Origin: an uncultured Candidatus Saccharibacteria bacterium
GTDB taxonomy: Bacteria > Patescibacteriota > Saccharimonadia > Saccharimonadales > Saccharimonadaceae
DNA length: 64,000 nt
Assembly (NCBI GenBank): GCA_947168825.1
Contig: CAMVNH010000003.1
Span: 1-64,000, forward strand
Direction of reading: 5' to 3'
Positions 1-64,000 of this stretch are shown here, one piece after another (within the stretch, counting starts at the first letter, position 1; each line of letters opens with the position of its first letter). Made by a program: the position numbers and the translations under genes. The notes under the pieces are model-generated. The model had not been told where the DNA came from. It was given only the letters and a program-made list of their open reading frames with translations, and ran no database searches.

Positions 1-27
1 ACTAGCAAGGTGCCAAATTATACGAGT

Positions 28-54
28 AGGCTGCGGAAACGCAGCCTTTCGTCT
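28..54 (+). terminator. Possible rho-independent terminator of a gene upstream of the window
   Basis: AGGCTGCG-GAAA-CGCAGCCT perfect stem followed by TTTCGTCTT. Confidence 0.45.
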
Positions 55-66
55 TATCTAGAGTTT

Positions 67-1158
67 TTAATTCCGAGCCACACAGCGGACCGAAAGTCCA
101 GCTGTTTTTTGATTATAATTCATACCACCAAGATCGACATCAAAATTCGCCGCGACCAAGTTTGCTACATCCGCTGTCCAATAGTCCGCCCAATCTTCTT
201 CACCGCCAGTAATACCGTTATAATAATAATCACCGGCCAGCGCAAATGAAAACGGCGCGTCCGTCAATAGATCAACGAGCGAAGATTCTTCAGTCCCATC
301 ATGCAGATTATAAATATCAAGAAGCTTCGTCATACTGCTCAGACCTTCGGATTTTGGCAACATCCACCCTTTTGGACAAATACTTGAATTAGTTGTTCTT
401 TCCGACATATAATATTTTCCTGTACCCGCCGTAGCCGCATACCAGTTATAATAATTTCCATACTCAACAGAGTGCGAATTGTATGAATGGTCGATATTTA
501 CTTCCTCCTCAGTTGGCTGCCCAGAGCCCCATCTTGCACCAACATTCGTCTGTGTGGTATTGGCTGGAGTAAAATCAACGAAGATATCTGAATCCTCAGG
601 GTGCAAAGTCCGTCCTGAATATAGATTTAATCGAAGATTTTGGCTCATCCAGCATTTTCCGTCCGCCAATTTTCGAATAAGATAGGTTGTATCATCTCGA
701 GAATCTGTTAAAACCGTTTCTGGTACATTGGCGTTAATCTGTAATGAATCCCCAACAAAAGCAGTCGGAGTCGGCGTAGCATCACAAATTTCCGGAGTCA
801 TTTCTTGCATGTAAGAAATGTCGAAAATCATCTTCTGGTTAGCAGTATATTCTGGAATTACTGACCAGAATTCTTGTCCATCTGCCAGACTCTTTATCAC
901 GCGATAACCAGAAGCATTATCGGTCGTAACCTTCAGCGTTTTTTTATCTGTTGGCAAATAATTTTCAATCTCATAACGCAGGCTTGCCGAAAGCGAGGCT
1001 TGGCTACTTGGTACACCTTCGCCGTCATCAAAATCATCCTCAGCAGTAATCGGCGCCATTAGCATAGATGGCAACATCATTATCACAAAAAGTGGCGCGA
1101 ACAGTAAAACGCACGCGCGCACTACATATTTTCCCAAAACTAGCGTCTTGTCGCTCAT
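67..1158 (-). CDS. Secreted/membrane-anchored protein with FISUMP-like (Fibrobacter succinogenes major paralogous) domain
   Basis: 363 aa ORF; N-terminal hydrophobic segment; YLIRKLADGKCWMSQNLRL, ICPKGWMLPKS and GLSVRCVAR are typical of the FISUMP fold. Confidence 0.75.
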   Translation of the reverse strand: MSDKTLVLGKYVVRACVLLFAPLFVIMMLPSMLMAPITAEDDFDDGEGVPSSQASLSASLRYEIENYLPTDKKTLKVTTDNASGYRVIKSLADGQEFWSVIPEYTANQKMIFDISYMQEMTPEICDATPTPTAFVGDSLQINANVPETVLTDSRDDTTYLIRKLADGKCWMSQNLRLNLYSGRTLHPEDSDIFVDFTPANTTQTNVGARWGSGQPTEEEVNIDHSYNSHSVEYGNYYNWYAATAGTGKYYMSERTTNSSICPKGWMLPKSEGLSSMTKLLDIYNLHDGTEESSLVDLLTDAPFSFALAGDYYYNGITGGEEDWADYWTADVANLVAANFDVDLGGMNYNQKTAGLSVRCVARN

Positions 1159-1220
1159 CTGTTATATATAACTCTTATACTTATAATTATATCACAGACG
1201 AGCGACAGCTACAAGCTTTA

Positions 1221-2390
1221 CTACTTGGTTTCCTCAGAAGTTTCTGCCGCTTCAGCTTCCGCTTCGGCTTTATCGGCAGATACCTCGTTCTCACCCTCTG
1301 CATCTTCAAGTGCTGAAAGTAGAGAATCTTCTACGTTGGCTCGCTTCTTTTTCTTCGGCGCCTCAGCTAGTTCAATGTCTAGATCATAGCCGGTCAACTT
1401 GGAAGCAAGTCGGACGTTCTGACCCTGACGACCAATAGCAATGGATTGCTGATCCTCATTTACATAAACCTTAGCCTTCTTACCGTCAATCTCAACTTTC
1501 GAAATTTCAGCTGGAGATAGAGCCTCACGGATGTATTCGGAAGCGTTATCACTCCAGTTAATCACATCAATTTTTTCACGATCGCCAATCTCATTCATCA
1601 CGGCTTGGACGCGCACGCCACGACCACCCACGAATGTTCCGACTGGATCAACGCCTGGCACGGTCGACATTACGGCAATCTTGGTACGCTTTCCAGCTTC
1701 GCGGGCAATTGCTCGAATTTCTACGGTCCCATTTTCAACTTCTGGTACTTCCTGGCGGAATAGATATTCAACAAATTCTGCCGAACCACGAGTCAAAATC
1801 AACTGTGCTCCACGGTCGTTACGCTCGATTTCTTTAATCATTACCTTGATACGAGAACCGACGGAATAATATTCGCCCTCAATTTGTTCAGACTTCGGCA
1901 TAATACCAGAGGCCTTGCCAATATCAATGCGTACAAGTTTCGGCTCCACACGTGCAATCATACCAGTCACGACAGTACCAACTTTATCCTCAAATGCTGC
2001 AAGCACGGCATCGCGCTCCGCTTCACGTAATCTCTGAACTACAACTTGCTTTGCGGTCATACTGGCTACGCGTCCGAACGAGGTAACTTTGAAAGCTTCT
2101 TCTACAGTCTCACCGACTTTTTTACCACCAGCTTCACCCTCAGGAATCTCAGTTGCTGGATTGTAGGCCAAACCATCTTCGATTACTTCGCGAGAAACGT
2201 AAACCGTCGCTTCACCGGTCTTTGTGTTCAATTCGGCACGTACATTCATGTCACGGTCGCCATTATCACGTCGCCAAGCCGCTGCAATTGCAGTCTCGAT
2301 TACGTCTAGTACAGTCTCTTCCGGCAAATCTTTTTCTTCAGCGATAACTTTTACCATTGTCGCCATTTGTTTCAGGTCTAAACCTTCCAT
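1221..2390 (-). CDS. nusA: Transcription termination/antitermination factor NusA
   Basis: 389 aa; N-terminal NusA domain, S1 and KH motifs (AIGRQGQNVRLASKLTGYDLDI); acidic low-complexity C-terminus; SD-like AAAGGA upstream. Confidence 0.95.
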   Translation of the reverse strand: MEGLDLKQMATMVKVIAEEKDLPEETVLDVIETAIAAAWRRDNGDRDMNVRAELNTKTGEATVYVSREVIEDGLAYNPATEIPEGEAGGKKVGETVEEAFKVTSFGRVASMTAKQVVVQRLREAERDAVLAAFEDKVGTVVTGMIARVEPKLVRIDIGKASGIMPKSEQIEGEYYSVGSRIKVMIKEIERNDRGAQLILTRGSAEFVEYLFRQEVPEVENGTVEIRAIAREAGKRTKIAVMSTVPGVDPVGTFVGGRGVRVQAVMNEIGDREKIDVINWSDNASEYIREALSPAEISKVEIDGKKAKVYVNEDQQSIAIGRQGQNVRLASKLTGYDLDIELAEAPKKKKRANVEDSLLSALEDAEGENEVSADKAEAEAEAAETSEETK

Positions 2391-2515
2391 TTAAAATCCT
2401 TTCATATTAAAATTGCCGGCCCTTCCGGGTCGGTCTTACTATTAATTATATCTATCTAATCAAGCATTGTCAAGCATCTTGGACAAAATTATCAAGCTAG
2501 GCTATAATAAAGCAA

Positions 2516-3550
2516 ATGGGAATTGAACGTGTTATTGATACTACGATCCACGAAGACGACCAAGCAGAGGAGATTATTGAAAAATCCCTTAGGCCGCTGA
2601 ATTTTGAGGACTATATCGGCCAGGAACGCATGAAGAATAACCTTAAGCTTGCCATTGACGCCGTTAAAAAACGGAGATCGAAAGACGATAAAACCGCCGC
2701 CCTCGACCATATATTATTATATGGCCCTCCCGGTCTCGGTAAGACTACCATGGCTAACGTTATCGCTCATGAACTTGGTGCAAACTTAAGAGTAACCTCT
2801 GGTCCAGCCATTGAGCGTGCTGGTGATCTCGCCAGTATTCTTACTAATCTCCAAGAAGGCGATGTACTCTTCATCGATGAAATTCATCGTTTACGTCGTG
2901 CTGTTGAAGAGGTCTTATACTCCGCGATGGAGGACTACAAACTCGATATCGTTATCGGTAAAGGTCCTGCCGCCCGCAGTGTTCGCCTCGACCTTCCACA
3001 TTTTACGGTCATCGGTGCTACGACTAGAACTGGCTCATTAGCTGGACCACTTCGTGATCGTTTTGGTATGCTTCATCGTCTCGAATACTATCGTGAAAAT
3101 GAGATTGAAAAAATCATTGAGCGTACGTCTTCGATTCTTGACACCAAGATTCAACCCGAAGCAGTCAACCTTCTTGCTACACGTTCTCGTCGCACCCCAC
3201 GTATTGCTAACCGTTTAGTCAGAAGAGTCCGTGATTATGCTGATGTTAACGGCGATGGTATCATTGACCAAGAAATCGCCGAAAAGTCTCTCGCCCTTAT
3301 GGAAATTGATGATCTCGGTCTTGACCCGGCCGATCGCAATATGCTGAGCCTCATGCTTGAAAATTACGGCGATCGCCCAGTTGGGCTTACTACTATTGCC
3401 GCCCTTACTGGAGACGAAGCCTCAACCGTCGAGGATTATTACGAGCCTTATCTTCTTCAACTTGGCCTTATTGAACGTACTCCACGCGGTCGTCGCGTTA
3501 CCAAAAAAGCCGAAAAACATCTCGAAAAGACAAGACAGATGTCCCGATAA
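2516..3550 (+). CDS. ruvB: Holliday junction branch migration ATPase RuvB
   Basis: LRPLNFEDYIGQERMKNNL, Walker A GPPGLGKTT, Walker B LFIDEIHR, C-terminal RTPRGRRVT. Confidence 0.97.
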   Translation: MGIERVIDTTIHEDDQAEEIIEKSLRPLNFEDYIGQERMKNNLKLAIDAVKKRRSKDDKTAALDHILLYGPPGLGKTTMANVIAHELGANLRVTSGPAIERAGDLASILTNLQEGDVLFIDEIHRLRRAVEEVLYSAMEDYKLDIVIGKGPAARSVRLDLPHFTVIGATTRTGSLAGPLRDRFGMLHRLEYYRENEIEKIIERTSSILDTKIQPEAVNLLATRSRRTPRIANRLVRRVRDYADVNGDGIIDQEIAEKSLALMEIDDLGLDPADRNMLSLMLENYGDRPVGLTTIAALTGDEASTVEDYYEPYLLQLGLIERTPRGRRVTKKAEKHLEKTRQMSR

Positions 3551-3628
3551 TTTAAGATGATTTAGTATATTTACGGGGATTTTCGGGGGGTTTTCAAGAT
3601 AGGAACTTTGTGATATAATCAACGAAGT

Positions 3629-3705
3629 GGCACGGTAGCTCAGTTGGTTAGAGCGTGGGACTCATAAGCCCAAGGTCACTGGTTCAATCCCAGTCCGTGC
3701 TACCA
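3629..3705 (+). tRNA. tRNA-Met(CAT) (or Ile2, same anticodon)
   Basis: Acceptor GGCACGG/CCGTGCT, T arm GGTTCAATCC, loop CTCATAA, encoded CCA. Confidence 0.9.
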
Positions 3706-3732
3706 TTTTTTATTTTGTGATATAATTAGGTT

Positions 3733-4125
3733 ATGAGAAAAAGCAAAACTGGTTTTACGATTTTGGAACTTGCAATAGTGGTTGCGTTTGCATCACTAGC
3801 AGTAGTATTATTCTTTGTGCAGAAGGCAAATGTCGACGCGATGGACCGCGACGATGATAGAAAAACCGCCATAAATGCCATGTACTACGCACTAGAAGAA
3901 GGTTTTTATGCTGAGAACGGTTATTATCCGGAGACGATATCAGAGAAGAACTTGACCGTAATCGACCCGGCATTGTTTACGGATCCATCTGGAATCAACC
4001 TCGGTGAAGAAGGATGCTCTTATACCTACGATCCAGCAAACTGCGAAGATGGAAAATGCAAAGAGTATGTCCTACGAGCAGCACTAGAAAAAGAGGAAGT
4101 CTACGTAAAGAAGAGTCGAAGTTAA
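3733..4125 (+). CDS. Type IV pilin-like/pseudopilin protein
   Basis: Class III signal: KSKTG|FTILELAIVVAFASLAVVLFFV. Confidence 0.8.
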   Translation: MRKSKTGFTILELAIVVAFASLAVVLFFVQKANVDAMDRDDDRKTAINAMYYALEEGFYAENGYYPETISEKNLTVIDPALFTDPSGINLGEEGCSYTYDPANCEDGKCKEYVLRAALEKEEVYVKKSRS

Positions 4126-4128
4126 AAA

Positions 4129-4713
4129 CTATTTTTTCTTATTTTCTTTAGCAATATGAACTAGATGCGTGATCGCATCTAGTTCTTTTTTCGGAATAGC
4201 AGCATATTTAAATGTGTATGTTGTTTCCTCACCAACGGTAGACAAACGAATCGTACCGATGTGGAAAAGGTGGTCAACGAGTCCAACCTGACGATAACTC
4301 ACATCCTCAATCGAAGAAAGATCAATAACATTAGTCGAGCGCGAAAACAGGGAAAGAGCCTGATAATGGAAGAGACGGTTGTTTGATACAACAAGACGAT
4401 TACTGCGGTAGACATGCTGCGCGATAAAAGCTGCCATAATACTCACACCGAGCAGAATGAAAATAATCAGATAAAGATAAGCAATAGCGGTAGAATTTAG
4501 GCCGAGCGTGGCTGAAGTATTTGCATCAGTCCACATCAGAGTTAAACATAACGAAAGCACAAAAATTGCGAGAAAAGCCAATCCCCAAATTAGGGTTAAA
4601 CCAATCGGCGCACGATGGATGTCAAACTCAACATATTCCCCCTCTTCAAGGTTCAAGCCAGGAAAATCTTTCTGGCTGCGGGCGTGATGAAGTTTTACTA
4701 AATCTTCTTTCAT
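4129..4713 (-). CDS. PH domain-containing membrane protein
   Basis: Two TM helices, then RLVVSNNRLFHYQALSLFSRSTNVIDLSSIEDVSYRQVG, typical bacterial PH (bPH2-like) domain. Confidence 0.75.
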   Translation of the reverse strand: MKEDLVKLHHARSQKDFPGLNLEEGEYVEFDIHRAPIGLTLIWGLAFLAIFVLSLCLTLMWTDANTSATLGLNSTAIAYLYLIIFILLGVSIMAAFIAQHVYRSNRLVVSNNRLFHYQALSLFSRSTNVIDLSSIEDVSYRQVGLVDHLFHIGTIRLSTVGEETTYTFKYAAIPKKELDAITHLVHIAKENKKK

Positions 4714-4792
4714 AGCCTACTCCTGCTTTTTCTAATTATATCACAAGTCGCAAAAAAAGAAAATGGTACCGCCTTAAATTTATGGATACTGT

Positions 4793-4822
4793 TTGTATTT
4801 TTTTTGACGTCCATGATACAAT
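4793..4822 (+). promoter_or_regulatory. Promoter with extended -10 (TGaTACAAT)
   Basis: TTGTAT (4793-4798), 18 nt spacer, TACAAT (4817-4822) preceded by TGA. Confidence 0.55.
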
Positions 4823-4858
4823 AAGCGGCGTATTGAACCCCTAGAAAGGAGGAAGTCT

Positions 4859-4921
4859 ATGAGTTTGACCCTGAAATCGCATGAGCCCATACAATCCCCT
4901 GGCTTTTTCTTTTGGGTATAG
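4859..4921 (+). CDS. Candidate 20-aa small protein or leader peptide (MSLTLKSHEPIQSPGFFFWV)
   Basis: Own promoter, AGGAGG at 4847-4852 with 6 nt spacing to ATG, and a terminator starting 5 nt after the stop. Confidence 0.45.
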   Translation: MSLTLKSHEPIQSPGFFFWV

Positions 4922-4926
4922 CGGCC

Positions 4927-4956
4927 AAACCCCCGCGAAAGCGGGGGTTTATTTGC
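4927..4956 (+). terminator. Rho-independent terminator
   Basis: AAACCCCCGC-GAAA-GCGGGGGTTT stem, then ATTTG. Confidence 0.8.
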
Positions 4957-4997
4957 CTAAGTTTTCTCGTAATAATCAAATAACGCCATCAACAAAA

Positions 4998-5083
4998 TGG
5001 CGGAAAGGACAGGATTCGAACCTGCGGATGTTTCCATCTCTGGTTTTCAAGACCAGTGCCTTCAACCACTCGGCCACCTTTCC
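4998..5083 (-). tRNA. tRNA-Ser(TGA)
   Basis: GGAAAGG/CCTTTCC acceptor, long variable arm, CTTGAAA loop, encoded GCCA. Confidence 0.95.
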
Positions 5084-5159
5084 ACCTATAATTATATCAC
5101 AAAACCTAGAATTATGTTATAATAAATGTAAGTATTTCAACAATAACTAAGGAGCTAAA

Positions 5160-5861
5160 ATGTCAGGACACAGTAAATGGGAAACTACCAAGCGCCAGAA
5201 AGCCGTCGTCGACGCAAAACGCGGTGCACTTTTCACCAAGATTGGTAATCAGATTGCGATTGCCGCTCGCGCCGGTGCTGACCCAGCTATGAACCCAAGT
5301 CTTGCTATGGTGCTTGAAAAAGCACGTCACGCAAATATGCCTAAGGCTAATATTGAACGCGCTATTGCTCGTGCTAGTTCGAAAGAAGGCGCGGCTTTGA
5401 TCGAGGAAACTTATGAGGCTTACGGACCAGGTGGTATCGGCGTGATTATCGAGGTCGCTACCGATAATAAAAATCGTACTATGCCGGAAGTTAGAAACAC
5501 TCTCCAGAAAAATGGTGGCCGCATGGCTGATCCGGGTAGTGTCATGTTCCAGTTCGAGCGCAAAGGTGTGATTTTCGTCAGCAATAAGGGTGAAGATGCG
5601 TTAATGGCTGCTCTTGATGCTGGTGCTGAAGATGCAACCGAAGAAGATGATGGCATCGAGATTATTACTGCTCCTTCCGATCTTGCAAAGGTTCGCCAAG
5701 CACTTGTGGATGCTGGCATGGAAATTCAATCTGCTGAATTGAAATACGTCGCCAGTAGTAGTGTCGCGCTCGAGGGTGACGATGCTGAAAAAGCCGAAAA
5801 GCTTCTTGATGCTGTTGACGATCTTGATGATGTTGTCGCTGTTCATACTAACATGGCCTAG
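5160..5861 (+). CDS. YebC/PmpR family DNA-binding regulatory protein
   Basis: MSGHSKWETTKRQKAVVDAKRGALFTK signature; AAGGAG SD and a leader. Confidence 0.95.
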   Translation: MSGHSKWETTKRQKAVVDAKRGALFTKIGNQIAIAARAGADPAMNPSLAMVLEKARHANMPKANIERAIARASSKEGAALIEETYEAYGPGGIGVIIEVATDNKNRTMPEVRNTLQKNGGRMADPGSVMFQFERKGVIFVSNKGEDALMAALDAGAEDATEEDDGIEIITAPSDLAKVRQALVDAGMEIQSAELKYVASSSVALEGDDAEKAEKLLDAVDDLDDVVAVHTNMA

Positions 5862-5879
5862 TCGTGTTATAATTAAACC

Positions 5880-6686
5880 ATGAGTTTATTTATCGCGATT
5901 ATTCTTGGTCTTGTTCAGGGTCTCACCGAATTTATTCCGGTTTCTTCCTCTGGGCATCTCGAAATCATTCAGCATATTTTGAATAGTTCTCGCCCTGATG
6001 ATTTCCATTATTTTCTTGAATTAATTAATTTTGGCACACTTCTCGCACTGATTATTTATTACCGTCAAAAAATCGTCGAAATTTTGATAGACATCTTTAA
6101 AAAACGGAATTTTAAACTCGCAATTAATGTTATTATCACTTGTATTCCGGCAGGGCTTGCTGGATTGATTTTCGGTGACCTTATCGAGAATGCTTCATTT
6201 TTCTCGTCGCTTACGACCATTGCTATTGCTATGGGCGTCGTCGGTTTTCTGATGGTAATCGCCGACAGACTTCCACATCTTTCAAAACTCAAGAACGAGG
6301 ATGGGCTTACCAAACCCCGCGCTCTCGGCATCGGTCTTGCTCAGACCTTTGCACTCATACCTGGCGTTTCACGTTCTGGCTCCACCATTGTAGCCGGTCG
6401 TGTTGCCGGGCTAGATTCCGAATCTGCTGCTGACTATTCTTTTCTCGTTTCGATCCCACTCATGACTGCCGTTTGTCTGAAGACGCTTATCAGTTCATCT
6501 GCACGTGAATATCTATTCGCCAACTTCGCGGTGCTTATGGCATCGAATCTAGTTGCCTTCATCGCCGGCTTTTTCGCAATTAGTTTTGTATTGAAATATC
6601 TCAAGCGTCCTGGCAGTCTTAAGACGTTTGGCTATTATCGTTTGGTTCTTGCTGGTTTTGTTCTGGTTTTCCAGCTCCTTCTTTAG
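5880..6686 (+). CDS. uppP: Undecaprenyl-diphosphatase UppP/BacA
   Basis: GLVQGLTEFIPVSSSGHLEI and PGVSRSGSTI motifs. Confidence 0.96.
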   Translation: MSLFIAIILGLVQGLTEFIPVSSSGHLEIIQHILNSSRPDDFHYFLELINFGTLLALIIYYRQKIVEILIDIFKKRNFKLAINVIITCIPAGLAGLIFGDLIENASFFSSLTTIAIAMGVVGFLMVIADRLPHLSKLKNEDGLTKPRALGIGLAQTFALIPGVSRSGSTIVAGRVAGLDSESAADYSFLVSIPLMTAVCLKTLISSSAREYLFANFAVLMASNLVAFIAGFFAISFVLKYLKRPGSLKTFGYYRLVLAGFVLVFQLLL

Positions 6687-7338
6687 TTCGCCCGCGCTTC
6701 ATTACCGCCGCCAGATTACTGTCGCTTGAAAAATCATCTTTAGGCTCATATCCCAAAAGATGTGTCACTAGCATCTTATAAGTTAGTAACCCCACTACCT
6801 GGCCCTGGTCATTTATTACGATATAAAAGAATGAATTCGTCCTCAAAAACGCCGCAAAAGCCTGCTCGAGAGTATAATCATCTCGCAAATAATATACTGT
6901 TTTGCTCATATAGCTCGAAGCTCGGTCATTCGCACGAATCTCTAGCGAGTTTAACTTTTTAGTCTCAATCACCCCCACTACTTGCCGGCCATCGGAGCTT
7001 AGTACTGGAAATCTTGAATATCCAGACTGGTATAAGCGGTCCAGCATTAGCGGCCCCAGGAAATCATGCTCAAACACAAAAGTGATTTTATTTTTTGGCA
7101 GCATTATACTACTGACTTTACGATCGCGAAAACTAATTGCCGAAGCAATTGTTGCTCGGTCTTCACGCGATAATACTGAAAATGGCGTATTTTTAATAAT
7201 TTGCAGGAAAGCCTCAAGCGTTTTCGGGCTGTAAGTTGGCAGCTCATCCTCATCCTTTGGGCCACTAGTTTCACGGTAGTGTTCCAGTTTTGGATCGAGG
7301 TTTTTCACAAGTTTTTTCATGAATTCTTGCATAGTCAC
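6619..7338 (-). CDS. CBS domain-containing protein (CorC/TlyC-like CBS pair)
   Basis: RKVSSIMLPKNKITFV, SGYSRFPVLSSDGRQVVGVI and YIVINDQGQVVGLLTYKMLV CBS repeats; C-terminal tail overlaps uppP. Confidence 0.8.
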   Translation of the reverse strand: MTMQEFMKKLVKNLDPKLEHYRETSGPKDEDELPTYSPKTLEAFLQIIKNTPFSVLSREDRATIASAISFRDRKVSSIMLPKNKITFVFEHDFLGPLMLDRLYQSGYSRFPVLSSDGRQVVGVIETKKLNSLEIRANDRASSYMSKTVYYLRDDYTLEQAFAAFLRTNSFFYIVINDQGQVVGLLTYKMLVTHLLGYEPKDDFSSDSNLAAVMKRGRTKEGAGKPEQNQQEPNDNSQTS

Positions 7339-7391
7339 CTGCCGTTTTTTATGGTATTATATTAATTAGTATAGCATAAATTAGGAGTAAG

Positions 7392-8123
7392 ATGAAAAGA
7401 AGTTTCTCAAAATCTGGATTTTCGGTATTTGGGGTTGTCGCTGCTGTTTTGGCGCTGGCCGTCTTAGTTGGTCTTGCCGCCTGGAGCCTGATGGATAAAA
7501 AAGCAAATGAAGTCAACTACAGCAATTATGACTTCAATAACATCATCTATGGCAACGAAGATAATGGTGGCATTGGTGACCATGTAAAAGGCGATAAGAA
7601 CGCCCCGGTCGTTATCGTTGAGTATGCTGATTTTCAGTGTCCAGGTTGTGCTTCTGTTAATCCACGCGTAAATAAACTCGTCGAAGAATACAAGGGTAAG
7701 CTTGCCGTCGTCTATCGTAACTATCTGTTGTCCTATCATCAGAATGGCACTGCGGCCGCCTCTGCTGCCGAAGCTGCTGGCTTGCAAGGCTACTGGAAAG
7801 AGTATACTGATATGCTCTTTGCTAATCAGTCAAACTGGGAGGACATTGAGGCCGACGAAAGGGAAATGACCTTCTCCAGCTTATTTGAGGGAGTCTCAGA
7901 CGGTCAGGGTGATGTTGATAAATTTAAAGCCGACATGAAATCCAAAGAAGTCTCGAAAAAAATCAGTTTCGACATGGGTATTGGCAAAAAAGTCGATCTT
8001 CCTGGCACCCCAGCCTTCTATCTTGATGGCGAATATATCGACCTTTCTAGCGGTAAGACCGAAGAAGATTTTTATAACACTATGCGCAAAAAAATCGATG
8101 CCAAGCTAAAGGCTCAGAAATAG
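7392..8123 (+). CDS. DsbA family thiol-disulfide oxidoreductase, membrane-anchored
   Basis: N-terminal TM; VVIVEYADFQCPGCASVNPRV (CPGC); DLPGTPAFYLDGEYI cis-Pro region. Confidence 0.9.
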   Translation: MKRSFSKSGFSVFGVVAAVLALAVLVGLAAWSLMDKKANEVNYSNYDFNNIIYGNEDNGGIGDHVKGDKNAPVVIVEYADFQCPGCASVNPRVNKLVEEYKGKLAVVYRNYLLSYHQNGTAAASAAEAAGLQGYWKEYTDMLFANQSNWEDIEADEREMTFSSLFEGVSDGQGDVDKFKADMKSKEVSKKISFDMGIGKKVDLPGTPAFYLDGEYIDLSSGKTEEDFYNTMRKKIDAKLKAQK

Positions 8124-8124
8124 C

Positions 8125-8330
8125 AAAATACCACCCCGAAGGGTGGTATTTTTTATGCAATTTTCGTTTCGATAAACTCTTGCCATGGGGCAGGAGGAAT
8201 CTGTAACTTTTTACGAGCGTAAGCTCGCTTAAGTCCGATACGCATATTAAAGTTCATACTCCTGTTTAATTGCATCGTCTTTACGACCGACCGTGCCATC
8301 TACAAAAATGACGTTCCGCAAAAGACGACC
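8125..8330 (-). ncRNA. Candidate structured non-coding RNA (about 205 nt)
   Basis: Consensus promoter on the minus strand (TTGACA 8359-8364, 17 nt, TACAAT 8336-8341), several nested perfect helices and a terminator; no sizeable ORF. Confidence 0.6.
8127..8154. terminator. Bidirectional rho-independent terminator
   Basis: AATACCACCC-CGAA-GGGTGGTATT followed by T-run on + and preceded by A-run; serves the dsbA-like gene (+) and the candidate ncRNA (-). Confidence 0.85.
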
Positions 8331-8335
8331 TATCT

Positions 8336-8364
8336 ATTGTATCAAACATTTACAAATTTGTCAA
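8336..8364 (-). promoter_or_regulatory. Consensus sigma70-type promoter for the candidate ncRNA
   Basis: TTGACA-N17-TACAAT with TGA immediately upstream of the -10. Confidence 0.8.
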
Positions 8365-8385
8365 GATGTAATATAATTTATAGAT

Positions 8386-10146
8386 ATGAGAACACTATCT
8401 ACAGAGTTAAAAAACTATCTTGGTAAGAATGTAACCGTAGCCGGCTGGGTCAACTCTCGACGTGACCATGGTGGACTAATCTTCATTGATCTTCGCGACC
8501 ACAAAGGTCTTATCCAGCTCGTCATTACCCCTGATACTAAAGACGCTTTTAGGCTTGCGGAGAGTCTACGTGACGAATTTGTAATTACTGCGACCGGCAA
8601 AATTCGCGAGCGTGCTCCAGAACTAAAGAATCCAAATATCGAAACGGGCGATATTGAACTCGTTGTAGATACTCTCGAGCTTTTGAATAAGTCTGAAACC
8701 CCTCCAGTTAACACTCACGACGACGGTCCAGAGACCGGTGAAGACCTCCGTCTAAAATACCGCTATCTTGATCTTCGCCGTCCGAGCATGCAGAACTTGA
8801 TTCGTCGCCGCTCTGATTTCTACCAATTCATGCGAAAATATATGCTTGACCACGAGTTTATCGAGGTTACTACTCCAATCCTTGCTAACTCGTCTCCGGA
8901 AGGCGCCCGTGATTTTCTAGTTCCTTCGCGTATCCATCCTGGCAAGTTTTACGCTCTCCCTCAAGCCCCACAGCAGTTCAAGCAGCTGCTCATGGTTGGT
9001 GGCGTGCCACGTTACTTCCAAATCGCCCCATGTTTCCGCGATGAGGATCCACGTGCTGACCGTCTTTACGGTGACTTCTATCAGCTTGATCTTGAGATGG
9101 CCTTCGTTGACGATGGTGAAATCGTCCGTCGAGAGGTTGAGCCTCTAATTAAAAATCTAGTTAAAGATTTTGCACACAAAGAGTTGGTCTCCGAGGATAT
9201 TCCACGCATCCCATATGTTGAAGCTATGGAAAAATATGGCACAGATAAACCTGATCTTCGCTATGACATGGAACTGATTGAGCTAACTGATGCCTTAAAA
9301 GATACAGATTTCAAAGTTTTCCAGAGTCCATGCGTAAAGGCACTTTGCGTCAAAGGCGGCGCCTCACTCACTCGTTCCCAGATTGACGGCTTTACCGACC
9401 AAGCCAGAAAACTTGGTGCTGGCGGCCTCGCTTACATTATTTATGAAAACGACACTGAAAAATCGCCGATCGCCAAATTCCTCAAGCCAGAAGAGCTTGC
9501 AAAAATCAAAGAGCTAACAAAAGCTGAAAATGGCGATGCAGTTTTCTTCGGCGCCGATACGCGCGAAAAGGTCAACAAAGTTTTAGGTGCTTTACGCATT
9601 AGCTTCGCTGATCACTTTAACCTTAAAGATGATAATAAAGTTGCCCTCTGCTGGGTCGTTGACTTTCCGTTCTATGAGTTTAATGACGGCGAAAAGAAGA
9701 TTGATTTTGGCCACAACCCATTCTCTATGCCAAAAGGTGGACTCGAGACTTTGGAGGCCGCCAAGACTGACGAAGAAAAACTTGCCATTGTCGCCGACCA
9801 ATATGACATGGTCATGAACGGTTACGAGATCTGTTCCGGTGCCGTCCGCAACCATAATCCAGACATTATGTACAAAGTATTTGGCATTTTAGGATATGAT
9901 AAAAAATACGTTGAGGAACGCTTTGGTGGTATGTTAAATGCCTTCAAATTCGGAGCTCCACCTCATGCTGGTTGTGCCTTTGGTATTGAGCGTATCTTCA
10001 TGGTCTTAACTGACGCAAAAAACATTCGCGATATTGTCGCCTTCCCGAAGAATGGCTCTGGTATCGATCTGATGATGAACTCGCCTTCCGTAGTAGACGA
10101 AGACCAGCTGGAAGATTTGCATCTCGAAATTACCGAAGAAGACTAA
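8386..10146 (+). CDS. aspS: Aspartyl-tRNA synthetase
   Basis: 586 aa; VAGWVNSRRDHGGLIFIDLRDHKG, RYLDLRRPSMQNLIRRRS, PEGARDFLVPSR, GAPPHAGCAFGIER. Confidence 0.97.
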   Translation: MRTLSTELKNYLGKNVTVAGWVNSRRDHGGLIFIDLRDHKGLIQLVITPDTKDAFRLAESLRDEFVITATGKIRERAPELKNPNIETGDIELVVDTLELLNKSETPPVNTHDDGPETGEDLRLKYRYLDLRRPSMQNLIRRRSDFYQFMRKYMLDHEFIEVTTPILANSSPEGARDFLVPSRIHPGKFYALPQAPQQFKQLLMVGGVPRYFQIAPCFRDEDPRADRLYGDFYQLDLEMAFVDDGEIVRREVEPLIKNLVKDFAHKELVSEDIPRIPYVEAMEKYGTDKPDLRYDMELIELTDALKDTDFKVFQSPCVKALCVKGGASLTRSQIDGFTDQARKLGAGGLAYIIYENDTEKSPIAKFLKPEELAKIKELTKAENGDAVFFGADTREKVNKVLGALRISFADHFNLKDDNKVALCWVVDFPFYEFNDGEKKIDFGHNPFSMPKGGLETLEAAKTDEEKLAIVADQYDMVMNGYEICSGAVRNHNPDIMYKVFGILGYDKKYVEERFGGMLNAFKFGAPPHAGCAFGIERIFMVLTDAKNIRDIVAFPKNGSGIDLMMNSPSVVDEDQLEDLHLEITEED

Positions 10147-10279
10147 TTCGTTCTCAACTCACCCTCTTGACAAATTTTTGTTAAAGCGATAAAATAAAAG
10201 TACTAATATTTACTTGTACTATATTTGCGGGGGGCACGCAAGTTAATCTAATATCGTTAACAATAAAAGGGAAAATAAA

Positions 10280-12376
10280 GTGAATCAACAAGAACAAGAA
10301 CGTCGTGCACGCTTGCTGGCAATGAGCAAAGAACGCCTACCAAAAATCAAAAAGGAGTTCGAGGAACGTCAGAAAGTTTCAAAGCAAAAGCCTACGACTA
10401 AAAACGCCAAACCAGCAAAGAGTCAGGCCACAGCCAAGTCTGCTCCTAAGAAATCAAAAAAGTCCAAGAAAGCTGTCGTTCCAGACGAACGCAAGGTCAA
10501 TCTTTCTGTCTCAACTAGAAAAGGTGAGATGGTCCATCACCAACGTATGCTTTCTCAGGATGTTAATGCTCAGGCAACTCAGCACATCATCGGTGTCCCG
10601 GTCAATAAATCTCGCTACAATGGTTATCAGGGTTCACAGGTTACGAACGCTCAGTTAAAAGCGGCCCGCCCTAATCCTGATGCTGTCCGTATTATTCCTA
10701 TCGGAGGTGTTGGCGAATTCGGTATCGGTAAAAATATGACAATTATCGAATACAAATCTGAAATGATTGTTGTCGACATGGGTGTACTTTTTGCTGGCGA
10801 TGACTATCCAGGTGTGAATTACCTCATCCCAGATATTAAATATCTCGAAGATAACCGCGATAAGGTGAAAGCGATTCTCTTTACTCATGCCCATCTCGAC
10901 CATATTGGTGCTTGCCGCCACCTTCTTCCAAAGTTCAATCCTCTAACCCCGATCTATGGCACCGATTTTACTCTCGGTATGATCAAAAAGCAGATGTCTG
11001 AGTTGGATGAAGTTCCAGACTTGAATTATCAAGTAGTTGACCCCCTAAAACACGAAAAATTCCAGATTTCAGAACATTTCAGTGTTGAATTTATCCATGT
11101 TCTTCACTCTATCCCAGGTAGCACCGCCATCGTTGTGCGTACTCCTAATGGTGTTATCTATCTTTCTGGGGACTGGCGTCACGAGGCTAATCCAATCGGT
11201 ACCCCAGCCGACCTCGAGCGTATTGATGAAATTGTGAAAAACGAGGGAATTACCCTCATGCTCAACGAATCAACTAATATTGATTCTCCAGGCCATCACC
11301 CACATTCCGAATTTGATGTTGGCGACAGCATGGGTATGGTCATGGATCATTATGCGACAGGCCGTATTATTGTTTCGTGCTTCTCGTCTCAAATTTCTCG
11401 CATCGAACTCGTCCTCAAAGAGGCTGCAAAACGCGGTCGCAAAGTTGCGTTTGCTGGCTTTTCTATGATTAACAACGTCGAAGTTGCCCTTCGCACCAAA
11501 CAAATTAAAATTCCAAAAGACACTATCGTCAAAATGGAAGACATTGTTAAACTCCCAGACGATAAAATCACGATAGTCTGTACCGGTTCCCAAGGCGAGT
11601 TGAATGCAGTTCTAAATCGCATGGTTACTGGCGCGCACAAATATATTAAAATCAAATCCACTGATACCATCGTCTTCAGCTCGAACCCGATTCCAGGTAA
11701 CGAGCCACATGTTGTAAATACCGTTGATGGTTTACTCCGTGAAGGCGCACAGGTCATTCAGAATGGTAAAACTCATCTCACTAATATCGGTCCTCTCCAT
11801 CTTTCCGGCCATGCTTACTACGAAGATCACGTTGATTTTTTGGAACGCACTCGCCCACTGAATTATATGCCGTATCACGGTGAGTTCTACATGCTTGAGC
11901 ATAACGCTGAGATGGCAGAAAATGTAATTGGTATTCCACGTAAGCGTATCATCCTTTCTGATGACGGTGATATTGTTGAGCTTCTGCCGGATAAAACTAT
12001 TCGCAAAAACGGTCGCATTCATGCCGGCAATAAACTCTTTGATGATGCCGATCAGCCAGTTCATGAAGCTGTAGTAAAAGATCGTATTCATATTTCTCGC
12101 GAGGGTATTTTCGTGATTATCCTCACTATTTCGAAGAAAAATGGCCACCTTGTAAAGACTCCAGACATTGTCTCCCGTGCCTTTATCTATCTTGATAATT
12201 CCGAAGAATTAATTGGCAAAATCCGCCACTATCTTCGCCAAAAAACTGATAAATCGATTTCGACCGATCCAGAGCTCAGAGTCTTAAAAGATGAAATCAA
12301 AGAAGACGTCACGCATATTCTCTTTGATGCCACCGGCCATACTCCAATTGTCATCCCAGTCATTAATAAGGTCTAA
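10280..12376 (+). CDS. rnj: Ribonuclease J with lysine-rich N-terminal extension
   Basis: RIIPIGGVGEFGIGKNMTIIEY, FTHAHLDHIGACRHLL, YLSGDWRHEANP, LHLSGHAYYED (metallo-beta-lactamase/beta-CASP). Confidence 0.95.
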   Translation: MNQQEQERRARLLAMSKERLPKIKKEFEERQKVSKQKPTTKNAKPAKSQATAKSAPKKSKKSKKAVVPDERKVNLSVSTRKGEMVHHQRMLSQDVNAQATQHIIGVPVNKSRYNGYQGSQVTNAQLKAARPNPDAVRIIPIGGVGEFGIGKNMTIIEYKSEMIVVDMGVLFAGDDYPGVNYLIPDIKYLEDNRDKVKAILFTHAHLDHIGACRHLLPKFNPLTPIYGTDFTLGMIKKQMSELDEVPDLNYQVVDPLKHEKFQISEHFSVEFIHVLHSIPGSTAIVVRTPNGVIYLSGDWRHEANPIGTPADLERIDEIVKNEGITLMLNESTNIDSPGHHPHSEFDVGDSMGMVMDHYATGRIIVSCFSSQISRIELVLKEAAKRGRKVAFAGFSMINNVEVALRTKQIKIPKDTIVKMEDIVKLPDDKITIVCTGSQGELNAVLNRMVTGAHKYIKIKSTDTIVFSSNPIPGNEPHVVNTVDGLLREGAQVIQNGKTHLTNIGPLHLSGHAYYEDHVDFLERTRPLNYMPYHGEFYMLEHNAEMAENVIGIPRKRIILSDDGDIVELLPDKTIRKNGRIHAGNKLFDDADQPVHEAVVKDRIHISREGIFVIILTISKKNGHLVKTPDIVSRAFIYLDNSEELIGKIRHYLRQKTDKSISTDPELRVLKDEIKEDVTHILFDATGHTPIVIPVINKV

Positions 12377-12378
12377 AC

Positions 12379-13539
12379 ATGATTTACCTCGACCACGCTT
12401 CTGCCACTCCATTGTCCGAAAGGGCTAGAGCTGCTATGGAACCGTATCTTTCGGATCAATTTTTCAACCCATCTAGCCCTTATCTCCCAGCCAAACGTGT
12501 ACGTGAGGCTTATGAGGATGCAAAGTCGAGAATTGCCCATACTATCGGTGCAAAAGGAAACGATTTAGTCATTACGTCTGGAGCTACCGAGGCTACAAAC
12601 TTAGCCTTCACTGTAGTAGGTCAACATCAGGTTCTAGTTCTTGAGACCGAGCACGCTTCAGTATTAAACACTGCTAAAAAATTCCATCATGATATTATCA
12701 AAGTTCACGAAAAAACCGGTCTAATCAATCTTGATGACTTAAAAAACAAAATCACCGACGATACGATTCTAATTTCCATTTCTCTTGCTAACAACGAGCT
12801 TGGCACTATTCAGCCACTAAACGAGATTGCAGAAATTATTGAAAAAGTTCGAGTACATCGTTTAAAAAACAATAACAAACTTCCCCTCTATCTTCATTCC
12901 GATGCTTCGCAAGCTATGAACCTAATTAATATCAATGTTGCTAGACTAAAAACTGACCTCTTGACACTAAATGCTGCCAAAATCTACGGACCGAAAGGTG
13001 TCGGCGCTCTCTACATTGCACACCGAATCAAGCTCAGTCCGATCACGACTGGTGGCGGTCAGGAGCGCGGACTTCGTTCCGGGACCGAAAATGTCCCCGG
13101 CACTATAGCCTTTGCTGTTGCTGCCGAAGATGCCAAAAAGCATTTAGAAAGTCATCGCAAGACCTTTGATAATTTCAAAAAAATTTTTAAAACGACGCTT
13201 ATCGCTAACTCGAAAATTCAACCGATTTTTCTCGGCGAAAAAGCCGAAAAACACCAACTTGCCAATTTCTGCCCGGTCAGTTTTCCTGGTATTGATGCCG
13301 AGAGAATGATTTACAAACTTGAAGACGAAGAAATCTATTTGTCTACTGGGGCTGCCTGCGCTGCCTCTAAAGGCGAAAAATCTCATGTTCTAAAAGCCAC
13401 CGGTCTCTCCGATGAAGAAATTGCCGGTAGCCTTAGGGTCTCATTTGGTGCATTGAATGATGAAGCCCAAATTCGTCTCGCCGCCGAACGCATTGCCGCC
13501 GCTGTCAATTCTGAGCAAGAACGTTTGCTTAGGGACTAG
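12379..13539 (+). CDS. Cysteine desulfurase (NifS/IscS-like class V aminotransferase)
   Basis: MIYLDHASATPLSERA; ITSGATEATNLAF; HSDASQA; STGAACAASKGEKSHVL. Confidence 0.93.
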   Translation: MIYLDHASATPLSERARAAMEPYLSDQFFNPSSPYLPAKRVREAYEDAKSRIAHTIGAKGNDLVITSGATEATNLAFTVVGQHQVLVLETEHASVLNTAKKFHHDIIKVHEKTGLINLDDLKNKITDDTILISISLANNELGTIQPLNEIAEIIEKVRVHRLKNNNKLPLYLHSDASQAMNLININVARLKTDLLTLNAAKIYGPKGVGALYIAHRIKLSPITTGGGQERGLRSGTENVPGTIAFAVAAEDAKKHLESHRKTFDNFKKIFKTTLIANSKIQPIFLGEKAEKHQLANFCPVSFPGIDAERMIYKLEDEEIYLSTGAACAASKGEKSHVLKATGLSDEEIAGSLRVSFGALNDEAQIRLAAERIAAAVNSEQERLLRD

Positions 13540-13594
13540 ACTTTTTATAAAAAAAGATGTATAATATACCGGACTAAAAGCAGAGGAAAATAGA

Positions 13595-16471
13595 GTGGAT
13601 GATAATAAAATTTGCATTCGTGGTGCACGTCAGCATAATCTGAAAAATATTGACGTTGATATTCCGCGCGATAAGCTCGTGGTTTTAACTGGACTTTCAG
13701 GCTCCGGTAAATCGAGCTTAGCTTTTGACACTATTTATGCCGAGGGTCAGCGCAGATATGTCGAATCATTAAGTAGCTACGCTCGCATGTTTCTTGGCGT
13801 AATGGATAAACCGGATGTCGATACGATTACTGGTCTTAGTCCCGCAATTTCTATTGATCAAAAGTCCACCTCCAGAAACCCTCGTTCCACTGTTGCTACG
13901 GTAACTGAAGTTTACGATTATCTCCGCCTGCTATTTGCTCGTGTTGGTATACCACATTGTCCAATCTGTCATTCAAAAGTATCGAGGAGGACCACTGAAG
14001 ACATCGTCGAAGAGGTTATGAAACTTCCGCTAGGTTCAAAACTCATGTTACTTGCTCCAATTGTTCAGCAGAAAAAAGGTGAATTTCAACATATTCCGGA
14101 CCAGTATATAGTCAAAGGTTTTTCCCGCGTTCGTGTTGATGGTATCGTCTACGCCCTGGATGAATTTCCGGAATTAGAAAAGCAGGAAAGACATGACATT
14201 GAAATTGTCGTTGACCGCTTCATTCTTAGCCCCGATTTGAGATCTAGAATCGCCGGATCGGTTGAGCAGGCTCTGGATCTCGGGCAAGGAATTATCATGC
14301 TCCTAAAAATTACTGATAATTCTACTGCCGTAGATCAAAAAGGTGAAATCAAAAATGAAGTCTACACTTTTTCAAAACGCTATGCTTGCCCAAATCATCC
14401 CGATGAATTGATTCCAGAACTTGAGCCACGACTCTTTTCGTTCAATGCTCCACAAGGTGCTTGCCCGACTTGTACCGGTCTCGGTACTCGCATGGAAATC
14501 GATCCCGACCTAGTTTTTAATGAAAATCTCACTATTGCTGAAGGTGGCATTCGACCGTTCAATCGCGTAAATCAGGATTCTTGGTGGCTAAAACGTCTAA
14601 ATGCTGTCGGCGAAAAACATGGTTTTTCAATCTACGAACCAATTCGTGCACTAAGTCCGGAGGCCAAACATCTGATTTTATATGGTACTGGTGATGAAAA
14701 ATATCAGGTCAAGGTCTCGGGTACTGGTAAGTGGTCCGAAGGTGCTACTTACGAATCAACCTACGAAGGCGTGATCCCAACTCTAGAACGACGCCATCGT
14801 GAGACTGACTCGGATTTTATCAGGAAGGATATCGAACGTTTCATGCGTCTAAAAGAATGCCAAACCTGCCACGGTGCTCGTCTGAAACCAGTTGTTCTCG
14901 CAGTTACAATCCACGATCTGAACATCGTCGACATGTGCAATCTTGATGTCGATCAAACTTTGCAAGTTCTAAGTCAAGATTTAGAATTCACCGACGAAGA
15001 AAATCAAATTGCCGCACCAATTGTCAAAGAAATTAAAGAACGCGTAAAGTTTATGCAGGATGTCGGACTTGGTTATATGGAGCTTGGTCGTGCCGCAAAT
15101 ACACTTTCTGGTGGTGAGGCCCAACGTATTCGCCTTGCTACTCAAATTGGCTCCGGTCTACAAGGTGTTCTTTATGTTCTTGACGAGCCCTCCATTGGTC
15201 TTCATCAACGTGACAACGACAAGCTTATCGCGACCTTAAAACATCTCCGTGATCTTAAAAATACTGTCCTAGTTGTCGAGCACGATGAGGATACCATGCT
15301 TCAATCTGATTATATAATTGATATCGGACCCGGTGCTGGTATAAATGGTGGTCGAGTTGTTGCTGCTGGCACGCCAGAAGAGATCATGAAAAACCCAGAG
15401 TCACTGACTGGTAAATATCTTAGTGGCAAAGACAAAATCGATATTCCGAAGAAGCGCCGCCAGCCAAAAAAGGACCAGGCCCTAATCGTCAAAGGTGCGC
15501 GCGAAAACAATTTGAAAAATATTGATGTGAGATTTCCGCTCGGTGTCATGACGGTCGTATCTGGCGTGTCCGGTTCCGGCAAATCTACGCTCGTAAATGA
15601 CATTCTTGCGAACGAGCTTCTTGCTTGCCTTCATCGTGCGCAAACCGTTTCTGGCGCTCATGATAAAATCGAAGGTATCGAGAATCTTGATAAGTGTATC
15701 GTGATTGACCAATCACCAATCGGTCGCACACCACGCTCGAACCCTGCGACTTATACCGGTGTTTTTAATGCGATACGCGAACTCTTTGCTGCTCAACCCG
15801 AAGCTGAGATTCGTGGTTATAAAGCTGGCCGTTTCAGCTTCAATGTTAAGGGTGGTCGCTGTGAAAATTGTCAAGGCGACGGAGTTAATAAAATCGAGAT
15901 GCATTTTCTTCCAGACGTTTACGTTACTTGTCCAGCTTGTCATGGCAAACGCTACAATCGCGAAGCTCTAGAAATCAAATATAAAGGTAAAGATATTTCT
16001 GAGGTTCTCGATATGACTATTGACGAAGCTGTGGAATTTTTTGAAAATATTCCAAAAATTGCCGAAAAACTTAAAACTATCCAAGAAGTTGGACTTGGTT
16101 ACATTCGCCTCGGTCAGCCTGCTACCACTTTTTCTGGCGGTGAAGCTCAACGTATCAAGCTTGCCACCGAACTCAGTCGCCGCTCAACCGGTAGAACCCT
16201 GTATATTTTAGACGAGCCTACTACCGGCCTTCATACTGCTGACGTTAAAAAACTCCTCCAGATTTTAAATAGACTCGTTGACGGTGGCAACTCTATGATT
16301 ATTATTGAACATAACCTTCATGTTATAAAATCTGCTGATTATATTATTGACATGGGACCAGAAGGTGGCCAAAATGGCGGCACCGTCATCGCCACTGGTA
16401 CACCTGAGGAACTTGCAAAAAACTCTGAAACCCCTACCGGAAGATACCTCAAAGAATATCTGAAAGCTTGA
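13595..16471 (+). CDS. uvrA: Excinuclease ABC subunit A
   Basis: 958 aa; two ABC ATPase halves, Zn-finger CxxC pairs, [22 protein letters not shown] start with GAGG SD. Confidence 0.98.
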
Positions 16472-16535
16472 CTGCCTGTTTTTCGATTGATAGAATAAGC
16501 TTAAGTTATATTTAAAAACATAAGAAGGAAATAAA

Positions 16536-17117
16536 ATGAATCAGAATCCCAACCAGAGCTTTAATCAAGGTATGAACATGAACAATGGCTATGCGCAGCA
16601 ACCATATGGTGGCCAATCAGTAAAATCCGCTACCACCGCTGGCCTACTCGGTATTTTTTTGGGAGGTTTTGGTGTCCACAACTTTTATCTAGGTGATAAG
16701 AAAAAAGGTATTATCCATTGTTGTTTAGCTGGTAGTGCCATATTACTAGAACTTATCGCCGGCATAGTTTTACCATCAGTTTTGACATGGAGGGCACTAC
16801 TCACATGGGGTGCGATTTTTAGCGTTCTTTCGGCTATTTCTTCACTAGTGATTGTCGGAAATAGTATCTGGGGATTAGTTGAAGGTATCACTATCCTCAC
16901 TCAAGGTGATGCTGGTCTTGCGCAGAAGGGTTACAATGTTGCGCCGCAACCGATGTATAATCAGCCAATGAATGGCATGAACAACATGAATGGCATGAAC
17001 AACATGAATGGCATGAACAACATGAACAACATGAACAATATGGATAATGGCATGAATCAAAATCAAGGTCAAGACAACCAAAACGACCAGAATCAGAACT
17101 CAGATCAGGGAAACTGA
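16536..17117 (+). CDS. TM2 domain-containing protein with Asn/Met-rich tail
   Basis: TAGLLGIFLGGFGVHNFYLGDKKKGIIH TM2 motif; (N/D)NMNGMN repeats; ends at TGA 17115-17117. Confidence 0.85.
   Translation: MNQNPNQSFNQGMNMNNGYAQQPYGGQSVKSATTAGLLGIFLGGFGVHNFYLGDKKKGIIHCCLAGSAILLELIAGIVLPSVLTWRALLTWGAIFSVLSAISSLVIVGNSIWGLVEGITILTQGDAGLAQKGYNVAPQPMYNQPMNGMNNMNGMNNMNGMNNMNNMNNMDNGMNQNQGQDNQNDQNQNSDQGN
16970..17054 (+). repeat. In-frame tandem repeat (about 18 bp unit, AATGGCATGAACAACATG)
   Basis: Three near-perfect units plus degenerate 9-bp AACAACATG units encoding NGMNNM. Confidence 0.85.
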
Positions 17118-17168
17118 AGGGGTGTTAATGCTATTGCAGGGCAGCCAGTAGCCCAGGCAAAGCAGCCT

Positions 17169-18017
17169 ATGGATCCTAACAAGAAGAAAAAGCTTATTAC
17201 GGGTCTGATTATCGGAGCATCAGCTCTTACGCTCGGTATTTTGGCAATCATTTTTGTTCCGAAATTTTTCAAGGTTAACTATTCTGAGACTTACAGGCAG
17301 GCGAAGGCGTTAGAGCCTAAGATCTCAGAAATCTATCACAATGATGCCTGTGACGATGTAGCAGACTATGTCCTCTCATCCTATACCGATAACAGCGAAT
17401 ATGAAGCATACATAAACAAATGCAATACTATATTTAGTGGCGTATCAGGGGAAATTGACTCACTGGGAGCTACCCAGGGAATTACCAAGAACAGCGACCT
17501 CAAAAGATTATATGACCAGTTTAAGTCAGCCTACGCTAGTGCCGCTTCGAATACAGAAAATCTCTCCGAAAAACTTAGTTACTATAAGGCATATCATCAA
17601 TTCTCTCTTGCTGTAGATGAAATTTATAGTTCATCTACTGATGCCGAGATTAATTCCGCTGCAAACTATCTAATTGAATCTGGCAGTGAGGAACTGAAAG
17701 CCTATGGCGAAGGTTGGCGCGATCATGCTTTAGCGCTTGTTCGTGCTTATCGTACATACGACAATGTATCTTATTCGGACCCTAATTATGACGCTTATCA
17801 CGATGACTATTACGCTAAACGCTCCGAACACAGCGAGTGGGTCGCCGAAAACCGTCCGGATATAGAGAGTCTATATCCGATCGAGATTTCAGACACATCT
17901 GACATGCATGATAAATTTGAAAAGCTTTATGATGGCATCGTAGATGTCTATGAAGAAAATTATGATTATGCTAGCGGAGACTGCACCGAATTATTAGGTG
18001 AGGTAATTTGCGATTAG
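17169..18017 (+). CDS. Hypothetical membrane-anchored extracytoplasmic protein
   Basis: KKKKLITGLIIGASALTLGILAIIFVPKFF signal/TM, then helical acidic ectodomain with Cys pairs; same frame as the upstream TM2 ORF. Confidence 0.7.
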   Translation: MDPNKKKKLITGLIIGASALTLGILAIIFVPKFFKVNYSETYRQAKALEPKISEIYHNDACDDVADYVLSSYTDNSEYEAYINKCNTIFSGVSGEIDSLGATQGITKNSDLKRLYDQFKSAYASAASNTENLSEKLSYYKAYHQFSLAVDEIYSSSTDAEINSAANYLIESGSEELKAYGEGWRDHALALVRAYRTYDNVSYSDPNYDAYHDDYYAKRSEHSEWVAENRPDIESLYPIEISDTSDMHDKFEKLYDGIVDVYEENYDYASGDCTELLGEVICD

Positions 18018-18092
18018 TACTAGCCAAAAACAAAAAACTGTGCTATAATAATTGGAAGTAAGTTAATAACTAATAACAAGGATTATATTACT

Positions 18093-18770
18093 GTGTCTGA
18101 AAATAAGTTATCTCTAGAAAAACGCACTGTTTCTGGCAAAAAAACTGCCAGCCTGCGTGCTGATGGCCTAATTCCTTCGGTCATCTATGGCGGCAAGGGT
18201 GAACCGATGCTCGCACAATCCGCCTACAACGAGACTGAAAAAGTCTTAAAAACTGCCGGTTACCACTCTACTATTGACCTAACCATTGATGGTAAAAGCC
18301 GCATGGTCATCGTTAAGGCTATCGACCTCAATCCGGTTACTCGTCGCATTGACAATGTCGAATTCCAAGAGGTTTCCGCAAACAAAGTAGTTGAAGCTAC
18401 TACGCCAATCGTACTAGTTGGCTACGAAAATTCTGAGGCTACGAAATTCCACTTCGTCCTTTCTCAGATCATGGAAGAAATTGAAGTCAAGGCAAAACCG
18501 GCAGACCTTCCTAAAGAAATCGAGATTGATGCTTCGAAACTCGCAACCGTAGAAGACAAGATTACTGTTGCTGACATTGTCTTACCAAAGGGTGTCGAAC
18601 TCGCCGACAAGGAGCTCGACGCTGACCAGGCTATCGCCATTGTTTACGACCCAGCTGCCGAGGCTGCTGCTCGTGAAGCTGAGGATGCTAAAGCAGCTAC
18701 TGAAGGGGAAACTGAAGCTGCCGATGTTCCTGCTGATAATGGTTCCAAACCAGAAGAAAAATCTGAATAG
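18093..18770 (+). CDS. rplY: Ribosomal protein bL25 (long Ctc-like form)
   Basis: LSLEKRTVSGKKTASLRADGLIPSVIYGGK; C-terminal TL5-like domain and acidic tail; GTG start. Confidence 0.93.
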   Translation: MSENKLSLEKRTVSGKKTASLRADGLIPSVIYGGKGEPMLAQSAYNETEKVLKTAGYHSTIDLTIDGKSRMVIVKAIDLNPVTRRIDNVEFQEVSANKVVEATTPIVLVGYENSEATKFHFVLSQIMEEIEVKAKPADLPKEIEIDASKLATVEDKITVADIVLPKGVELADKELDADQAIAIVYDPAAEAAAREAEDAKAATEGETEAADVPADNGSKPEEKSE

Positions 18771-18781
18771 AACTAATAATA

Positions 18782-18810
18782 AAATATCCCCGAAAGGGGA
18801 TATTTTTTAT
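18782..18810 (+). terminator. Rho-independent terminator after L25
   Basis: AAATATCCCC-GAAA-GGGGATATTTTTT. Confidence 0.85.
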
Positions 18811-18833
18811 GCAGACTATGTTATAATCAAATT

Positions 18834-20639
18834 ATGAACGTGCTTATAGTTGGGAATATCTTTAAAGACGTCTATCTTCGGCTAGACGAGAGACTAAATA
18901 ATTTTGAAATCGACGAGCAGGGAACTCCTTGGCTAGATTTCGCTTTTAATGGTAGTAATTATAATTTTTTCCGTCGTTCTTCTATCTATGGCGGTGCGGC
19001 AATTGCCCTTGAAGTCATGAATCGTTTTGGTCATGATGCGCATATTGCTGGTGCTCGTCTCGGTTTCGTTGGCGGTGAGGTTATTCCGAACGACCAGATT
19101 GCTGCCGGCTACCGTTACATCCTTTGTCGTGGTAATAAGATCGCTTACCTCACATCCAACGATCGCAAAGACACTGTTTGGGCGAATCCCAACGAAGCAA
19201 TTGACTGGATCTATATTGATCATTCTGCTGGCGTCACTCCGGAACTAATTAGAGAGATTAAAAATTTCCTATCTATGTCTTCGCACACCCGCGTTGCCGC
19301 CTACGTTTCCGAGAATCTGACCGAAGCTGAGAAACCGCTTCTTGATATCGCAAGCATGCTTTTCGTAGATGGCAAACTTAGCCATGACATCAAGCGCCCT
19401 GGTTCCGTCTGCGAAATTTCTGATAGTGAAATTGTTCTTGGGGAAGTTACTCAAACCTGGCGGGTTGAACGTACTGATCTCATGACGCGCTCCACGACGC
19501 ACTCCATTATTGCCGCTTCAGTTTTCAGCTATCTTCTCTACGGTAAATCTGTCCGTGAGGCTCTGAAACTAGCTAAACTTAATGTTGAAAATTCCTCGCT
19601 TTCTGGCACAATCTCACTCGAAAAGCTCAAAAATCTAGCCAAAAACTATGATGACGTGGAGGCCGATATCAGTTTAGTTGCCGCTCAGCTGATGGCGACT
19701 GGCAAAGGTATTCTTGCTGCCGATGAATCTGGCGGTTCGATTCATAAGAAATTCGAACAGCTTAATATTCTAGATGATGAGGCGCACCGCCGCGATTACC
19801 GTAATATTCTCATTGGCACTCCAGAACTTGAGCGATATGTTAATGGTGTAATTTTATTCGATGAAACCACTAGGCAAATGTCCGACGATGGCCGTGACTT
19901 TGTCGCCTATCTCACTGCCCATGGTATTATACCAGGTATTAAAGTCGATCAAGGCCTGGTGAATTTTGCTGATTCTAACGAAAAGTACACCGAGGGTCTG
20001 GACGGCTTATCTAAGCGTTTGGATGACTATTACCAGCAGGGTTTGCGTTTTGCAAAATGGCGCGCCGCCTTCGAGATCACCAACGATACCCCTAGTGAAA
20101 TGGCCATCACCAAAAATGCTGAAATTTTAGCCAAGTATGCTAAGGCCTGCCAGCAAGCTAATATCGTTCCAATCGTTGAGCCGGAAGTTGTTTATGATGG
20201 CAATTATACTATTGAACAATGTGCCGATGTTACCAGTAAGATTCTCGACGCGCTGTTTGATGAACTCTCGAAGGCCAACGTCAGGCTTGACAGTTGTATT
20301 TTGAAATGTAACATGGTTCTCGCTGGTAAGCAGTATCCAATTCAAAGCACTGCCGAAGAAGTTGGTCGTGCCACTGCAAATATCCTCAAAACACATGTAC
20401 CAGAAACTCTAGCTGGTATCGTATTCTTGTCTGGCGGCCAAACCGTTGAACAAGCCACTGAAAATCTCCACGCGGTTCTCTTGAATGGCCCATTCCCGTG
20501 GCCGATCACTTTCTCATTTGCTCGTGCACTTCAGGATCCAGCACTTTTTGCTTGGAAAGGTGATAATGAAAATATCGACAAAGCCCGTGTCGCCTTTAAG
20601 GAACGTCTGATCGCCAATACCGACGCACTCAAGGTCTAA
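18834..20639 (+). CDS. Fusion: N-terminal PfkB-like carbohydrate kinase domain (probably degenerate) + C-terminal class I fructose-bisphosphate aldolase
   Basis: N-term SIYGGAAIALEVMNRFGHDAHIAGARLG (PfkB-like); C-term MATGKGILAADESGGSIHKKFEQL and GIIPGIKVDQGL (class I aldolase). Confidence 0.88.
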   Translation: MNVLIVGNIFKDVYLRLDERLNNFEIDEQGTPWLDFAFNGSNYNFFRRSSIYGGAAIALEVMNRFGHDAHIAGARLGFVGGEVIPNDQIAAGYRYILCRGNKIAYLTSNDRKDTVWANPNEAIDWIYIDHSAGVTPELIREIKNFLSMSSHTRVAAYVSENLTEAEKPLLDIASMLFVDGKLSHDIKRPGSVCEISDSEIVLGEVTQTWRVERTDLMTRSTTHSIIAASVFSYLLYGKSVREALKLAKLNVENSSLSGTISLEKLKNLAKNYDDVEADISLVAAQLMATGKGILAADESGGSIHKKFEQLNILDDEAHRRDYRNILIGTPELERYVNGVILFDETTRQMSDDGRDFVAYLTAHGIIPGIKVDQGLVNFADSNEKYTEGLDGLSKRLDDYYQQGLRFAKWRAAFEITNDTPSEMAITKNAEILAKYAKACQQANIVPIVEPEVVYDGNYTIEQCADVTSKILDALFDELSKANVRLDSCILKCNMVLAGKQYPIQSTAEEVGRATANILKTHVPETLAGIVFLSGGQTVEQATENLHAVLLNGPFPWPITFSFARALQDPALFAWKGDNENIDKARVAFKERLIANTDALKV

Positions 20640-20640
20640 A

Positions 20641-20668
20641 AAATAGCCCCTAAAGGGGCTATTTAATT
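20641..20668 (+). terminator. Rho-independent terminator
   Basis: AAATAGCCCC-TAAA-GGGGCTATTTAATTT. Confidence 0.8.
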
Positions 20669-20683
20669 TGAGATAGTATTTGC

Positions 20684-20956
20684 TTAACGTACCTCTACGC
20701 GCACGCGAGGAACAGATTTGCCTGAAAAGTGGGTTTTCTTCGTCTTTACAAAAGTGACAACACCATCTTTTGCAGCATGAATCGTAAAGTTGCGAGACAT
20801 ATAAGTACCAGGACCAGCAATCTTGGTGCTACCAGTCTGACGTACGAGTACTTCACCGTTGCGGACTTTCTGACCGCCAAAGCGTTTCACGCCAAGGCGT
20901 TGACCAGCGTTGTTGTGGATGTTTTTTGAACTACCACCTGCTTTAACATGTGACAT
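20684..20956 (-). CDS. rpmA: Ribosomal protein bL27
   Basis: KAGGSSKNIHNNAGQRLGVKRFGGQKVRNGEVLVRQTGSTKIAGPGTYMSRNFTIHAAKDG. Confidence 0.97.
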   Translation of the reverse strand: MSHVKAGGSSKNIHNNAGQRLGVKRFGGQKVRNGEVLVRQTGSTKIAGPGTYMSRNFTIHAAKDGVVTFVKTKKTHFSGKSVPRVRVEVR

Positions 20957-20957
20957 C

Positions 20958-22055
20958 TTATTTCTTCCTTAATATTATTATTTCTCGAGCCACAACTTGT
21001 CCCGCTCGCGCATATAACAAGTTAGACCCAAAGTTCTTTTCTACATTATAGCCCAGCTCCTCTATTTTGTCAAGCAAATTCAGTCGTGAATATGACCCAT
21101 CTGGACGTAACCAGGCCGGAATCGCCAGTGCCAACGGGGTGCCAGAAGAGATTTGGCCAGAAGCGTTCTTTAGAAATCCAAGTAAAATTCCCCCACATTC
21201 CTGCTTTGCTGATTTTAGCTTTATTTCCACTGGCGGCGTAGACATCGGTGGTCCGAGATATGTCTCACAGGCTATCGCATCAATCGGTGAATCCCAAGTG
21301 AAATTTGTTGCATCCCCTACAGCAACATCCCATCCTTTAATTATATCATACTTCTCCAAAAAAGTCAAGTTCTTCTCTGTATATTCAACCATTCTTGGCT
21401 CTAGATCTGTCCCGTAGGCTTTGTATCCCATTAGTAACGCTTCCTGTAGCACTACGCCAGTACCACAGAACGGATCTAAAATCCGTGCTCTATCGGGCAG
21501 CTTGCCACAGAGATTGATTAAAATTTGTGCTAATTTCGGAGGCAACATGCCAACTTTAGCATCGCGAAAAGGTCTTGCTTGGTCACGCTTGGCATAGGCA
21601 GTAATATTCTGTGCACCGATTGATACAAACCATTTTCCATCTACCAGTAACAGCTCAACTCGACAAGTCTTTTCACCTAAGAAATTATGATGTGCAGCGG
21701 CCGTCGAAATCGTCGCTGCAGTATTCGGCAGAACTCTTACATTACGTCCATGACGTTTCAAAATTTTTTTCAGACGCAATGCCTCGGACTGGGCTGAACG
21801 TGCTGACCCATGTCGTGAATAGTCCGATATTCCGAGTGTGATTTTACCTTCTGGCAGTTGAGACAAATATTCTAGCGGCGAAGTGGTTAATCTGCTGGCA
21901 AATTTCAAACTACCACCAAAACGCGATAAATCTGGCACCTTATCGGTCATGAAAATCGCCGTAGAGTCATTTGCGCGCGAGACTTCTTGAAACTGTGCCC
22001 GAAGCTCCGCGATTGAAATCTCCGGCTGCCTGCCTAGAACTGCTAAATATTCCAT
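20958..22055 (-). CDS. TRM11-like/THUMP-family RNA (or DNA) methyltransferase
   Basis: ARILDPFCGTGVVLQEALLMGYKAYGTDLEPRMVEYTEKNL SAM-binding motif; VGMLPPKLAQILINL. Confidence 0.8.
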   Translation of the reverse strand: MEYLAVLGRQPEISIAELRAQFQEVSRANDSTAIFMTDKVPDLSRFGGSLKFASRLTTSPLEYLSQLPEGKITLGISDYSRHGSARSAQSEALRLKKILKRHGRNVRVLPNTAATISTAAAHHNFLGEKTCRVELLLVDGKWFVSIGAQNITAYAKRDQARPFRDAKVGMLPPKLAQILINLCGKLPDRARILDPFCGTGVVLQEALLMGYKAYGTDLEPRMVEYTEKNLTFLEKYDIIKGWDVAVGDATNFTWDSPIDAIACETYLGPPMSTPPVEIKLKSAKQECGGILLGFLKNASGQISSGTPLALAIPAWLRPDGSYSRLNLLDKIEELGYNVEKNFGSNLLYARAGQVVAREIIILRKK

Positions 22056-22090
22056 ATAATCATTATACCAGAATATGTTATAATAGTCTT

Positions 22091-23167
22091 ATGTTTAGGA
22101 AAATCCTGTCTGTCATTACTCTAATCTTGCTGGTTTTTGTCATCTGGAATGTTCGCGAGCAAGTTTTTCAGGCTTTCACTTTTCTTGGCCAGACCAATAT
22201 CATAGTCATTCTATTATTAATTCCTGAGCAACTGTTTATGTACTATTGTTGTGGGCAGATGTTCTTCTCTTACATGGCGGCGAAGAAAGATTCCAAAAAG
22301 ATCCGTCAATGGGATTTAATGCGTATCTCTCTCGAACTTAACTTCGTCAATCATGCTGTCCCATCTGGTGGTGTTTCTGGACTTGGTTATATTGCTTGGC
22401 GTCTAAAACCCTACGGTGCTACCCCCGGACAAACCAGTTTTATGTATCTCCTCCGCTATGTTATTACTGTCCTTGCCAACCAAATCCAAACAATTATTGC
22501 TATTATTACACTTTTCTTCCTGGGTGGACTTACTTCTGGTGCAATCTGGATGCTTGGTATAGTCGGTGCAACCTGTGTCGCCGTAATTGCACTTGTCGTT
22601 ACCCTTGTAATTATCGCCAGCAGCCGCAAACGTATTGACCGTTTTGCTAAAAAATCTTCGCAATTTATTAACTGGTTTGTCGAAAAAGTTACTTTTGGCC
22701 ACAAAAAGCAGGTTATAAAAGACGAAACCGTTCATACATATTTCCTTGATATCCATAAAGATCTCCTCGAGGCAAAAAAAGACCATCGCATTATTCGTCG
22801 TCCGATTATTTGGGGTATTATTTATAGTTTCTTGGAAGTTGCCACTTATTGGATTGTTGGCATCAGTATGGGACACCCAGAGATTCTGCCTCAGGTTATG
22901 GTTGCTGAGGCCATTGGCTCCGTCGTGGGGGCAGTGTTAGTAACTCCTGGTGGTGTTGGCGGCTATGAAGGCGCGATGATCTTTATTATGTCTGCGCTCG
23001 GTGTTGAAACCGGCCTTGCTACTGCTGTGGTTATCACTACGCGCATCGTGGTCTTACTTGGTACTGTCACCTCAGGGTATGGCTTTTACCAACATGCCAT
23101 TTCAAAAATTGGCCGAGAGGATAAGGCCGAGATAGAACGCATAAATGAACAGAACCCTTATGACTAA
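22091..23167 (+). CDS. Lysylphosphatidylglycerol synthase TM-domain/flippase-like (UPF0104) membrane protein
   Basis: Multiple TM; LNFVNHAVPSGGVSGLGYIAWRLK and TPGGVGGYEGAMIFIMSALG; ATG 22091 chosen because TGtTATAAT ends 6 nt upstream. Confidence 0.85.
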   Translation: MFRKILSVITLILLVFVIWNVREQVFQAFTFLGQTNIIVILLLIPEQLFMYYCCGQMFFSYMAAKKDSKKIRQWDLMRISLELNFVNHAVPSGGVSGLGYIAWRLKPYGATPGQTSFMYLLRYVITVLANQIQTIIAIITLFFLGGLTSGAIWMLGIVGATCVAVIALVVTLVIIASSRKRIDRFAKKSSQFINWFVEKVTFGHKKQVIKDETVHTYFLDIHKDLLEAKKDHRIIRRPIIWGIIYSFLEVATYWIVGISMGHPEILPQVMVAEAIGSVVGAVLVTPGGVGGYEGAMIFIMSALGVETGLATAVVITTRIVVLLGTVTSGYGFYQHAISKIGREDKAEIERINEQNPYD

Positions 23168-24323
23168 CGAAGACGCAAAACTTTCTGTCTCCGAATTTAT
23201 TGCTGTCTGTAACCAAGAGCTCGAGTATTCTTTCTCTAGCTGTATTGTCGAAGGTGAGGTCTCCGGTTTTAAAGTTAATCAGAACAAATGGGTCTTTTTC
23301 GATCTCAAAGATGAGAACGGAAGCATGAGTTGTTTCATGCCAATTTGGGATTTAAGAATTGAACTTGAAGACGGCATGAAGGTTATGGTCAAAGGCATGC
23401 CAAAAATTACGAATTGGGGTAAGTTTTCTTTTACTGTTCGTCAGATTTCACCAGTCGGCGAAGGTAGTATCAAGAAGAGTTACGAACTGCTAAAGAAAAA
23501 GCTCGAAAAAGAAGGGCTCTTCGATCCGTCTAAAAAACGCCCACTTCCGAAAGATTTGACTAAAATTGGCGTCATTTCGTCCACTGGTGCTGCTGGCTAT
23601 GCTGATTTTTGCAAAATTATCAATAGTAGGTGGGGCGGGCTCGACATCCAAGTCTGCCATACTCAGGTTCAGGGACTCGTCGCCCCAGACCAAATCATCA
23701 GAGCTTTAAACTACCTCAACGAACGTGCAGAGGTACAGGTTATTGCTATTATTCGTGGTGGTGGCTCGGCCGACGACCTCTCATGTTTCAACGATGAACT
23801 GCTTGCTCGCAGCATTGCTGCTTCACGTATCCCAGTTATTACCGGTATCGGTCACGAAGTTGATGAATCTCTTGCTGACCTCGTTGCCGACATCCGTGCT
23901 TCCACGCCGAGTAACTGTGCAGAAATATTAACTAAAGATCGCAAGACTGAGACTGCTAATTTGCATAAGCTCATCTCTCATGCTCATGCCAGCCTTATTC
24001 AGCGTATCACAAACGAAGAGAGTCGTCTAAATTCACAGATTCATTCGGTTAATGCGACTTTTCGTCGCCATCTTGAAGTCTTATCGAGCAAAATTGTTGA
24101 TTATCTTTCGGACGTCAATCGCAAAATTTCCGAAGAAATTTCAAAGACTAAAAATGATATCGAACACACCCTGAAAATTCTCGACGGATTGAATCCGGAG
24201 CATATTTTGTCTCATGGTTACGCTATTTTATCCGGCAAAATCAGCCCCGGGAGCATTGTAAAAATTACAACAAAAAAGCAAGAACTAACTGCTGAAATTA
24301 AAGCAATTAAAGAAAGGGAATAA
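23160..24323 (+). CDS. xseA: Exodeoxyribonuclease VII large subunit
   Basis: LSVSEFIAVCNQELEYSFSSCIVEGEVSGFK; VISSTGAAGYADF; IIRGGGSADDL; GIGHEVDESLADLVADIRASTPSNCAE. Confidence 0.96.
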   Translation: MTNEDAKLSVSEFIAVCNQELEYSFSSCIVEGEVSGFKVNQNKWVFFDLKDENGSMSCFMPIWDLRIELEDGMKVMVKGMPKITNWGKFSFTVRQISPVGEGSIKKSYELLKKKLEKEGLFDPSKKRPLPKDLTKIGVISSTGAAGYADFCKIINSRWGGLDIQVCHTQVQGLVAPDQIIRALNYLNERAEVQVIAIIRGGGSADDLSCFNDELLARSIAASRIPVITGIGHEVDESLADLVADIRASTPSNCAEILTKDRKTETANLHKLISHAHASLIQRITNEESRLNSQIHSVNATFRRHLEVLSSKIVDYLSDVNRKISEEISKTKNDIEHTLKILDGLNPEHILSHGYAILSGKISPGSIVKITTKKQELTAEIKAIKERE

Positions 24324-24324
24324 C

Positions 24325-24531
24325 ATGACTGAACAAAAATCCATCAACCAAAAAATCGAAGATCTAAACCAAGCTGTCGAATGGTTTTATGGTGAAGATT
24401 TTGTGCTTGAGAAGGCTCCAGACAAGTATCGTTCTACCGTTGAGCTTGCGAAGAATATCCAGAAGGATCTCGAAAGTCTAAAAAATAAAATTGAAGTCAT
24501 AAATCAGGACTTTTCAAAAGAAGAAGCATAA
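24325..24531 (+). CDS. xseB: Exodeoxyribonuclease VII small subunit
   Basis: Short helical protein directly after xseA: IEDLNQAVEWFYGEDFVLEKAPDKYRSTVELAKNIQKDLESLKNKIE. Confidence 0.85.
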   Translation: MTEQKSINQKIEDLNQAVEWFYGEDFVLEKAPDKYRSTVELAKNIQKDLESLKNKIEVINQDFSKEEA

Positions 24532-24545
24532 GCTATAATAAAACT

Positions 24546-25328
24546 ATGGATAACAATTTTGGGGAGACCCAACCCAACCAAACTTTTCAATTCAGTAGCG
24601 CTAATGCTACTACCCCAGTCTTTAGTGCTGGCAGTGCTTTGCCCCCGCAGCCTAATCCGAACAATCCTACTGCCGCTGCAGTTACTAGTGGTGAGAACCA
24701 TTCGCCACGCTGGCTTATGGTATTAGCCATTATCTCCACGCTAGCCGCAGTAACTTTTATCGGACTTTTTATCTGGATGTATGCACGATGGTCTGACGCT
24801 CAAAGTAATGTTGACGGCCAGATTCAGGAAGCTGTTGCCGTTGCTGTTAATGATAATACCGTCAAGCTTGAAGATGAATTCACCGAGCGTGAAAAATCTC
24901 CATATAAGACTTTTGCTGGCCCGGCTGATTACGGTGAGCTTTCTTTTGAGTATCCAAAAACTTGGAGCCTTTATATTGCTAAGGATGCTACTTCTGGCGG
25001 AGACTACGAAGCTTACTTTAATCCAGTTGCAGTCAATCCTGTCAGCAAGGACAGCATCAATGCTCTGCGCGTCATCATTCGCGATTCATCCTACGATACT
25101 GTTGCTCAATCTTTTGAAAAGAGTATAAAAGACGGCAAGCTTTCTATCTCTGTCCGCCAGGTCGGTGGTGGCAATGTCAATATCTATACTGGTTTACTCG
25201 ATAATAAGCTTCAGGGTATGTTTGCCATGATCAAGATCCGCGATAAAGCAGCTATTATTCAGACTGATGCTATGATTTTCCAAGAAGATTTCTTCAAAAT
25301 TCTTGATACGGTCTCCTACAATTCATAA
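24546..25328 (+). CDS. Hypothetical membrane-anchored protein (PsbP-like ectodomain style)
   Basis: Pro/Asn-rich N-terminus, one TM, LSFEYPKTWSLYIAKD ectodomain. Confidence 0.65.
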   Translation: MDNNFGETQPNQTFQFSSANATTPVFSAGSALPPQPNPNNPTAAAVTSGENHSPRWLMVLAIISTLAAVTFIGLFIWMYARWSDAQSNVDGQIQEAVAVAVNDNTVKLEDEFTEREKSPYKTFAGPADYGELSFEYPKTWSLYIAKDATSGGDYEAYFNPVAVNPVSKDSINALRVIIRDSSYDTVAQSFEKSIKDGKLSISVRQVGGGNVNIYTGLLDNKLQGMFAMIKIRDKAAIIQTDAMIFQEDFFKILDTVSYNS

Positions 25329-25367
25329 CCATTTTTCATAAAATTTTTACTGTGCTAAAATAAGAAT

Positions 25368-26054
25368 ATGGAAAGCGAGGTAAATGGTATTTTGGTGGCT
25401 GCACACGAGCTAAAAGCTCCGCTAGCCCTCTTGCGCCAGCTCGCCTTCTCTCTTGAACTTACCAGAAACGACTCCGAACGTCAAAAAATCCAGTCGCAAA
25501 TGATTAATGTCTCCGACCGTGCCATCCGCCAGGTCAACGATCTTACGAAAATTGCTCGTCTCGAGGATGGCCTATTTCAGATGGAGCCAGTAGCTGTGCG
25601 TGCGGTCTGCGACGATGTTACGCGCGAGCTTACCAATCTTTTCCGATTTAACCATCGTAATCTTGAAGTCTCCTATACGAACCGCTCCCGTTTAGTCGTA
25701 GCAAACCGAGACCTACTCTATAGCGTTGTCTATAATTTTTGCCTAAATGCCATGCACTATTCCAACGAAGAAAGTCGTTCAGAACTCATAGTCAAAGATT
25801 ATTATGACAAAGTTCGTCTTTCTGTCCGTGATTTTGGCCCAGCTCTACCAACTGACGTTTGGAAGAGTCTCAAAAAAGGCTGGGTCGAAAAACCAACCTC
25901 GATTGCCATGCGTCCAGGCAGCTCTGGGCTTGGCCTCTATATTGCTTCGAAGTTTTCACAATATATGTCCGCTGAGGTTGGAGCCATCCGGCACCGTGAT
26001 GGAACTAGCTTCTTTGTTGATCTCAAAGTTTCTAAACAAGCGAGGTTATTCTGA
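25368..26054 (+). CDS. Sensor-less histidine kinase (HisKA + HATPase_c)
   Basis: H-box VAAHELKAPLALLRQL; N-box NFCLNAMHYSNE; G-boxes VRDFGPALP and GSSGLGLYIASKF; no TM or sensor region. Confidence 0.9.
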   Translation: MESEVNGILVAAHELKAPLALLRQLAFSLELTRNDSERQKIQSQMINVSDRAIRQVNDLTKIARLEDGLFQMEPVAVRAVCDDVTRELTNLFRFNHRNLEVSYTNRSRLVVANRDLLYSVVYNFCLNAMHYSNEESRSELIVKDYYDKVRLSVRDFGPALPTDVWKSLKKGWVEKPTSIAMRPGSSGLGLYIASKFSQYMSAEVGAIRHRDGTSFFVDLKVSKQARLF

Positions 26055-26416
26055 TGATATTTATTATAGACGACGATTCGGTCATGGCCGAATGTATAGA
26101 ATCCGCTTGCAGGCCGTATCCGACCAAAATTTTTTCGAACGCTATTGACGCTATCCATAGTCTTGAAAATACCCTACCCGACCTGATTTTCTTAGACATA
26201 ATGTTGGATGGCCCGGACGGTTTTACTCTCTTGAATGAACTCGTTTCCTATAGCGATACTTCGAAAATTCCAGTCGTCATCATATCTTCATTAGGCTTAG
26301 CTGATTGCCGTCTTGAAGAATATGGTGTGGTTGGAGTCTTAGACAAAGCCACAATGCTTCCGGCTGATATCCAAAAATATGCGGAGAACTACGCACATGG
26401 CTGGGACCGATGTTAA
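26054..26416 (+). CDS. Stand-alone response regulator receiver domain
   Basis: IFIIDDDSVM, FLDIMLDGPDGFTLL, VVIISSL, LDKA; ATGA overlap with the kinase. Confidence 0.9.
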   Translation: MIFIIDDDSVMAECIESACRPYPTKIFSNAIDAIHSLENTLPDLIFLDIMLDGPDGFTLLNELVSYSDTSKIPVVIISSLGLADCRLEEYGVVGVLDKATMLPADIQKYAENYAHGWDRC

Positions 26417-27080
26417 GACTGAAGCTTTCGTGCTTCGTCGTACGAACATTGGCGAGGCTGACCGCCTTCTTGACTTTTTGACTCCGGGCGGAAAAATTAC
26501 TGCCCTTGCTCGCTCAGTCAGAAGGGAAAAATCACGCCTTGCTGGCGGTATTGAAATGTTTTGTCTATCAGAAATTACTATTCATCAAAACCCAAAGACG
26601 GAAAAAAATATTCTCACATCTGCAAAAATGTTGAAATTCTACCAACATATTTTGTCTGATCTTGATCGTCTTGAACTTGCCTCAGAAATTGTCCGCAAAG
26701 TCGGTCGTGCTACCGAGCAAGTGGAAAGCCAAGAGTATTTCAACTTAGTCAAAGAATGTCACGAAGGTCTAAACAACCCACAGATATCAACTAATCTAAT
26801 TGCTGCTTGGTTCTACTTTAATTTTGCCAGTATCAACGGTGAACAGATTAATTTATTAACTGATACTTCTGGCGTAAAACTCGACCCTGAAACTAATTAT
26901 GTTTGGGATAGCACGGATAAGGCCCTAAGGCCTCTACCACAAGGCAAAATTCATGCTGACGAAATTAAACTTATGCGACTTATTTTGACTAGCCCACTTA
27001 ATTTGATTTGCCGCATTAATGATATCGATAAGATTATACCAGAAGTCTTATACGTTGCGAAATCTCTGAATCAGTTGTAA
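26397..27080 (+). CDS. recO: DNA repair protein RecO
   Basis: KTEAFVLRRTNIGEADRLLDFLTPGGKITALARSVRREKSRLAGGIEMF. Confidence 0.93.
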   Translation: MAGTDVKTEAFVLRRTNIGEADRLLDFLTPGGKITALARSVRREKSRLAGGIEMFCLSEITIHQNPKTEKNILTSAKMLKFYQHILSDLDRLELASEIVRKVGRATEQVESQEYFNLVKECHEGLNNPQISTNLIAAWFYFNFASINGEQINLLTDTSGVKLDPETNYVWDSTDKALRPLPQGKIHADEIKLMRLILTSPLNLICRINDIDKIIPEVLYVAKSLNQL

Positions 27081-27089
27081 AATAAAGAT

Positions 27090-28409
27090 ATGAATAATAC
27101 AGAAGAAATTGTAAGTTTATGTAAACGCCGCGGTATTATTTTTCCAGGTAGCGATGTCTATGGTGGCATGGCTGGAACTTGGGATTTTGGGCCGCTTGGT
27201 GTCGCGATTAAAAAGAAAATCATGGATGAATGGTGGAATTTTTGGGTTGAAAAACGCGACGACATATATGGCATTGATGCCGCGATTCTTATGAATCCAC
27301 GTACTTGGGTTGCCTCCGGCCACACCGCCACTTTTTCTGATCCTCTAGTAGAATGTGGTAATTGTCACGGTCGTTTTCGTGCTGATCATCTTGGCGATTT
27401 TTCCGAGCATGTCACGAGGCAGGAACTTATGGATGCTGCCGCTAAATGTCCTACCTGTCATCAATGCGATTGGGGAGAAGTTCGTCAATTTAATATGATG
27501 TTTGAGACCCACGTCGGTGCCGTCAAAAACGATACGAGTGTTGCCTACCTCCGTCCTGAGACCGCACAAGGAATTTTTACTAACTACAAAAACGTTGTCG
27601 ACAGTATTTATCCAGACATTCCTTTCGGTCTCGCTCAACAAGGCAAGGCTTTCCGCAACGAAATCTCGCCACGCGATTTTATCCTGCGTGATCGTGAGTG
27701 TTCGCAAATGGAAATAGAATATTTCGTACATCCAGATACTTGGGAAGAAAATTTTGAAAAATTACTTGATGAAACTCACTATTTCCTTACCGATGTTATG
27801 AAGTTGCCAAAATCTAAACTCCACGACCTCGAAGTTCCAGCCGAAGATCGCGCGCACTATTCTAAACGCACCGTCGATATCGAGTTTGATTATCCGAACG
27901 GCCGCGAGGAACTAATGGGTATTGCTTATCGTTCTGATTTTGATTTACAGAATATCATGAAAGCTTCCGGAAAAAATGTGGAGTATCGTGATAAAAACAC
28001 TAAAGAAACTTTTGTCCCACACGTCATTGAGCCTTCAATTGGTGTTGAACGTTTGATGTTCGCGGTTCTATCCGCCGCCTACGATGAAGACGAAATTGAT
28101 GGCAGCCGCCGTGTTGTGTTGCGTTTACCGGAGAATCTTGCTCCATTCCGTTTCTGCGTTTCACCACTTTTGAAAAATAAATCCGAGCTAGTAGAAAAAG
28201 CTAAATTTGTCTACGACAAACTGCGTGAAAAATATGGCAACGTCACTTGGGATGATTCTGGAAATATCGGCAAACGTTATCGCAAGCAAGACGAAATTGG
28301 TACGCCAAAATGCGTAGTTATTGATTTCGACACATTGGAAGATGGTACTGTTACGGTTCGCGATCGTGACACCGCTAAACAGACTCGCATAAAAATCGAA
28401 GAACTCTAG
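27090..28409 (+). CDS. glyS: Glycyl-tRNA synthetase (single-chain, class II)
   Basis: RRGIIFPGSDVYGGMAGTWDFGPLGVAIK; YLRPETAQGIFTNYKNV; RDFILRDRECSQMEIEYF; EPSIGVERLMFAVL. Confidence 0.97.
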   Translation: MNNTEEIVSLCKRRGIIFPGSDVYGGMAGTWDFGPLGVAIKKKIMDEWWNFWVEKRDDIYGIDAAILMNPRTWVASGHTATFSDPLVECGNCHGRFRADHLGDFSEHVTRQELMDAAAKCPTCHQCDWGEVRQFNMMFETHVGAVKNDTSVAYLRPETAQGIFTNYKNVVDSIYPDIPFGLAQQGKAFRNEISPRDFILRDRECSQMEIEYFVHPDTWEENFEKLLDETHYFLTDVMKLPKSKLHDLEVPAEDRAHYSKRTVDIEFDYPNGREELMGIAYRSDFDLQNIMKASGKNVEYRDKNTKETFVPHVIEPSIGVERLMFAVLSAAYDEDEIDGSRRVVLRLPENLAPFRFCVSPLLKNKSELVEKAKFVYDKLREKYGNVTWDDSGNIGKRYRKQDEIGTPKCVVIDFDTLEDGTVTVRDRDTAKQTRIKIEEL

Positions 28410-29480
28410 ATGGCAAATCTTAACGATTATCTAACTTGGCGTGGTGATTTAAAAATCAACAGAAAAGAGCCGATTAACGACGTTGACGGCCTAGCTCTTG
28501 CTCGCTTCTCCTATATGCCGTTTAACCGCATTAGGGTTAGCCGTGTTGAAACCGTTTCAAATATTGCCAAAAAAATGGAAAAACTCCCTACCAGTGTCTA
28601 TGTTTGGCCGGACGATCAAAAGTTCATCGCACTCATGGGCGAAAGCCGACGTTTCGGCCAGCTAAAAGTTACGGATTATATTCGGAAAAATAATCCTGAA
28701 ATAGCAAAACAGTTTTCCGCAATAACGATACATATCAACCGCCGCGACCTCTACGTTTCTTTCATGGGTACCGACGAGCATCTTTTTGGCTGGAAAGAGG
28801 ATTTCAATATGGCTTTCATGGAAAGTGTCCCCGCCCAAAAAGAAGCCCTGAAATACCTAAAACATATTGCTAAAAAATATCCCTGGAAAAGAATCTGGAT
28901 CGGTGGCCATTCCAAAGGTGGAAACATCTCTATGTATTCTGCAATTATGTCTCCAGAATTGTTACAGCGCCGAATCGTGAAAGTCTATAATTTCGACGGC
29001 CCAGGGCTAAACAAAAAAATTTATGACGATGCCAATCTTGGTATTATTCTTCCCAAAATTCAAAGTTTTATTCCTCAGGATTCAATCGTTGGTCGCCTAT
29101 TTGATCACGTCGAAAAATTTGAGGTTATAAAAAGTAACGCTGAACATTTCTATCAACACGACATTTATTCTTGGGAGATATCTGGAACTAAGATGGTTGG
29201 AACAGAGGTTACGAAACGCAGTGATGTTATCGATAAAACTTTGACAGACTGGATTGAAGGTATGAGTTTTGAGCAGAAAAAGATTTTTACAGATGTTATT
29301 TTTCGGCTTTTTTCTAAAAATGACCTTAACACTCCACGCGAATTTGCTGAAACATGGACCAAAAGCCTCCCAGCCGTACTAAAAACCTATCGCTCTGTAT
29401 CAAAAAAAGACCGCAAGGTTGTTACGGATGCTGTTAAGCGATTAATCAGATCCTACCTTGCGGCTCGTCGTAGTAGATAA
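28410..29480 (+). CDS. DUF2974/Mbeg1-like alpha/beta-hydrolase
   Basis: RIWIGGHSKGGNISMYSAI nucleophile elbow; KVYNFDGPGLNKKIY; IPQDSIVGRLFDH. Confidence 0.8.
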   Translation: MANLNDYLTWRGDLKINRKEPINDVDGLALARFSYMPFNRIRVSRVETVSNIAKKMEKLPTSVYVWPDDQKFIALMGESRRFGQLKVTDYIRKNNPEIAKQFSAITIHINRRDLYVSFMGTDEHLFGWKEDFNMAFMESVPAQKEALKYLKHIAKKYPWKRIWIGGHSKGGNISMYSAIMSPELLQRRIVKVYNFDGPGLNKKIYDDANLGIILPKIQSFIPQDSIVGRLFDHVEKFEVIKSNAEHFYQHDIYSWEISGTKMVGTEVTKRSDVIDKTLTDWIEGMSFEQKKIFTDVIFRLFSKNDLNTPREFAETWTKSLPAVLKTYRSVSKKDRKVVTDAVKRLIRSYLAARRSR

Positions 29481-29481
29481 G

Positions 29482-30012
29482 CTATTTCTTATTCCAACGT
29501 TCAATAGCGTCTTTGATGACTTGTTTCGCCTCGGCGATATCACCAAACTTTTCCACTTTTGTCGTACCTGGTTTTTTCAGATCTTTGTAGTGGTTGAAGT
29601 GGAACTCAATTTGCTCGAGCGTACGCTTTGGCAAATCTTCTAGCGTCTGATACTTATCGCCATTATTACGATCATCTGCCGGTACAGCGATAATTTTGTC
29701 ATCAACTTCGCCATCATCCACGAATTTCATCACGCCGAGAATCTTAGCGGAAGTATAGATTCCAGTCGTGAGTGGCTGGTCGGTAATAAGTAGCACATCT
29801 AACTCATCGCCATCCTCATCCAAAGTCTGCGGAATAAAACCGTAATTACAAGGCTTTGCAAACGCCATTGGTTCCACGCGGTCTAGCATAAAACACGCAT
29901 TTTCACGGTCCCATTCAATTTTGTGATTCGAACCAGTCGGGATTTCTACGACAACATTAATTTCACCATTTTCGTAGTCGCCTGGTTTTAAGATTTTATT
30001 AAAGTCTGCCAT
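29482..30012 (-). CDS. ppa: Inorganic pyrophosphatase
   Basis: VVEIPTGSNHKIEWDRENACFMLDRV; YGFIPQTLDEDGDELDVLLI; DDKIIAVPADD. Confidence 0.96.
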   Translation of the reverse strand: MADFNKILKPGDYENGEINVVVEIPTGSNHKIEWDRENACFMLDRVEPMAFAKPCNYGFIPQTLDEDGDELDVLLITDQPLTTGIYTSAKILGVMKFVDDGEVDDKIIAVPADDRNNGDKYQTLEDLPKRTLEQIEFHFNHYKDLKKPGTTKVEKFGDIAEAKQVIKDAIERWNKK

Positions 30013-30054
30013 GTTTTCTCCTTGTTAATCACTTCCTTATGATATAATAATTTC

Positions 30055-31848
30055 ATGGCAAAATCAAGTAAAAAGTCCAAATCATTGATTCCGCGGACTC
30101 TCCATTATTGGTGGCAGATCACCAAACGCTATAAAGGCGCCACCGCGACTAGCTTTTTGCTAACACCGGTAGTGATTTTGGCGAATTCACTCCTAATTCC
30201 ATTCTTTGTTGCCGAAATCATTGACGTCGTCGCTCAGGACCCAACACAAGCCGAAATTTTTCAACGCCTAGCCTTTCCTGCTATTATGGTAGTCTTGCTC
30301 CAAATTATTTGCCAGGTGATTTTGCACCAAATTCGTTGGTATGTTTCCTGGAAAATGGAGGTTAAAGCTACAACTGATCTCGGCATCTTGTGTTTTTCTG
30401 CTATCGAAGCTCAGTCCATGCAGTTTCACTCAGACCACTTTTCTGGTTCGCTCGTTTCGCAAACCAACCGTTTTGTCAACGCCTACGAAAGCCTTATCGA
30501 CGAGCTAATGTTTAGCGTTATACCACTTGCTTTCACGGTCGTTCCATGTACAATCGCTTTGTTTATCGTTGCGCCAATCGTTGGGGCAATCGTCGTTATG
30601 CTTGCCATCCTCTATTCCATCATCGCCATTCGCTCTTCACTAAAAATTATTGATATTAACGAGGCCGAAGCCAGTGCTCATTCCAAAGCTATCGGCCAAC
30701 TTTCCGATGCGATTTCTAATGTCGCTTCGGTTAAATCCTATGCTCGCGAAGAATATGAAATTAAACGCTATACAAAAATCTGCGGCAACTGGAAAAATGT
30801 CATGTATAAAATGATTAACTCCTATCTAACGCGCAACACTCTTTTTGACCTAACCGGGACAATCAATATCGCCGCCTGCATTTTCTTCATGCTCGTTGGC
30901 TCACATTGGTTTGGTTTTTCTGCCGGCGTGCTGATTCTGATTTGGAGTTACTCTCGCCAAATCATCGATCAACTCCGAAACCTTGGTCAAATCATGCGTA
31001 AATTTAATAAAATTTTTGGCGATGCTCACGACATGACCGAAATCCTAGACATGAAAGATGATGTCATTGATTTACCAGATGCGAAGACGCTAAAAGTTAA
31101 AGATGCCGAAATCTTATTCAATCATATTTATTTCAAACATTCTGATGCGAGAGATGCGATTTTTGAGGATTTTTCTTTAGATGTAAAACCCGGCGAGCGC
31201 ATCGGCCTGGTTGGGGTTTCTGGTTCCGGTAAGACCACACTCACGAAACTACTTCTTCGTTTTGCTGATGTGGAGCAGGGGACAGTCACCATTGATGGCG
31301 AAGACATTAAACATATTACCCAAAAATCTCTGCGTGAAAGCATCGCTTATGTTCCGCAAGAAACCGCGCTTTTCCATCGTAGTATCTCCGAAAACATTGC
31401 CTACGGAAAATTAAATGCGACCAAAGAAGAAATTAAACGCGCCGCGAAACTCGCGAACGCCGATGAGTTTATTAAAAGGCTTCCAGATGGCTACGAAACC
31501 CTAGTTGGTGAACGGGGAATCAAACTCTCCGGCGGTCAGCGCCAGCGCATCGCTATTGCTCGCGCAATTTTGAAAGATGCCCCAATTCTAGTTTTGGATG
31601 AAGCGACCTCGGCGCTTGATTCGGAGTCCGAAGCCCTAATCCAGGAAGCGCTTATCCAACTTATGAAAAACCGTACTTCTATTGTTATCGCCCACCGCCT
31701 CTCCACCGTTGCTAGCCTTGATCGCATCGTTGTCCTCGACAATGGTAAAATTGTCGAGCAGGGCACCCACAAAGAACTTCTTGCCAAAAATGGTCATTAT
31801 GCTAAACTCTGGACTCGCCAATCCGGCGGTTTCTTGGACGAAAACTAA
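30055..31848 (+). CDS. ABC transporter ATP-binding/permease (exporter type)
   Basis: Six-TM region; GLVGVSGSGKTTL; KLSGGQRQRIAIARAILKDAPILVLDEATSALD. Confidence 0.95.
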   Translation: MAKSSKKSKSLIPRTLHYWWQITKRYKGATATSFLLTPVVILANSLLIPFFVAEIIDVVAQDPTQAEIFQRLAFPAIMVVLLQIICQVILHQIRWYVSWKMEVKATTDLGILCFSAIEAQSMQFHSDHFSGSLVSQTNRFVNAYESLIDELMFSVIPLAFTVVPCTIALFIVAPIVGAIVVMLAILYSIIAIRSSLKIIDINEAEASAHSKAIGQLSDAISNVASVKSYAREEYEIKRYTKICGNWKNVMYKMINSYLTRNTLFDLTGTINIAACIFFMLVGSHWFGFSAGVLILIWSYSRQIIDQLRNLGQIMRKFNKIFGDAHDMTEILDMKDDVIDLPDAKTLKVKDAEILFNHIYFKHSDARDAIFEDFSLDVKPGERIGLVGVSGSGKTTLTKLLLRFADVEQGTVTIDGEDIKHITQKSLRESIAYVPQETALFHRSISENIAYGKLNATKEEIKRAAKLANADEFIKRLPDGYETLVGERGIKLSGGQRQRIAIARAILKDAPILVLDEATSALDSESEALIQEALIQLMKNRTSIVIAHRLSTVASLDRIVVLDNGKIVEQGTHKELLAKNGHYAKLWTRQSGGFLDEN

Positions 31849-33023
31849 TTCTTAAAAATTTTTTGATCGGCGATTTCATCCGGTAAATAATTTTTATCGA
31901 GATGAAAACCCGCCTCCCACTTCTGCCCTTTACCAAACCCTAGATCTTTCATCAGCTTAGTCGGCGCATTCCTGAGCCACACCGGCACCGGCAATCCCAT
32001 CGATTTATGTGCTAAATCTTTTGCGCGGGTCCAGGCATCGTATGATACCCGACTTTTCTTTGACTTCGCAAGCGCACATGCGCAGTGCGCGAGAATAATC
32101 CCTCCCTCCGGCATGCCTACTCGCTCAATCGCCTGAAAACAAGAAACCGCAATCGGTAAAGCACCATTCCCAGCTAGGCCAATATCCTCAGAGGCAAAAA
32201 TTACCATCCTACGCGCAATAAATTTTGGATCCTCACCAGCTTCCACCATGCGTGCAAGATAATACAAGGTCGCGTCAACATCGCTACCACGCATCGATTT
32301 AATAAACGCGGAGATATTATCGTAATGCTTGTCACCAGATTTATCATAGCCAGGAACCTTCCGCCCCGCCGCTTCTTTCACGACCGCTACATTGACTTTA
32401 TCTGCCAAACTAAGCGCCAACTCTAAATCGCCAAGCGCGCTCCTAGCATCACCACCAGAAAGTTCTGCCAGATAGTCAAGCGCCTTACTAGAAACCCGTT
32501 TCGATACTTTTTCCGCTTTTACTGCTCGTTTCAAAACCGTGATAATATTATCTTTTGATAATGGCGAAACAATTACTACGCGCGATCGCGACAAAAGCGG
32601 CGAAATCACCTCGAACGATGGATTTTCCGTTGTCGCTCCGATTAAAATTATTAAACCAGATTCCACGTGTGGCAAGAATGCATCTTGCTGAGCTTTATTA
32701 AAACGGTGGATTTCATCCACGAATAGAACCGTTCGTGTCTGTAAATTCCAATTTTGTCGCGCCCGTTCCACAACTTGCTCGATATCTTTTTTCCCGGCCG
32801 TTACTGCCGAAAGCTCCACAAAATCTGCCTTATATTCTCGTGCCAAAATTCGCGCTAGTGTAGTCTTTCCCGTTCCCGGAGGCCCCCAAAAAATCAAGTT
32901 TACCGGTTCACCACGTTTCACAATCTCCGTCAAAATCTTTCCATCCCCAATAATGTCGTCCTGTCCTACAACCTCAGAAAGCTCATGCGGACGCATCCGC
33001 TCCGCAAGCGGTACTCTATTCAT
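31845..33023 (-). CDS. rarA: Replication-associated recombination protein A (RarA/MgsA)
   Basis: PLAERMRPHELSEVVGQDDIIG; FWGPPGTGKTTLARILA; RRMVIFASEDIGLA. Confidence 0.95.
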   Translation of the reverse strand: MNRVPLAERMRPHELSEVVGQDDIIGDGKILTEIVKRGEPVNLIFWGPPGTGKTTLARILAREYKADFVELSAVTAGKKDIEQVVERARQNWNLQTRTVLFVDEIHRFNKAQQDAFLPHVESGLIILIGATTENPSFEVISPLLSRSRVVIVSPLSKDNIITVLKRAVKAEKVSKRVSSKALDYLAELSGGDARSALGDLELALSLADKVNVAVVKEAAGRKVPGYDKSGDKHYDNISAFIKSMRGSDVDATLYYLARMVEAGEDPKFIARRMVIFASEDIGLAGNGALPIAVSCFQAIERVGMPEGGIILAHCACALAKSKKSRVSYDAWTRAKDLAHKSMGLPVPVWLRNAPTKLMKDLGFGKGQKWEAGFHLDKNYLPDEIADQKIFKN

Positions 33024-33151
33024 GAAAACATTATATCATGAAAAGAAAAGATAAAAGGTCCTTTGGCTAGTTTTGCTTTTTCAAGGGACATGCTATAATT
33101 AAATAGTTCAGTCACAAATTCTTCAATAAGACAGAAAGGGAGGTGGTTTAT

Positions 33152-33577
33152 GTGTCTGATATGCACATTTCATGGATTACACGTGAAGAAATTATTGAAC
33201 GATATTCCCACATTAAACCCGTAGTTAAGAAAAATGGCAAACTCTATTGGCTCAGGGAGTTTAGTGATGAAGAACTATTCAATATTAGCTACCTGTGGGA
33301 AGATGAAACCGAAGAACCCGTTAAAAAAGGTGAAATCGTCCCAATCCCTGAAGGGAATTTCAGGTGCCTTCATAAGTACGAGTATTATGGACTGTTTAAG
33401 CCTAATGTTGCTGAAGTACTAACCCAAATTGGCCCCGAGATGTTAAACTCTGTCGTAGCTTTCGAGATTATTGATCAGCCGAAATCCGCTAACGACTTCC
33501 ATAAGGATAAGTTTACTACTGCCGCGTTCAATTCTGGCTATCATGTATCAACCGTCCGTCTTTATAAACACGCATAG
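33152..33577 (+). CDS. Hypothetical cytoplasmic protein
   Basis: About 141 aa from GTG 33152; GGGAGG SD at 33138-33143; TGcTATAAT promoter at 33094-33099; no family recognised. Confidence 0.6.
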   Translation: MSDMHISWITREEIIERYSHIKPVVKKNGKLYWLREFSDEELFNISYLWEDETEEPVKKGEIVPIPEGNFRCLHKYEYYGLFKPNVAEVLTQIGPEMLNSVVAFEIIDQPKSANDFHKDKFTTAAFNSGYHVSTVRLYKHA

Positions 33578-33596
33578 TCTCGTCCGTCGCAAACGT

Positions 33597-33618
33597 GCCG
33601 CCCTCTCTGGGCGGCTCT
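33597..33618 (+). terminator. Rho-independent terminator-like hairpin
   Basis: GCCGCCC-TCTCT-GGGCGGC then TCTATTGT. Confidence 0.6.
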
Positions 33619-33692
33619 ATTGTATTAACACGAATTACTTAATAGAATTTCACTACTAAAAAATCGGCCAAAATGCCGACTTATATAAAATC

Positions 33693-33768
33693 TGGTGGCT
33701 CCGACTGGACTTGAACCAGTGACACAAGGCTCTTCAGGCCTCTGCTCTACCAACTGAGCTACAGAGCC
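33693..33768 (-). tRNA. tRNA-Phe(GAA)
   Basis: GGCTCTG/CGGAGCC acceptor; loop CTGAAGA; encoded ACCA. Confidence 0.95.
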
Positions 33769-33814
33769 AAACGAGGAAACAAACTATCCTGCTAAACTTA
33801 AGTATACCACACTT

Positions 33815-34723
33815 CTATTTTTGGTTCAAGTACCTCACAGCCTCAGTCGCTGCAATCGCGCCATCCGACGTGGCAGTAACGAGCTGACGAAGATCTTTTG
33901 TGCGAACGTCGCCAGCGGCAAAAATGCCAGGGATATTAGTGTGGCAAGCTTCATCAGTTTTTATATAGCCATTAGAATCAAGCTCGACAATATCTCTAAA
34001 TATCCTTGTAGACGGTTCGCGACCAACAGCTATGAAAAGCCCGGCAATCCGAAGTTCAGAAACCTTGCCGTCAGTAGTATCGGTAATTTCAACCCTATCT
34101 AATTTCTTGTCGCCGAACAACTCGGTAACCGTGCTGTTCATGATAAACTCGACATTTGCTTTTTTATGGACTTTATCGACTAACGCCAAATCACCCCGGA
34201 ATTCATCTCGGCGATGAATAAGGTAGACTTTTTTCGCAATATCACAAAGATAAAGTGCCTCATAGAGGGCGGTATTGCCTCCGCCAACAACAGCGACATC
34301 CTTGCCGCTATATAGCGCACCATCGCAAGTTGCACAATAAGAAACTCCGTGACCAAATAATTCATCTTCACGATCGAGACCGAGTTTTTTATCGTGTGAA
34401 CCAGTAGCGATGACAATAGTCGCAGTCTCGTACGTATTGTCGGCAGTAACCACAATTTTACGATCGTCATAATTTTCAATTTTGACAACCTCTTCAAATT
34501 CAATTTCTGCGCCGAGATTAGTAGCCTGCGCATAGAGAGACTTCGCAAAGTCAACGCCAGAAATATGCGGCGTAGCAGGATAATTTTCTATCCTTAGGGT
34601 CTTAACGATTTGACCACCATAGACATCGGATTCGAGAACAAGAACTTTTTTATTAGCACGGCAGGCATAAATCGCAGCAGTCAACCCAGCAGTACCAGCA
34701 CCGATAATAACTATATCGTACAT
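33815..34723 (-). CDS. trxB: Thioredoxin reductase
   Basis: YDIVIIGAGTAGLTAAIYACRA; YCATCDGALYSGKDVAVVGGGNTA; GIFAAGDVR. Confidence 0.96.
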   Translation of the reverse strand: MYDIVIIGAGTAGLTAAIYACRANKKVLVLESDVYGGQIVKTLRIENYPATPHISGVDFAKSLYAQATNLGAEIEFEEVVKIENYDDRKIVVTADNTYETATIVIATGSHDKKLGLDREDELFGHGVSYCATCDGALYSGKDVAVVGGGNTALYEALYLCDIAKKVYLIHRRDEFRGDLALVDKVHKKANVEFIMNSTVTELFGDKKLDRVEITDTTDGKVSELRIAGLFIAVGREPSTRIFRDIVELDSNGYIKTDEACHTNIPGIFAAGDVRTKDLRQLVTATSDGAIAATEAVRYLNQK

Positions 34724-34725
34724 AA

Positions 34726-35037
34726 CTATGCTTCCATTAGTTTTTTAAGTTTTCTTTTCGATTGGACGCCTATAGTGCGAGCGACTTCCTCGCCGTTTTT
34801 GAATACGATTAAGCATGGAATACCAGAAACCTCGTATTTCTCAGCGAGAGATTCTGCCCCATCAATATTAAGAGAAGCTACCTTATATTCTTTATATTCT
34901 TCAGCAAATTCTTCAATGATCGGTCTCATCATTTGGCATGGGCCACACCAATCCGCATTAAAATCAACCAATACGGGTTTGTCCGATTCTAGGACCTCTT
35001 TTTCAAAATTTTCAGTATTAAGTTCAATAACTTTCAC
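34726..35037 (-). CDS. trxA: Thioredoxin
   Basis: VLVDFNADWCGPCQMMRPIIEEFA; YEVSGIPCLIVFKNGE. Confidence 0.97.
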   Translation of the reverse strand: MKVIELNTENFEKEVLESDKPVLVDFNADWCGPCQMMRPIIEEFAEEYKEYKVASLNIDGAESLAEKYEVSGIPCLIVFKNGEEVARTIGVQSKRKLKKLMEA

Positions 35038-35143
35038 TACGTAGCTCCTTTTCTATGGTTTTATTCTAACATGAAAGAATCATCACGACAAATACCCGCT
35101 CCTAGCGATGGACCCAGAGTTTATTTTCTGGTATAATTGCAGT

Positions 35144-36439
35144 ATGAAAAAGATGAATACTACGCCAATTTCTGGCACACAGGAACTTTTACCTGAGAAG
35201 CAGGCTATTTTTGATGAAATTAAGTCCAGAATTCGCGAAGTTTATCGAAAGCACGGTTTTCAAAATATCGAGACCCCGACTATCGACCGCACAGAAGTTC
35301 TTTTCGCAAAAGCTGGCGGTGACACCGAAAAGCAAATCTATAGAGTAGTTAAAACTGCCGAGACGGACCAAGATGCTGACCAGGCTCTGAGATTTGACCA
35401 TACCGTTCCACTCGCTAGATATGTCGTCGAACATGAGAGCAACTTACATTTTCCGTTTAAGGTCACCCAAATCGGCCGTAATTTTCGTGGTGAGCGCGCC
35501 CAGAAAGGTCGCTTCCGTGAATTTTATCAATGTGATATTGATATCGTTGGCCGGAATAACCTGAGTATTGCCTACGACGCTGAGATTATTGCTACACTCC
35601 ATGAGGCACTTAGTACTTTCTTAAAACCTAGTATGCTTATTCGTATTTCTAATCGTAAGCTCTTAACCGGCCTCCTAAAGTCTCAGAATTTAGAGTCGAA
35701 ATCGAAAGAAATTTTTAGCATCATTGACCATGCCGAAAAAGTTTCTCCTGAAAAGACCCAACAATCTCTTAACGAAATAAACTTGACAGAAAGTCAAATA
35801 GATATTTTAAATAAATTCATGGCTATTCGTGGCGAAAGGGAAGAGGCTGTCACTAAACTTAAATCACTTAATATCGAGGATGAGACCTACCTACAAGGTG
35901 TATCCGAACTCAATCAAGTTATGAACTCTCTCGAGTCGCAAGGTCTTAAGTCTAAAATTTCCGCAGATATGCTAATTGTGCGTGGTCTAGATTATTATAC
36001 CGGCACAGTTTTTGAGACATTTCTCCCCGAATATCGCGAAATTGGTTCGGTCGGATCTGGAGGTCGCTACGAAAATCTCGCCGGGCATTATACGGACCAA
36101 AATTTCCCAGGCGTTGGCGGTTCGATTGGTCTCACGCGTTTATTTTACGTTCTCAGCGAACATGACCTACTTAGCGATATTAAACATAACCTAATTGATA
36201 TCACTATTATCCCAATTTCGGAAAATGAACAGGCCTATGCTTTGAAAGTAGCCAACGAACTTCGTGCTAAAAATAATTCCGTAGACGTCATACTAACTGA
36301 TAAAAAACTCAGTGATAAGCTCACCCATGCTGCTAAAATTTCTAAATACGGCATAGTTATTGGCGAAGATGAAGCGAGTACCGGAAATCTAACTTTGAAG
36401 AACTTTGAAACTGGTGAACAATCTAAACTTGGAGCATAG
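35144..36439 (+). CDS. hisS: Histidyl-tRNA synthetase
   Basis: ISGTQELLPEKQAIFDEIKSRIREVYRKHGFQNIETPTIDRTEVLF; RFDHTVPLARYV; LIVRGLDYYTGTVFE; TATAAT ends 6 nt before ATG 35144. Confidence 0.96.
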   Translation: MKKMNTTPISGTQELLPEKQAIFDEIKSRIREVYRKHGFQNIETPTIDRTEVLFAKAGGDTEKQIYRVVKTAETDQDADQALRFDHTVPLARYVVEHESNLHFPFKVTQIGRNFRGERAQKGRFREFYQCDIDIVGRNNLSIAYDAEIIATLHEALSTFLKPSMLIRISNRKLLTGLLKSQNLESKSKEIFSIIDHAEKVSPEKTQQSLNEINLTESQIDILNKFMAIRGEREEAVTKLKSLNIEDETYLQGVSELNQVMNSLESQGLKSKISADMLIVRGLDYYTGTVFETFLPEYREIGSVGSGGRYENLAGHYTDQNFPGVGGSIGLTRLFYVLSEHDLLSDIKHNLIDITIIPISENEQAYALKVANELRAKNNSVDVILTDKKLSDKLTHAAKISKYGIVIGEDEASTGNLTLKNFETGEQSKLGA

Positions 36440-36442
36440 TTT

Positions 36443-37009
36443 TTGCGAAATCATCTTCTTTCACAGCATTTTCTAAGCAGTCCACGGCTGGCACTCTTTC
36501 TGATTGGCCATTCTAATATCAAAAAACGCGACACGGTGATAGACATTGGTGCTGGCTCCGGCGTAATTACGTCGGCCTTAGCGAAGCGCTGCCGGAAGGT
36601 TATCGCTATCGAGCCAGATCATGAAACTGCAGCTAAGCTTCGCCAAAATACTAAGAAATTTGATAACGTAGAAATTGTCGAACAGGATTTTCTTGATTAC
36701 GACCTCCCCAATAAGATACCATATAAAATTTTTGCCAACCCACCTTTTCATCTTAGCTCAGAAATAGTCCACAAACTTTTGTCGGCTAAAAATCCACCAG
36801 AAAGTTTCTATCTAATTCTACAAAAACAGTTCGCGCTCAAACTTCTCAATACTGACCGACATTATACCTCTAAACTTGGTCAAGAACTTATCCAGAAATA
36901 TCAGACTAAAATTCGCTACCCCATGAAACCTACTGATTTTACGCCACCACCAGCCGTCCCCACCGTCCTGTTCGAGGCTAAGCTAATTGGCTCGCAGCCC
37001 AGCGTCTAA
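36443..37009 (+). CDS. Erm/KsgA-superfamily rRNA adenine methyltransferase, short single-domain form
   Basis: LLSQHFLSSPRLALFLIGHSNIKKRDTVIDIGAGSGVITSALAKRCRKVIAIEPD; FANPPFHLSSEIVHKLL; TTG start. Confidence 0.8.
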   Translation: MRNHLLSQHFLSSPRLALFLIGHSNIKKRDTVIDIGAGSGVITSALAKRCRKVIAIEPDHETAAKLRQNTKKFDNVEIVEQDFLDYDLPNKIPYKIFANPPFHLSSEIVHKLLSAKNPPESFYLILQKQFALKLLNTDRHYTSKLGQELIQKYQTKIRYPMKPTDFTPPPAVPTVLFEAKLIGSQPSV

Positions 37010-37696
37010 ATATTCTTTCACGTAGTCCCACCCCCAATTATTGTCGAACCCACTAGAAACGAACTTATTAAATACGAAGTAAGGCATCCCATTCGCACTT
37101 TTTGCCGCTTTCGCTGTATTTTTCTGTATAGCTTCAACAGTCTCACCACTATCCATACAGCTAGCAAACTCAGCTTTATCAAACCCCACTTTTTCGCCAA
37201 TTTTCACCCAGTAATCTTTAGTCATGTCTTCAATCATCGGCGATTCCTTAGATACCCCTATCCCCTTAGAATGATAATCCTTCCAGAGAGATTTTAGCGC
37301 CGCATGATAGTATTCCCAGAACTTATCTTCTTGTGTTGCACAGTATGTACCAGCCGCTCCCCAACGAGACATTCCAGTCTTATGTTCACCGTATTCATAC
37401 AAGAAATCTGTCACGCGTACTTCGTATAAAATATCCTTACCTTCGATATAGTCACGCTTAAACTCCTCAAAATTATCCATCAAGTTCCTGGAAAATACGC
37501 TGCAGTATGGGCAGGCAAGATCAGTATACTGTACATAATAATTTTTCGCATTAAGGCTCCCGACGGTAGTTCGCGAATCCCAAACCTTGTCACCACTGGA
37601 AGGTTTTGTCGCTGCACTGAGTATAATAAGCATCAGTACTGCTACGCTCACCACTACCAGCCCAACAATGCGTACGATTTTTCCGGCTTGTTTCAT
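36983..37696 (-). CDS. DsbA-like thioredoxin-fold membrane-anchored oxidoreductase
   Basis: N-terminal TM; YYVQYTDLACPYCSVFSRNLMD (CPYC); GMPYFVFNKF. Confidence 0.88.
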   Translation of the reverse strand: MKQAGKIVRIVGLVVVSVAVLMLIILSAATKPSSGDKVWDSRTTVGSLNAKNYYVQYTDLACPYCSVFSRNLMDNFEEFKRDYIEGKDILYEVRVTDFLYEYGEHKTGMSRWGAAGTYCATQEDKFWEYYHAALKSLWKDYHSKGIGVSKESPMIEDMTKDYWVKIGEKVGFDKAEFASCMDSGETVEAIQKNTAKAAKSANGMPYFVFNKFVSSGFDNNWGWDYVKEYLDAGLRAN

Positions 37697-38286
37697 TTTT
37701 TCTCCTTAAGATTTAGCCTACATCCATTCAATCCATTACCAACCTTATACAAAGCGAACAATGCCACAATAACCGACAATAAAGTAATTACACGCGAGAT
37801 TACGCCGGCAATCGCATACCCACCGGTCGAAAAAATCGTCGCTAAAATTGGCGTTATTAGAGCCGTACCACATGTTGGACAACCGCTTCCGAGAATCGCG
37901 AGCCCAGCTACAATTCCAGAACTTTGCAAACTCTCCTGATCTTTGTTCCTTTTCCACGCTACTCCAATCGCCCCTATTAAAGTAGCCTGCAAAAAGGTCA
38001 CCACAAAAACCACTAGCCAGTCCAGGAAGAACTGACCAATTCCAAAAAGACCTAAGAAGGCATCCAGGATAATCTTCATTTTTCCACCGAATCCAGATAC
38101 GGCAAGCAGACTAAAAGATGCCGTTCCGCCGCCGAGTAGATTTAGCAGTGTTCCAAAAATTATGAAAGTTAGCACGAAAAACCCCCAGAACCTTCGCGTG
38201 CGCATCGCTGATTTTAGGCCAGTAAAAGCCAAACCCAAACCCTCCAGCCACTTATCTAGCCAAGATTTTTTTCCTCCACTTGTCAT
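37693..38286 (-). CDS. Polytopic membrane protein with intramembrane CPTC motif; possible redox partner of the adjacent DsbA-like protein
   Basis: Several TM segments; VAGLAILGSGCPTCGTALITPILATIFS; 4-bp overlap with the DsbA-like gene; TGcTATACT ends 6 nt before ATG. Confidence 0.7.
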   Translation of the reverse strand: MTSGGKKSWLDKWLEGLGLAFTGLKSAMRTRRFWGFFVLTFIIFGTLLNLLGGGTASFSLLAVSGFGGKMKIILDAFLGLFGIGQFFLDWLVVFVVTFLQATLIGAIGVAWKRNKDQESLQSSGIVAGLAILGSGCPTCGTALITPILATIFSTGGYAIAGVISRVITLLSVIVALFALYKVGNGLNGCRLNLKEKK

Positions 38287-38408
38287 GCCCTAAGTATAGC
38301 AAATAAAACTAAAACTGTCTAGCATATATAAACATAAAATAAAGAAAAATCAAGCACAAACTGTTCGGTTTTCCTCTGTTACAGCATGATAAAAAATCTG
38401 TGGAAAAC

Positions 38409-38422
38409 GTTTTAGCTAAAAC
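38409..38422. promoter_or_regulatory. Candidate operator: 14-bp perfect palindrome
   Basis: GTTTTAGCTAAAAC, 23 nt upstream of a TTGACA -35 box. Confidence 0.35.
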
Positions 38423-38445
38423 AGAAAAGAAACTTAATTTCAATC

Positions 38446-38475
38446 TTGACAAGCTCTACCTAGATAACTTAAAAT
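38446..38475 (+). promoter_or_regulatory. Promoter for the candidate RNA upstream of the metal transporter genes
   Basis: TTGACA (38446-38451), 18 nt, TAAAAT (38470-38475). Confidence 0.6.
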
Positions 38476-38481
38476 ATAAAT

Positions 38482-38597
38482 AAGGATATCGGACGAAAGT
38501 TGAGAGCCGCCCGATCTCCCGAGTTAGGAGTGTTTCTGGCTAATATGCCTAGAAAGACTATTAAAAATGCGTCCTCGACCCGGGCGCATTTTCTTTA
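38482..38597 (+). ncRNA. Candidate small RNA or riboswitch-like leader
   Basis: Promoter-started, successive hairpins ATCGG/CCGAT, CTCC/GGAG and TTTCTGGC/GCC(T)AGAAA, ending in a terminator. Confidence 0.5.
38566..38597 (+). terminator. Rho-independent terminator
   Basis: AATGCGTCC-TCGACCC-GGGCGCATT (one G.U) followed by TTCTTT. Confidence 0.7.
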
Positions 38598-38613
38598 TGG
38601 TATAATAAGTTAT

Positions 38614-39564
38614 ATGTTAAAAAATATAATGAAGACTTTTTTCGCCACACTCCTCTGTATCTTATTAATAATCGGCGGATTTTTTGCACTCTCTAAGCTT
38701 AAACCGGATAACACTCAGGCAGCATCGATCATCGCTACGAACTTTATTGGTTATGACCTTACCCGCGCCATAACAGGTAACTCAGGCTCCGTAGAATTAT
38801 TGCTAAAGCCCGGCAGCGATATGCATAGTTTTGAACCTACTCCGCAAGATATTATTGATATTTCTAATGCTGACCTTTTTATCTATAATGGCGGAGAATC
38901 GGAGAAATGGGTTGATAGGCTTCTTGCCGATAATAATATTCCGCGCGAAAAAACCCTACGTCTTATGGACTTCGTCAATTTAAAAACCGAAGAGCTTACT
39001 GAGGGTATGGAATCAGACGAAACGGAAGATGACAGCCCGGAATATGATGAACATATCTGGACTAGCCTGAAGAACACCGTGAAGCTATTAGCAGCTATCC
39101 GCCAGAAACTATCTGAAAAAGACCCAGAAAATTCCGAAAAATATCAGACTAATGCCGACCAATACGCCGCCGAAATCATCAAACTTGACCAATCTTTCCG
39201 CGATTTAGCCACAAATAATAAAACTTTAATTTTTGCCGATCGCTTCCCGTTCCGCTACTTTGTAGATGAGTACGGATTCGAATACTTCGCAGCTTTTCCT
39301 GGTTGTTCTGAACAAACCGAAGCCAGCAGCGGCACGGTAGCCTTCTTAGTCGACAAAGTCAAATCAGAAAACCTCAAGACAATTTTCAAAACCGAATTTA
39401 CCTCAGACAAGCTCGCACGAACCATCTCCGAAGCCACCGGCGCAGAAGTTAAAGAACTAAACGCCGCTCACAATATCTCTCCCTCCGACTTCGAATCCGG
39501 TATCACCTTTGTCGACATTATGAAAAATAACCTCAAAATTCTAACCGAATTCTTCAACTCTTAA
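38614..39564 (+). CDS. Metal (Zn/Mn-type) ABC transporter substrate-binding protein
   Basis: GSDMHSFEPTPQDIIDISNADLFIYNGGESEKWVD; ADRFPFRYFVDEYG; TATAAT ends 7 nt before ATG. Confidence 0.9.
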   Translation: MLKNIMKTFFATLLCILLIIGGFFALSKLKPDNTQAASIIATNFIGYDLTRAITGNSGSVELLLKPGSDMHSFEPTPQDIIDISNADLFIYNGGESEKWVDRLLADNNIPREKTLRLMDFVNLKTEELTEGMESDETEDDSPEYDEHIWTSLKNTVKLLAAIRQKLSEKDPENSEKYQTNADQYAAEIIKLDQSFRDLATNNKTLIFADRFPFRYFVDEYGFEYFAAFPGCSEQTEASSGTVAFLVDKVKSENLKTIFKTEFTSDKLARTISEATGAEVKELNAAHNISPSDFESGITFVDIMKNNLKILTEFFNS

Positions 39565-39592
39565 AAAAATCCCCTATCTCAAGAGGACTTTC

Positions 39593-39677
39593 TGGTGCCC
39601 GAGATGGGACTTGAACCCATATGGATTGCTCCATTCGATTTTAAGTCGAACGCGTATACCAATTCCGCCACTCGGGC
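39593..39677 (-). tRNA. tRNA-Leu(TAA)
   Basis: GCCCGAG/CTCGGGC; loop CTTAAAA; long variable arm; encoded ACCA. Confidence 0.95.
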
Positions 39678-39750
39678 TAGCTCGTTGAATCACGAACAAA
39701 CCAATTATACCACACTTGCGCCCAGTTCTCAAACCATCTATAATTATAAG

Positions 39751-40431
39751 GTGAGCTTAATTAAACTAAAAAACCTCTCACTTGGGTATAATAATCAATC
39801 CATCCTTGAAAACCTAAATCTAGAGATAGACGAAGGCGATTTTATTTGCATCGTCGGCCCGAACGGTGCCGGTAAATCAACGCTCATTAAAGGTATTCTG
39901 AAACTTTTAAAACCGCAAAAAGGTAAAATCGTCTACAACAAGAATCTAAAGCAGAACTTTGTCGGCTATATGCCTCAAGAAACCAAGGTTGATGCAAATT
40001 TTCCAGCCTCGGTTTATGAAATTGTATTATCAGGCACCCTAAACCGTCTCGGCGCACGTCCGTTTTACCAAAAATCAGAAAAAACTCTCGCCAAGAATGC
40101 TCTTAAAACCCTAAAAATCGAGCATCTTGCCCGGAAGAACTTCTGCGATCTTTCCGGCGGCCAGCGCCAAAAAGTTTTGCTCGCCCGTAGCCTTGCCGCC
40201 ACGACAAAGCTTTTGATTCTGGATGAACCGGCCAACAATCTTGACCGCGATGCTAGAACTAGTTTTTATCAAACCTTGACCGACCTAAACAAACAGGGAA
40301 TTACAATCTTGATGATTACCCACGACTTGGACCACGATACTCTTATCGGCAACAAAGTCCTCTCGCTCAGGCCTGGCAGCATTTTCTTCGGCAACGTCAA
40401 AGATTTTTATAAAAAGGTGCACCATGAATAA
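39751..40431 (+). CDS. Metal ABC transporter ATP-binding protein (ZnuC-like)
   Basis: VGPNGAGKSTLIKGIL; LSGGQRQKVLLARSLAATTKLLILDEPANNLD; GTG start, since the ORF portion upstream is antisense tRNA. Confidence 0.9.
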   Translation: MSLIKLKNLSLGYNNQSILENLNLEIDEGDFICIVGPNGAGKSTLIKGILKLLKPQKGKIVYNKNLKQNFVGYMPQETKVDANFPASVYEIVLSGTLNRLGARPFYQKSEKTLAKNALKTLKIEHLARKNFCDLSGGQRQKVLLARSLAATTKLLILDEPANNLDRDARTSFYQTLTDLNKQGITILMITHDLDHDTLIGNKVLSLRPGSIFFGNVKDFYKKVHHE

Positions 40432-41239
40432 TCTCCTAGAAATATTCTCCTATACTTTCATGGTCCGCGCTCTTATCGTCGGGGTGCTTATCTCCCTCTG
40501 TTCCGCACTCGTTGGCGTGCCACTTGTTCTTCGCAAAAATTCCATGATTGGCGATGGCCTTTCTCATGTTGCTTTCGGTGCTTTTGCTATCGCCACGGTG
40601 CTCGGTTTTGCACCAGTCGAATTTGCCATCCCTGTCGTTGTCCTATCCTCATTTTTCATTTTAAGACTTAGCGAAAATAGCAAAATCAATGGCGACGCCG
40701 CCATCGCCATCGTTTCCGCCAGCGCTCTTGCTATCGGTACCTTCGCAGTTTCGGTCGTGGAGGGAATCAACGTTGATTTAAACAGCTATCTTTTCGGCAG
40801 CATTTTATCGCTCGGCGAGAGCGATGTTCTGATTAGTATTATTCTTTCCATCGCCGTTCTCGCGCTCTACATTCTGTCTTACCACAAGATTTTCGCCCTC
40901 ACTTTTGATCAAAAATTCGCCCAGTCCATTGGTGTGCGCGTTGGGTTATATAATGCGATTTTCGCGGTTTTATGCTCTGTTGTAGTCGTGCTCGGCATGC
41001 GCCTGATGGGTGCACTCCTGATTTCCAGCCTGATTATTTTCCCGACTCTCTCCGGTTCGCAAATCTTCAAGACTTTCAAGTCCGTCGTCATCTCCGGGGT
41101 TTTCATCTCTAGTATCTCGTTTGTCCTCGGGCTAGTCATTTCTTATCTCTGCTCGACCCCCACCAGCTCCACCATCGTCCTAGTCAACCTTGCTGTCTTC
41201 CTTCTCGCCAAACTCCTGTCCAGCATTAAAAACACCTGA
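40424..41239 (+). CDS. Metal ABC transporter permease (ZnuB-like)
   Basis: ALVGVPLVLRKNSMIGDGLSHVAFGAFAIA; VVVLGMRLMGALLISSLIIFPTLSG. Confidence 0.92.
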   Translation: MNNLLEIFSYTFMVRALIVGVLISLCSALVGVPLVLRKNSMIGDGLSHVAFGAFAIATVLGFAPVEFAIPVVVLSSFFILRLSENSKINGDAAIAIVSASALAIGTFAVSVVEGINVDLNSYLFGSILSLGESDVLISIILSIAVLALYILSYHKIFALTFDQKFAQSIGVRVGLYNAIFAVLCSVVVVLGMRLMGALLISSLIIFPTLSGSQIFKTFKSVVISGVFISSISFVLGLVISYLCSTPTSSTIVLVNLAVFLLAKLLSSIKNT

Positions 41240-41278
41240 AACATTTTCACCAAAATATTGCAATTTTGTTTCAGGTGT
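41231..41278. repeat. Inverted repeat ACACCTGAAAC...GTTTCAGGTGT
   Basis: 11-bp perfect arms with an internal CAAAAT/ATTTTG pair, at the stop codon of the permease gene. Confidence 0.6.
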
Positions 41279-41311
41279 ATGGATACAAAAAACAGCCTAC
41301 GGCTGTCTTAA

Positions 41312-41388
41312 TGGTGCGAGCGAAGAGATTCAAACTCTCGACCTCTTCCTTGGCAAGGAAGCGCTCTAATCAGCTGAGCTACGCTCGC
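41312..41388 (-). tRNA. tRNA-Gly(GCC)
   Basis: GCGAGCG/CGCTCGC; loop TTGCCAA; encoded ACCA. Confidence 0.95.
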
Positions 41389-41478
41389 ACGATATGAACA
41401 TTATAGCATGGACGCATAAAAAAATAAAGACCTTTTCCATTAAAAAATCTCCCCAAATAGCAGGGGAGATTCGCGGAG

Positions 41479-42000
41479 TCATTCGGCCTCGTCAATGCTT
41501 TTCGCGGTATTTACGAGAATCTGCTTCAGTTGACTATCGATATTAAAACGTTTCGCATTCTTTTCGATACTTTTCAGCAAGTTACCATTTTTATTACGCT
41601 TCGCAGATGCTCTCCAATCGCAAAGCATCTCAACCAAATCAACCAACGTCATATCATTAATCCCATTATCAAAATGTTCAGGATGATGGCGATTTTTCGC
41701 GTAATGATGGTCAATGGTAGCCTGCAGCTCCTCAAGTTCACGTTCATAAGCCTCCGAACCATACTCCAGGTGTTCAAGCCTAGGGGTGTGTTCGGCGAAA
41801 GCCTCCACCTCGGGAGACTTCAGCTTTGACTTATCGTGGTTTACTCCACGGTTCGTTAGTTTATCGGTAAACCAACGAATATTCTTGCGAACCTCTTCAA
41901 TGTGTAACATCGTATGAACCTGGCACTCCGGAATCGTCATGCGGCGATCTCTGACCGATTCAAGCTCTGTCCGCGCCGAGCCACTCTTCTCTTCTGACAT
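41479..42000 (-). CDS. DUF5662-like protein
   Basis: HIEEVRKNIRWFTDKLTNRGVNHDKSKLKSPEVEAFAEHTPRLEHLEYGSEAYERELEELQATIDHHYAKNRHHPEHF; GGAGGTGG SD upstream of ATG 42000. Confidence 0.7.
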   Translation of the reverse strand: MSEEKSGSARTELESVRDRRMTIPECQVHTMLHIEEVRKNIRWFTDKLTNRGVNHDKSKLKSPEVEAFAEHTPRLEHLEYGSEAYERELEELQATIDHHYAKNRHHPEHFDNGINDMTLVDLVEMLCDWRASAKRNKNGNLLKSIEKNAKRFNIDSQLKQILVNTAKSIDEAE

Positions 42001-42159
42001 AGCTACCACCTCCAAACAGATTCACTAAGTTTCTAAAACCAGCATAACTGCTGGCTTTCCATCTCCAATATTAACATTTTCGGCCAAAAAAGTCAAACTA
42101 CTAGGCGTCTCGACCGAATATTACTCAAAAAGCCGACTTTTATGTTAAAATATAAATAT

Positions 42160-42233
42160 GGCGCTGTGGCGGAGTGGTTACGCAGAGGTCTGCAAAACCT
42201 TGTACACCGGTTCAATTCCGGTCGGCGCCTCCA
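42160..42233 (+). tRNA. tRNA-Cys(GCA)
   Basis: GGCGCTG/CGGCGCC; loop CTGCAAA; encoded TCCA. Confidence 0.93.
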
Positions 42234-42504
42234 AGAAAAACCAGAATCCGCACGAATAGTGCGATTTTTTACTTTTGTAAAAGAGTTTCGTTGATAAAAA
42301 CTACTGTACTCGGTTGTGTACATTTTGTAAAGCTTGGAGTTGGAATCTAGCCGCCGATAACGACGACTAAATGTCAACACAAAAATCAGGTTCCCTAGAG
42401 ACTTGGTCTCCTTTATATCCTTATTATATCAAACTTAAGCGATTTTGTCCACTCTTCTCGACAATTTCCTCCACTTTCCCCCTCAATTTGTTATAATAAA
42501 ACTG

Positions 42505-43446
42505 ATGAGTCTGAAGGAAACGAAAATCTATAAGCGCCAACGTTTTTACGTCCATCCAGAGGCGGAAATTGATGATAAAGTCAAGGTAGCGGTAACCGGG
42601 GACTGGCATATTAGTCCGATTGTTACCGAGTCTCAAAAATATGCAATTTACCAGACTATGCTTAAGATTGAGCCGGATTTGATTGTTCTTCAAGGTGACC
42701 TCGTGGATAGTCCGACTGAACTTTTTGATCAGAATTCCCTCAAGAAGCTGAAAGATACGATGAAACTTTGTTCTGATTCTGCGCCGACAGTCCTTGTTCT
42801 TGGTGGTCATGATTTCATTACTCCGACTGATCCTGGAGTTGAACTCGATGTAGTGCCGATTTGGCGTGAAATTTGCGAAGAAACAGATGTAAAGCTTCTA
42901 CAAGATGAGTGGTTTGAACTTGAAAATATCCGTGTTTTTGGCTGTTTTCAGGAGGTGGATACGGTGATGGACCAGGATGGTCACAGAAAGGATAATTCAC
43001 GTCCGTTCCAGGAAAAATTGCAGTCTCTCGATTTGAAGCCGAAGCCGGATAAAATTAATTGGTTTGCTGCCCATGCTCCAAATTTGACTAGGAAATCGAT
43101 TAAGGCTCTGAAGAATTTTGATGTTATTAGTTTTGGTCATACGCACGGCGGTTGTGTGCCGATTGGGTTAGATAAACTTCTGGATATTACACATTCAAAT
43201 CTAGGTTTGATTTCTCCAGAGTTGAAGCCTTTTCCGAAAACAGCTCGCGGCGCTAAGATGCTTAGTACGGACACAACGCTTATTATTAATACTGGTCTTG
43301 TCGCGACACATTTTAGTGCAGCAAAACCACTTCAGTATCTGAATCCGTTTAAGAAAGGCGAGATTACCGAAGTGATTTTTGAACCAGAAGTCGACCCAGA
43401 TAATATTGAAAAATCCGACGAAGTTGAAGAACTAGAAGACTTCTAA
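42505..43446 (+). CDS. Calcineurin-like metallophosphoesterase
   Basis: KVAVTGDWHISPIV; LIVLQGDLVDSPTELF; VLGGHDFI; ISFGHTHGG; TATAAT ends 7 nt before ATG 42505. Confidence 0.85.
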   Translation: MSLKETKIYKRQRFYVHPEAEIDDKVKVAVTGDWHISPIVTESQKYAIYQTMLKIEPDLIVLQGDLVDSPTELFDQNSLKKLKDTMKLCSDSAPTVLVLGGHDFITPTDPGVELDVVPIWREICEETDVKLLQDEWFELENIRVFGCFQEVDTVMDQDGHRKDNSRPFQEKLQSLDLKPKPDKINWFAAHAPNLTRKSIKALKNFDVISFGHTHGGCVPIGLDKLLDITHSNLGLISPELKPFPKTARGAKMLSTDTTLIINTGLVATHFSAAKPLQYLNPFKKGEITEVIFEPEVDPDNIEKSDEVEELEDF

Positions 43447-43492
43447 AAATAAACGACAAGTGTTATAATGGAATTATAATTAAGGAGATAAT

Positions 43493-44053
43493 ATGATTAT
43501 TGGAATTGTAATTTTAGTAGTCGTCCTACTTGTAGTCATCTACATCTGGAGTACATATAATAGTCTAGTCAAGCTTGATGAGCGCGTGAATGAGGCTTGG
43601 TCTGATATTACGGTACAGCTTAAGCGTCGCGCTGATCTAATTCCGAATCTTCTAGAAACGGTCAAAGGGTACGCAAAACACGAAACCGAAGCAATTAAGG
43701 CTGTTTCCGAAGCCCGCGCAAAGATGATGGGCGCTCGTACGGTTAAGGCTACCGCTGAGGCTGACAATTCTTTCATGGGTGCTCTCTCTCGTATTATGGC
43801 TGTTACTGAGTCTTATCCTGAACTTAAGGCTGACAAAAATTTTCAACAGCTTATGACTGAACTTTCTGACACTGAGGATAAGATTGTTGCTGCTCGCAGG
43901 TTCTACAACGCTGGTGCCAAAGAAATTAATACTAAGATTAAGCTCTTCCCAATCAACCTGTTTAATGGTTTCGGTTTTAAAAAGCGTGACTATTATGAGG
44001 TCGACGAAGCCGAGAAGAAGCGTATCGACAAGGCTCCCGAAGTAAAATTCTAA
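43493..44053 (+). CDS. LemA family protein
   Basis: YIWSTYNSLVKLDERVNEAWSDITVQLKRRADLIPNLLETVKGYAKHE. Confidence 0.96.
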   Translation: MIIGIVILVVVLLVVIYIWSTYNSLVKLDERVNEAWSDITVQLKRRADLIPNLLETVKGYAKHETEAIKAVSEARAKMMGARTVKATAEADNSFMGALSRIMAVTESYPELKADKNFQQLMTELSDTEDKIVAARRFYNAGAKEINTKIKLFPINLFNGFGFKKRDYYEVDEAEKKRIDKAPEVKF

Positions 44054-44054
44054 G

Positions 44055-44904
44055 ATGTATAAGCAAATCGCCGCCAACAAACGAAACACGGTCATTATCA
44101 TGATCGGTTTCGTTTTGGTGATTGGTTTAATTGGCGCTGCGTTTTCCTACTTTTTTGGCAACACCTATATATTGCTTTGGTTTGCGCTTATCTCACTCGC
44201 TTATACCTTATTTCAGTACTTCGCCGCCAGTCACCTCGCCGTAGCTATGACCGGCGCGAAAGAGATAGAGAAAAAAGACAATCTTCGGTTATATAATACG
44301 GTCGAGAATTTAGCTCTAACTGCTGGCCTGCCGATGCCGAAAATTTACATTATCGACGATCCTGCTCCGAATGCCTTTGCAACTGGCCGCGATCCGGAAC
44401 ATTCTGTTGTCGCTGCCACTACTGGGCTTCTCGATATTATGGATAACAAAGAACTTACCGCCGTCATGGCTCATGAGATGTCACACGTAAAGAATTATGA
44501 TATCCGTGTTTCAACTTTGGTTTTTGGTCTGGTTTGTTTAATTGGTTATGTTTCTGACCTTGGTATTCGTATGCTCTGGCTTAGTGACGACGATGATCGT
44601 AGTCCAGTTGGTGCAGTTATCGTGGTTATCACTTCGATTTTGGCCCCGATTGCTGCAACTTTGGCTCAGCTTGGAGTCTCGCGCGAACGCGAATATCTTG
44701 CCGATGCGAGCGCAGTTAACCTTACGCGCTACCCCGAAGGTATGATTGCTGCACTCAAAAAACTCGATACCCACGCTCAGCCGATGAAGCGTCAGAATTC
44801 CGCAACTGAGGCCTTATTTATTAATAATCCACTTAAAAAATCTGCCGTCTCTCACCTTTTTAGTACTCATCCTCCTATCGAAAAACGCATTGAAAGGCTA
44901 GAAA

Positions 44905-44924
<20 letters not shown>
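44055..44924 (+). CDS. htpX: M48 family metalloprotease HtpX homologue
   Basis: PNAFATGRDPEHSVVAATTGLLDIMDNKELTAVMAHEMSHVKNYD (HExxH). Confidence 0.95.
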
Positions 44925-47929
<3,005 letters not shown>

Positions 47930-48017
47930 AAATCCCAATATTTACAAGCAAAAAATAATATTAAAAAATATCGTGCTCAAGCTTGTAATTTTTGAATTTT
48001 TTGTTCTATAATTCGCG

Positions 48018-48183
48018 CGTGGGCCAGATTAGATATTAGCAAATTAACTTAATCTCTCTGCGAACTAAAAATTCTAGGCAAGTTGTCTGCTAGTAAAGAC
48101 ACCTAACTCTCTTGGGGGAACTGCAAAATATTGAGCACACAGAATAATCTCTCACTCCATGCTAATGAAATCTGGCCTAAGCA
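48018..48183 (+). ncRNA. Candidate 6S-like structured RNA
   Basis: TTGTAA-N18-TATAAT (48007-48012) upstream; closing stem GGCCAGATT (48022-48030)/AATCTGGCC (48169-48177) plus ATTAGC (48035-48040)/GCTAAT (48161-48166); no sizeable ORF. Confidence 0.5.
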
Positions 48184-48184
48184 C

Positions 48185-49501
48185 CTAATCTCGTTCAAGC
48201 TTTAGATGACGCAAGTCGTCAATCAAGTTAAAGTCAAAATGTAATTTCGAGTTTCCTTCCTCGATTCGCATTAACTCATTGTATTTAGCGATACGTTCTG
48301 ACCTCGACATCGAGCCGGTCTTTATCTGTCCAGCACCCAATCCAACCGCCAAGTGTGCAATCGAAGTATCTTCGGTTTCTCCGGAACGGTGCGAAATTAC
48401 GGTCTTGTAGCCGGCAGCTTTTGCCATTAGTACCGCATCGATCGTCTCCGAGAGTGTTCCAATCTGGTTCGGCTTGATTAAGATCGCGTTACCGACATGC
48501 TCATCGATCCCACGCTTTAGGAGTTTAGTATTCGTCACAAACAAATCATCTCCGACTAGTTGCGTACGTCCACCGAGCTTCTCGGTCATTTCTTTCCATC
48601 CCGCCCAATCATTCTCTGACAGACCATCCTCGATCGAGGCCACTGGGTAATTGTCCAAAATCCAAGTATACCAATCGATTAAATTATTTGACCACTTCCA
48701 GTCGCCGTTAGTTTTTAGTTCATAATGGTCATCATGATAAAACTCTGAAGCTGCAATATCCATCGCTATGAAGAAGTCTATGCCAAGCTTATATTTTGCC
48801 TGTTCTATTGCAAGTTTGATACATTCTAGCGGTTCATTATCACCATCACGCAGTCGTGGCGCATAACCACCTTCATCGCCCACCGTAGTAACGTAGCCAC
48901 GCTCTTTTAAAACTCCCTTCAATGCATGGAATACATCGGCCCCCATTCGCACTGCTTCATCCATCGTCCCCGCTCCGAGTGGCATAATCATATATTCCTG
49001 AAAATCGGTTGACCAATCTGCATGCACACCACCATTCATCACGTTCATCATCGGCATCGGTAGCGACATTTTCTCGGTTGTTCCAGCTAATTCCGCTATA
49101 TATTCATAAAAATGTACATGTCGCGCCTTCGCCACCGCCTTTGCCGTCGCTAGTGACACAGCCAGAATAGCATTTGCCCCGAGACTAGATTTATTCTCAG
49201 TGCCATCAAGCTCTAGCAGCAGCTGGTCTACCGTTTTTTGCTCTGCGGTGTTTTCAACTAGTACATCTCGAATTCTATTGTTGACATTCCATACGGCTTT
49301 TAGCACGCTTTTACCATCGTAATAATATTTATCACCATCCCGTAGCTCTAGAGCTTCGCCTGCACCAGTTGAGGCCCCAGATGGGACTGCCGCTCTCCCT
49401 ACATGACCAGAGGACAAGAATACGTCCGCTTCTATCGTAGGGTTACCACGGCTATCTAAAATCTGCCGTGCTTTTATATCCGAAATTATAAGACTATCCA
49501 T
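48185..49501 (-). CDS. eno: Enolase
   Basis: [67 protein letters not shown]. Second ATG preferred by TATAAT spacing. Confidence 0.97.
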
Positions 49502-49543
49502 AAGCATTATTATATCACACCAGAAAATGTTATAATAATAAAA

Positions 49544-50818
49544 ATGGTCAACAAATCTGAAAAATTACGAGAGAAACTGAAAACCTTGCCTAGTAGTCCA
49601 GGAGTTTATTTTCATAAGGACAAAAATGGCAAAATTATTTATGTTGGTAAAGCTGCAGTCTTAAAAAACCGTGTTCGCCAATACTTCCAAAACACCGAGA
49701 AGGACCCCAAAACTGAGGCCCTAATTGAAGAAATCGCCGATACTGATTGGACAGTAGTCGATACCGAGATGGACGCACTCTTCCTTGAGAATGAGATGAT
49801 CAAGCGATATAAACCAAAATGGAATATTTTGCTTCGTGATGACAAAAATGTCAGCTACGTTCGCATTGATCTAAAATCTGAAGTTCCGTATGTCTCGATT
49901 ACTCGCACTCCACTTGATGATGGTGCAAGATATATCGGTCCGTTCTACGCTAAAAACACTATCTCCTCTGCACTCCGAATCTTAAGAAGAATTTTCCCAT
50001 ATTATGACCGGCCATATACCGGAAAAAAGACCCTGAATACCGATCTCGGTCTGACCCCTGGTATTGAAATTGGTAAAATGGCACCAGAAGATTACAAAAA
50101 ATCGCTCAGACGCCTAATTTCTTATCTAGAAGGGAACCGCGCTGCTCTCATAAAAAGTCTTGAGAAAACTATGAAAGAGGAAGCGAAGGCCGGTAACTTT
50201 GAAGAGGCTGCCCGCATCCGTGACCAGCTTTTCGGACTTAAGGGACTAAAGAAGAAAATTGTCTTTTCCGACAAGGAATTCCTCGACATCTCCTCCGATC
50301 ATGCGCTGGTCCAACTCCAAGTCTTACTTGGTCTCAAACGACCCCCAAAGCGCATCGAGGGCTATGACATTTCACATATTCATGGAACCGATGTTGTCGG
50401 TAGTATGGTGGTTTTCGTAAACGGCGCCTCAGACCGTGCTGAATATCGAAAATTCAAACTCCATCGTCAAAAAAACGATGACTTAGCTAACTTGCGCGAA
50501 ATCTTGGTGCGTCGCTTAAAGCATCAAGAATGGCCGTTCCCAGATCTTATCGTGCTCGATGGTGGAAAACTTCAGCTCGAGGCGGTAAAAGATGCCATCC
50601 CAGATAATATACCAATCATCGGTCGCGATAAATCTGGTGATCATACCAAGAATGCCGAAGTAAAAATTGTCATTCCAAAGGAAGACGGCCAGTATCGCAC
50701 GGTCCACCTTAAATCAGACGATCATATTTCCCGCCTTATTGCTCGTATTGACGAGGAGGCTCATCGCTTCGCTATTACGTATCACCGTTTACTCCGTAAT
50801 AAAAAAATGTTAAAATAA
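49544..50818 (+). CDS. uvrC: Excinuclease ABC subunit C, short form without C-terminal HhH domain
   Basis: [34 protein letters not shown] (GIY-YIG); UVR motif; [21 protein letters not shown] and [11 protein letters not shown] (RNase H-like). Confidence 0.93.
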
Positions 50819-50823
50819 TCCAT

Positions 50824-51192
50824 ATGTTTAAAAAATGGATAATCAGTTTTGTCGCTCGTTGGTCATTATCTACCCTTGGTATGTGGCTCAGCATTACTTT
50901 CCTTGGCTCAGTCTCTGGACAACCTAACCCACTTGACTTCATTCTCGCCGGTCTATTTTTCTCCCTAGCTAACTCTTTCGTCCGCCCACTTGCCACTACA
51001 CTAACTCTGCCATTGATCATCTTCACCATGGGTCTTTTCACCTTAATTATTAATACCGCTATGGTTGCCCTTGCCATCTGGCTGACCCCTAATGTCAGCA
51101 TGGACTTCGCTGGTGCTATTCTTAGCTCCCTCGTCATGAGCGCCGTAAATGGGGTTGTAAATTTCTGGATTACGCCGTATACTAGTAGATAG
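50824..51192 (+). CDS. Phage holin family (4-TM, superfamily IV-like) membrane protein
   Basis: Small 4-TM protein: LANSFVRPLATTLTLPLIIFTMGLFTLIINTAMVALAIWL. Confidence 0.8.
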   Translation: MFKKWIISFVARWSLSTLGMWLSITFLGSVSGQPNPLDFILAGLFFSLANSFVRPLATTLTLPLIIFTMGLFTLIINTAMVALAIWLTPNVSMDFAGAILSSLVMSAVNGVVNFWITPYTSR

Positions 51193-51193
51193 T

Positions 51194-51421
51194 ATGAGTA
51201 TGGATATTATTTTACGGACATCAACTTTAATTTCGGCTATTTTGTCAATTCTGTTGATTTTATTGCAGCAACGCGGAGCTTCTCTTGGTGCTGGCTTTGG
51301 CGCAAGCGGTGAACTTTACACTACGCGTCGCGGCCTCGATAAATCATTATTCAACGCCACGATCGTATTCGTCATTGTCTTTATTCTATCTATCTTAGGA
51401 TTATTATTAATTCCGTCGTAG
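51194..51421 (+). CDS. secG: Preprotein translocase subunit SecG
   Basis: LISAILSILLILLQQRGASLGAGFGASGELYTTRRGLDKSLFNATIVF. Confidence 0.9.
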   Translation: MSMDIILRTSTLISAILSILLILLQQRGASLGAGFGASGELYTTRRGLDKSLFNATIVFVIVFILSILGLLLIPS

Positions 51422-51424
51422 CCT

Positions 51425-53152
51425 ATGAAGAAACTTCTAGAAAAGCGTGGGCAGAGAATCGTTAGAAATCTTTCTCGTTTTTCGAAGAAGGCTAGTACTG
51501 ATAGTCGCGAACATATCCAAGAGAATGTAGTCGACAAACTTCCTCACATCCGCAAAATTCGGCTTCTAATTCTTGAGTGGGCGCTGCTGATTACTGCTCT
51601 CATCATGCTCGCTATCACCCAAGCTTTTTGGTACAAAGAATCCTATGCCATTACTACTTGGGGTAAAGGTGGCACCTATACCGAAGCCACACTCGGTAAG
51701 GTTAACTCACTAAACCCACTTTTTGCCTCTACTAGTAGTGAACGTACGCTCTCCAAGCTAATGTTTGCTACTCTTTCATCCCCAGACTACTCAGGACATA
51801 TTGGACCGGAACTCGCATCTTCGATTAAAACTGATGAATCCGGTCTTGTTTGGACCGTGAAACTCCGTGAAGGTATTAAATGGTCCGATGGGGAACCAAT
51901 TACCAGTGAAGACGTTCTCTATACCGTCTCAATCCTCCAGCACCCATCAGTTAAGTCCACGTACTCTGCCAACCTTACTAATGTCAAAGTTTCCGAAGAA
52001 GACGGCGCAATCATCTTTACCTTACCTTCTGCTTACGCCAGTTTCTCTTCTGCCTTGAACTTTCCAATTTTGCCGGCCCATATCTTAAAAAACGTTGAGC
52101 CAGACCTTCTTCTCGAGGATCCATTTAGCCTCTCTCCAGTCACTTCTGGCGCATTTTCATATAATGCGACCCAGGTTATTGGCACTACTGGCGAGAAAAT
52201 TGTCTATCTTTCCCCAAACCCAGCCTATTATAACGGTGAGCCGCGACTTGCTAGCTTCGCAGTACACGCTTACACAACAACCGAAGATATTGTTGCCGCC
52301 GTCAAAAATGGATCAGTAACTGCCACCGCCGAACTTTTGCCGTCCGATTCTCAAGAGGTTGCGTCCGGCCTAATTTACGAAAAACAAGCCGCCATCTCTA
52401 GCGGTGTTTATGCCTTCTTCAACACAACTGGCGACATTTTCAGCAATAAAGCTTTACGCAAAGCGGTTCAAGAAGGGATTGATATGCGTTCGCTCCGTGC
52501 GCCAATTGGCGACGAGTTGCCACTAGACTACCCACTCCTAAAAACCCAAGTCGACATCAAAGATTTCCCAAGCCTACCAGACTATAATCCAGAACATGCT
52601 AAAGAAAAGATTAGCGAAGCTAATGTCGGGAACACCCTGCGCCTAGTCACGACTAATACCGGGTATCTATCTAGCGTCGCCGAAAACTTGAAATACCAAC
52701 TCGAAAATCTAGGATTTAAGGTTGAGCTCACTATCTATGATCCTGGCCAAGATTTTCTACTTGCTGTCATTCGCCCACGCGACTACGATATTCTAATCCA
52801 GGAAATTGAACTTGGTGCAGATCCAGATCTTTTCGCCTATTACCACTCTTCTCAAGCTACTTCCACTGGTCTCAACCTCTCAAACTACAACAACACAATC
52901 GCCTCCGACCTCATTCTTGCTGCTCGTGGCACTATGGATGCCGAAGTCAGAAACGCCAAATATGAGGCATTCTTAAAACTCTGGGTCGATGACGCTCCAG
53001 CCATCGGTATCTATCAGGTCAATATGTCGTATTACGTCAATAAAAACGTCCGCAGCTTTTCCGAAGACGACCGTCTAGTTACACCAGTAGACCGTTTTAA
53101 CGATGTTTCTTACTGGTCCACAGAGAAAATTGTAAAAAACCGCACACCGTAA
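51425..53152 (+). CDS. Peptide/oligopeptide-type ABC substrate-binding protein (SBP_bac_5), membrane-anchored
   Basis: GLVWTVKLREGIKWSDGEPITSEDVLYTVSILQHP; ILIQEIELGADPDLFAYYHSSQ. Confidence 0.92.
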   Translation: MKKLLEKRGQRIVRNLSRFSKKASTDSREHIQENVVDKLPHIRKIRLLILEWALLITALIMLAITQAFWYKESYAITTWGKGGTYTEATLGKVNSLNPLFASTSSERTLSKLMFATLSSPDYSGHIGPELASSIKTDESGLVWTVKLREGIKWSDGEPITSEDVLYTVSILQHPSVKSTYSANLTNVKVSEEDGAIIFTLPSAYASFSSALNFPILPAHILKNVEPDLLLEDPFSLSPVTSGAFSYNATQVIGTTGEKIVYLSPNPAYYNGEPRLASFAVHAYTTTEDIVAAVKNGSVTATAELLPSDSQEVASGLIYEKQAAISSGVYAFFNTTGDIFSNKALRKAVQEGIDMRSLRAPIGDELPLDYPLLKTQVDIKDFPSLPDYNPEHAKEKISEANVGNTLRLVTTNTGYLSSVAENLKYQLENLGFKVELTIYDPGQDFLLAVIRPRDYDILIQEIELGADPDLFAYYHSSQATSTGLNLSNYNNTIASDLILAARGTMDAEVRNAKYEAFLKLWVDDAPAIGIYQVNMSYYVNKNVRSFSEDDRLVTPVDRFNDVSYWSTEKIVKNRTP

Positions 53153-53176
53153 GCTTTTTGTGCTACAATATATAAT

Positions 53177-54664
53177 ATGCGAGGTAGAGTGAAGGATAAT
53201 AAAAAAGTCAATTTTTGGCTTGCAGTAGCCATAACGATTGTCTTCGTCGTAGTCGGTGTTTTTCTAATTTTCCATCATGAACCATGGTGTGATGAAGCTA
53301 ATCCTTGGCAAATAGCCAAGATTATCAACTTCGGAAATCTTTTCGAGGTTACGAAATATGAACCACACTCCCCACTCTATCCTCTCTTTCTTGCTCCGTT
53401 CGCCCAAGCTGGCCTCCCATTCATCACTACGAATTTCCTGTCCTTAGCAATAGTCTCTTTAGCCGTATTTCTCTTGCTCTGGAAATCACCGTTTAAATGG
53501 TGGCAAAAAATCGCCATCATCTTATCAGCTGGCTTCTTCTACTATAACTCGGTCTTCGCGCGCGACTATAGCTTCATTGTCCTCGGTGTCGTCCTAGTCG
53601 GACTAACCTACGCTGGGCGCCACGAGCATCCAATACGTTATATTCTTTCGCTCGCTCTACTCTCTCAGTCTCATATCTTGGCCGGCGGATTTGTCGCCCT
53701 ACTCTCTATTGGATTCTTCGTCGAATGCATTAAAGCAAAGAAATTTACCCAGATGATTGTCCCGGCATTCATCCTGATAGGTGCCCTCGCACTCTTGTTG
53801 CCAGCGATATTCACGACCCTCCACAGCCACCAAATCATCACTCCTTCATTAAACGGTCAGTACCGTATGAACCTGACAGAGTACATGCGATCTTTCAATC
53901 TGGTCCTGTTCGGTCTAGCTATGCCGATTACCGAGCTCAGTCTCCTATTTATCATGATTTACTTCTTTGCACGCTACCCGAAAATTTTTCTCTACTCACT
54001 TTTCGGCTTCGGTTTTTATTTCTCAGTACTCTTTATCGCTTACAATACTACGATTATGCCACACAAGCCAGCCATCTTCATCCTTCTGATCACCTTAGCT
54101 GTCTGGCTTACTAAATCAGAGCAACGTCGAAAACGCAGTATCTTGGACCGTCTAACTGGCAAACTCGAACTGTATAAGCTCATTTCTTACTACATCCCAA
54201 TCGGCACTTTTTGTTTCGTGCCGATTATCCTCTCCGTACCACACACTATCTCCGAAGCTTACTATGATATGGACAGTCAATATAGCTATTCTAAGGAAGT
54301 ATCCGACGTTCTCAACTCGCTAGAGAATAATGCCGTAATCTTAGTTGGGTCCGATGATACCCTTACACCGGCGATTAGTTTTGTGCCATATCTAAAAGGA
54401 GACCGAATCATTTATGACGTCGTAGATGATAAACCATTTGATTATATGGTTTGGGACTCCGAAGCCAAGACCGTCGACGATAGCGAGTTGGATGCAACAA
54501 TCCTAAAATTCCAAGATCGCCCGACATATATCATCGCCAGATTCAACGCATGTGGCAACTCTATGGGCGAGGCCAATATCAAGGGGATCTGGAAAGAAAT
54601 AGGAACCTTCTCTCCACAGAACAAAGCCTACGACCCAGCAATCCGCATTTACAAAATCAACTAA
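53177..54664 (+). CDS. Polytopic membrane protein, glycosyltransferase (PMT/ArnT-like)
   Basis: FHHEPWCDEANPWQIAKI N-terminal motif and multiple TM; TGcTACAAT ends 7 nt before ATG. Confidence 0.7.
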   Translation: MRGRVKDNKKVNFWLAVAITIVFVVVGVFLIFHHEPWCDEANPWQIAKIINFGNLFEVTKYEPHSPLYPLFLAPFAQAGLPFITTNFLSLAIVSLAVFLLLWKSPFKWWQKIAIILSAGFFYYNSVFARDYSFIVLGVVLVGLTYAGRHEHPIRYILSLALLSQSHILAGGFVALLSIGFFVECIKAKKFTQMIVPAFILIGALALLLPAIFTTLHSHQIITPSLNGQYRMNLTEYMRSFNLVLFGLAMPITELSLLFIMIYFFARYPKIFLYSLFGFGFYFSVLFIAYNTTIMPHKPAIFILLITLAVWLTKSEQRRKRSILDRLTGKLELYKLISYYIPIGTFCFVPIILSVPHTISEAYYDMDSQYSYSKEVSDVLNSLENNAVILVGSDDTLTPAISFVPYLKGDRIIYDVVDDKPFDYMVWDSEAKTVDDSELDATILKFQDRPTYIIARFNACGNSMGEANIKGIWKEIGTFSPQNKAYDPAIRIYKIN

Positions 54665-54697
54665 GTGTGCTATACTAGACTAGTACCTTATAAATTT

Positions 54698-54787
54698 GCG
54701 CCTGTGGTGGAATTGGTAGACACGCTACCTTGAGGTGGTAGTGGCCGTTTTTTGGCTGTGCTAGTTCGAGTCTAGTCAGGCGCACCA
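54698..54787 (+). tRNA. tRNA-Leu(GAG)
   Basis: GCGCCTG/CAGGCGC; loop CTTGAGG; long variable arm; encoded ACCA. Confidence 0.94.
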
Positions 54788-54914
54788 GGTACTTTTTTGT
54801 TCCTGTGGAAAAGTCTTAATAAAAAGTTCAAAAAAGGATATTGACACAAGCTTTTTAGTAATATAAAATAAAAATTACAAAAAGGTTATATATAAAAATA
54901 GAAAGGAAACAAAA

Positions 54915-55640
54915 ATGTCCAAATCTACAAAAATTATTGCTGCATTAGGTGTTGTCGCTGGTCTCGGCGTCGCCGCTCTACCTCTCAGCTCCTATGCTAC
55001 TGAAGGTGAAGTTTCCGGCAACGTCACCATTAGCGCAACAATCACTGATTCTATCGCAATGCGAATTCAGTCCAACTCTGATAGCACCAACGCCAATGCG
55101 CAAAGCGGTTATGGCGTAGTTCAATACAATCCAAGCTCTATGCAGAATTCTGGTGACCCTACTGCCACCACTGGTCCATCCCTAGCATCCGTATCGCTCG
55201 CAGCTAACACTTATAATTATGATACACTCTATTCGGACATCGAAGTACGCTCCAACACTGGCTATTTCAAAGTTACATTGCAGGATGCCGATACCACCAA
55301 TACTTTAGATGGCGCTAGTGCTTCCATTCCTGCTGTTAGTACTGAGTCTGCACAACCAGGTGGGGATCCTACTCCATCCGGTACCCTCAGTCAGTATACT
55401 GCAGGTTGGGGCTACCACGTAGGCGCAGTCGCAGAACAAGATGCAGCATCTGCCGTATGGAATGCAGTCCCAACTTCTAATGCTGCCTCAGCAGATACTA
55501 TCGTAGAGCACACTGCAAGTAACTGGGGTGGCACCGCAACTAAGGTTGTCTACGGCGTAGCAACTGGTCAAACTGCAACTGGTACTTACACTGACACTGT
55601 GGTTTACACCGCTACTACCGACACTGCAAATAACGGCTAG
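54915..55640 (+). CDS. Secreted surface protein (WxL-like beta-sandwich style), paralogue of 55922-56596
   Basis: Signal peptide; IAMRIQSNSDS, DIEVRSNTGYFKVTLQDAD, VVYGVATGQTATGTYTDTVVYTATT; SD GAAAGGA. Confidence 0.7.
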   Translation: MSKSTKIIAALGVVAGLGVAALPLSSYATEGEVSGNVTISATITDSIAMRIQSNSDSTNANAQSGYGVVQYNPSSMQNSGDPTATTGPSLASVSLAANTYNYDTLYSDIEVRSNTGYFKVTLQDADTTNTLDGASASIPAVSTESAQPGGDPTPSGTLSQYTAGWGYHVGAVAEQDAASAVWNAVPTSNAASADTIVEHTASNWGGTATKVVYGVATGQTATGTYTDTVVYTATTDTANNG

Positions 55641-55654
55641 TACAAGCTATCATA

Positions 55655-55682
55655 AAAAAGACCGCTAAGGCGGTCTTTTTTA
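55655..55682 (+). terminator. Rho-independent terminator
   Basis: AAAAAAGACCGC-TAAG-GCGGTCTTTTTT. Confidence 0.88.
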
Positions 55683-55860
55683 GTGTTGTCATAACGTCCA
55701 GAGCTTACCTCCTCCTATTAGACCTCCTTCATTTAGCACTTATGCAAATCAGGACTAACGACGAAGATATAGATACGGTAGCATGGCACGCTCAATAAAT
55801 CAGGAATGGGAGGCCTAGGTTGCTTCATTATGTACTCTATTCGCGCCATTAATCTGAAAT

Positions 55861-55914
55861 ATCCATCTTAACATAGAAATCACCCTTGGCGGGTGATTTC
55901 TATGTTAAGTGGAT
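55861..55914. repeat. Long perfect inverted repeat between convergent surface genes
   Basis: CTTAACATAGAAATCACCC-TTGGC-GGGTGATTTCTATGTTAAG (19-bp perfect arms, 5-nt loop) plus outer ATCC/GGAT. Confidence 0.9.
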
Positions 55915-55921
55915 GTTATGA

Positions 55922-56596
55922 TTATTTCGTTGTTGCCGTATAAACTACGATGTCACTATAAGTTCCGGTCTTGATTGACCCAGAAGCCACACCGTAGTTT
56001 ACTGTTGTCACATCACTATAGGCAGCTGCCGGAGAAACGTCGTTCGCACCATTATTTATGATTACAAGTGCTGATCCGCTCGAAGCTGGCATAGCTGTCC
56101 AGTTGGTAATATCCCCACCTCTAACTGCCCAAGAAGCAGTATTCGCAACTGGGGTCCCACTTGCAGTTGGGATGTATTCACCGACGGTGTTGCTAGGAGT
56201 TGCTAGATTTAAGTTTGTGTTATCGTCAGCATCTTTTAAGGTCAAGGTAAATGCGCCAGTATTAGAACGGACGTCAATTTCAGATTTAAGAGTTGTCAGG
56301 TCTACTTGATTTGCGGCCAAACTTAGGCCAGTCGCCTGAGAATTACCAGAGGTCGAATCATCTGGGCTCGGCTCTGAGCCGTCAGGACCATATCCTATGA
56401 AACCATAAGTCACATCTGCGTTAGATTTAATGCGCATTGCGATAACCGGATTCACAGTGATGTCGACGTCTACATTGTCGGCACATTGACGACCATTATT
56501 GGTGCAGGTTACGGTACCATACGCAGCCAAAGGCAGCATCGAAACGCAAGAAGTGGCTACTATGCCAGATACTGCTAGAATAGTGTTCATTTTCAT
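55922..56596 (-). CDS. Secreted surface protein, paralogue of 54915-55640
   Basis: Signal peptide; IAMRIKSNADV, SEIDVRSNTGAFTLTLKDADDN, VNYGVASGSIKTGTYSDIVVYTATT; start may extend to 56617. Confidence 0.7.
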   Translation of the reverse strand: MKMNTILAVSGIVATSCVSMLPLAAYGTVTCTNNGRQCADNVDVDITVNPVIAMRIKSNADVTYGFIGYGPDGSEPSPDDSTSGNSQATGLSLAANQVDLTTLKSEIDVRSNTGAFTLTLKDADDNTNLNLATPSNTVGEYIPTASGTPVANTASWAVRGGDITNWTAMPASSGSALVIINNGANDVSPAAAYSDVTTVNYGVASGSIKTGTYSDIVVYTATTK

Positions 56597-56756
56597 TAGG
56601 GTATAGCTCCTGTCCATTTATGTGACCTTATATATAGTCTTATTCTACCAAAGCATAGGCTAAATAGCAAGACCTTTATGCTAAAAAGTTTATGAAAAAA
56701 TGTGGTTGATTTTCGCTTTATGCTCGTGTATAATCGAACGTATAACAAGGAGGTTA

Positions 56757-57746
56757 ATGGCTATAAAATACACAAAATTGTTCTCTGCTGTGCTTTTTGC
56801 ACTAGCATCAGTTGGCTCCGCGCTTCTGACGCCTATTACCGCTGCCGCCGAAGGAGTCCCGCCAGCTTTTATTCAGATTACACCTACGAAACAGAAGGTT
56901 TCAATCGAACCGGGTGGAAGTTATACTTCCTCGATGAAGGTTCAGAATATTGGCGATGGTGATTTTAATTATAGTGTCGAAGCAGTACCGTATAACGTAG
57001 TAGACGAAAACTATACTCAAAATTATAATAATGTTGGAACATACAGCCGAATCGCTGAATGGATCACATTTGATGAAAAGACTAAGAGCGGTACTCTCGC
57101 CGCAGGAGAATCGGTAGACGTTAACTTTACCGTTAATGTTCCGAAAGATGCCCCGGCTGGTGGTCAGTACGCCGCGATTATGGCTTCTACTGGTGACGGT
57201 TCTAGTGAGGCGAATAACGTTCGTACTATTTCTCGCGTCGGCATGATCTTCTATGCTTCGATCGCCGGTGAGACCCGTAAAGAAGGTTCAGTCGTTAGTA
57301 ACAGTATTCCTAGTATCGTTTTTGAGCCACCACTCACGGTCACCTCGCTCGTAGAGAATAACGGTAACGTCGAGGCAACCGCTGAATATACTTTCAAGAT
57401 TTGGCCACTTTTCGACAAAGAGACGATTTACAATAACGAAGATAATAAGGGTACGCTCGATGTCATGCCAGAGACCAGGCGTTTTGGTACTATGAGTTGG
57501 GATGGTGCACCTAGACTCGGTATCTTCTGGGTCGAACAAACCGTTAGCTTCCTTGACCAAGTTTCTACGAACAAAAAGCTAGTATTTATTTGTCCAATTT
57601 GGCTATTATTTATCATCTTTGCCATTATCTTCTTCATGATCTTCTGGCTTATCTCTCGCGCTCACAAGCGTGGCGGTAAAGAAAGCAAGGTTTCTCGCAA
57701 AAAGAAAGGTGATTCTGAAAAAAAGGAGGAAACTGAAAATGAGTAA
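56757..57746 (+). CDS. DUF916/WxL-interacting-like surface protein with C-terminal TM
   Basis: Signal peptide; FIQITPTKQKVSIEPGGSYTSSMKVQNIGDGDFNYSVEAVPY and VPKDAPAGGQYAAIMA; TM and Lys-rich tail; AAGGAGG SD before ATG 56757. Confidence 0.78.
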   Translation: MAIKYTKLFSAVLFALASVGSALLTPITAAAEGVPPAFIQITPTKQKVSIEPGGSYTSSMKVQNIGDGDFNYSVEAVPYNVVDENYTQNYNNVGTYSRIAEWITFDEKTKSGTLAAGESVDVNFTVNVPKDAPAGGQYAAIMASTGDGSSEANNVRTISRVGMIFYASIAGETRKEGSVVSNSIPSIVFEPPLTVTSLVENNGNVEATAEYTFKIWPLFDKETIYNNEDNKGTLDVMPETRRFGTMSWDGAPRLGIFWVEQTVSFLDQVSTNKKLVFICPIWLLFIIFAIIFFMIFWLISRAHKRGGKESKVSRKKKGDSEKKEETENE

Positions 57747-58719
57747 ACGTTTAGTAAGTATTTTAGCAGCAGCCGCGATAGTATTAAGCTCGCTCGTTGC
57801 TGCTACTCCGACGGCTTATGCCGAGGATACTGAAAATTCTTCTTCAGAAGAATCAAAGCCTGCTATTTGGCTCCAGATTTCGCCAGTATCTAATAAGGTA
57901 ACTTTAATTCCTGGCGAGGACAGCGACTATAGTTTTACCGTATCGAACATCGGCTCCGAAGATTTTGGCTATCATGTCTACGCCGCTCCATATTCGGTAA
58001 ACGATGAAGATTATAATGTTAGTTTCAGCAACGAAACTAATCGTACTCAAATTTCGCGTTGGATCCAATTCTATAAAGACGACGGCTCCTTGACTAATGA
58101 TGCCCACTTTAAGCTTAACAAGGGCGAGAAGCAAACTGTTCGCTATCGCATCTCGGTTCCAGACAGTATTCCTGCTGGTGGTCAATATGCCACCATCTTT
58201 GCCGAATCCGACGAGGTCGAGGGTAAAGTTTCCGGTTCCGGTATTAAGACTGTCTCCCGTGTTGGCCTGATTGTTTACGGTCACACTGATGGCGATACTG
58301 TTGATGAAGCAAAAATTACCGATTTTGGTTTCAAAACCTTTATGACTTCCGGCAGAATTTCGGCTAGCTCTCGTGTAGAGAATAATGGTAACACCGATTT
58401 TGAGGCTATCTACGAACTTGATATCCAATCCCTTTTTGGCAAACAACTTTTCTCGAAGAGTAGTTCATATAATATTCTCCCAGACACCGCTCGCCGCGTT
58501 ACCACCGAGTGGGAAGAGACCCCATTACTCGGTTTTTACAAAGTCCGCTACAAGGTCAGCGCGCTAAATAACTCTGTAGTAGAGGAAAAAACTAAGATCG
58601 TCGTAATCATGCCAGTGTTTGTGATGATTTTAAGCATAATCCTCTTGACATTAATTATTATCTGGGTTATAATCCTAGTCAGGAAGCGCAGAGAGCGCAA
58701 ATCTAGACTCCTCGTCTAA
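57739..58719 (+). CDS. DUF916/WxL-interacting-like surface protein with C-terminal TM (tandem paralogue)
   Basis: WLQISPVSNKVTLIPGEDSDYSFTVSNIGSEDFGYHVYAAPY; VPDSIPAGGQYATIFAESDE; C-terminal TM plus RKRRERK; AGGAGG SD. Confidence 0.8.
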   Translation: MSKRLVSILAAAAIVLSSLVAATPTAYAEDTENSSSEESKPAIWLQISPVSNKVTLIPGEDSDYSFTVSNIGSEDFGYHVYAAPYSVNDEDYNVSFSNETNRTQISRWIQFYKDDGSLTNDAHFKLNKGEKQTVRYRISVPDSIPAGGQYATIFAESDEVEGKVSGSGIKTVSRVGLIVYGHTDGDTVDEAKITDFGFKTFMTSGRISASSRVENNGNTDFEAIYELDIQSLFGKQLFSKSSSYNILPDTARRVTTEWEETPLLGFYKVRYKVSALNNSVVEEKTKIVVIMPVFVMILSIILLTLIIIWVIILVRKRRERKSRLLV

Positions 58720-58794
58720 GATTTGAAAAATTGCGAGTACGCTACTCTGCGAAGCCAAAACAAAAACTAAAAATAAAAAGAAAGAGTGTAGAGT

Positions 58795-59799
58795 ATGCAA
58801 AAAAGCAAAAAACGTATACTTGGCATAGGCGGTTTAGCTGTAGTTGGAGCTATAACCGCTTATGCCATTACTGTTCCTATGCCGGACGTCGACGCCGTTG
58901 GTAGTGTCAGTGGAGAGGTTAATCTTAGGGTTAACATTTTCGACAGTGTGGCTAGCCTAGACATTACGAGTCCGACCAACGGAACAATTACTTTAAATAA
59001 TAACATGGAAATCGGTCTCTTCTATTCGCAGGCCGTCAAGATTTCCTATACGATTACCAATACCACTACTGGTGAATCCAAGAATGGTGAATATCTGCCA
59101 GCCGAACTTAATGGCACATATGCGCTACCTATCGATCTCAACGCCAATGGGTTAGGTTTTGGTAGATATCGTTTTGACTCCTCAATTAATGATGGTGCGG
59201 ATTATGCAAGCGTAGAATTCTACTACATACCTCTTAAAATGGGCACAGTTGCTAACGCTGAAAATGGCGATCCAACAGTAGAAATTGAATATGCTTCCAC
59301 TGTTAACTCGGTCGACATTCAGGCCTACGACTCTTCCAATAGGCCAGTATTCTCCAATCCAATCAATATGCCAATCACTAATCCAGGAATCATAGGTACT
59401 CAGATCATTACGCTACCGTTTGGAGATAATCATGTTAGCAGTGGCCAATATACTATTGCTGCAATAGCTAAGAATGCTGCCGGCGATGTTCTACCTTCGG
59501 CCACTGGCATAGTAAGTAGCGAGGCAAACTACGTTTCTCCTGATGGTCCTGATGGTCCTGATGGCCCAGATGGTCCTGACGAACCTGATAATCCGGATGA
59601 GCCGGATAATCCAGATATCCCAGATACCGATGGCGATCAGGATGAAGTTACACCAGACATCCCGAAGACAGGCGGATTTCTTGCTGAACTTAATATGTCG
59701 AGATTTGACTATCTGATTTCTGGCCTAATTATCTTCACTGTTGCTACGGTCTTAGCATTTATTGTCTTACGTAAGCAGAAGAATGGTCATAAGAGGTAA
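58795..59799 (+). CDS. Sortase-type cell-surface protein with Pro/Asp-rich stalk and IPKTG motif
   Basis: Signal peptide; PDGPDGPDGPDEPDNPDEPDNP repeat; DIPKTGG, TM, KQKNGHKR tail. Confidence 0.82.
   Translation: MQKSKKRILGIGGLAVVGAITAYAITVPMPDVDAVGSVSGEVNLRVNIFDSVASLDITSPTNGTITLNNNMEIGLFYSQAVKISYTITNTTTGESKNGEYLPAELNGTYALPIDLNANGLGFGRYRFDSSINDGADYASVEFYYIPLKMGTVANAENGDPTVEIEYASTVNSVDIQAYDSSNRPVFSNPINMPITNPGIIGTQIITLPFGDNHVSSGQYTIAAIAKNAAGDVLPSATGIVSSEANYVSPDGPDGPDGPDGPDEPDNPDEPDNPDIPDTDGDQDEVTPDIPKTGGFLAELNMSRFDYLISGLIIFTVATVLAFIVLRKQKNGHKR
59539..59630 (+). repeat. Coding tandem repeat (CCTGATGGT-type 9-bp units, then PDEPDN units)
   Basis: GTCCTGATGGTCCTGATGGCCCAGATGGTCCTGACGAACCTGATAATCC. 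Confidence 0.85.
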
Positions 59800-59848
59800 A
59801 TCAAGAGGTACTACTCTTTAAAATAGTGTTTGTTTTTGGCTAACTTTT

Positions 59849-59881
59849 GGGCGTCCCAGTGCGAGGTGGGACGCCTTTTTC
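59849..59881 (+). terminator. Rho-independent terminator of the surface locus
   Basis: GGCGTCCCAGTGCGAGGTGGGACGCCTTTTT. Confidence 0.8.
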
Positions 59882-59948
59882 TAATATTTCGCAAAAATAT
59901 AACAAAAAATATCCCGTAAAGGATATCATATCAACCATTCAATGTTAA

Positions 59949-60025
59949 TGGTGGGCGACAAGGGAGTCGAACCCCTGACCTCGTCTACGTCAAAGACGCG
60001 CTCTAGCCAACTGAGCTAGCCGCCC
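59949..60025 (-). tRNA. tRNA-Val(GAC)
   Basis: GGGCGGC/GTCGCCC; loop TTGACGT; encoded ACCA. Confidence 0.94.
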
Positions 60026-60122
60026 ACGACCTGAGATTATTCTATCATATATTTTTCCAAAAATAAAGGCTATTTTTTTATATAGGGCGGTGTTATAATA
60101 GGAAACATAAGGAGTTTTTACT

Positions 60123-60698
60123 ATGAAAGAAATGAAAAAGAAAATAAATGGCTTTATTAATACGGCCATGATCTCGGCGCTTTTACTGGTCGTTTTAGGT
60201 CTTGTTTTTCTACTTGCACCAGACACCTCGCTGGATATTATCCGTTGGATTATCGCAATTTTTTGTCTTGTGTCCGGAACCTATCTCGTGGTCTCCGATT
60301 TTCGTCGTCGCATCCTGCCATTTTTTAGCACATCATTTGTCGGAGTAGTCTTACTTGTACTCGGATTCCTTTTTGCCGTACGCCCATCAGTAATGAACAT
60401 CTTTCCAAGTGTTATTGGTTGTTGGTTTATTGTGAGCGCAATCGCCTCCGGCCGCTTCTCTGCAGCACTCCGTGGCACCAGCTCTGGCACATTTGCTATC
60501 GTTGCTACCATCCTATCGTTAATCTGTGGTATTTTACTCATCCTCAACCCTTGGGAAGGGCAAATCGCCATGGTCACTTTCGCCGGAGTAATGATGATTA
60601 TTTACGGAGTTTCAAGTTTAATTGATACAATTATCATCAAGCACAATATCGACGAAGTCAGTAAGAGTATTAAAAAAGCAGTAATTATTAAGGAGTAA
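60123..60698 (+). CDS. DUF308/HdeD-like membrane protein
   Basis: Six short TM segments with repeated DTSLDIIRWIIAIFCLVSGTYLV-type modules; AAGGAG SD. Confidence 0.75.
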   Translation: MKEMKKKINGFINTAMISALLLVVLGLVFLLAPDTSLDIIRWIIAIFCLVSGTYLVVSDFRRRILPFFSTSFVGVVLLVLGFLFAVRPSVMNIFPSVIGCWFIVSAIASGRFSAALRGTSSGTFAIVATILSLICGILLILNPWEGQIAMVTFAGVMMIIYGVSSLIDTIIIKHNIDEVSKSIKKAVIIKE

Positions 60699-60701
60699 AA
60701 G

Positions 60702-61463
60702 ATGTTTGATCTAAAAGATAAAGTTGCAGTTGTTACAGGTGCTAGTTCCGGCCTCGGTGTTCAGATGGCTACTGCTTTCGCTCGCCAAGGTGCCAGCCTA
60801 GTGATTCTTGCCCGTCGCGTCGAGCGTTTGGAAGAATTAGCAAAGAAGCTGAAAAAAGAATTTAATACTAAAGTCTTGCCACTCAAATGCGATGTAACCT
60901 CGACTGAGGATATCGAAGCTGCCGCTAAAGCTGCCGAAAAAGAATTCGGTCATGTCGACATCTTGCTTAACTGCGCCGGCTCCTCGAAGGATAAAGGCGT
61001 AGTCGATATGAGTGATGATGAATGGGATTTCACTATTGCGACCGATATGACCTCAGTTTTCAAGATGACCCGTGCCTTTGCGAAGATTATGCAGAAAAAC
61101 CACTACGGCCGTATTATTAATATCGCTTCTATGTATGGTTTAGTCGGCAATACCGAGATTCATACTGTTGCTTATCATTCTTCAAAAGGCGGCGTTGTAA
61201 ACTTCACTCGTGCTGTTGCTGCCGAACTGGCTCTCGACGGAATCACTTGTAACGCAATTTGCCCAGGCTATTTCGAGACTGAGCTAACAAAACCAGTACT
61301 CGATACCCCACGTTTCCAAGAATTTGCAAAAACTCATGTCCCGATGGAACGCTATGGCAAGCCAGGCGAACTCGACGCTGCCGCAGTTTTCCTAGCTAGT
61401 AAAGAGGCTAGCTATGTTACCGGCGTAATCCTCCCAGTCGATGGCGGCTACACCTGCATTTAG
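60702..61463 (+). CDS. SDR family oxidoreductase (FabG-like)
   Basis: KVAVVTGASSGLGVQMATAFARQGA; LLNCAGSS; YHSSKGGVVNFTRAVA; VTGVILPVDGGYT. Confidence 0.94.
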   Translation: MFDLKDKVAVVTGASSGLGVQMATAFARQGASLVILARRVERLEELAKKLKKEFNTKVLPLKCDVTSTEDIEAAAKAAEKEFGHVDILLNCAGSSKDKGVVDMSDDEWDFTIATDMTSVFKMTRAFAKIMQKNHYGRIINIASMYGLVGNTEIHTVAYHSSKGGVVNFTRAVAAELALDGITCNAICPGYFETELTKPVLDTPRFQEFAKTHVPMERYGKPGELDAAAVFLASKEASYVTGVILPVDGGYTCI

Positions 61464-61568
61464 GCTCAGAAGTCTAGGTGCTAGTGCTTGTAAATTTTTC
61501 GAAATTTGATATATACTCGTGCGTATAAAATTAAAAAGGACTAAAAATATGCACGAAGAAAATAATAA

Positions 61569-61763
61569 ACATCAGCTATTATCTCACAAACCCATAATGG
61601 ATTATGGTATGTTCCATTTGAATTCCAAGGTAGATTAGAGACCGCTGTGCTTTCTCAAGCCAGAACTTACAGCACATCTAGATTATATAGCCGTATTGGC
61701 CAATTACCAGCCACAGACTCAAATAAAATTTGGGAAGGATTCTATAAGCTATACTCTAGATAA
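61569..61763 (+). pseudogene. Probable MazF/PemK-type toxin C-terminal remnant
   Basis: Open frame with no plausible start: TSAIISQTHNGLWYVPFEFQGRLETAVLSQARTYSTSRLYSRIGQLPATDSNKIWEGFYKLYSR*. Confidence 0.5.
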
Positions 61764-61911
61764 AAATGTCCCCTAGCCTTTTGACTAGGGTGCGGGTATT
61801 CCCGAATATGACTCCATTATATCAAATCTGGGTACTCTTGTCCAGATAAATTTAAAGCATAAAAAATAGTGAGTCGGACGCTTCGTGCCCTCTTCTCACC
61901 TGCGATTTCTC

Positions 61912-61938
61912 AAAAAAAGAGAGCAAGCTCTCTTTTTA
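61912..61938 (+). terminator. Rho-independent terminator-like hairpin
   Basis: AAAAAAAGAGAG-CAAG-CTCTCTTTTT. Confidence 0.75.
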
Positions 61939-61948
61939 CTCGAAATCT

Positions 61949-62025
61949 TGGTGAGTCGGGAGGGGCTCGAACCCTCGACACCGGGCTTAAAAGGCCCGTG
62001 CTCTAACCAGCTGAGCTACCGACCC
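61949..62025 (-). tRNA. tRNA-Lys(TTT)
   Basis: GGGTCGG acceptor; loop CTTTTAA; T arm GGTTCGAGCC; encoded ACCA. Confidence 0.94.
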
Positions 62026-62170
62026 ACGGTCTAACCTAGTATAACACATCAGGGATATTTTGAAAACCCTTAATTTTAAACAATATTTCCTAATTATACC
62101 ACAGATTTCTCTTTTTGTCAATAATACCCCTGTTGACTATATATGTAATCTGTGATATAATGGGTAAGTT

Positions 62171-63976
62171 ATGAACAAAGACAGAATCCGAAACGTTGCT
62201 ATTATCGCTCATGTCGACCACGGTAAAACTACTCTCGTCGACGGTCTTTTGAAGCAATCCCATACTTTCCGCGAAAATCAAGCGGAAATGTCTCAAACTT
62301 TAATTATGGATTCTATGGATCAGGAACATGAGCGGGGAATTACCATTACCGCGAAGCAAACCGCCGTATTTTATGACGGTTATAAGATCAATATTATTGA
62401 CACCCCTGGTCACGCCGATTTTTCCGGCGAAGTTGAACGAACTTTGAACATGGCTGACGGTGTTCTACTTATTGTTGATGCTCAAGAAGGACCGATGCCT
62501 CAGACTAAATTCGTTCTGAGCAAAGCCCTTGATCTAAAACTAAAACCTGTTGTCATAATTAATAAAATCGATAAACCTGCTGCTCGTATAGAAGAAGTGA
62601 AATCCGAAATCGAAAGTCTTTTCCTGGAACTTGCAACCGACGAGTCTCAGCTGAACTACCCAATCTATTATGCTATTGCCCGCGAGGGTAAAGCTGGTAA
62701 AACTACGGATCTCGATGACGACCTTCATGTAATTTTCGAATCTATTATTAACGATATTCCAGCCCCAAAAATCGATGAACACGCCGAGAAGGGCGCCCAG
62801 CTTCTCGTTGCCGCTCTTGCCGCCGACAACTATCTTGGCAAATACGCTATCGGCAAAATCGCACGTGGCAAGCTTAAAAAAGGCGAAACCGTCAAAGTTT
62901 TACCAAACAACAAACAAGCTAAAATTGATAAGATTTTTACTTACCGCGGTCTTGGCAAAGAGGAAACCGACGAGGCTATTGCTGGCGACATTGTTGCATT
63001 GACCGGTGTCCAAGACGCTAATATTGGCGACACTATTGCGACCGGCGAAAACCCGACCGCTCTTCCAACCATCGAGCTTGAGCCGCCGACCCTATCTATT
63101 TACATCGGCCCGAATACTAGCCCACTTAAGGGTAAGGAAGGCGAATTTACTACTTCTCGCCAAATTGCCGAACGTCTAGAAAAAGAACTCGAGACGAATA
63201 TCGCCCTAAAAATCCAGCCTGATGGTCTCGGCTACAAAGTTTCCGGTCGCGGCGAACTTCATCTTTCCGTCTTGATTGAAACCATGCGTCGTGAAGGTTA
63301 TGAACTCGAAGCTGGTCGTCCAGAAGTCGTTTACAAAGAAGAAAACGGCCAGAAGCTCGAACCAGTCGAGGATTTAACTATCGAAGTCGACTCCGAATTT
63401 GTTGGCGCTGTCAGTCAGGAAATGGGCATCAGAAAAGCCGAGCTAAAATCTCAGGAATTAACCAGTCAGAACACTACTCGTTTCACTTATGAAATCACCA
63501 CTGCCGCCCTGATTGGTCTGCGCAACAATCTGCTTACCGCCACGAAGGGTACTGTGATTATGTCTAGTATTCCTCATGGATATCGACCTGCTGATAGTAA
63601 ATATAAGCCCGAACGAAATGGCGCACTGATTAGCTTCGAAACTGGTGTTTCGACTGCCTATGCTCTAGATGCTGCTCAGGCTCGCGGCGTGCTTTATATT
63701 CCGCCGCAGGTTCCAGTTTACCAAGGTATGATCGTCGGCCTATCGAACAAAAAGGACGATCTCGATATTAACGTCTGTCGCGAAAAACAGCTTACAAATA
63801 TGCGCACTCATGCTAGTGACGGTGCCATCCAGCTCACCCCATACACTCAGTTAAGCCTTGAACAATGTCTTGATTTTCTGCTTGACGATGAACTTCTCGA
63901 AGTTACACCTAAATCCCTAAGGCTTAGGAAACGCCAGCTTGACCCGATTAAGCGCAAGCGTGAAGCTCGTCAGTAG
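62171..63976 (+). CDS. typA: Translational GTPase TypA/BipA
   Basis: RNVAIIAHVDHGKTTLVDGLLKQS; DQEHERGITITAKQTA; DTPGHADFSGEVER; GRGELHLSVLIETMRREGYEL. Confidence 0.97.
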   Translation: MNKDRIRNVAIIAHVDHGKTTLVDGLLKQSHTFRENQAEMSQTLIMDSMDQEHERGITITAKQTAVFYDGYKINIIDTPGHADFSGEVERTLNMADGVLLIVDAQEGPMPQTKFVLSKALDLKLKPVVIINKIDKPAARIEEVKSEIESLFLELATDESQLNYPIYYAIAREGKAGKTTDLDDDLHVIFESIINDIPAPKIDEHAEKGAQLLVAALAADNYLGKYAIGKIARGKLKKGETVKVLPNNKQAKIDKIFTYRGLGKEETDEAIAGDIVALTGVQDANIGDTIATGENPTALPTIELEPPTLSIYIGPNTSPLKGKEGEFTTSRQIAERLEKELETNIALKIQPDGLGYKVSGRGELHLSVLIETMRREGYELEAGRPEVVYKEENGQKLEPVEDLTIEVDSEFVGAVSQEMGIRKAELKSQELTSQNTTRFTYEITTAALIGLRNNLLTATKGTVIMSSIPHGYRPADSKYKPERNGALISFETGVSTAYALDAAQARGVLYIPPQVPVYQGMIVGLSNKKDDLDINVCREKQLTNMRTHASDGAIQLTPYTQLSLEQCLDFLLDDELLEVTPKSLRLRKRQLDPIKRKREARQ

Positions 63977-64000
63977 TCGTGCTATAATTAGTCTATGCTA

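Follow-up and report, generated by a model that had tools for sequence, protein, structure and literature searches.

The 64,000-nucleotide stretch of Saccharibacteria DNA analysed here (the window) carries a gene at 18834..20639 (+ strand, ATG start, 601 amino acids) that joins a PfkB-like domain lacking its catalytic motifs to a class I fructose-bisphosphate aldolase. We consider it fairly probable that the N-terminal domain is a dead pseudokinase derived from PfkB_B, one of two kinases of an ancestral operon, that it was fused to the aldolase while still intact, and that it has been retained for ligand binding and/or oligomerization that tunes the aldolase. The open reading frame and both motifs quoted for it in a preliminary description, made from the sequence alone, were exactly as described.

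The gene has the gene for ribosomal protein L25 as its upstream neighbour and, on the opposite strand, that for ribosomal protein L27 (identified from sequence) as its downstream neighbour. A terminator-like hairpin, CCCCGAAAGGGG with a T run (18788..18808, +), lies 3' of the L25 gene; a TATAAT sequence resembling a -10 box (18822..18827, +) ends 6 bases 5' of the ATG; and a further terminator-like hairpin, AATAGCCCC-TAAA-GGGGCTATT (20642..20664, +), stands immediately 3' of the stop codon. Because of the hairpins on either side and the placement of the TATAAT box, the fusion gene is probably a separate transcription unit, and its mRNA is possibly leaderless. An assembly artefact or chimera was ruled out by the presence of the fusion in more than 100 independent genomes and by equal GC3 across its parts (0.42 and 0.43). 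Elsewhere in the window, a 495-amino acid protein without a Pfam match is encoded at 53177-54664 (+), directly 3' of a gene for an SBP_bac_5 solute-binding protein.

The N-terminal domain has a PfkB fold and has lost its kinase motifs

The N-terminal 279 residues gave no match to PF00294 (E<=1) or any other Pfam family, nothing meaningful in NCBIfam and no match to the PDB by sequence, so the PfkB identity of the domain was taken from profile-profile comparison and structure. Using hhalign, a profile of 21 N-terminal domains aligned with intact PfkB_B from the same bacterial family with an E value of 1e-20 over 253 columns. The AlphaFold model of the domain, built from 62 sequences, had a mean pLDDT of 92.5 and a pTM of 0.91, and all 50 of its best Foldseek matches in the PDB were ribokinase-fold sugar kinases, among them ribokinases, ketohexokinases and HldA (E 1e-8 to 1e-10, TM about 0.5-0.64). 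Residues 1-277 (18834..19664, +) are therefore confidently predicted to adopt the ribokinase/PfkB fold, as had been proposed from the sequence. In the full-length model, a single unbroken predicted helix, residues 262-286 (19617..19691, +), links both domains; the pTM of this model was 0.71, and how the domains are positioned towards each other is less secure than the structure of each one.

The site of the DTxGAGD motif and the helix that follows it correspond to residues 215-239 (DLMTRSTTHSIIAASVFSYLLYGKS, 19476..19550, +), in which S224 (19503-19505, +) falls at the catalytic Asp column of a joint alignment with intact kinases. This column held Ser in 41, Leu in 20, Gln in 3, Ile in 2 and Asn in 1 of the 67 degenerate sequences and Asp in none, so that the loss of GAGD and its Asp, first noticed in a single protein, extends to every relative aligned. 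No GxGD was found anywhere in the 67 sequences, and in 64 of them residues 216-228 contain no Asp at all. Also gone are the Asn of GGxxxN, the NxxE Asn and the TDG loop, with no conserved counterpart of N65, N206 or T239-D240-G241 of the intact kinases, and stretches of the nucleotide half have been deleted relative to these enzymes. The domain retains the first sugar Asp (D12), one GG, Y95 and the A247/N250 helix; newly invariant are K11, R48, R94, D129 and T218, among others, and the new invariant charged residues are placed on the sugar side. With the PfkB/ribokinase family (PF00294) it thus has in common the fold, D12, one GG and the A..N helix, and it descends from a member that sister lineages still have in intact form; unlike that family, it escapes Pfam, has lost the GGxxxN Asn, NxxE, TDG and GAGD motifs, and is predicted to be incapable of phosphorylation. 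We infer that the domain is without kinase activity, and the term pseudokinase, one of the readings offered in the preliminary description, fits a PfkB fold whose catalytic motif has been lost. Within genus g9 (L021, L022, L024 and L025) the fusion is shortened to 565-574 amino acids and its N-terminal domain is reduced further.

The aldolase part is intact by sequence

The C-terminal domain, residues 281-598 (19674..20627, +), matched PF00274 with an E value of 9e-112 and 374 bits (cut-off 22) and the NF033379 equivalog with 411 bits (cut-off 250), and is 41-47% identical to solved aldolases. The active-site residues D297, K370, K408, R410, E449, K491, S533 and R564 are all retained, the Schiff base being K491 (20304-20306, +). 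K491, K370, K408 and E449 were present in 74 of 74 sequences and R410, S533 and R564 in 73 of 74; D297 was invariant across alignment A6 (58 sequences). By family profile and active site, this part is an intact class I fructose-bisphosphate aldolase, as had been claimed for it. The full domain and all active-site residues are common to the fusion and to the class I aldolase family; members sampled elsewhere in the phylum are unfused proteins of about 330-405 amino acids, whereas the fusion bears the N-terminal pseudokinase. Searches including PF00274, PF01116 and PF01791 found no aldolase in the window's genome besides the fusion. Some fusions (L098, L103, L105, L107 and L115) have a changed ADES motif, e.g. 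GVLAIDES, GILAADED or GILAIDER, together with single replacements in active-site positions that do not vary in the other sequences, and retain the Schiff-base Lys. In G093, a second class I aldolase copy (G093:C7:99729-100724) is broken by several stop codons, and an intact fusion copy lies elsewhere in the same genome.

A scan of a genome collection found 150 relatives of the fusion in named genomes; the fusion, whose conservation the preliminary description had proposed to check, is conserved in relatives. Among the best 80 of these 150 relatives, 79 came from Candidatus Saccharibacteria, many of the 80 were from herbivore guts (goat, sheep, yak, horse and cattle), and none had GAGD. Some part of the fusion protein was matched in 60 of 151 sampled genomes of the window's own family.

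Origin of the fusion and loss of the catalytic motifs

Most genomes of the family carry all or part of the operon gapdh-rpiB-rpe-tktN-tktC-fbaII-pfkB_A-(150-170 amino acid domain)-pfkB_B-LOG-uvrB (L192 among others). The 150-170 amino acid domain is conserved, has no Pfam match and precedes PfkB_B either as a gene of its own (L192:5869-6387 (+), L193:4731-5186 (-), L196:3073-3522 (-)) or fused to it, as the N-terminal approximately 165 amino acids of the PfkB_B proteins in L032, L034 and L043. By profile comparison, the ancestor of the N-terminal domain is PfkB_B, the second PfkB of this glycolytic and pentose-phosphate operon; an origin from PfkB_A was rejected on its weaker hhalign match (7.6e-8 vs 1e-20 for PfkB_B).

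Four genomes of genera g31 and g35 (G031, G035, G079 and G100) encode a class I aldolase fused to an intact PfkB with GAGD. G113, which has a class I aldolase fusion and two PfkB matches, was counted as a fifth intact-fusion genome, the kinase motif having been read in the other four. In the two intact-fusion operons that were read (G035 and G031), pfkB_B is absent and its 150-amino acid companion is left as an orphan gene.

An unrooted aldolase tree left the order of events open, which was settled by rooting with unfused aldolases of other lineages. In the rooted tree all fusion aldolases formed one clade (100/98), within which the intact-kinase fusions formed one basal clade (100/98) and the dead-kinase fusions lay on the opposite side (87/85), where an unfused, long-branch aldolase (L047) also grouped. 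In the tree of N-terminal domains, the dead kinases were a single clade (100/100) whose stem, at 4.95 changes per site, is very long. The simplest reading of these trees is one fusion event followed by one loss of catalysis.

Nested among the fusions is genus g40 (G040 and G082), in which the dead kinase occurs without an aldolase. The lone gene of G040 lies where G002 and G010 have their fusions, in an ABC transporter-X-uvrC locus, and searches for PF00274, PF01116 and PF01791 aldolases found none in G040 or in G082 (86% complete). The two lone pseudokinases are 77% identical (dN 0.18, dS about 2). In g40 the aldolase part was deleted and the dead kinase persists alone, which argues that the role of the pseudokinase is separable from the aldolase.

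Metabolic setting

The preliminary description had also considered a diverged phosphofructokinase, in view of the reported lack of this enzyme in CPR genomes. This reading was not supported: the domain retains none of the four PfkB hallmark motifs, and the look for PfkA or PfkB elsewhere in the genome that the preliminary description had called for returned an intact PfkB paralogue, PfkB_A, with DTTGAGDAF, on another contig (G000:C1:76240-77022). This candidate equally refutes the notion that the genome lacks any phosphofructokinase. Nor was compensation for a missing enzyme upheld: the domain descends from a second PfkB, whose catalytic motifs were lost in a lineage that has no transketolase or class II aldolase either. 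PfkA (PF00365) was found in 4 of 151 genomes and in none of the 104 near-complete ones. Of the family operon, the window's genome retains only gapdh-rpiB-rpe-pfkB_A-LOG-uvrB; it also encodes phosphoglucose isomerase (PGI; 537 bits).

Pathway genes were assessed by family searches. Class II aldolase was found in none of the 25 dead-fusion genomes tabulated and in all five intact-fusion genomes (G113 included). In a panel of 35 genomes, transketolase was present in 0 of 20 dead-fusion genomes vs 15 of 15 others, and PGI (PF00342) in 18 of 20 (the exceptions being G010 and G067) vs 0 of 15; the genomes are not independent, and all these counts trace few, perhaps single, evolutionary events. No match to a true transaldolase (PF00923) was obtained in 35 family genomes, including 15 with both transketolase and class II aldolase. 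One genome, G120, at first seemed to combine a dead fusion with a lack of PfkB_A, but GAPDH is missing from it too, hence the operon probably falls in an assembly gap.

For CPR bacteria, a pentose-phosphate detour is the usual explanation. Searches of the 20 dead-fusion genomes found no transketolase and no transaldolase, so this detour is unavailable to them, which points to PfkB_A as the phosphofructokinase. Fructose 6-phosphate (F6P) is probably phosphorylated by this separate, intact PfkB_A, likely the phosphofructokinase. Saccharibacteria have been described as lacking phosphofructokinase (PMC8386444). That no transaldolase match was obtained even where transketolase and class II aldolase are both present (15 genomes) suggests that the pentose pathway of Saccharibacteria is of the sedoheptulose-bisphosphate type. 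A sedoheptulose-bisphosphate route has been proposed for transaldolase-free clostridia (PMC4102724), and a PPi-dependent phosphofructokinase with S7P activity has been reported (PMC10339645). The ancestral set of Saccharibacteria genes (transketolase, aldolase, two PfkBs and no transaldolase) resembles the clostridial route and, given this resemblance, it is a reasonable guess that S7P was the substrate of PfkB_B and that this kinase was no longer needed once transketolase was lost.

Selection on the dead domain and its possible role

The ratio dN/dS (Nei-Gojobori; 13 pairs from 6 independent clusters) was 0.01-0.08 for the N-terminal domain vs 0.014-0.066 for the aldolase; the domain is under purifying selection and is not decaying. 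Residues 7-54 (18852..18995, +), predicted by likeness to the ribokinase fold to be the beta-lid and sugar side, include the invariants G7, N8, K11, D12, Y14, L15, E25, W33, F38, R48 and G54 (alignment A5, 62 sequences), and residues 92-106 (19107..19151, +) are a second predicted pair of lid strands in which R94 and Y95 are invariant (alignment and AlphaFold model). The first 110 residues contain 13 of 17 invariant positions of the N-terminal domain; in intact kinases the equivalent stretch contains 17 of 66 (Fisher p 0.0003, a descriptive value that ignores kinship and compares sets differing in diversity). Conservation has moved toward the predicted lid and sugar half.

In the history that we favour, an intact PfkB_B left the operon and fused once to the class I aldolase, and the nucleotide and catalytic motifs were then lost in an ancestor of lineages that have neither transketolase nor class II aldolase. 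The dead domain would have been retained for a non-catalytic use of its predicted lid and sugar-binding side. As to what the domain binds and how it acts on the aldolase, we infer that it would most likely bind a sugar phosphate and/or form a lid-to-lid dimer of the PfkB kind, and that the linking helix would carry its influence to the assembly or activity of the aldolase. Ligand binding or oligomerization that tunes the aldolase is the simplest account of the strong selection, the conservation of the lid and sugar side and the continuous predicted helix, although conservation of the lid could come from folding alone and the existence of lone pseudokinases in g40 means that the role need not involve the aldolase. 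It is possible, as a tentative suggestion, that the dead kinase is a sugar-phosphate sensor whose retained sugar pocket, with its new invariant Lys/Arg residues, binds F6P or FBP and allosterically gates the sole aldolase, and which in one genus has become a freed regulator acting on a different target.

The main rival to ligand binding and oligomerization is a scaffold, in which the lid interface of the dead domain would pair with PfkB_A and so tether phosphofructokinase to aldolase as a two-enzyme channel. The ancestors of both PfkB domains were adjacent genes in one operon, the conserved residues cluster on the predicted lid side, and nearly every dead-fusion genome still has PfkB_A, the apparent exception being G120, where GAPDH is also missing and the operon was probably not assembled. 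However, PfkB_A is also retained in genomes without the dead domain, which makes its presence uninformative, and the assemblies of G107 and G092 are incomplete; we regard a tether as rather unlikely. That the dead domain is a passive structural part, on which the aldolase now depends for folding or oligomerization only, we hold to be improbable: the continuous predicted helix agrees with it, and any dependence would be locked in with the fusion as the only aldolase found in the window's genome, but in g40 (G040 and G082) the dead domain persists, with slow amino acid change, without a detectable aldolase, and clear new invariants arose on the sugar side. A still active kinase with an active site rebuilt around K11, R48, R94, D129 and T218 would agree with the sugar-side location of the new charged residues and is nevertheless highly improbable, since Asp is absent from residues 216-228 in 64 of 67 sequences, the nucleotide motifs have disappeared along with stretches of the nucleotide half, and the same genome encodes an intact PfkB. 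Ordinary decay of a functionless kinase relic, for which the loss of every catalytic motif and the shorter fusions of g9 (565-574 amino acids) might speak, can be dismissed on a dN/dS (0.01-0.08) as low as that of the aldolase, a compact and confident model and conservation in more than 100 genomes.

Relation to known systems

Pseudoenzymes are usually met as end products. The relatives of the fusion preserve the steps, from two operon kinases through an intact kinase-aldolase fusion and a dead kinase-aldolase fusion to a dead kinase alone, and provide a natural experiment in the conversion of an enzyme into a non-catalytic accessory, in which catalytic loss coincides with a gene set devoid of transketolase and class II aldolase. 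The series also bears on upper glycolysis in CPR bacteria without PfkA.

In the open-access literature searched, no description was found of a PfkB-fructose-bisphosphate aldolase fusion in Saccharibacteria or of its dead-kinase state. What is known are kinase-aldolase fusions with other substrates and pfkB-type components of complexes; what appears to be new is the fusion of a dead kinase to fructose-bisphosphate aldolase in Saccharibacteria. Judged by their model names, NF047869 (5-dehydro-2-deoxygluconokinase/aldolase) and NF041633 (KHG/KDPG aldolase-sugar kinase) combine a PfkB-type kinase with an aldolase in a single chain, like the intact Saccharibacteria fusion L045. The fusion protein matched neither model; unlike the dead-kinase fusion, these proteins have other substrates, aldolases of other families and kinases annotated as active. 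The plant fructokinase-like proteins FLN1 and FLN2 are pfkB-type components of a larger complex (PMC3409070); unlike the Saccharibacteria fusion, they belong to the plastid RNA polymerase complex, are not fused to a glycolytic enzyme and are of independent origin. In Nanosynbacter lyticus, the "ribokinase" TM7x_02415 adjoins the aldolase TM7x_02420 and has been proposed as the missing phosphofructokinase of Saccharibacteria (PMC12815258). TM7x_02415 is likewise a pfkB-type gene in a fructose-bisphosphate aldolase operon, but encodes a separate, presumably active kinase rather than a fused, dead one. Set beside the fusion by description rather than by sequence, the TM7x_02415/TM7x_02420 pair looks like the operon stage that preceded the fusion.
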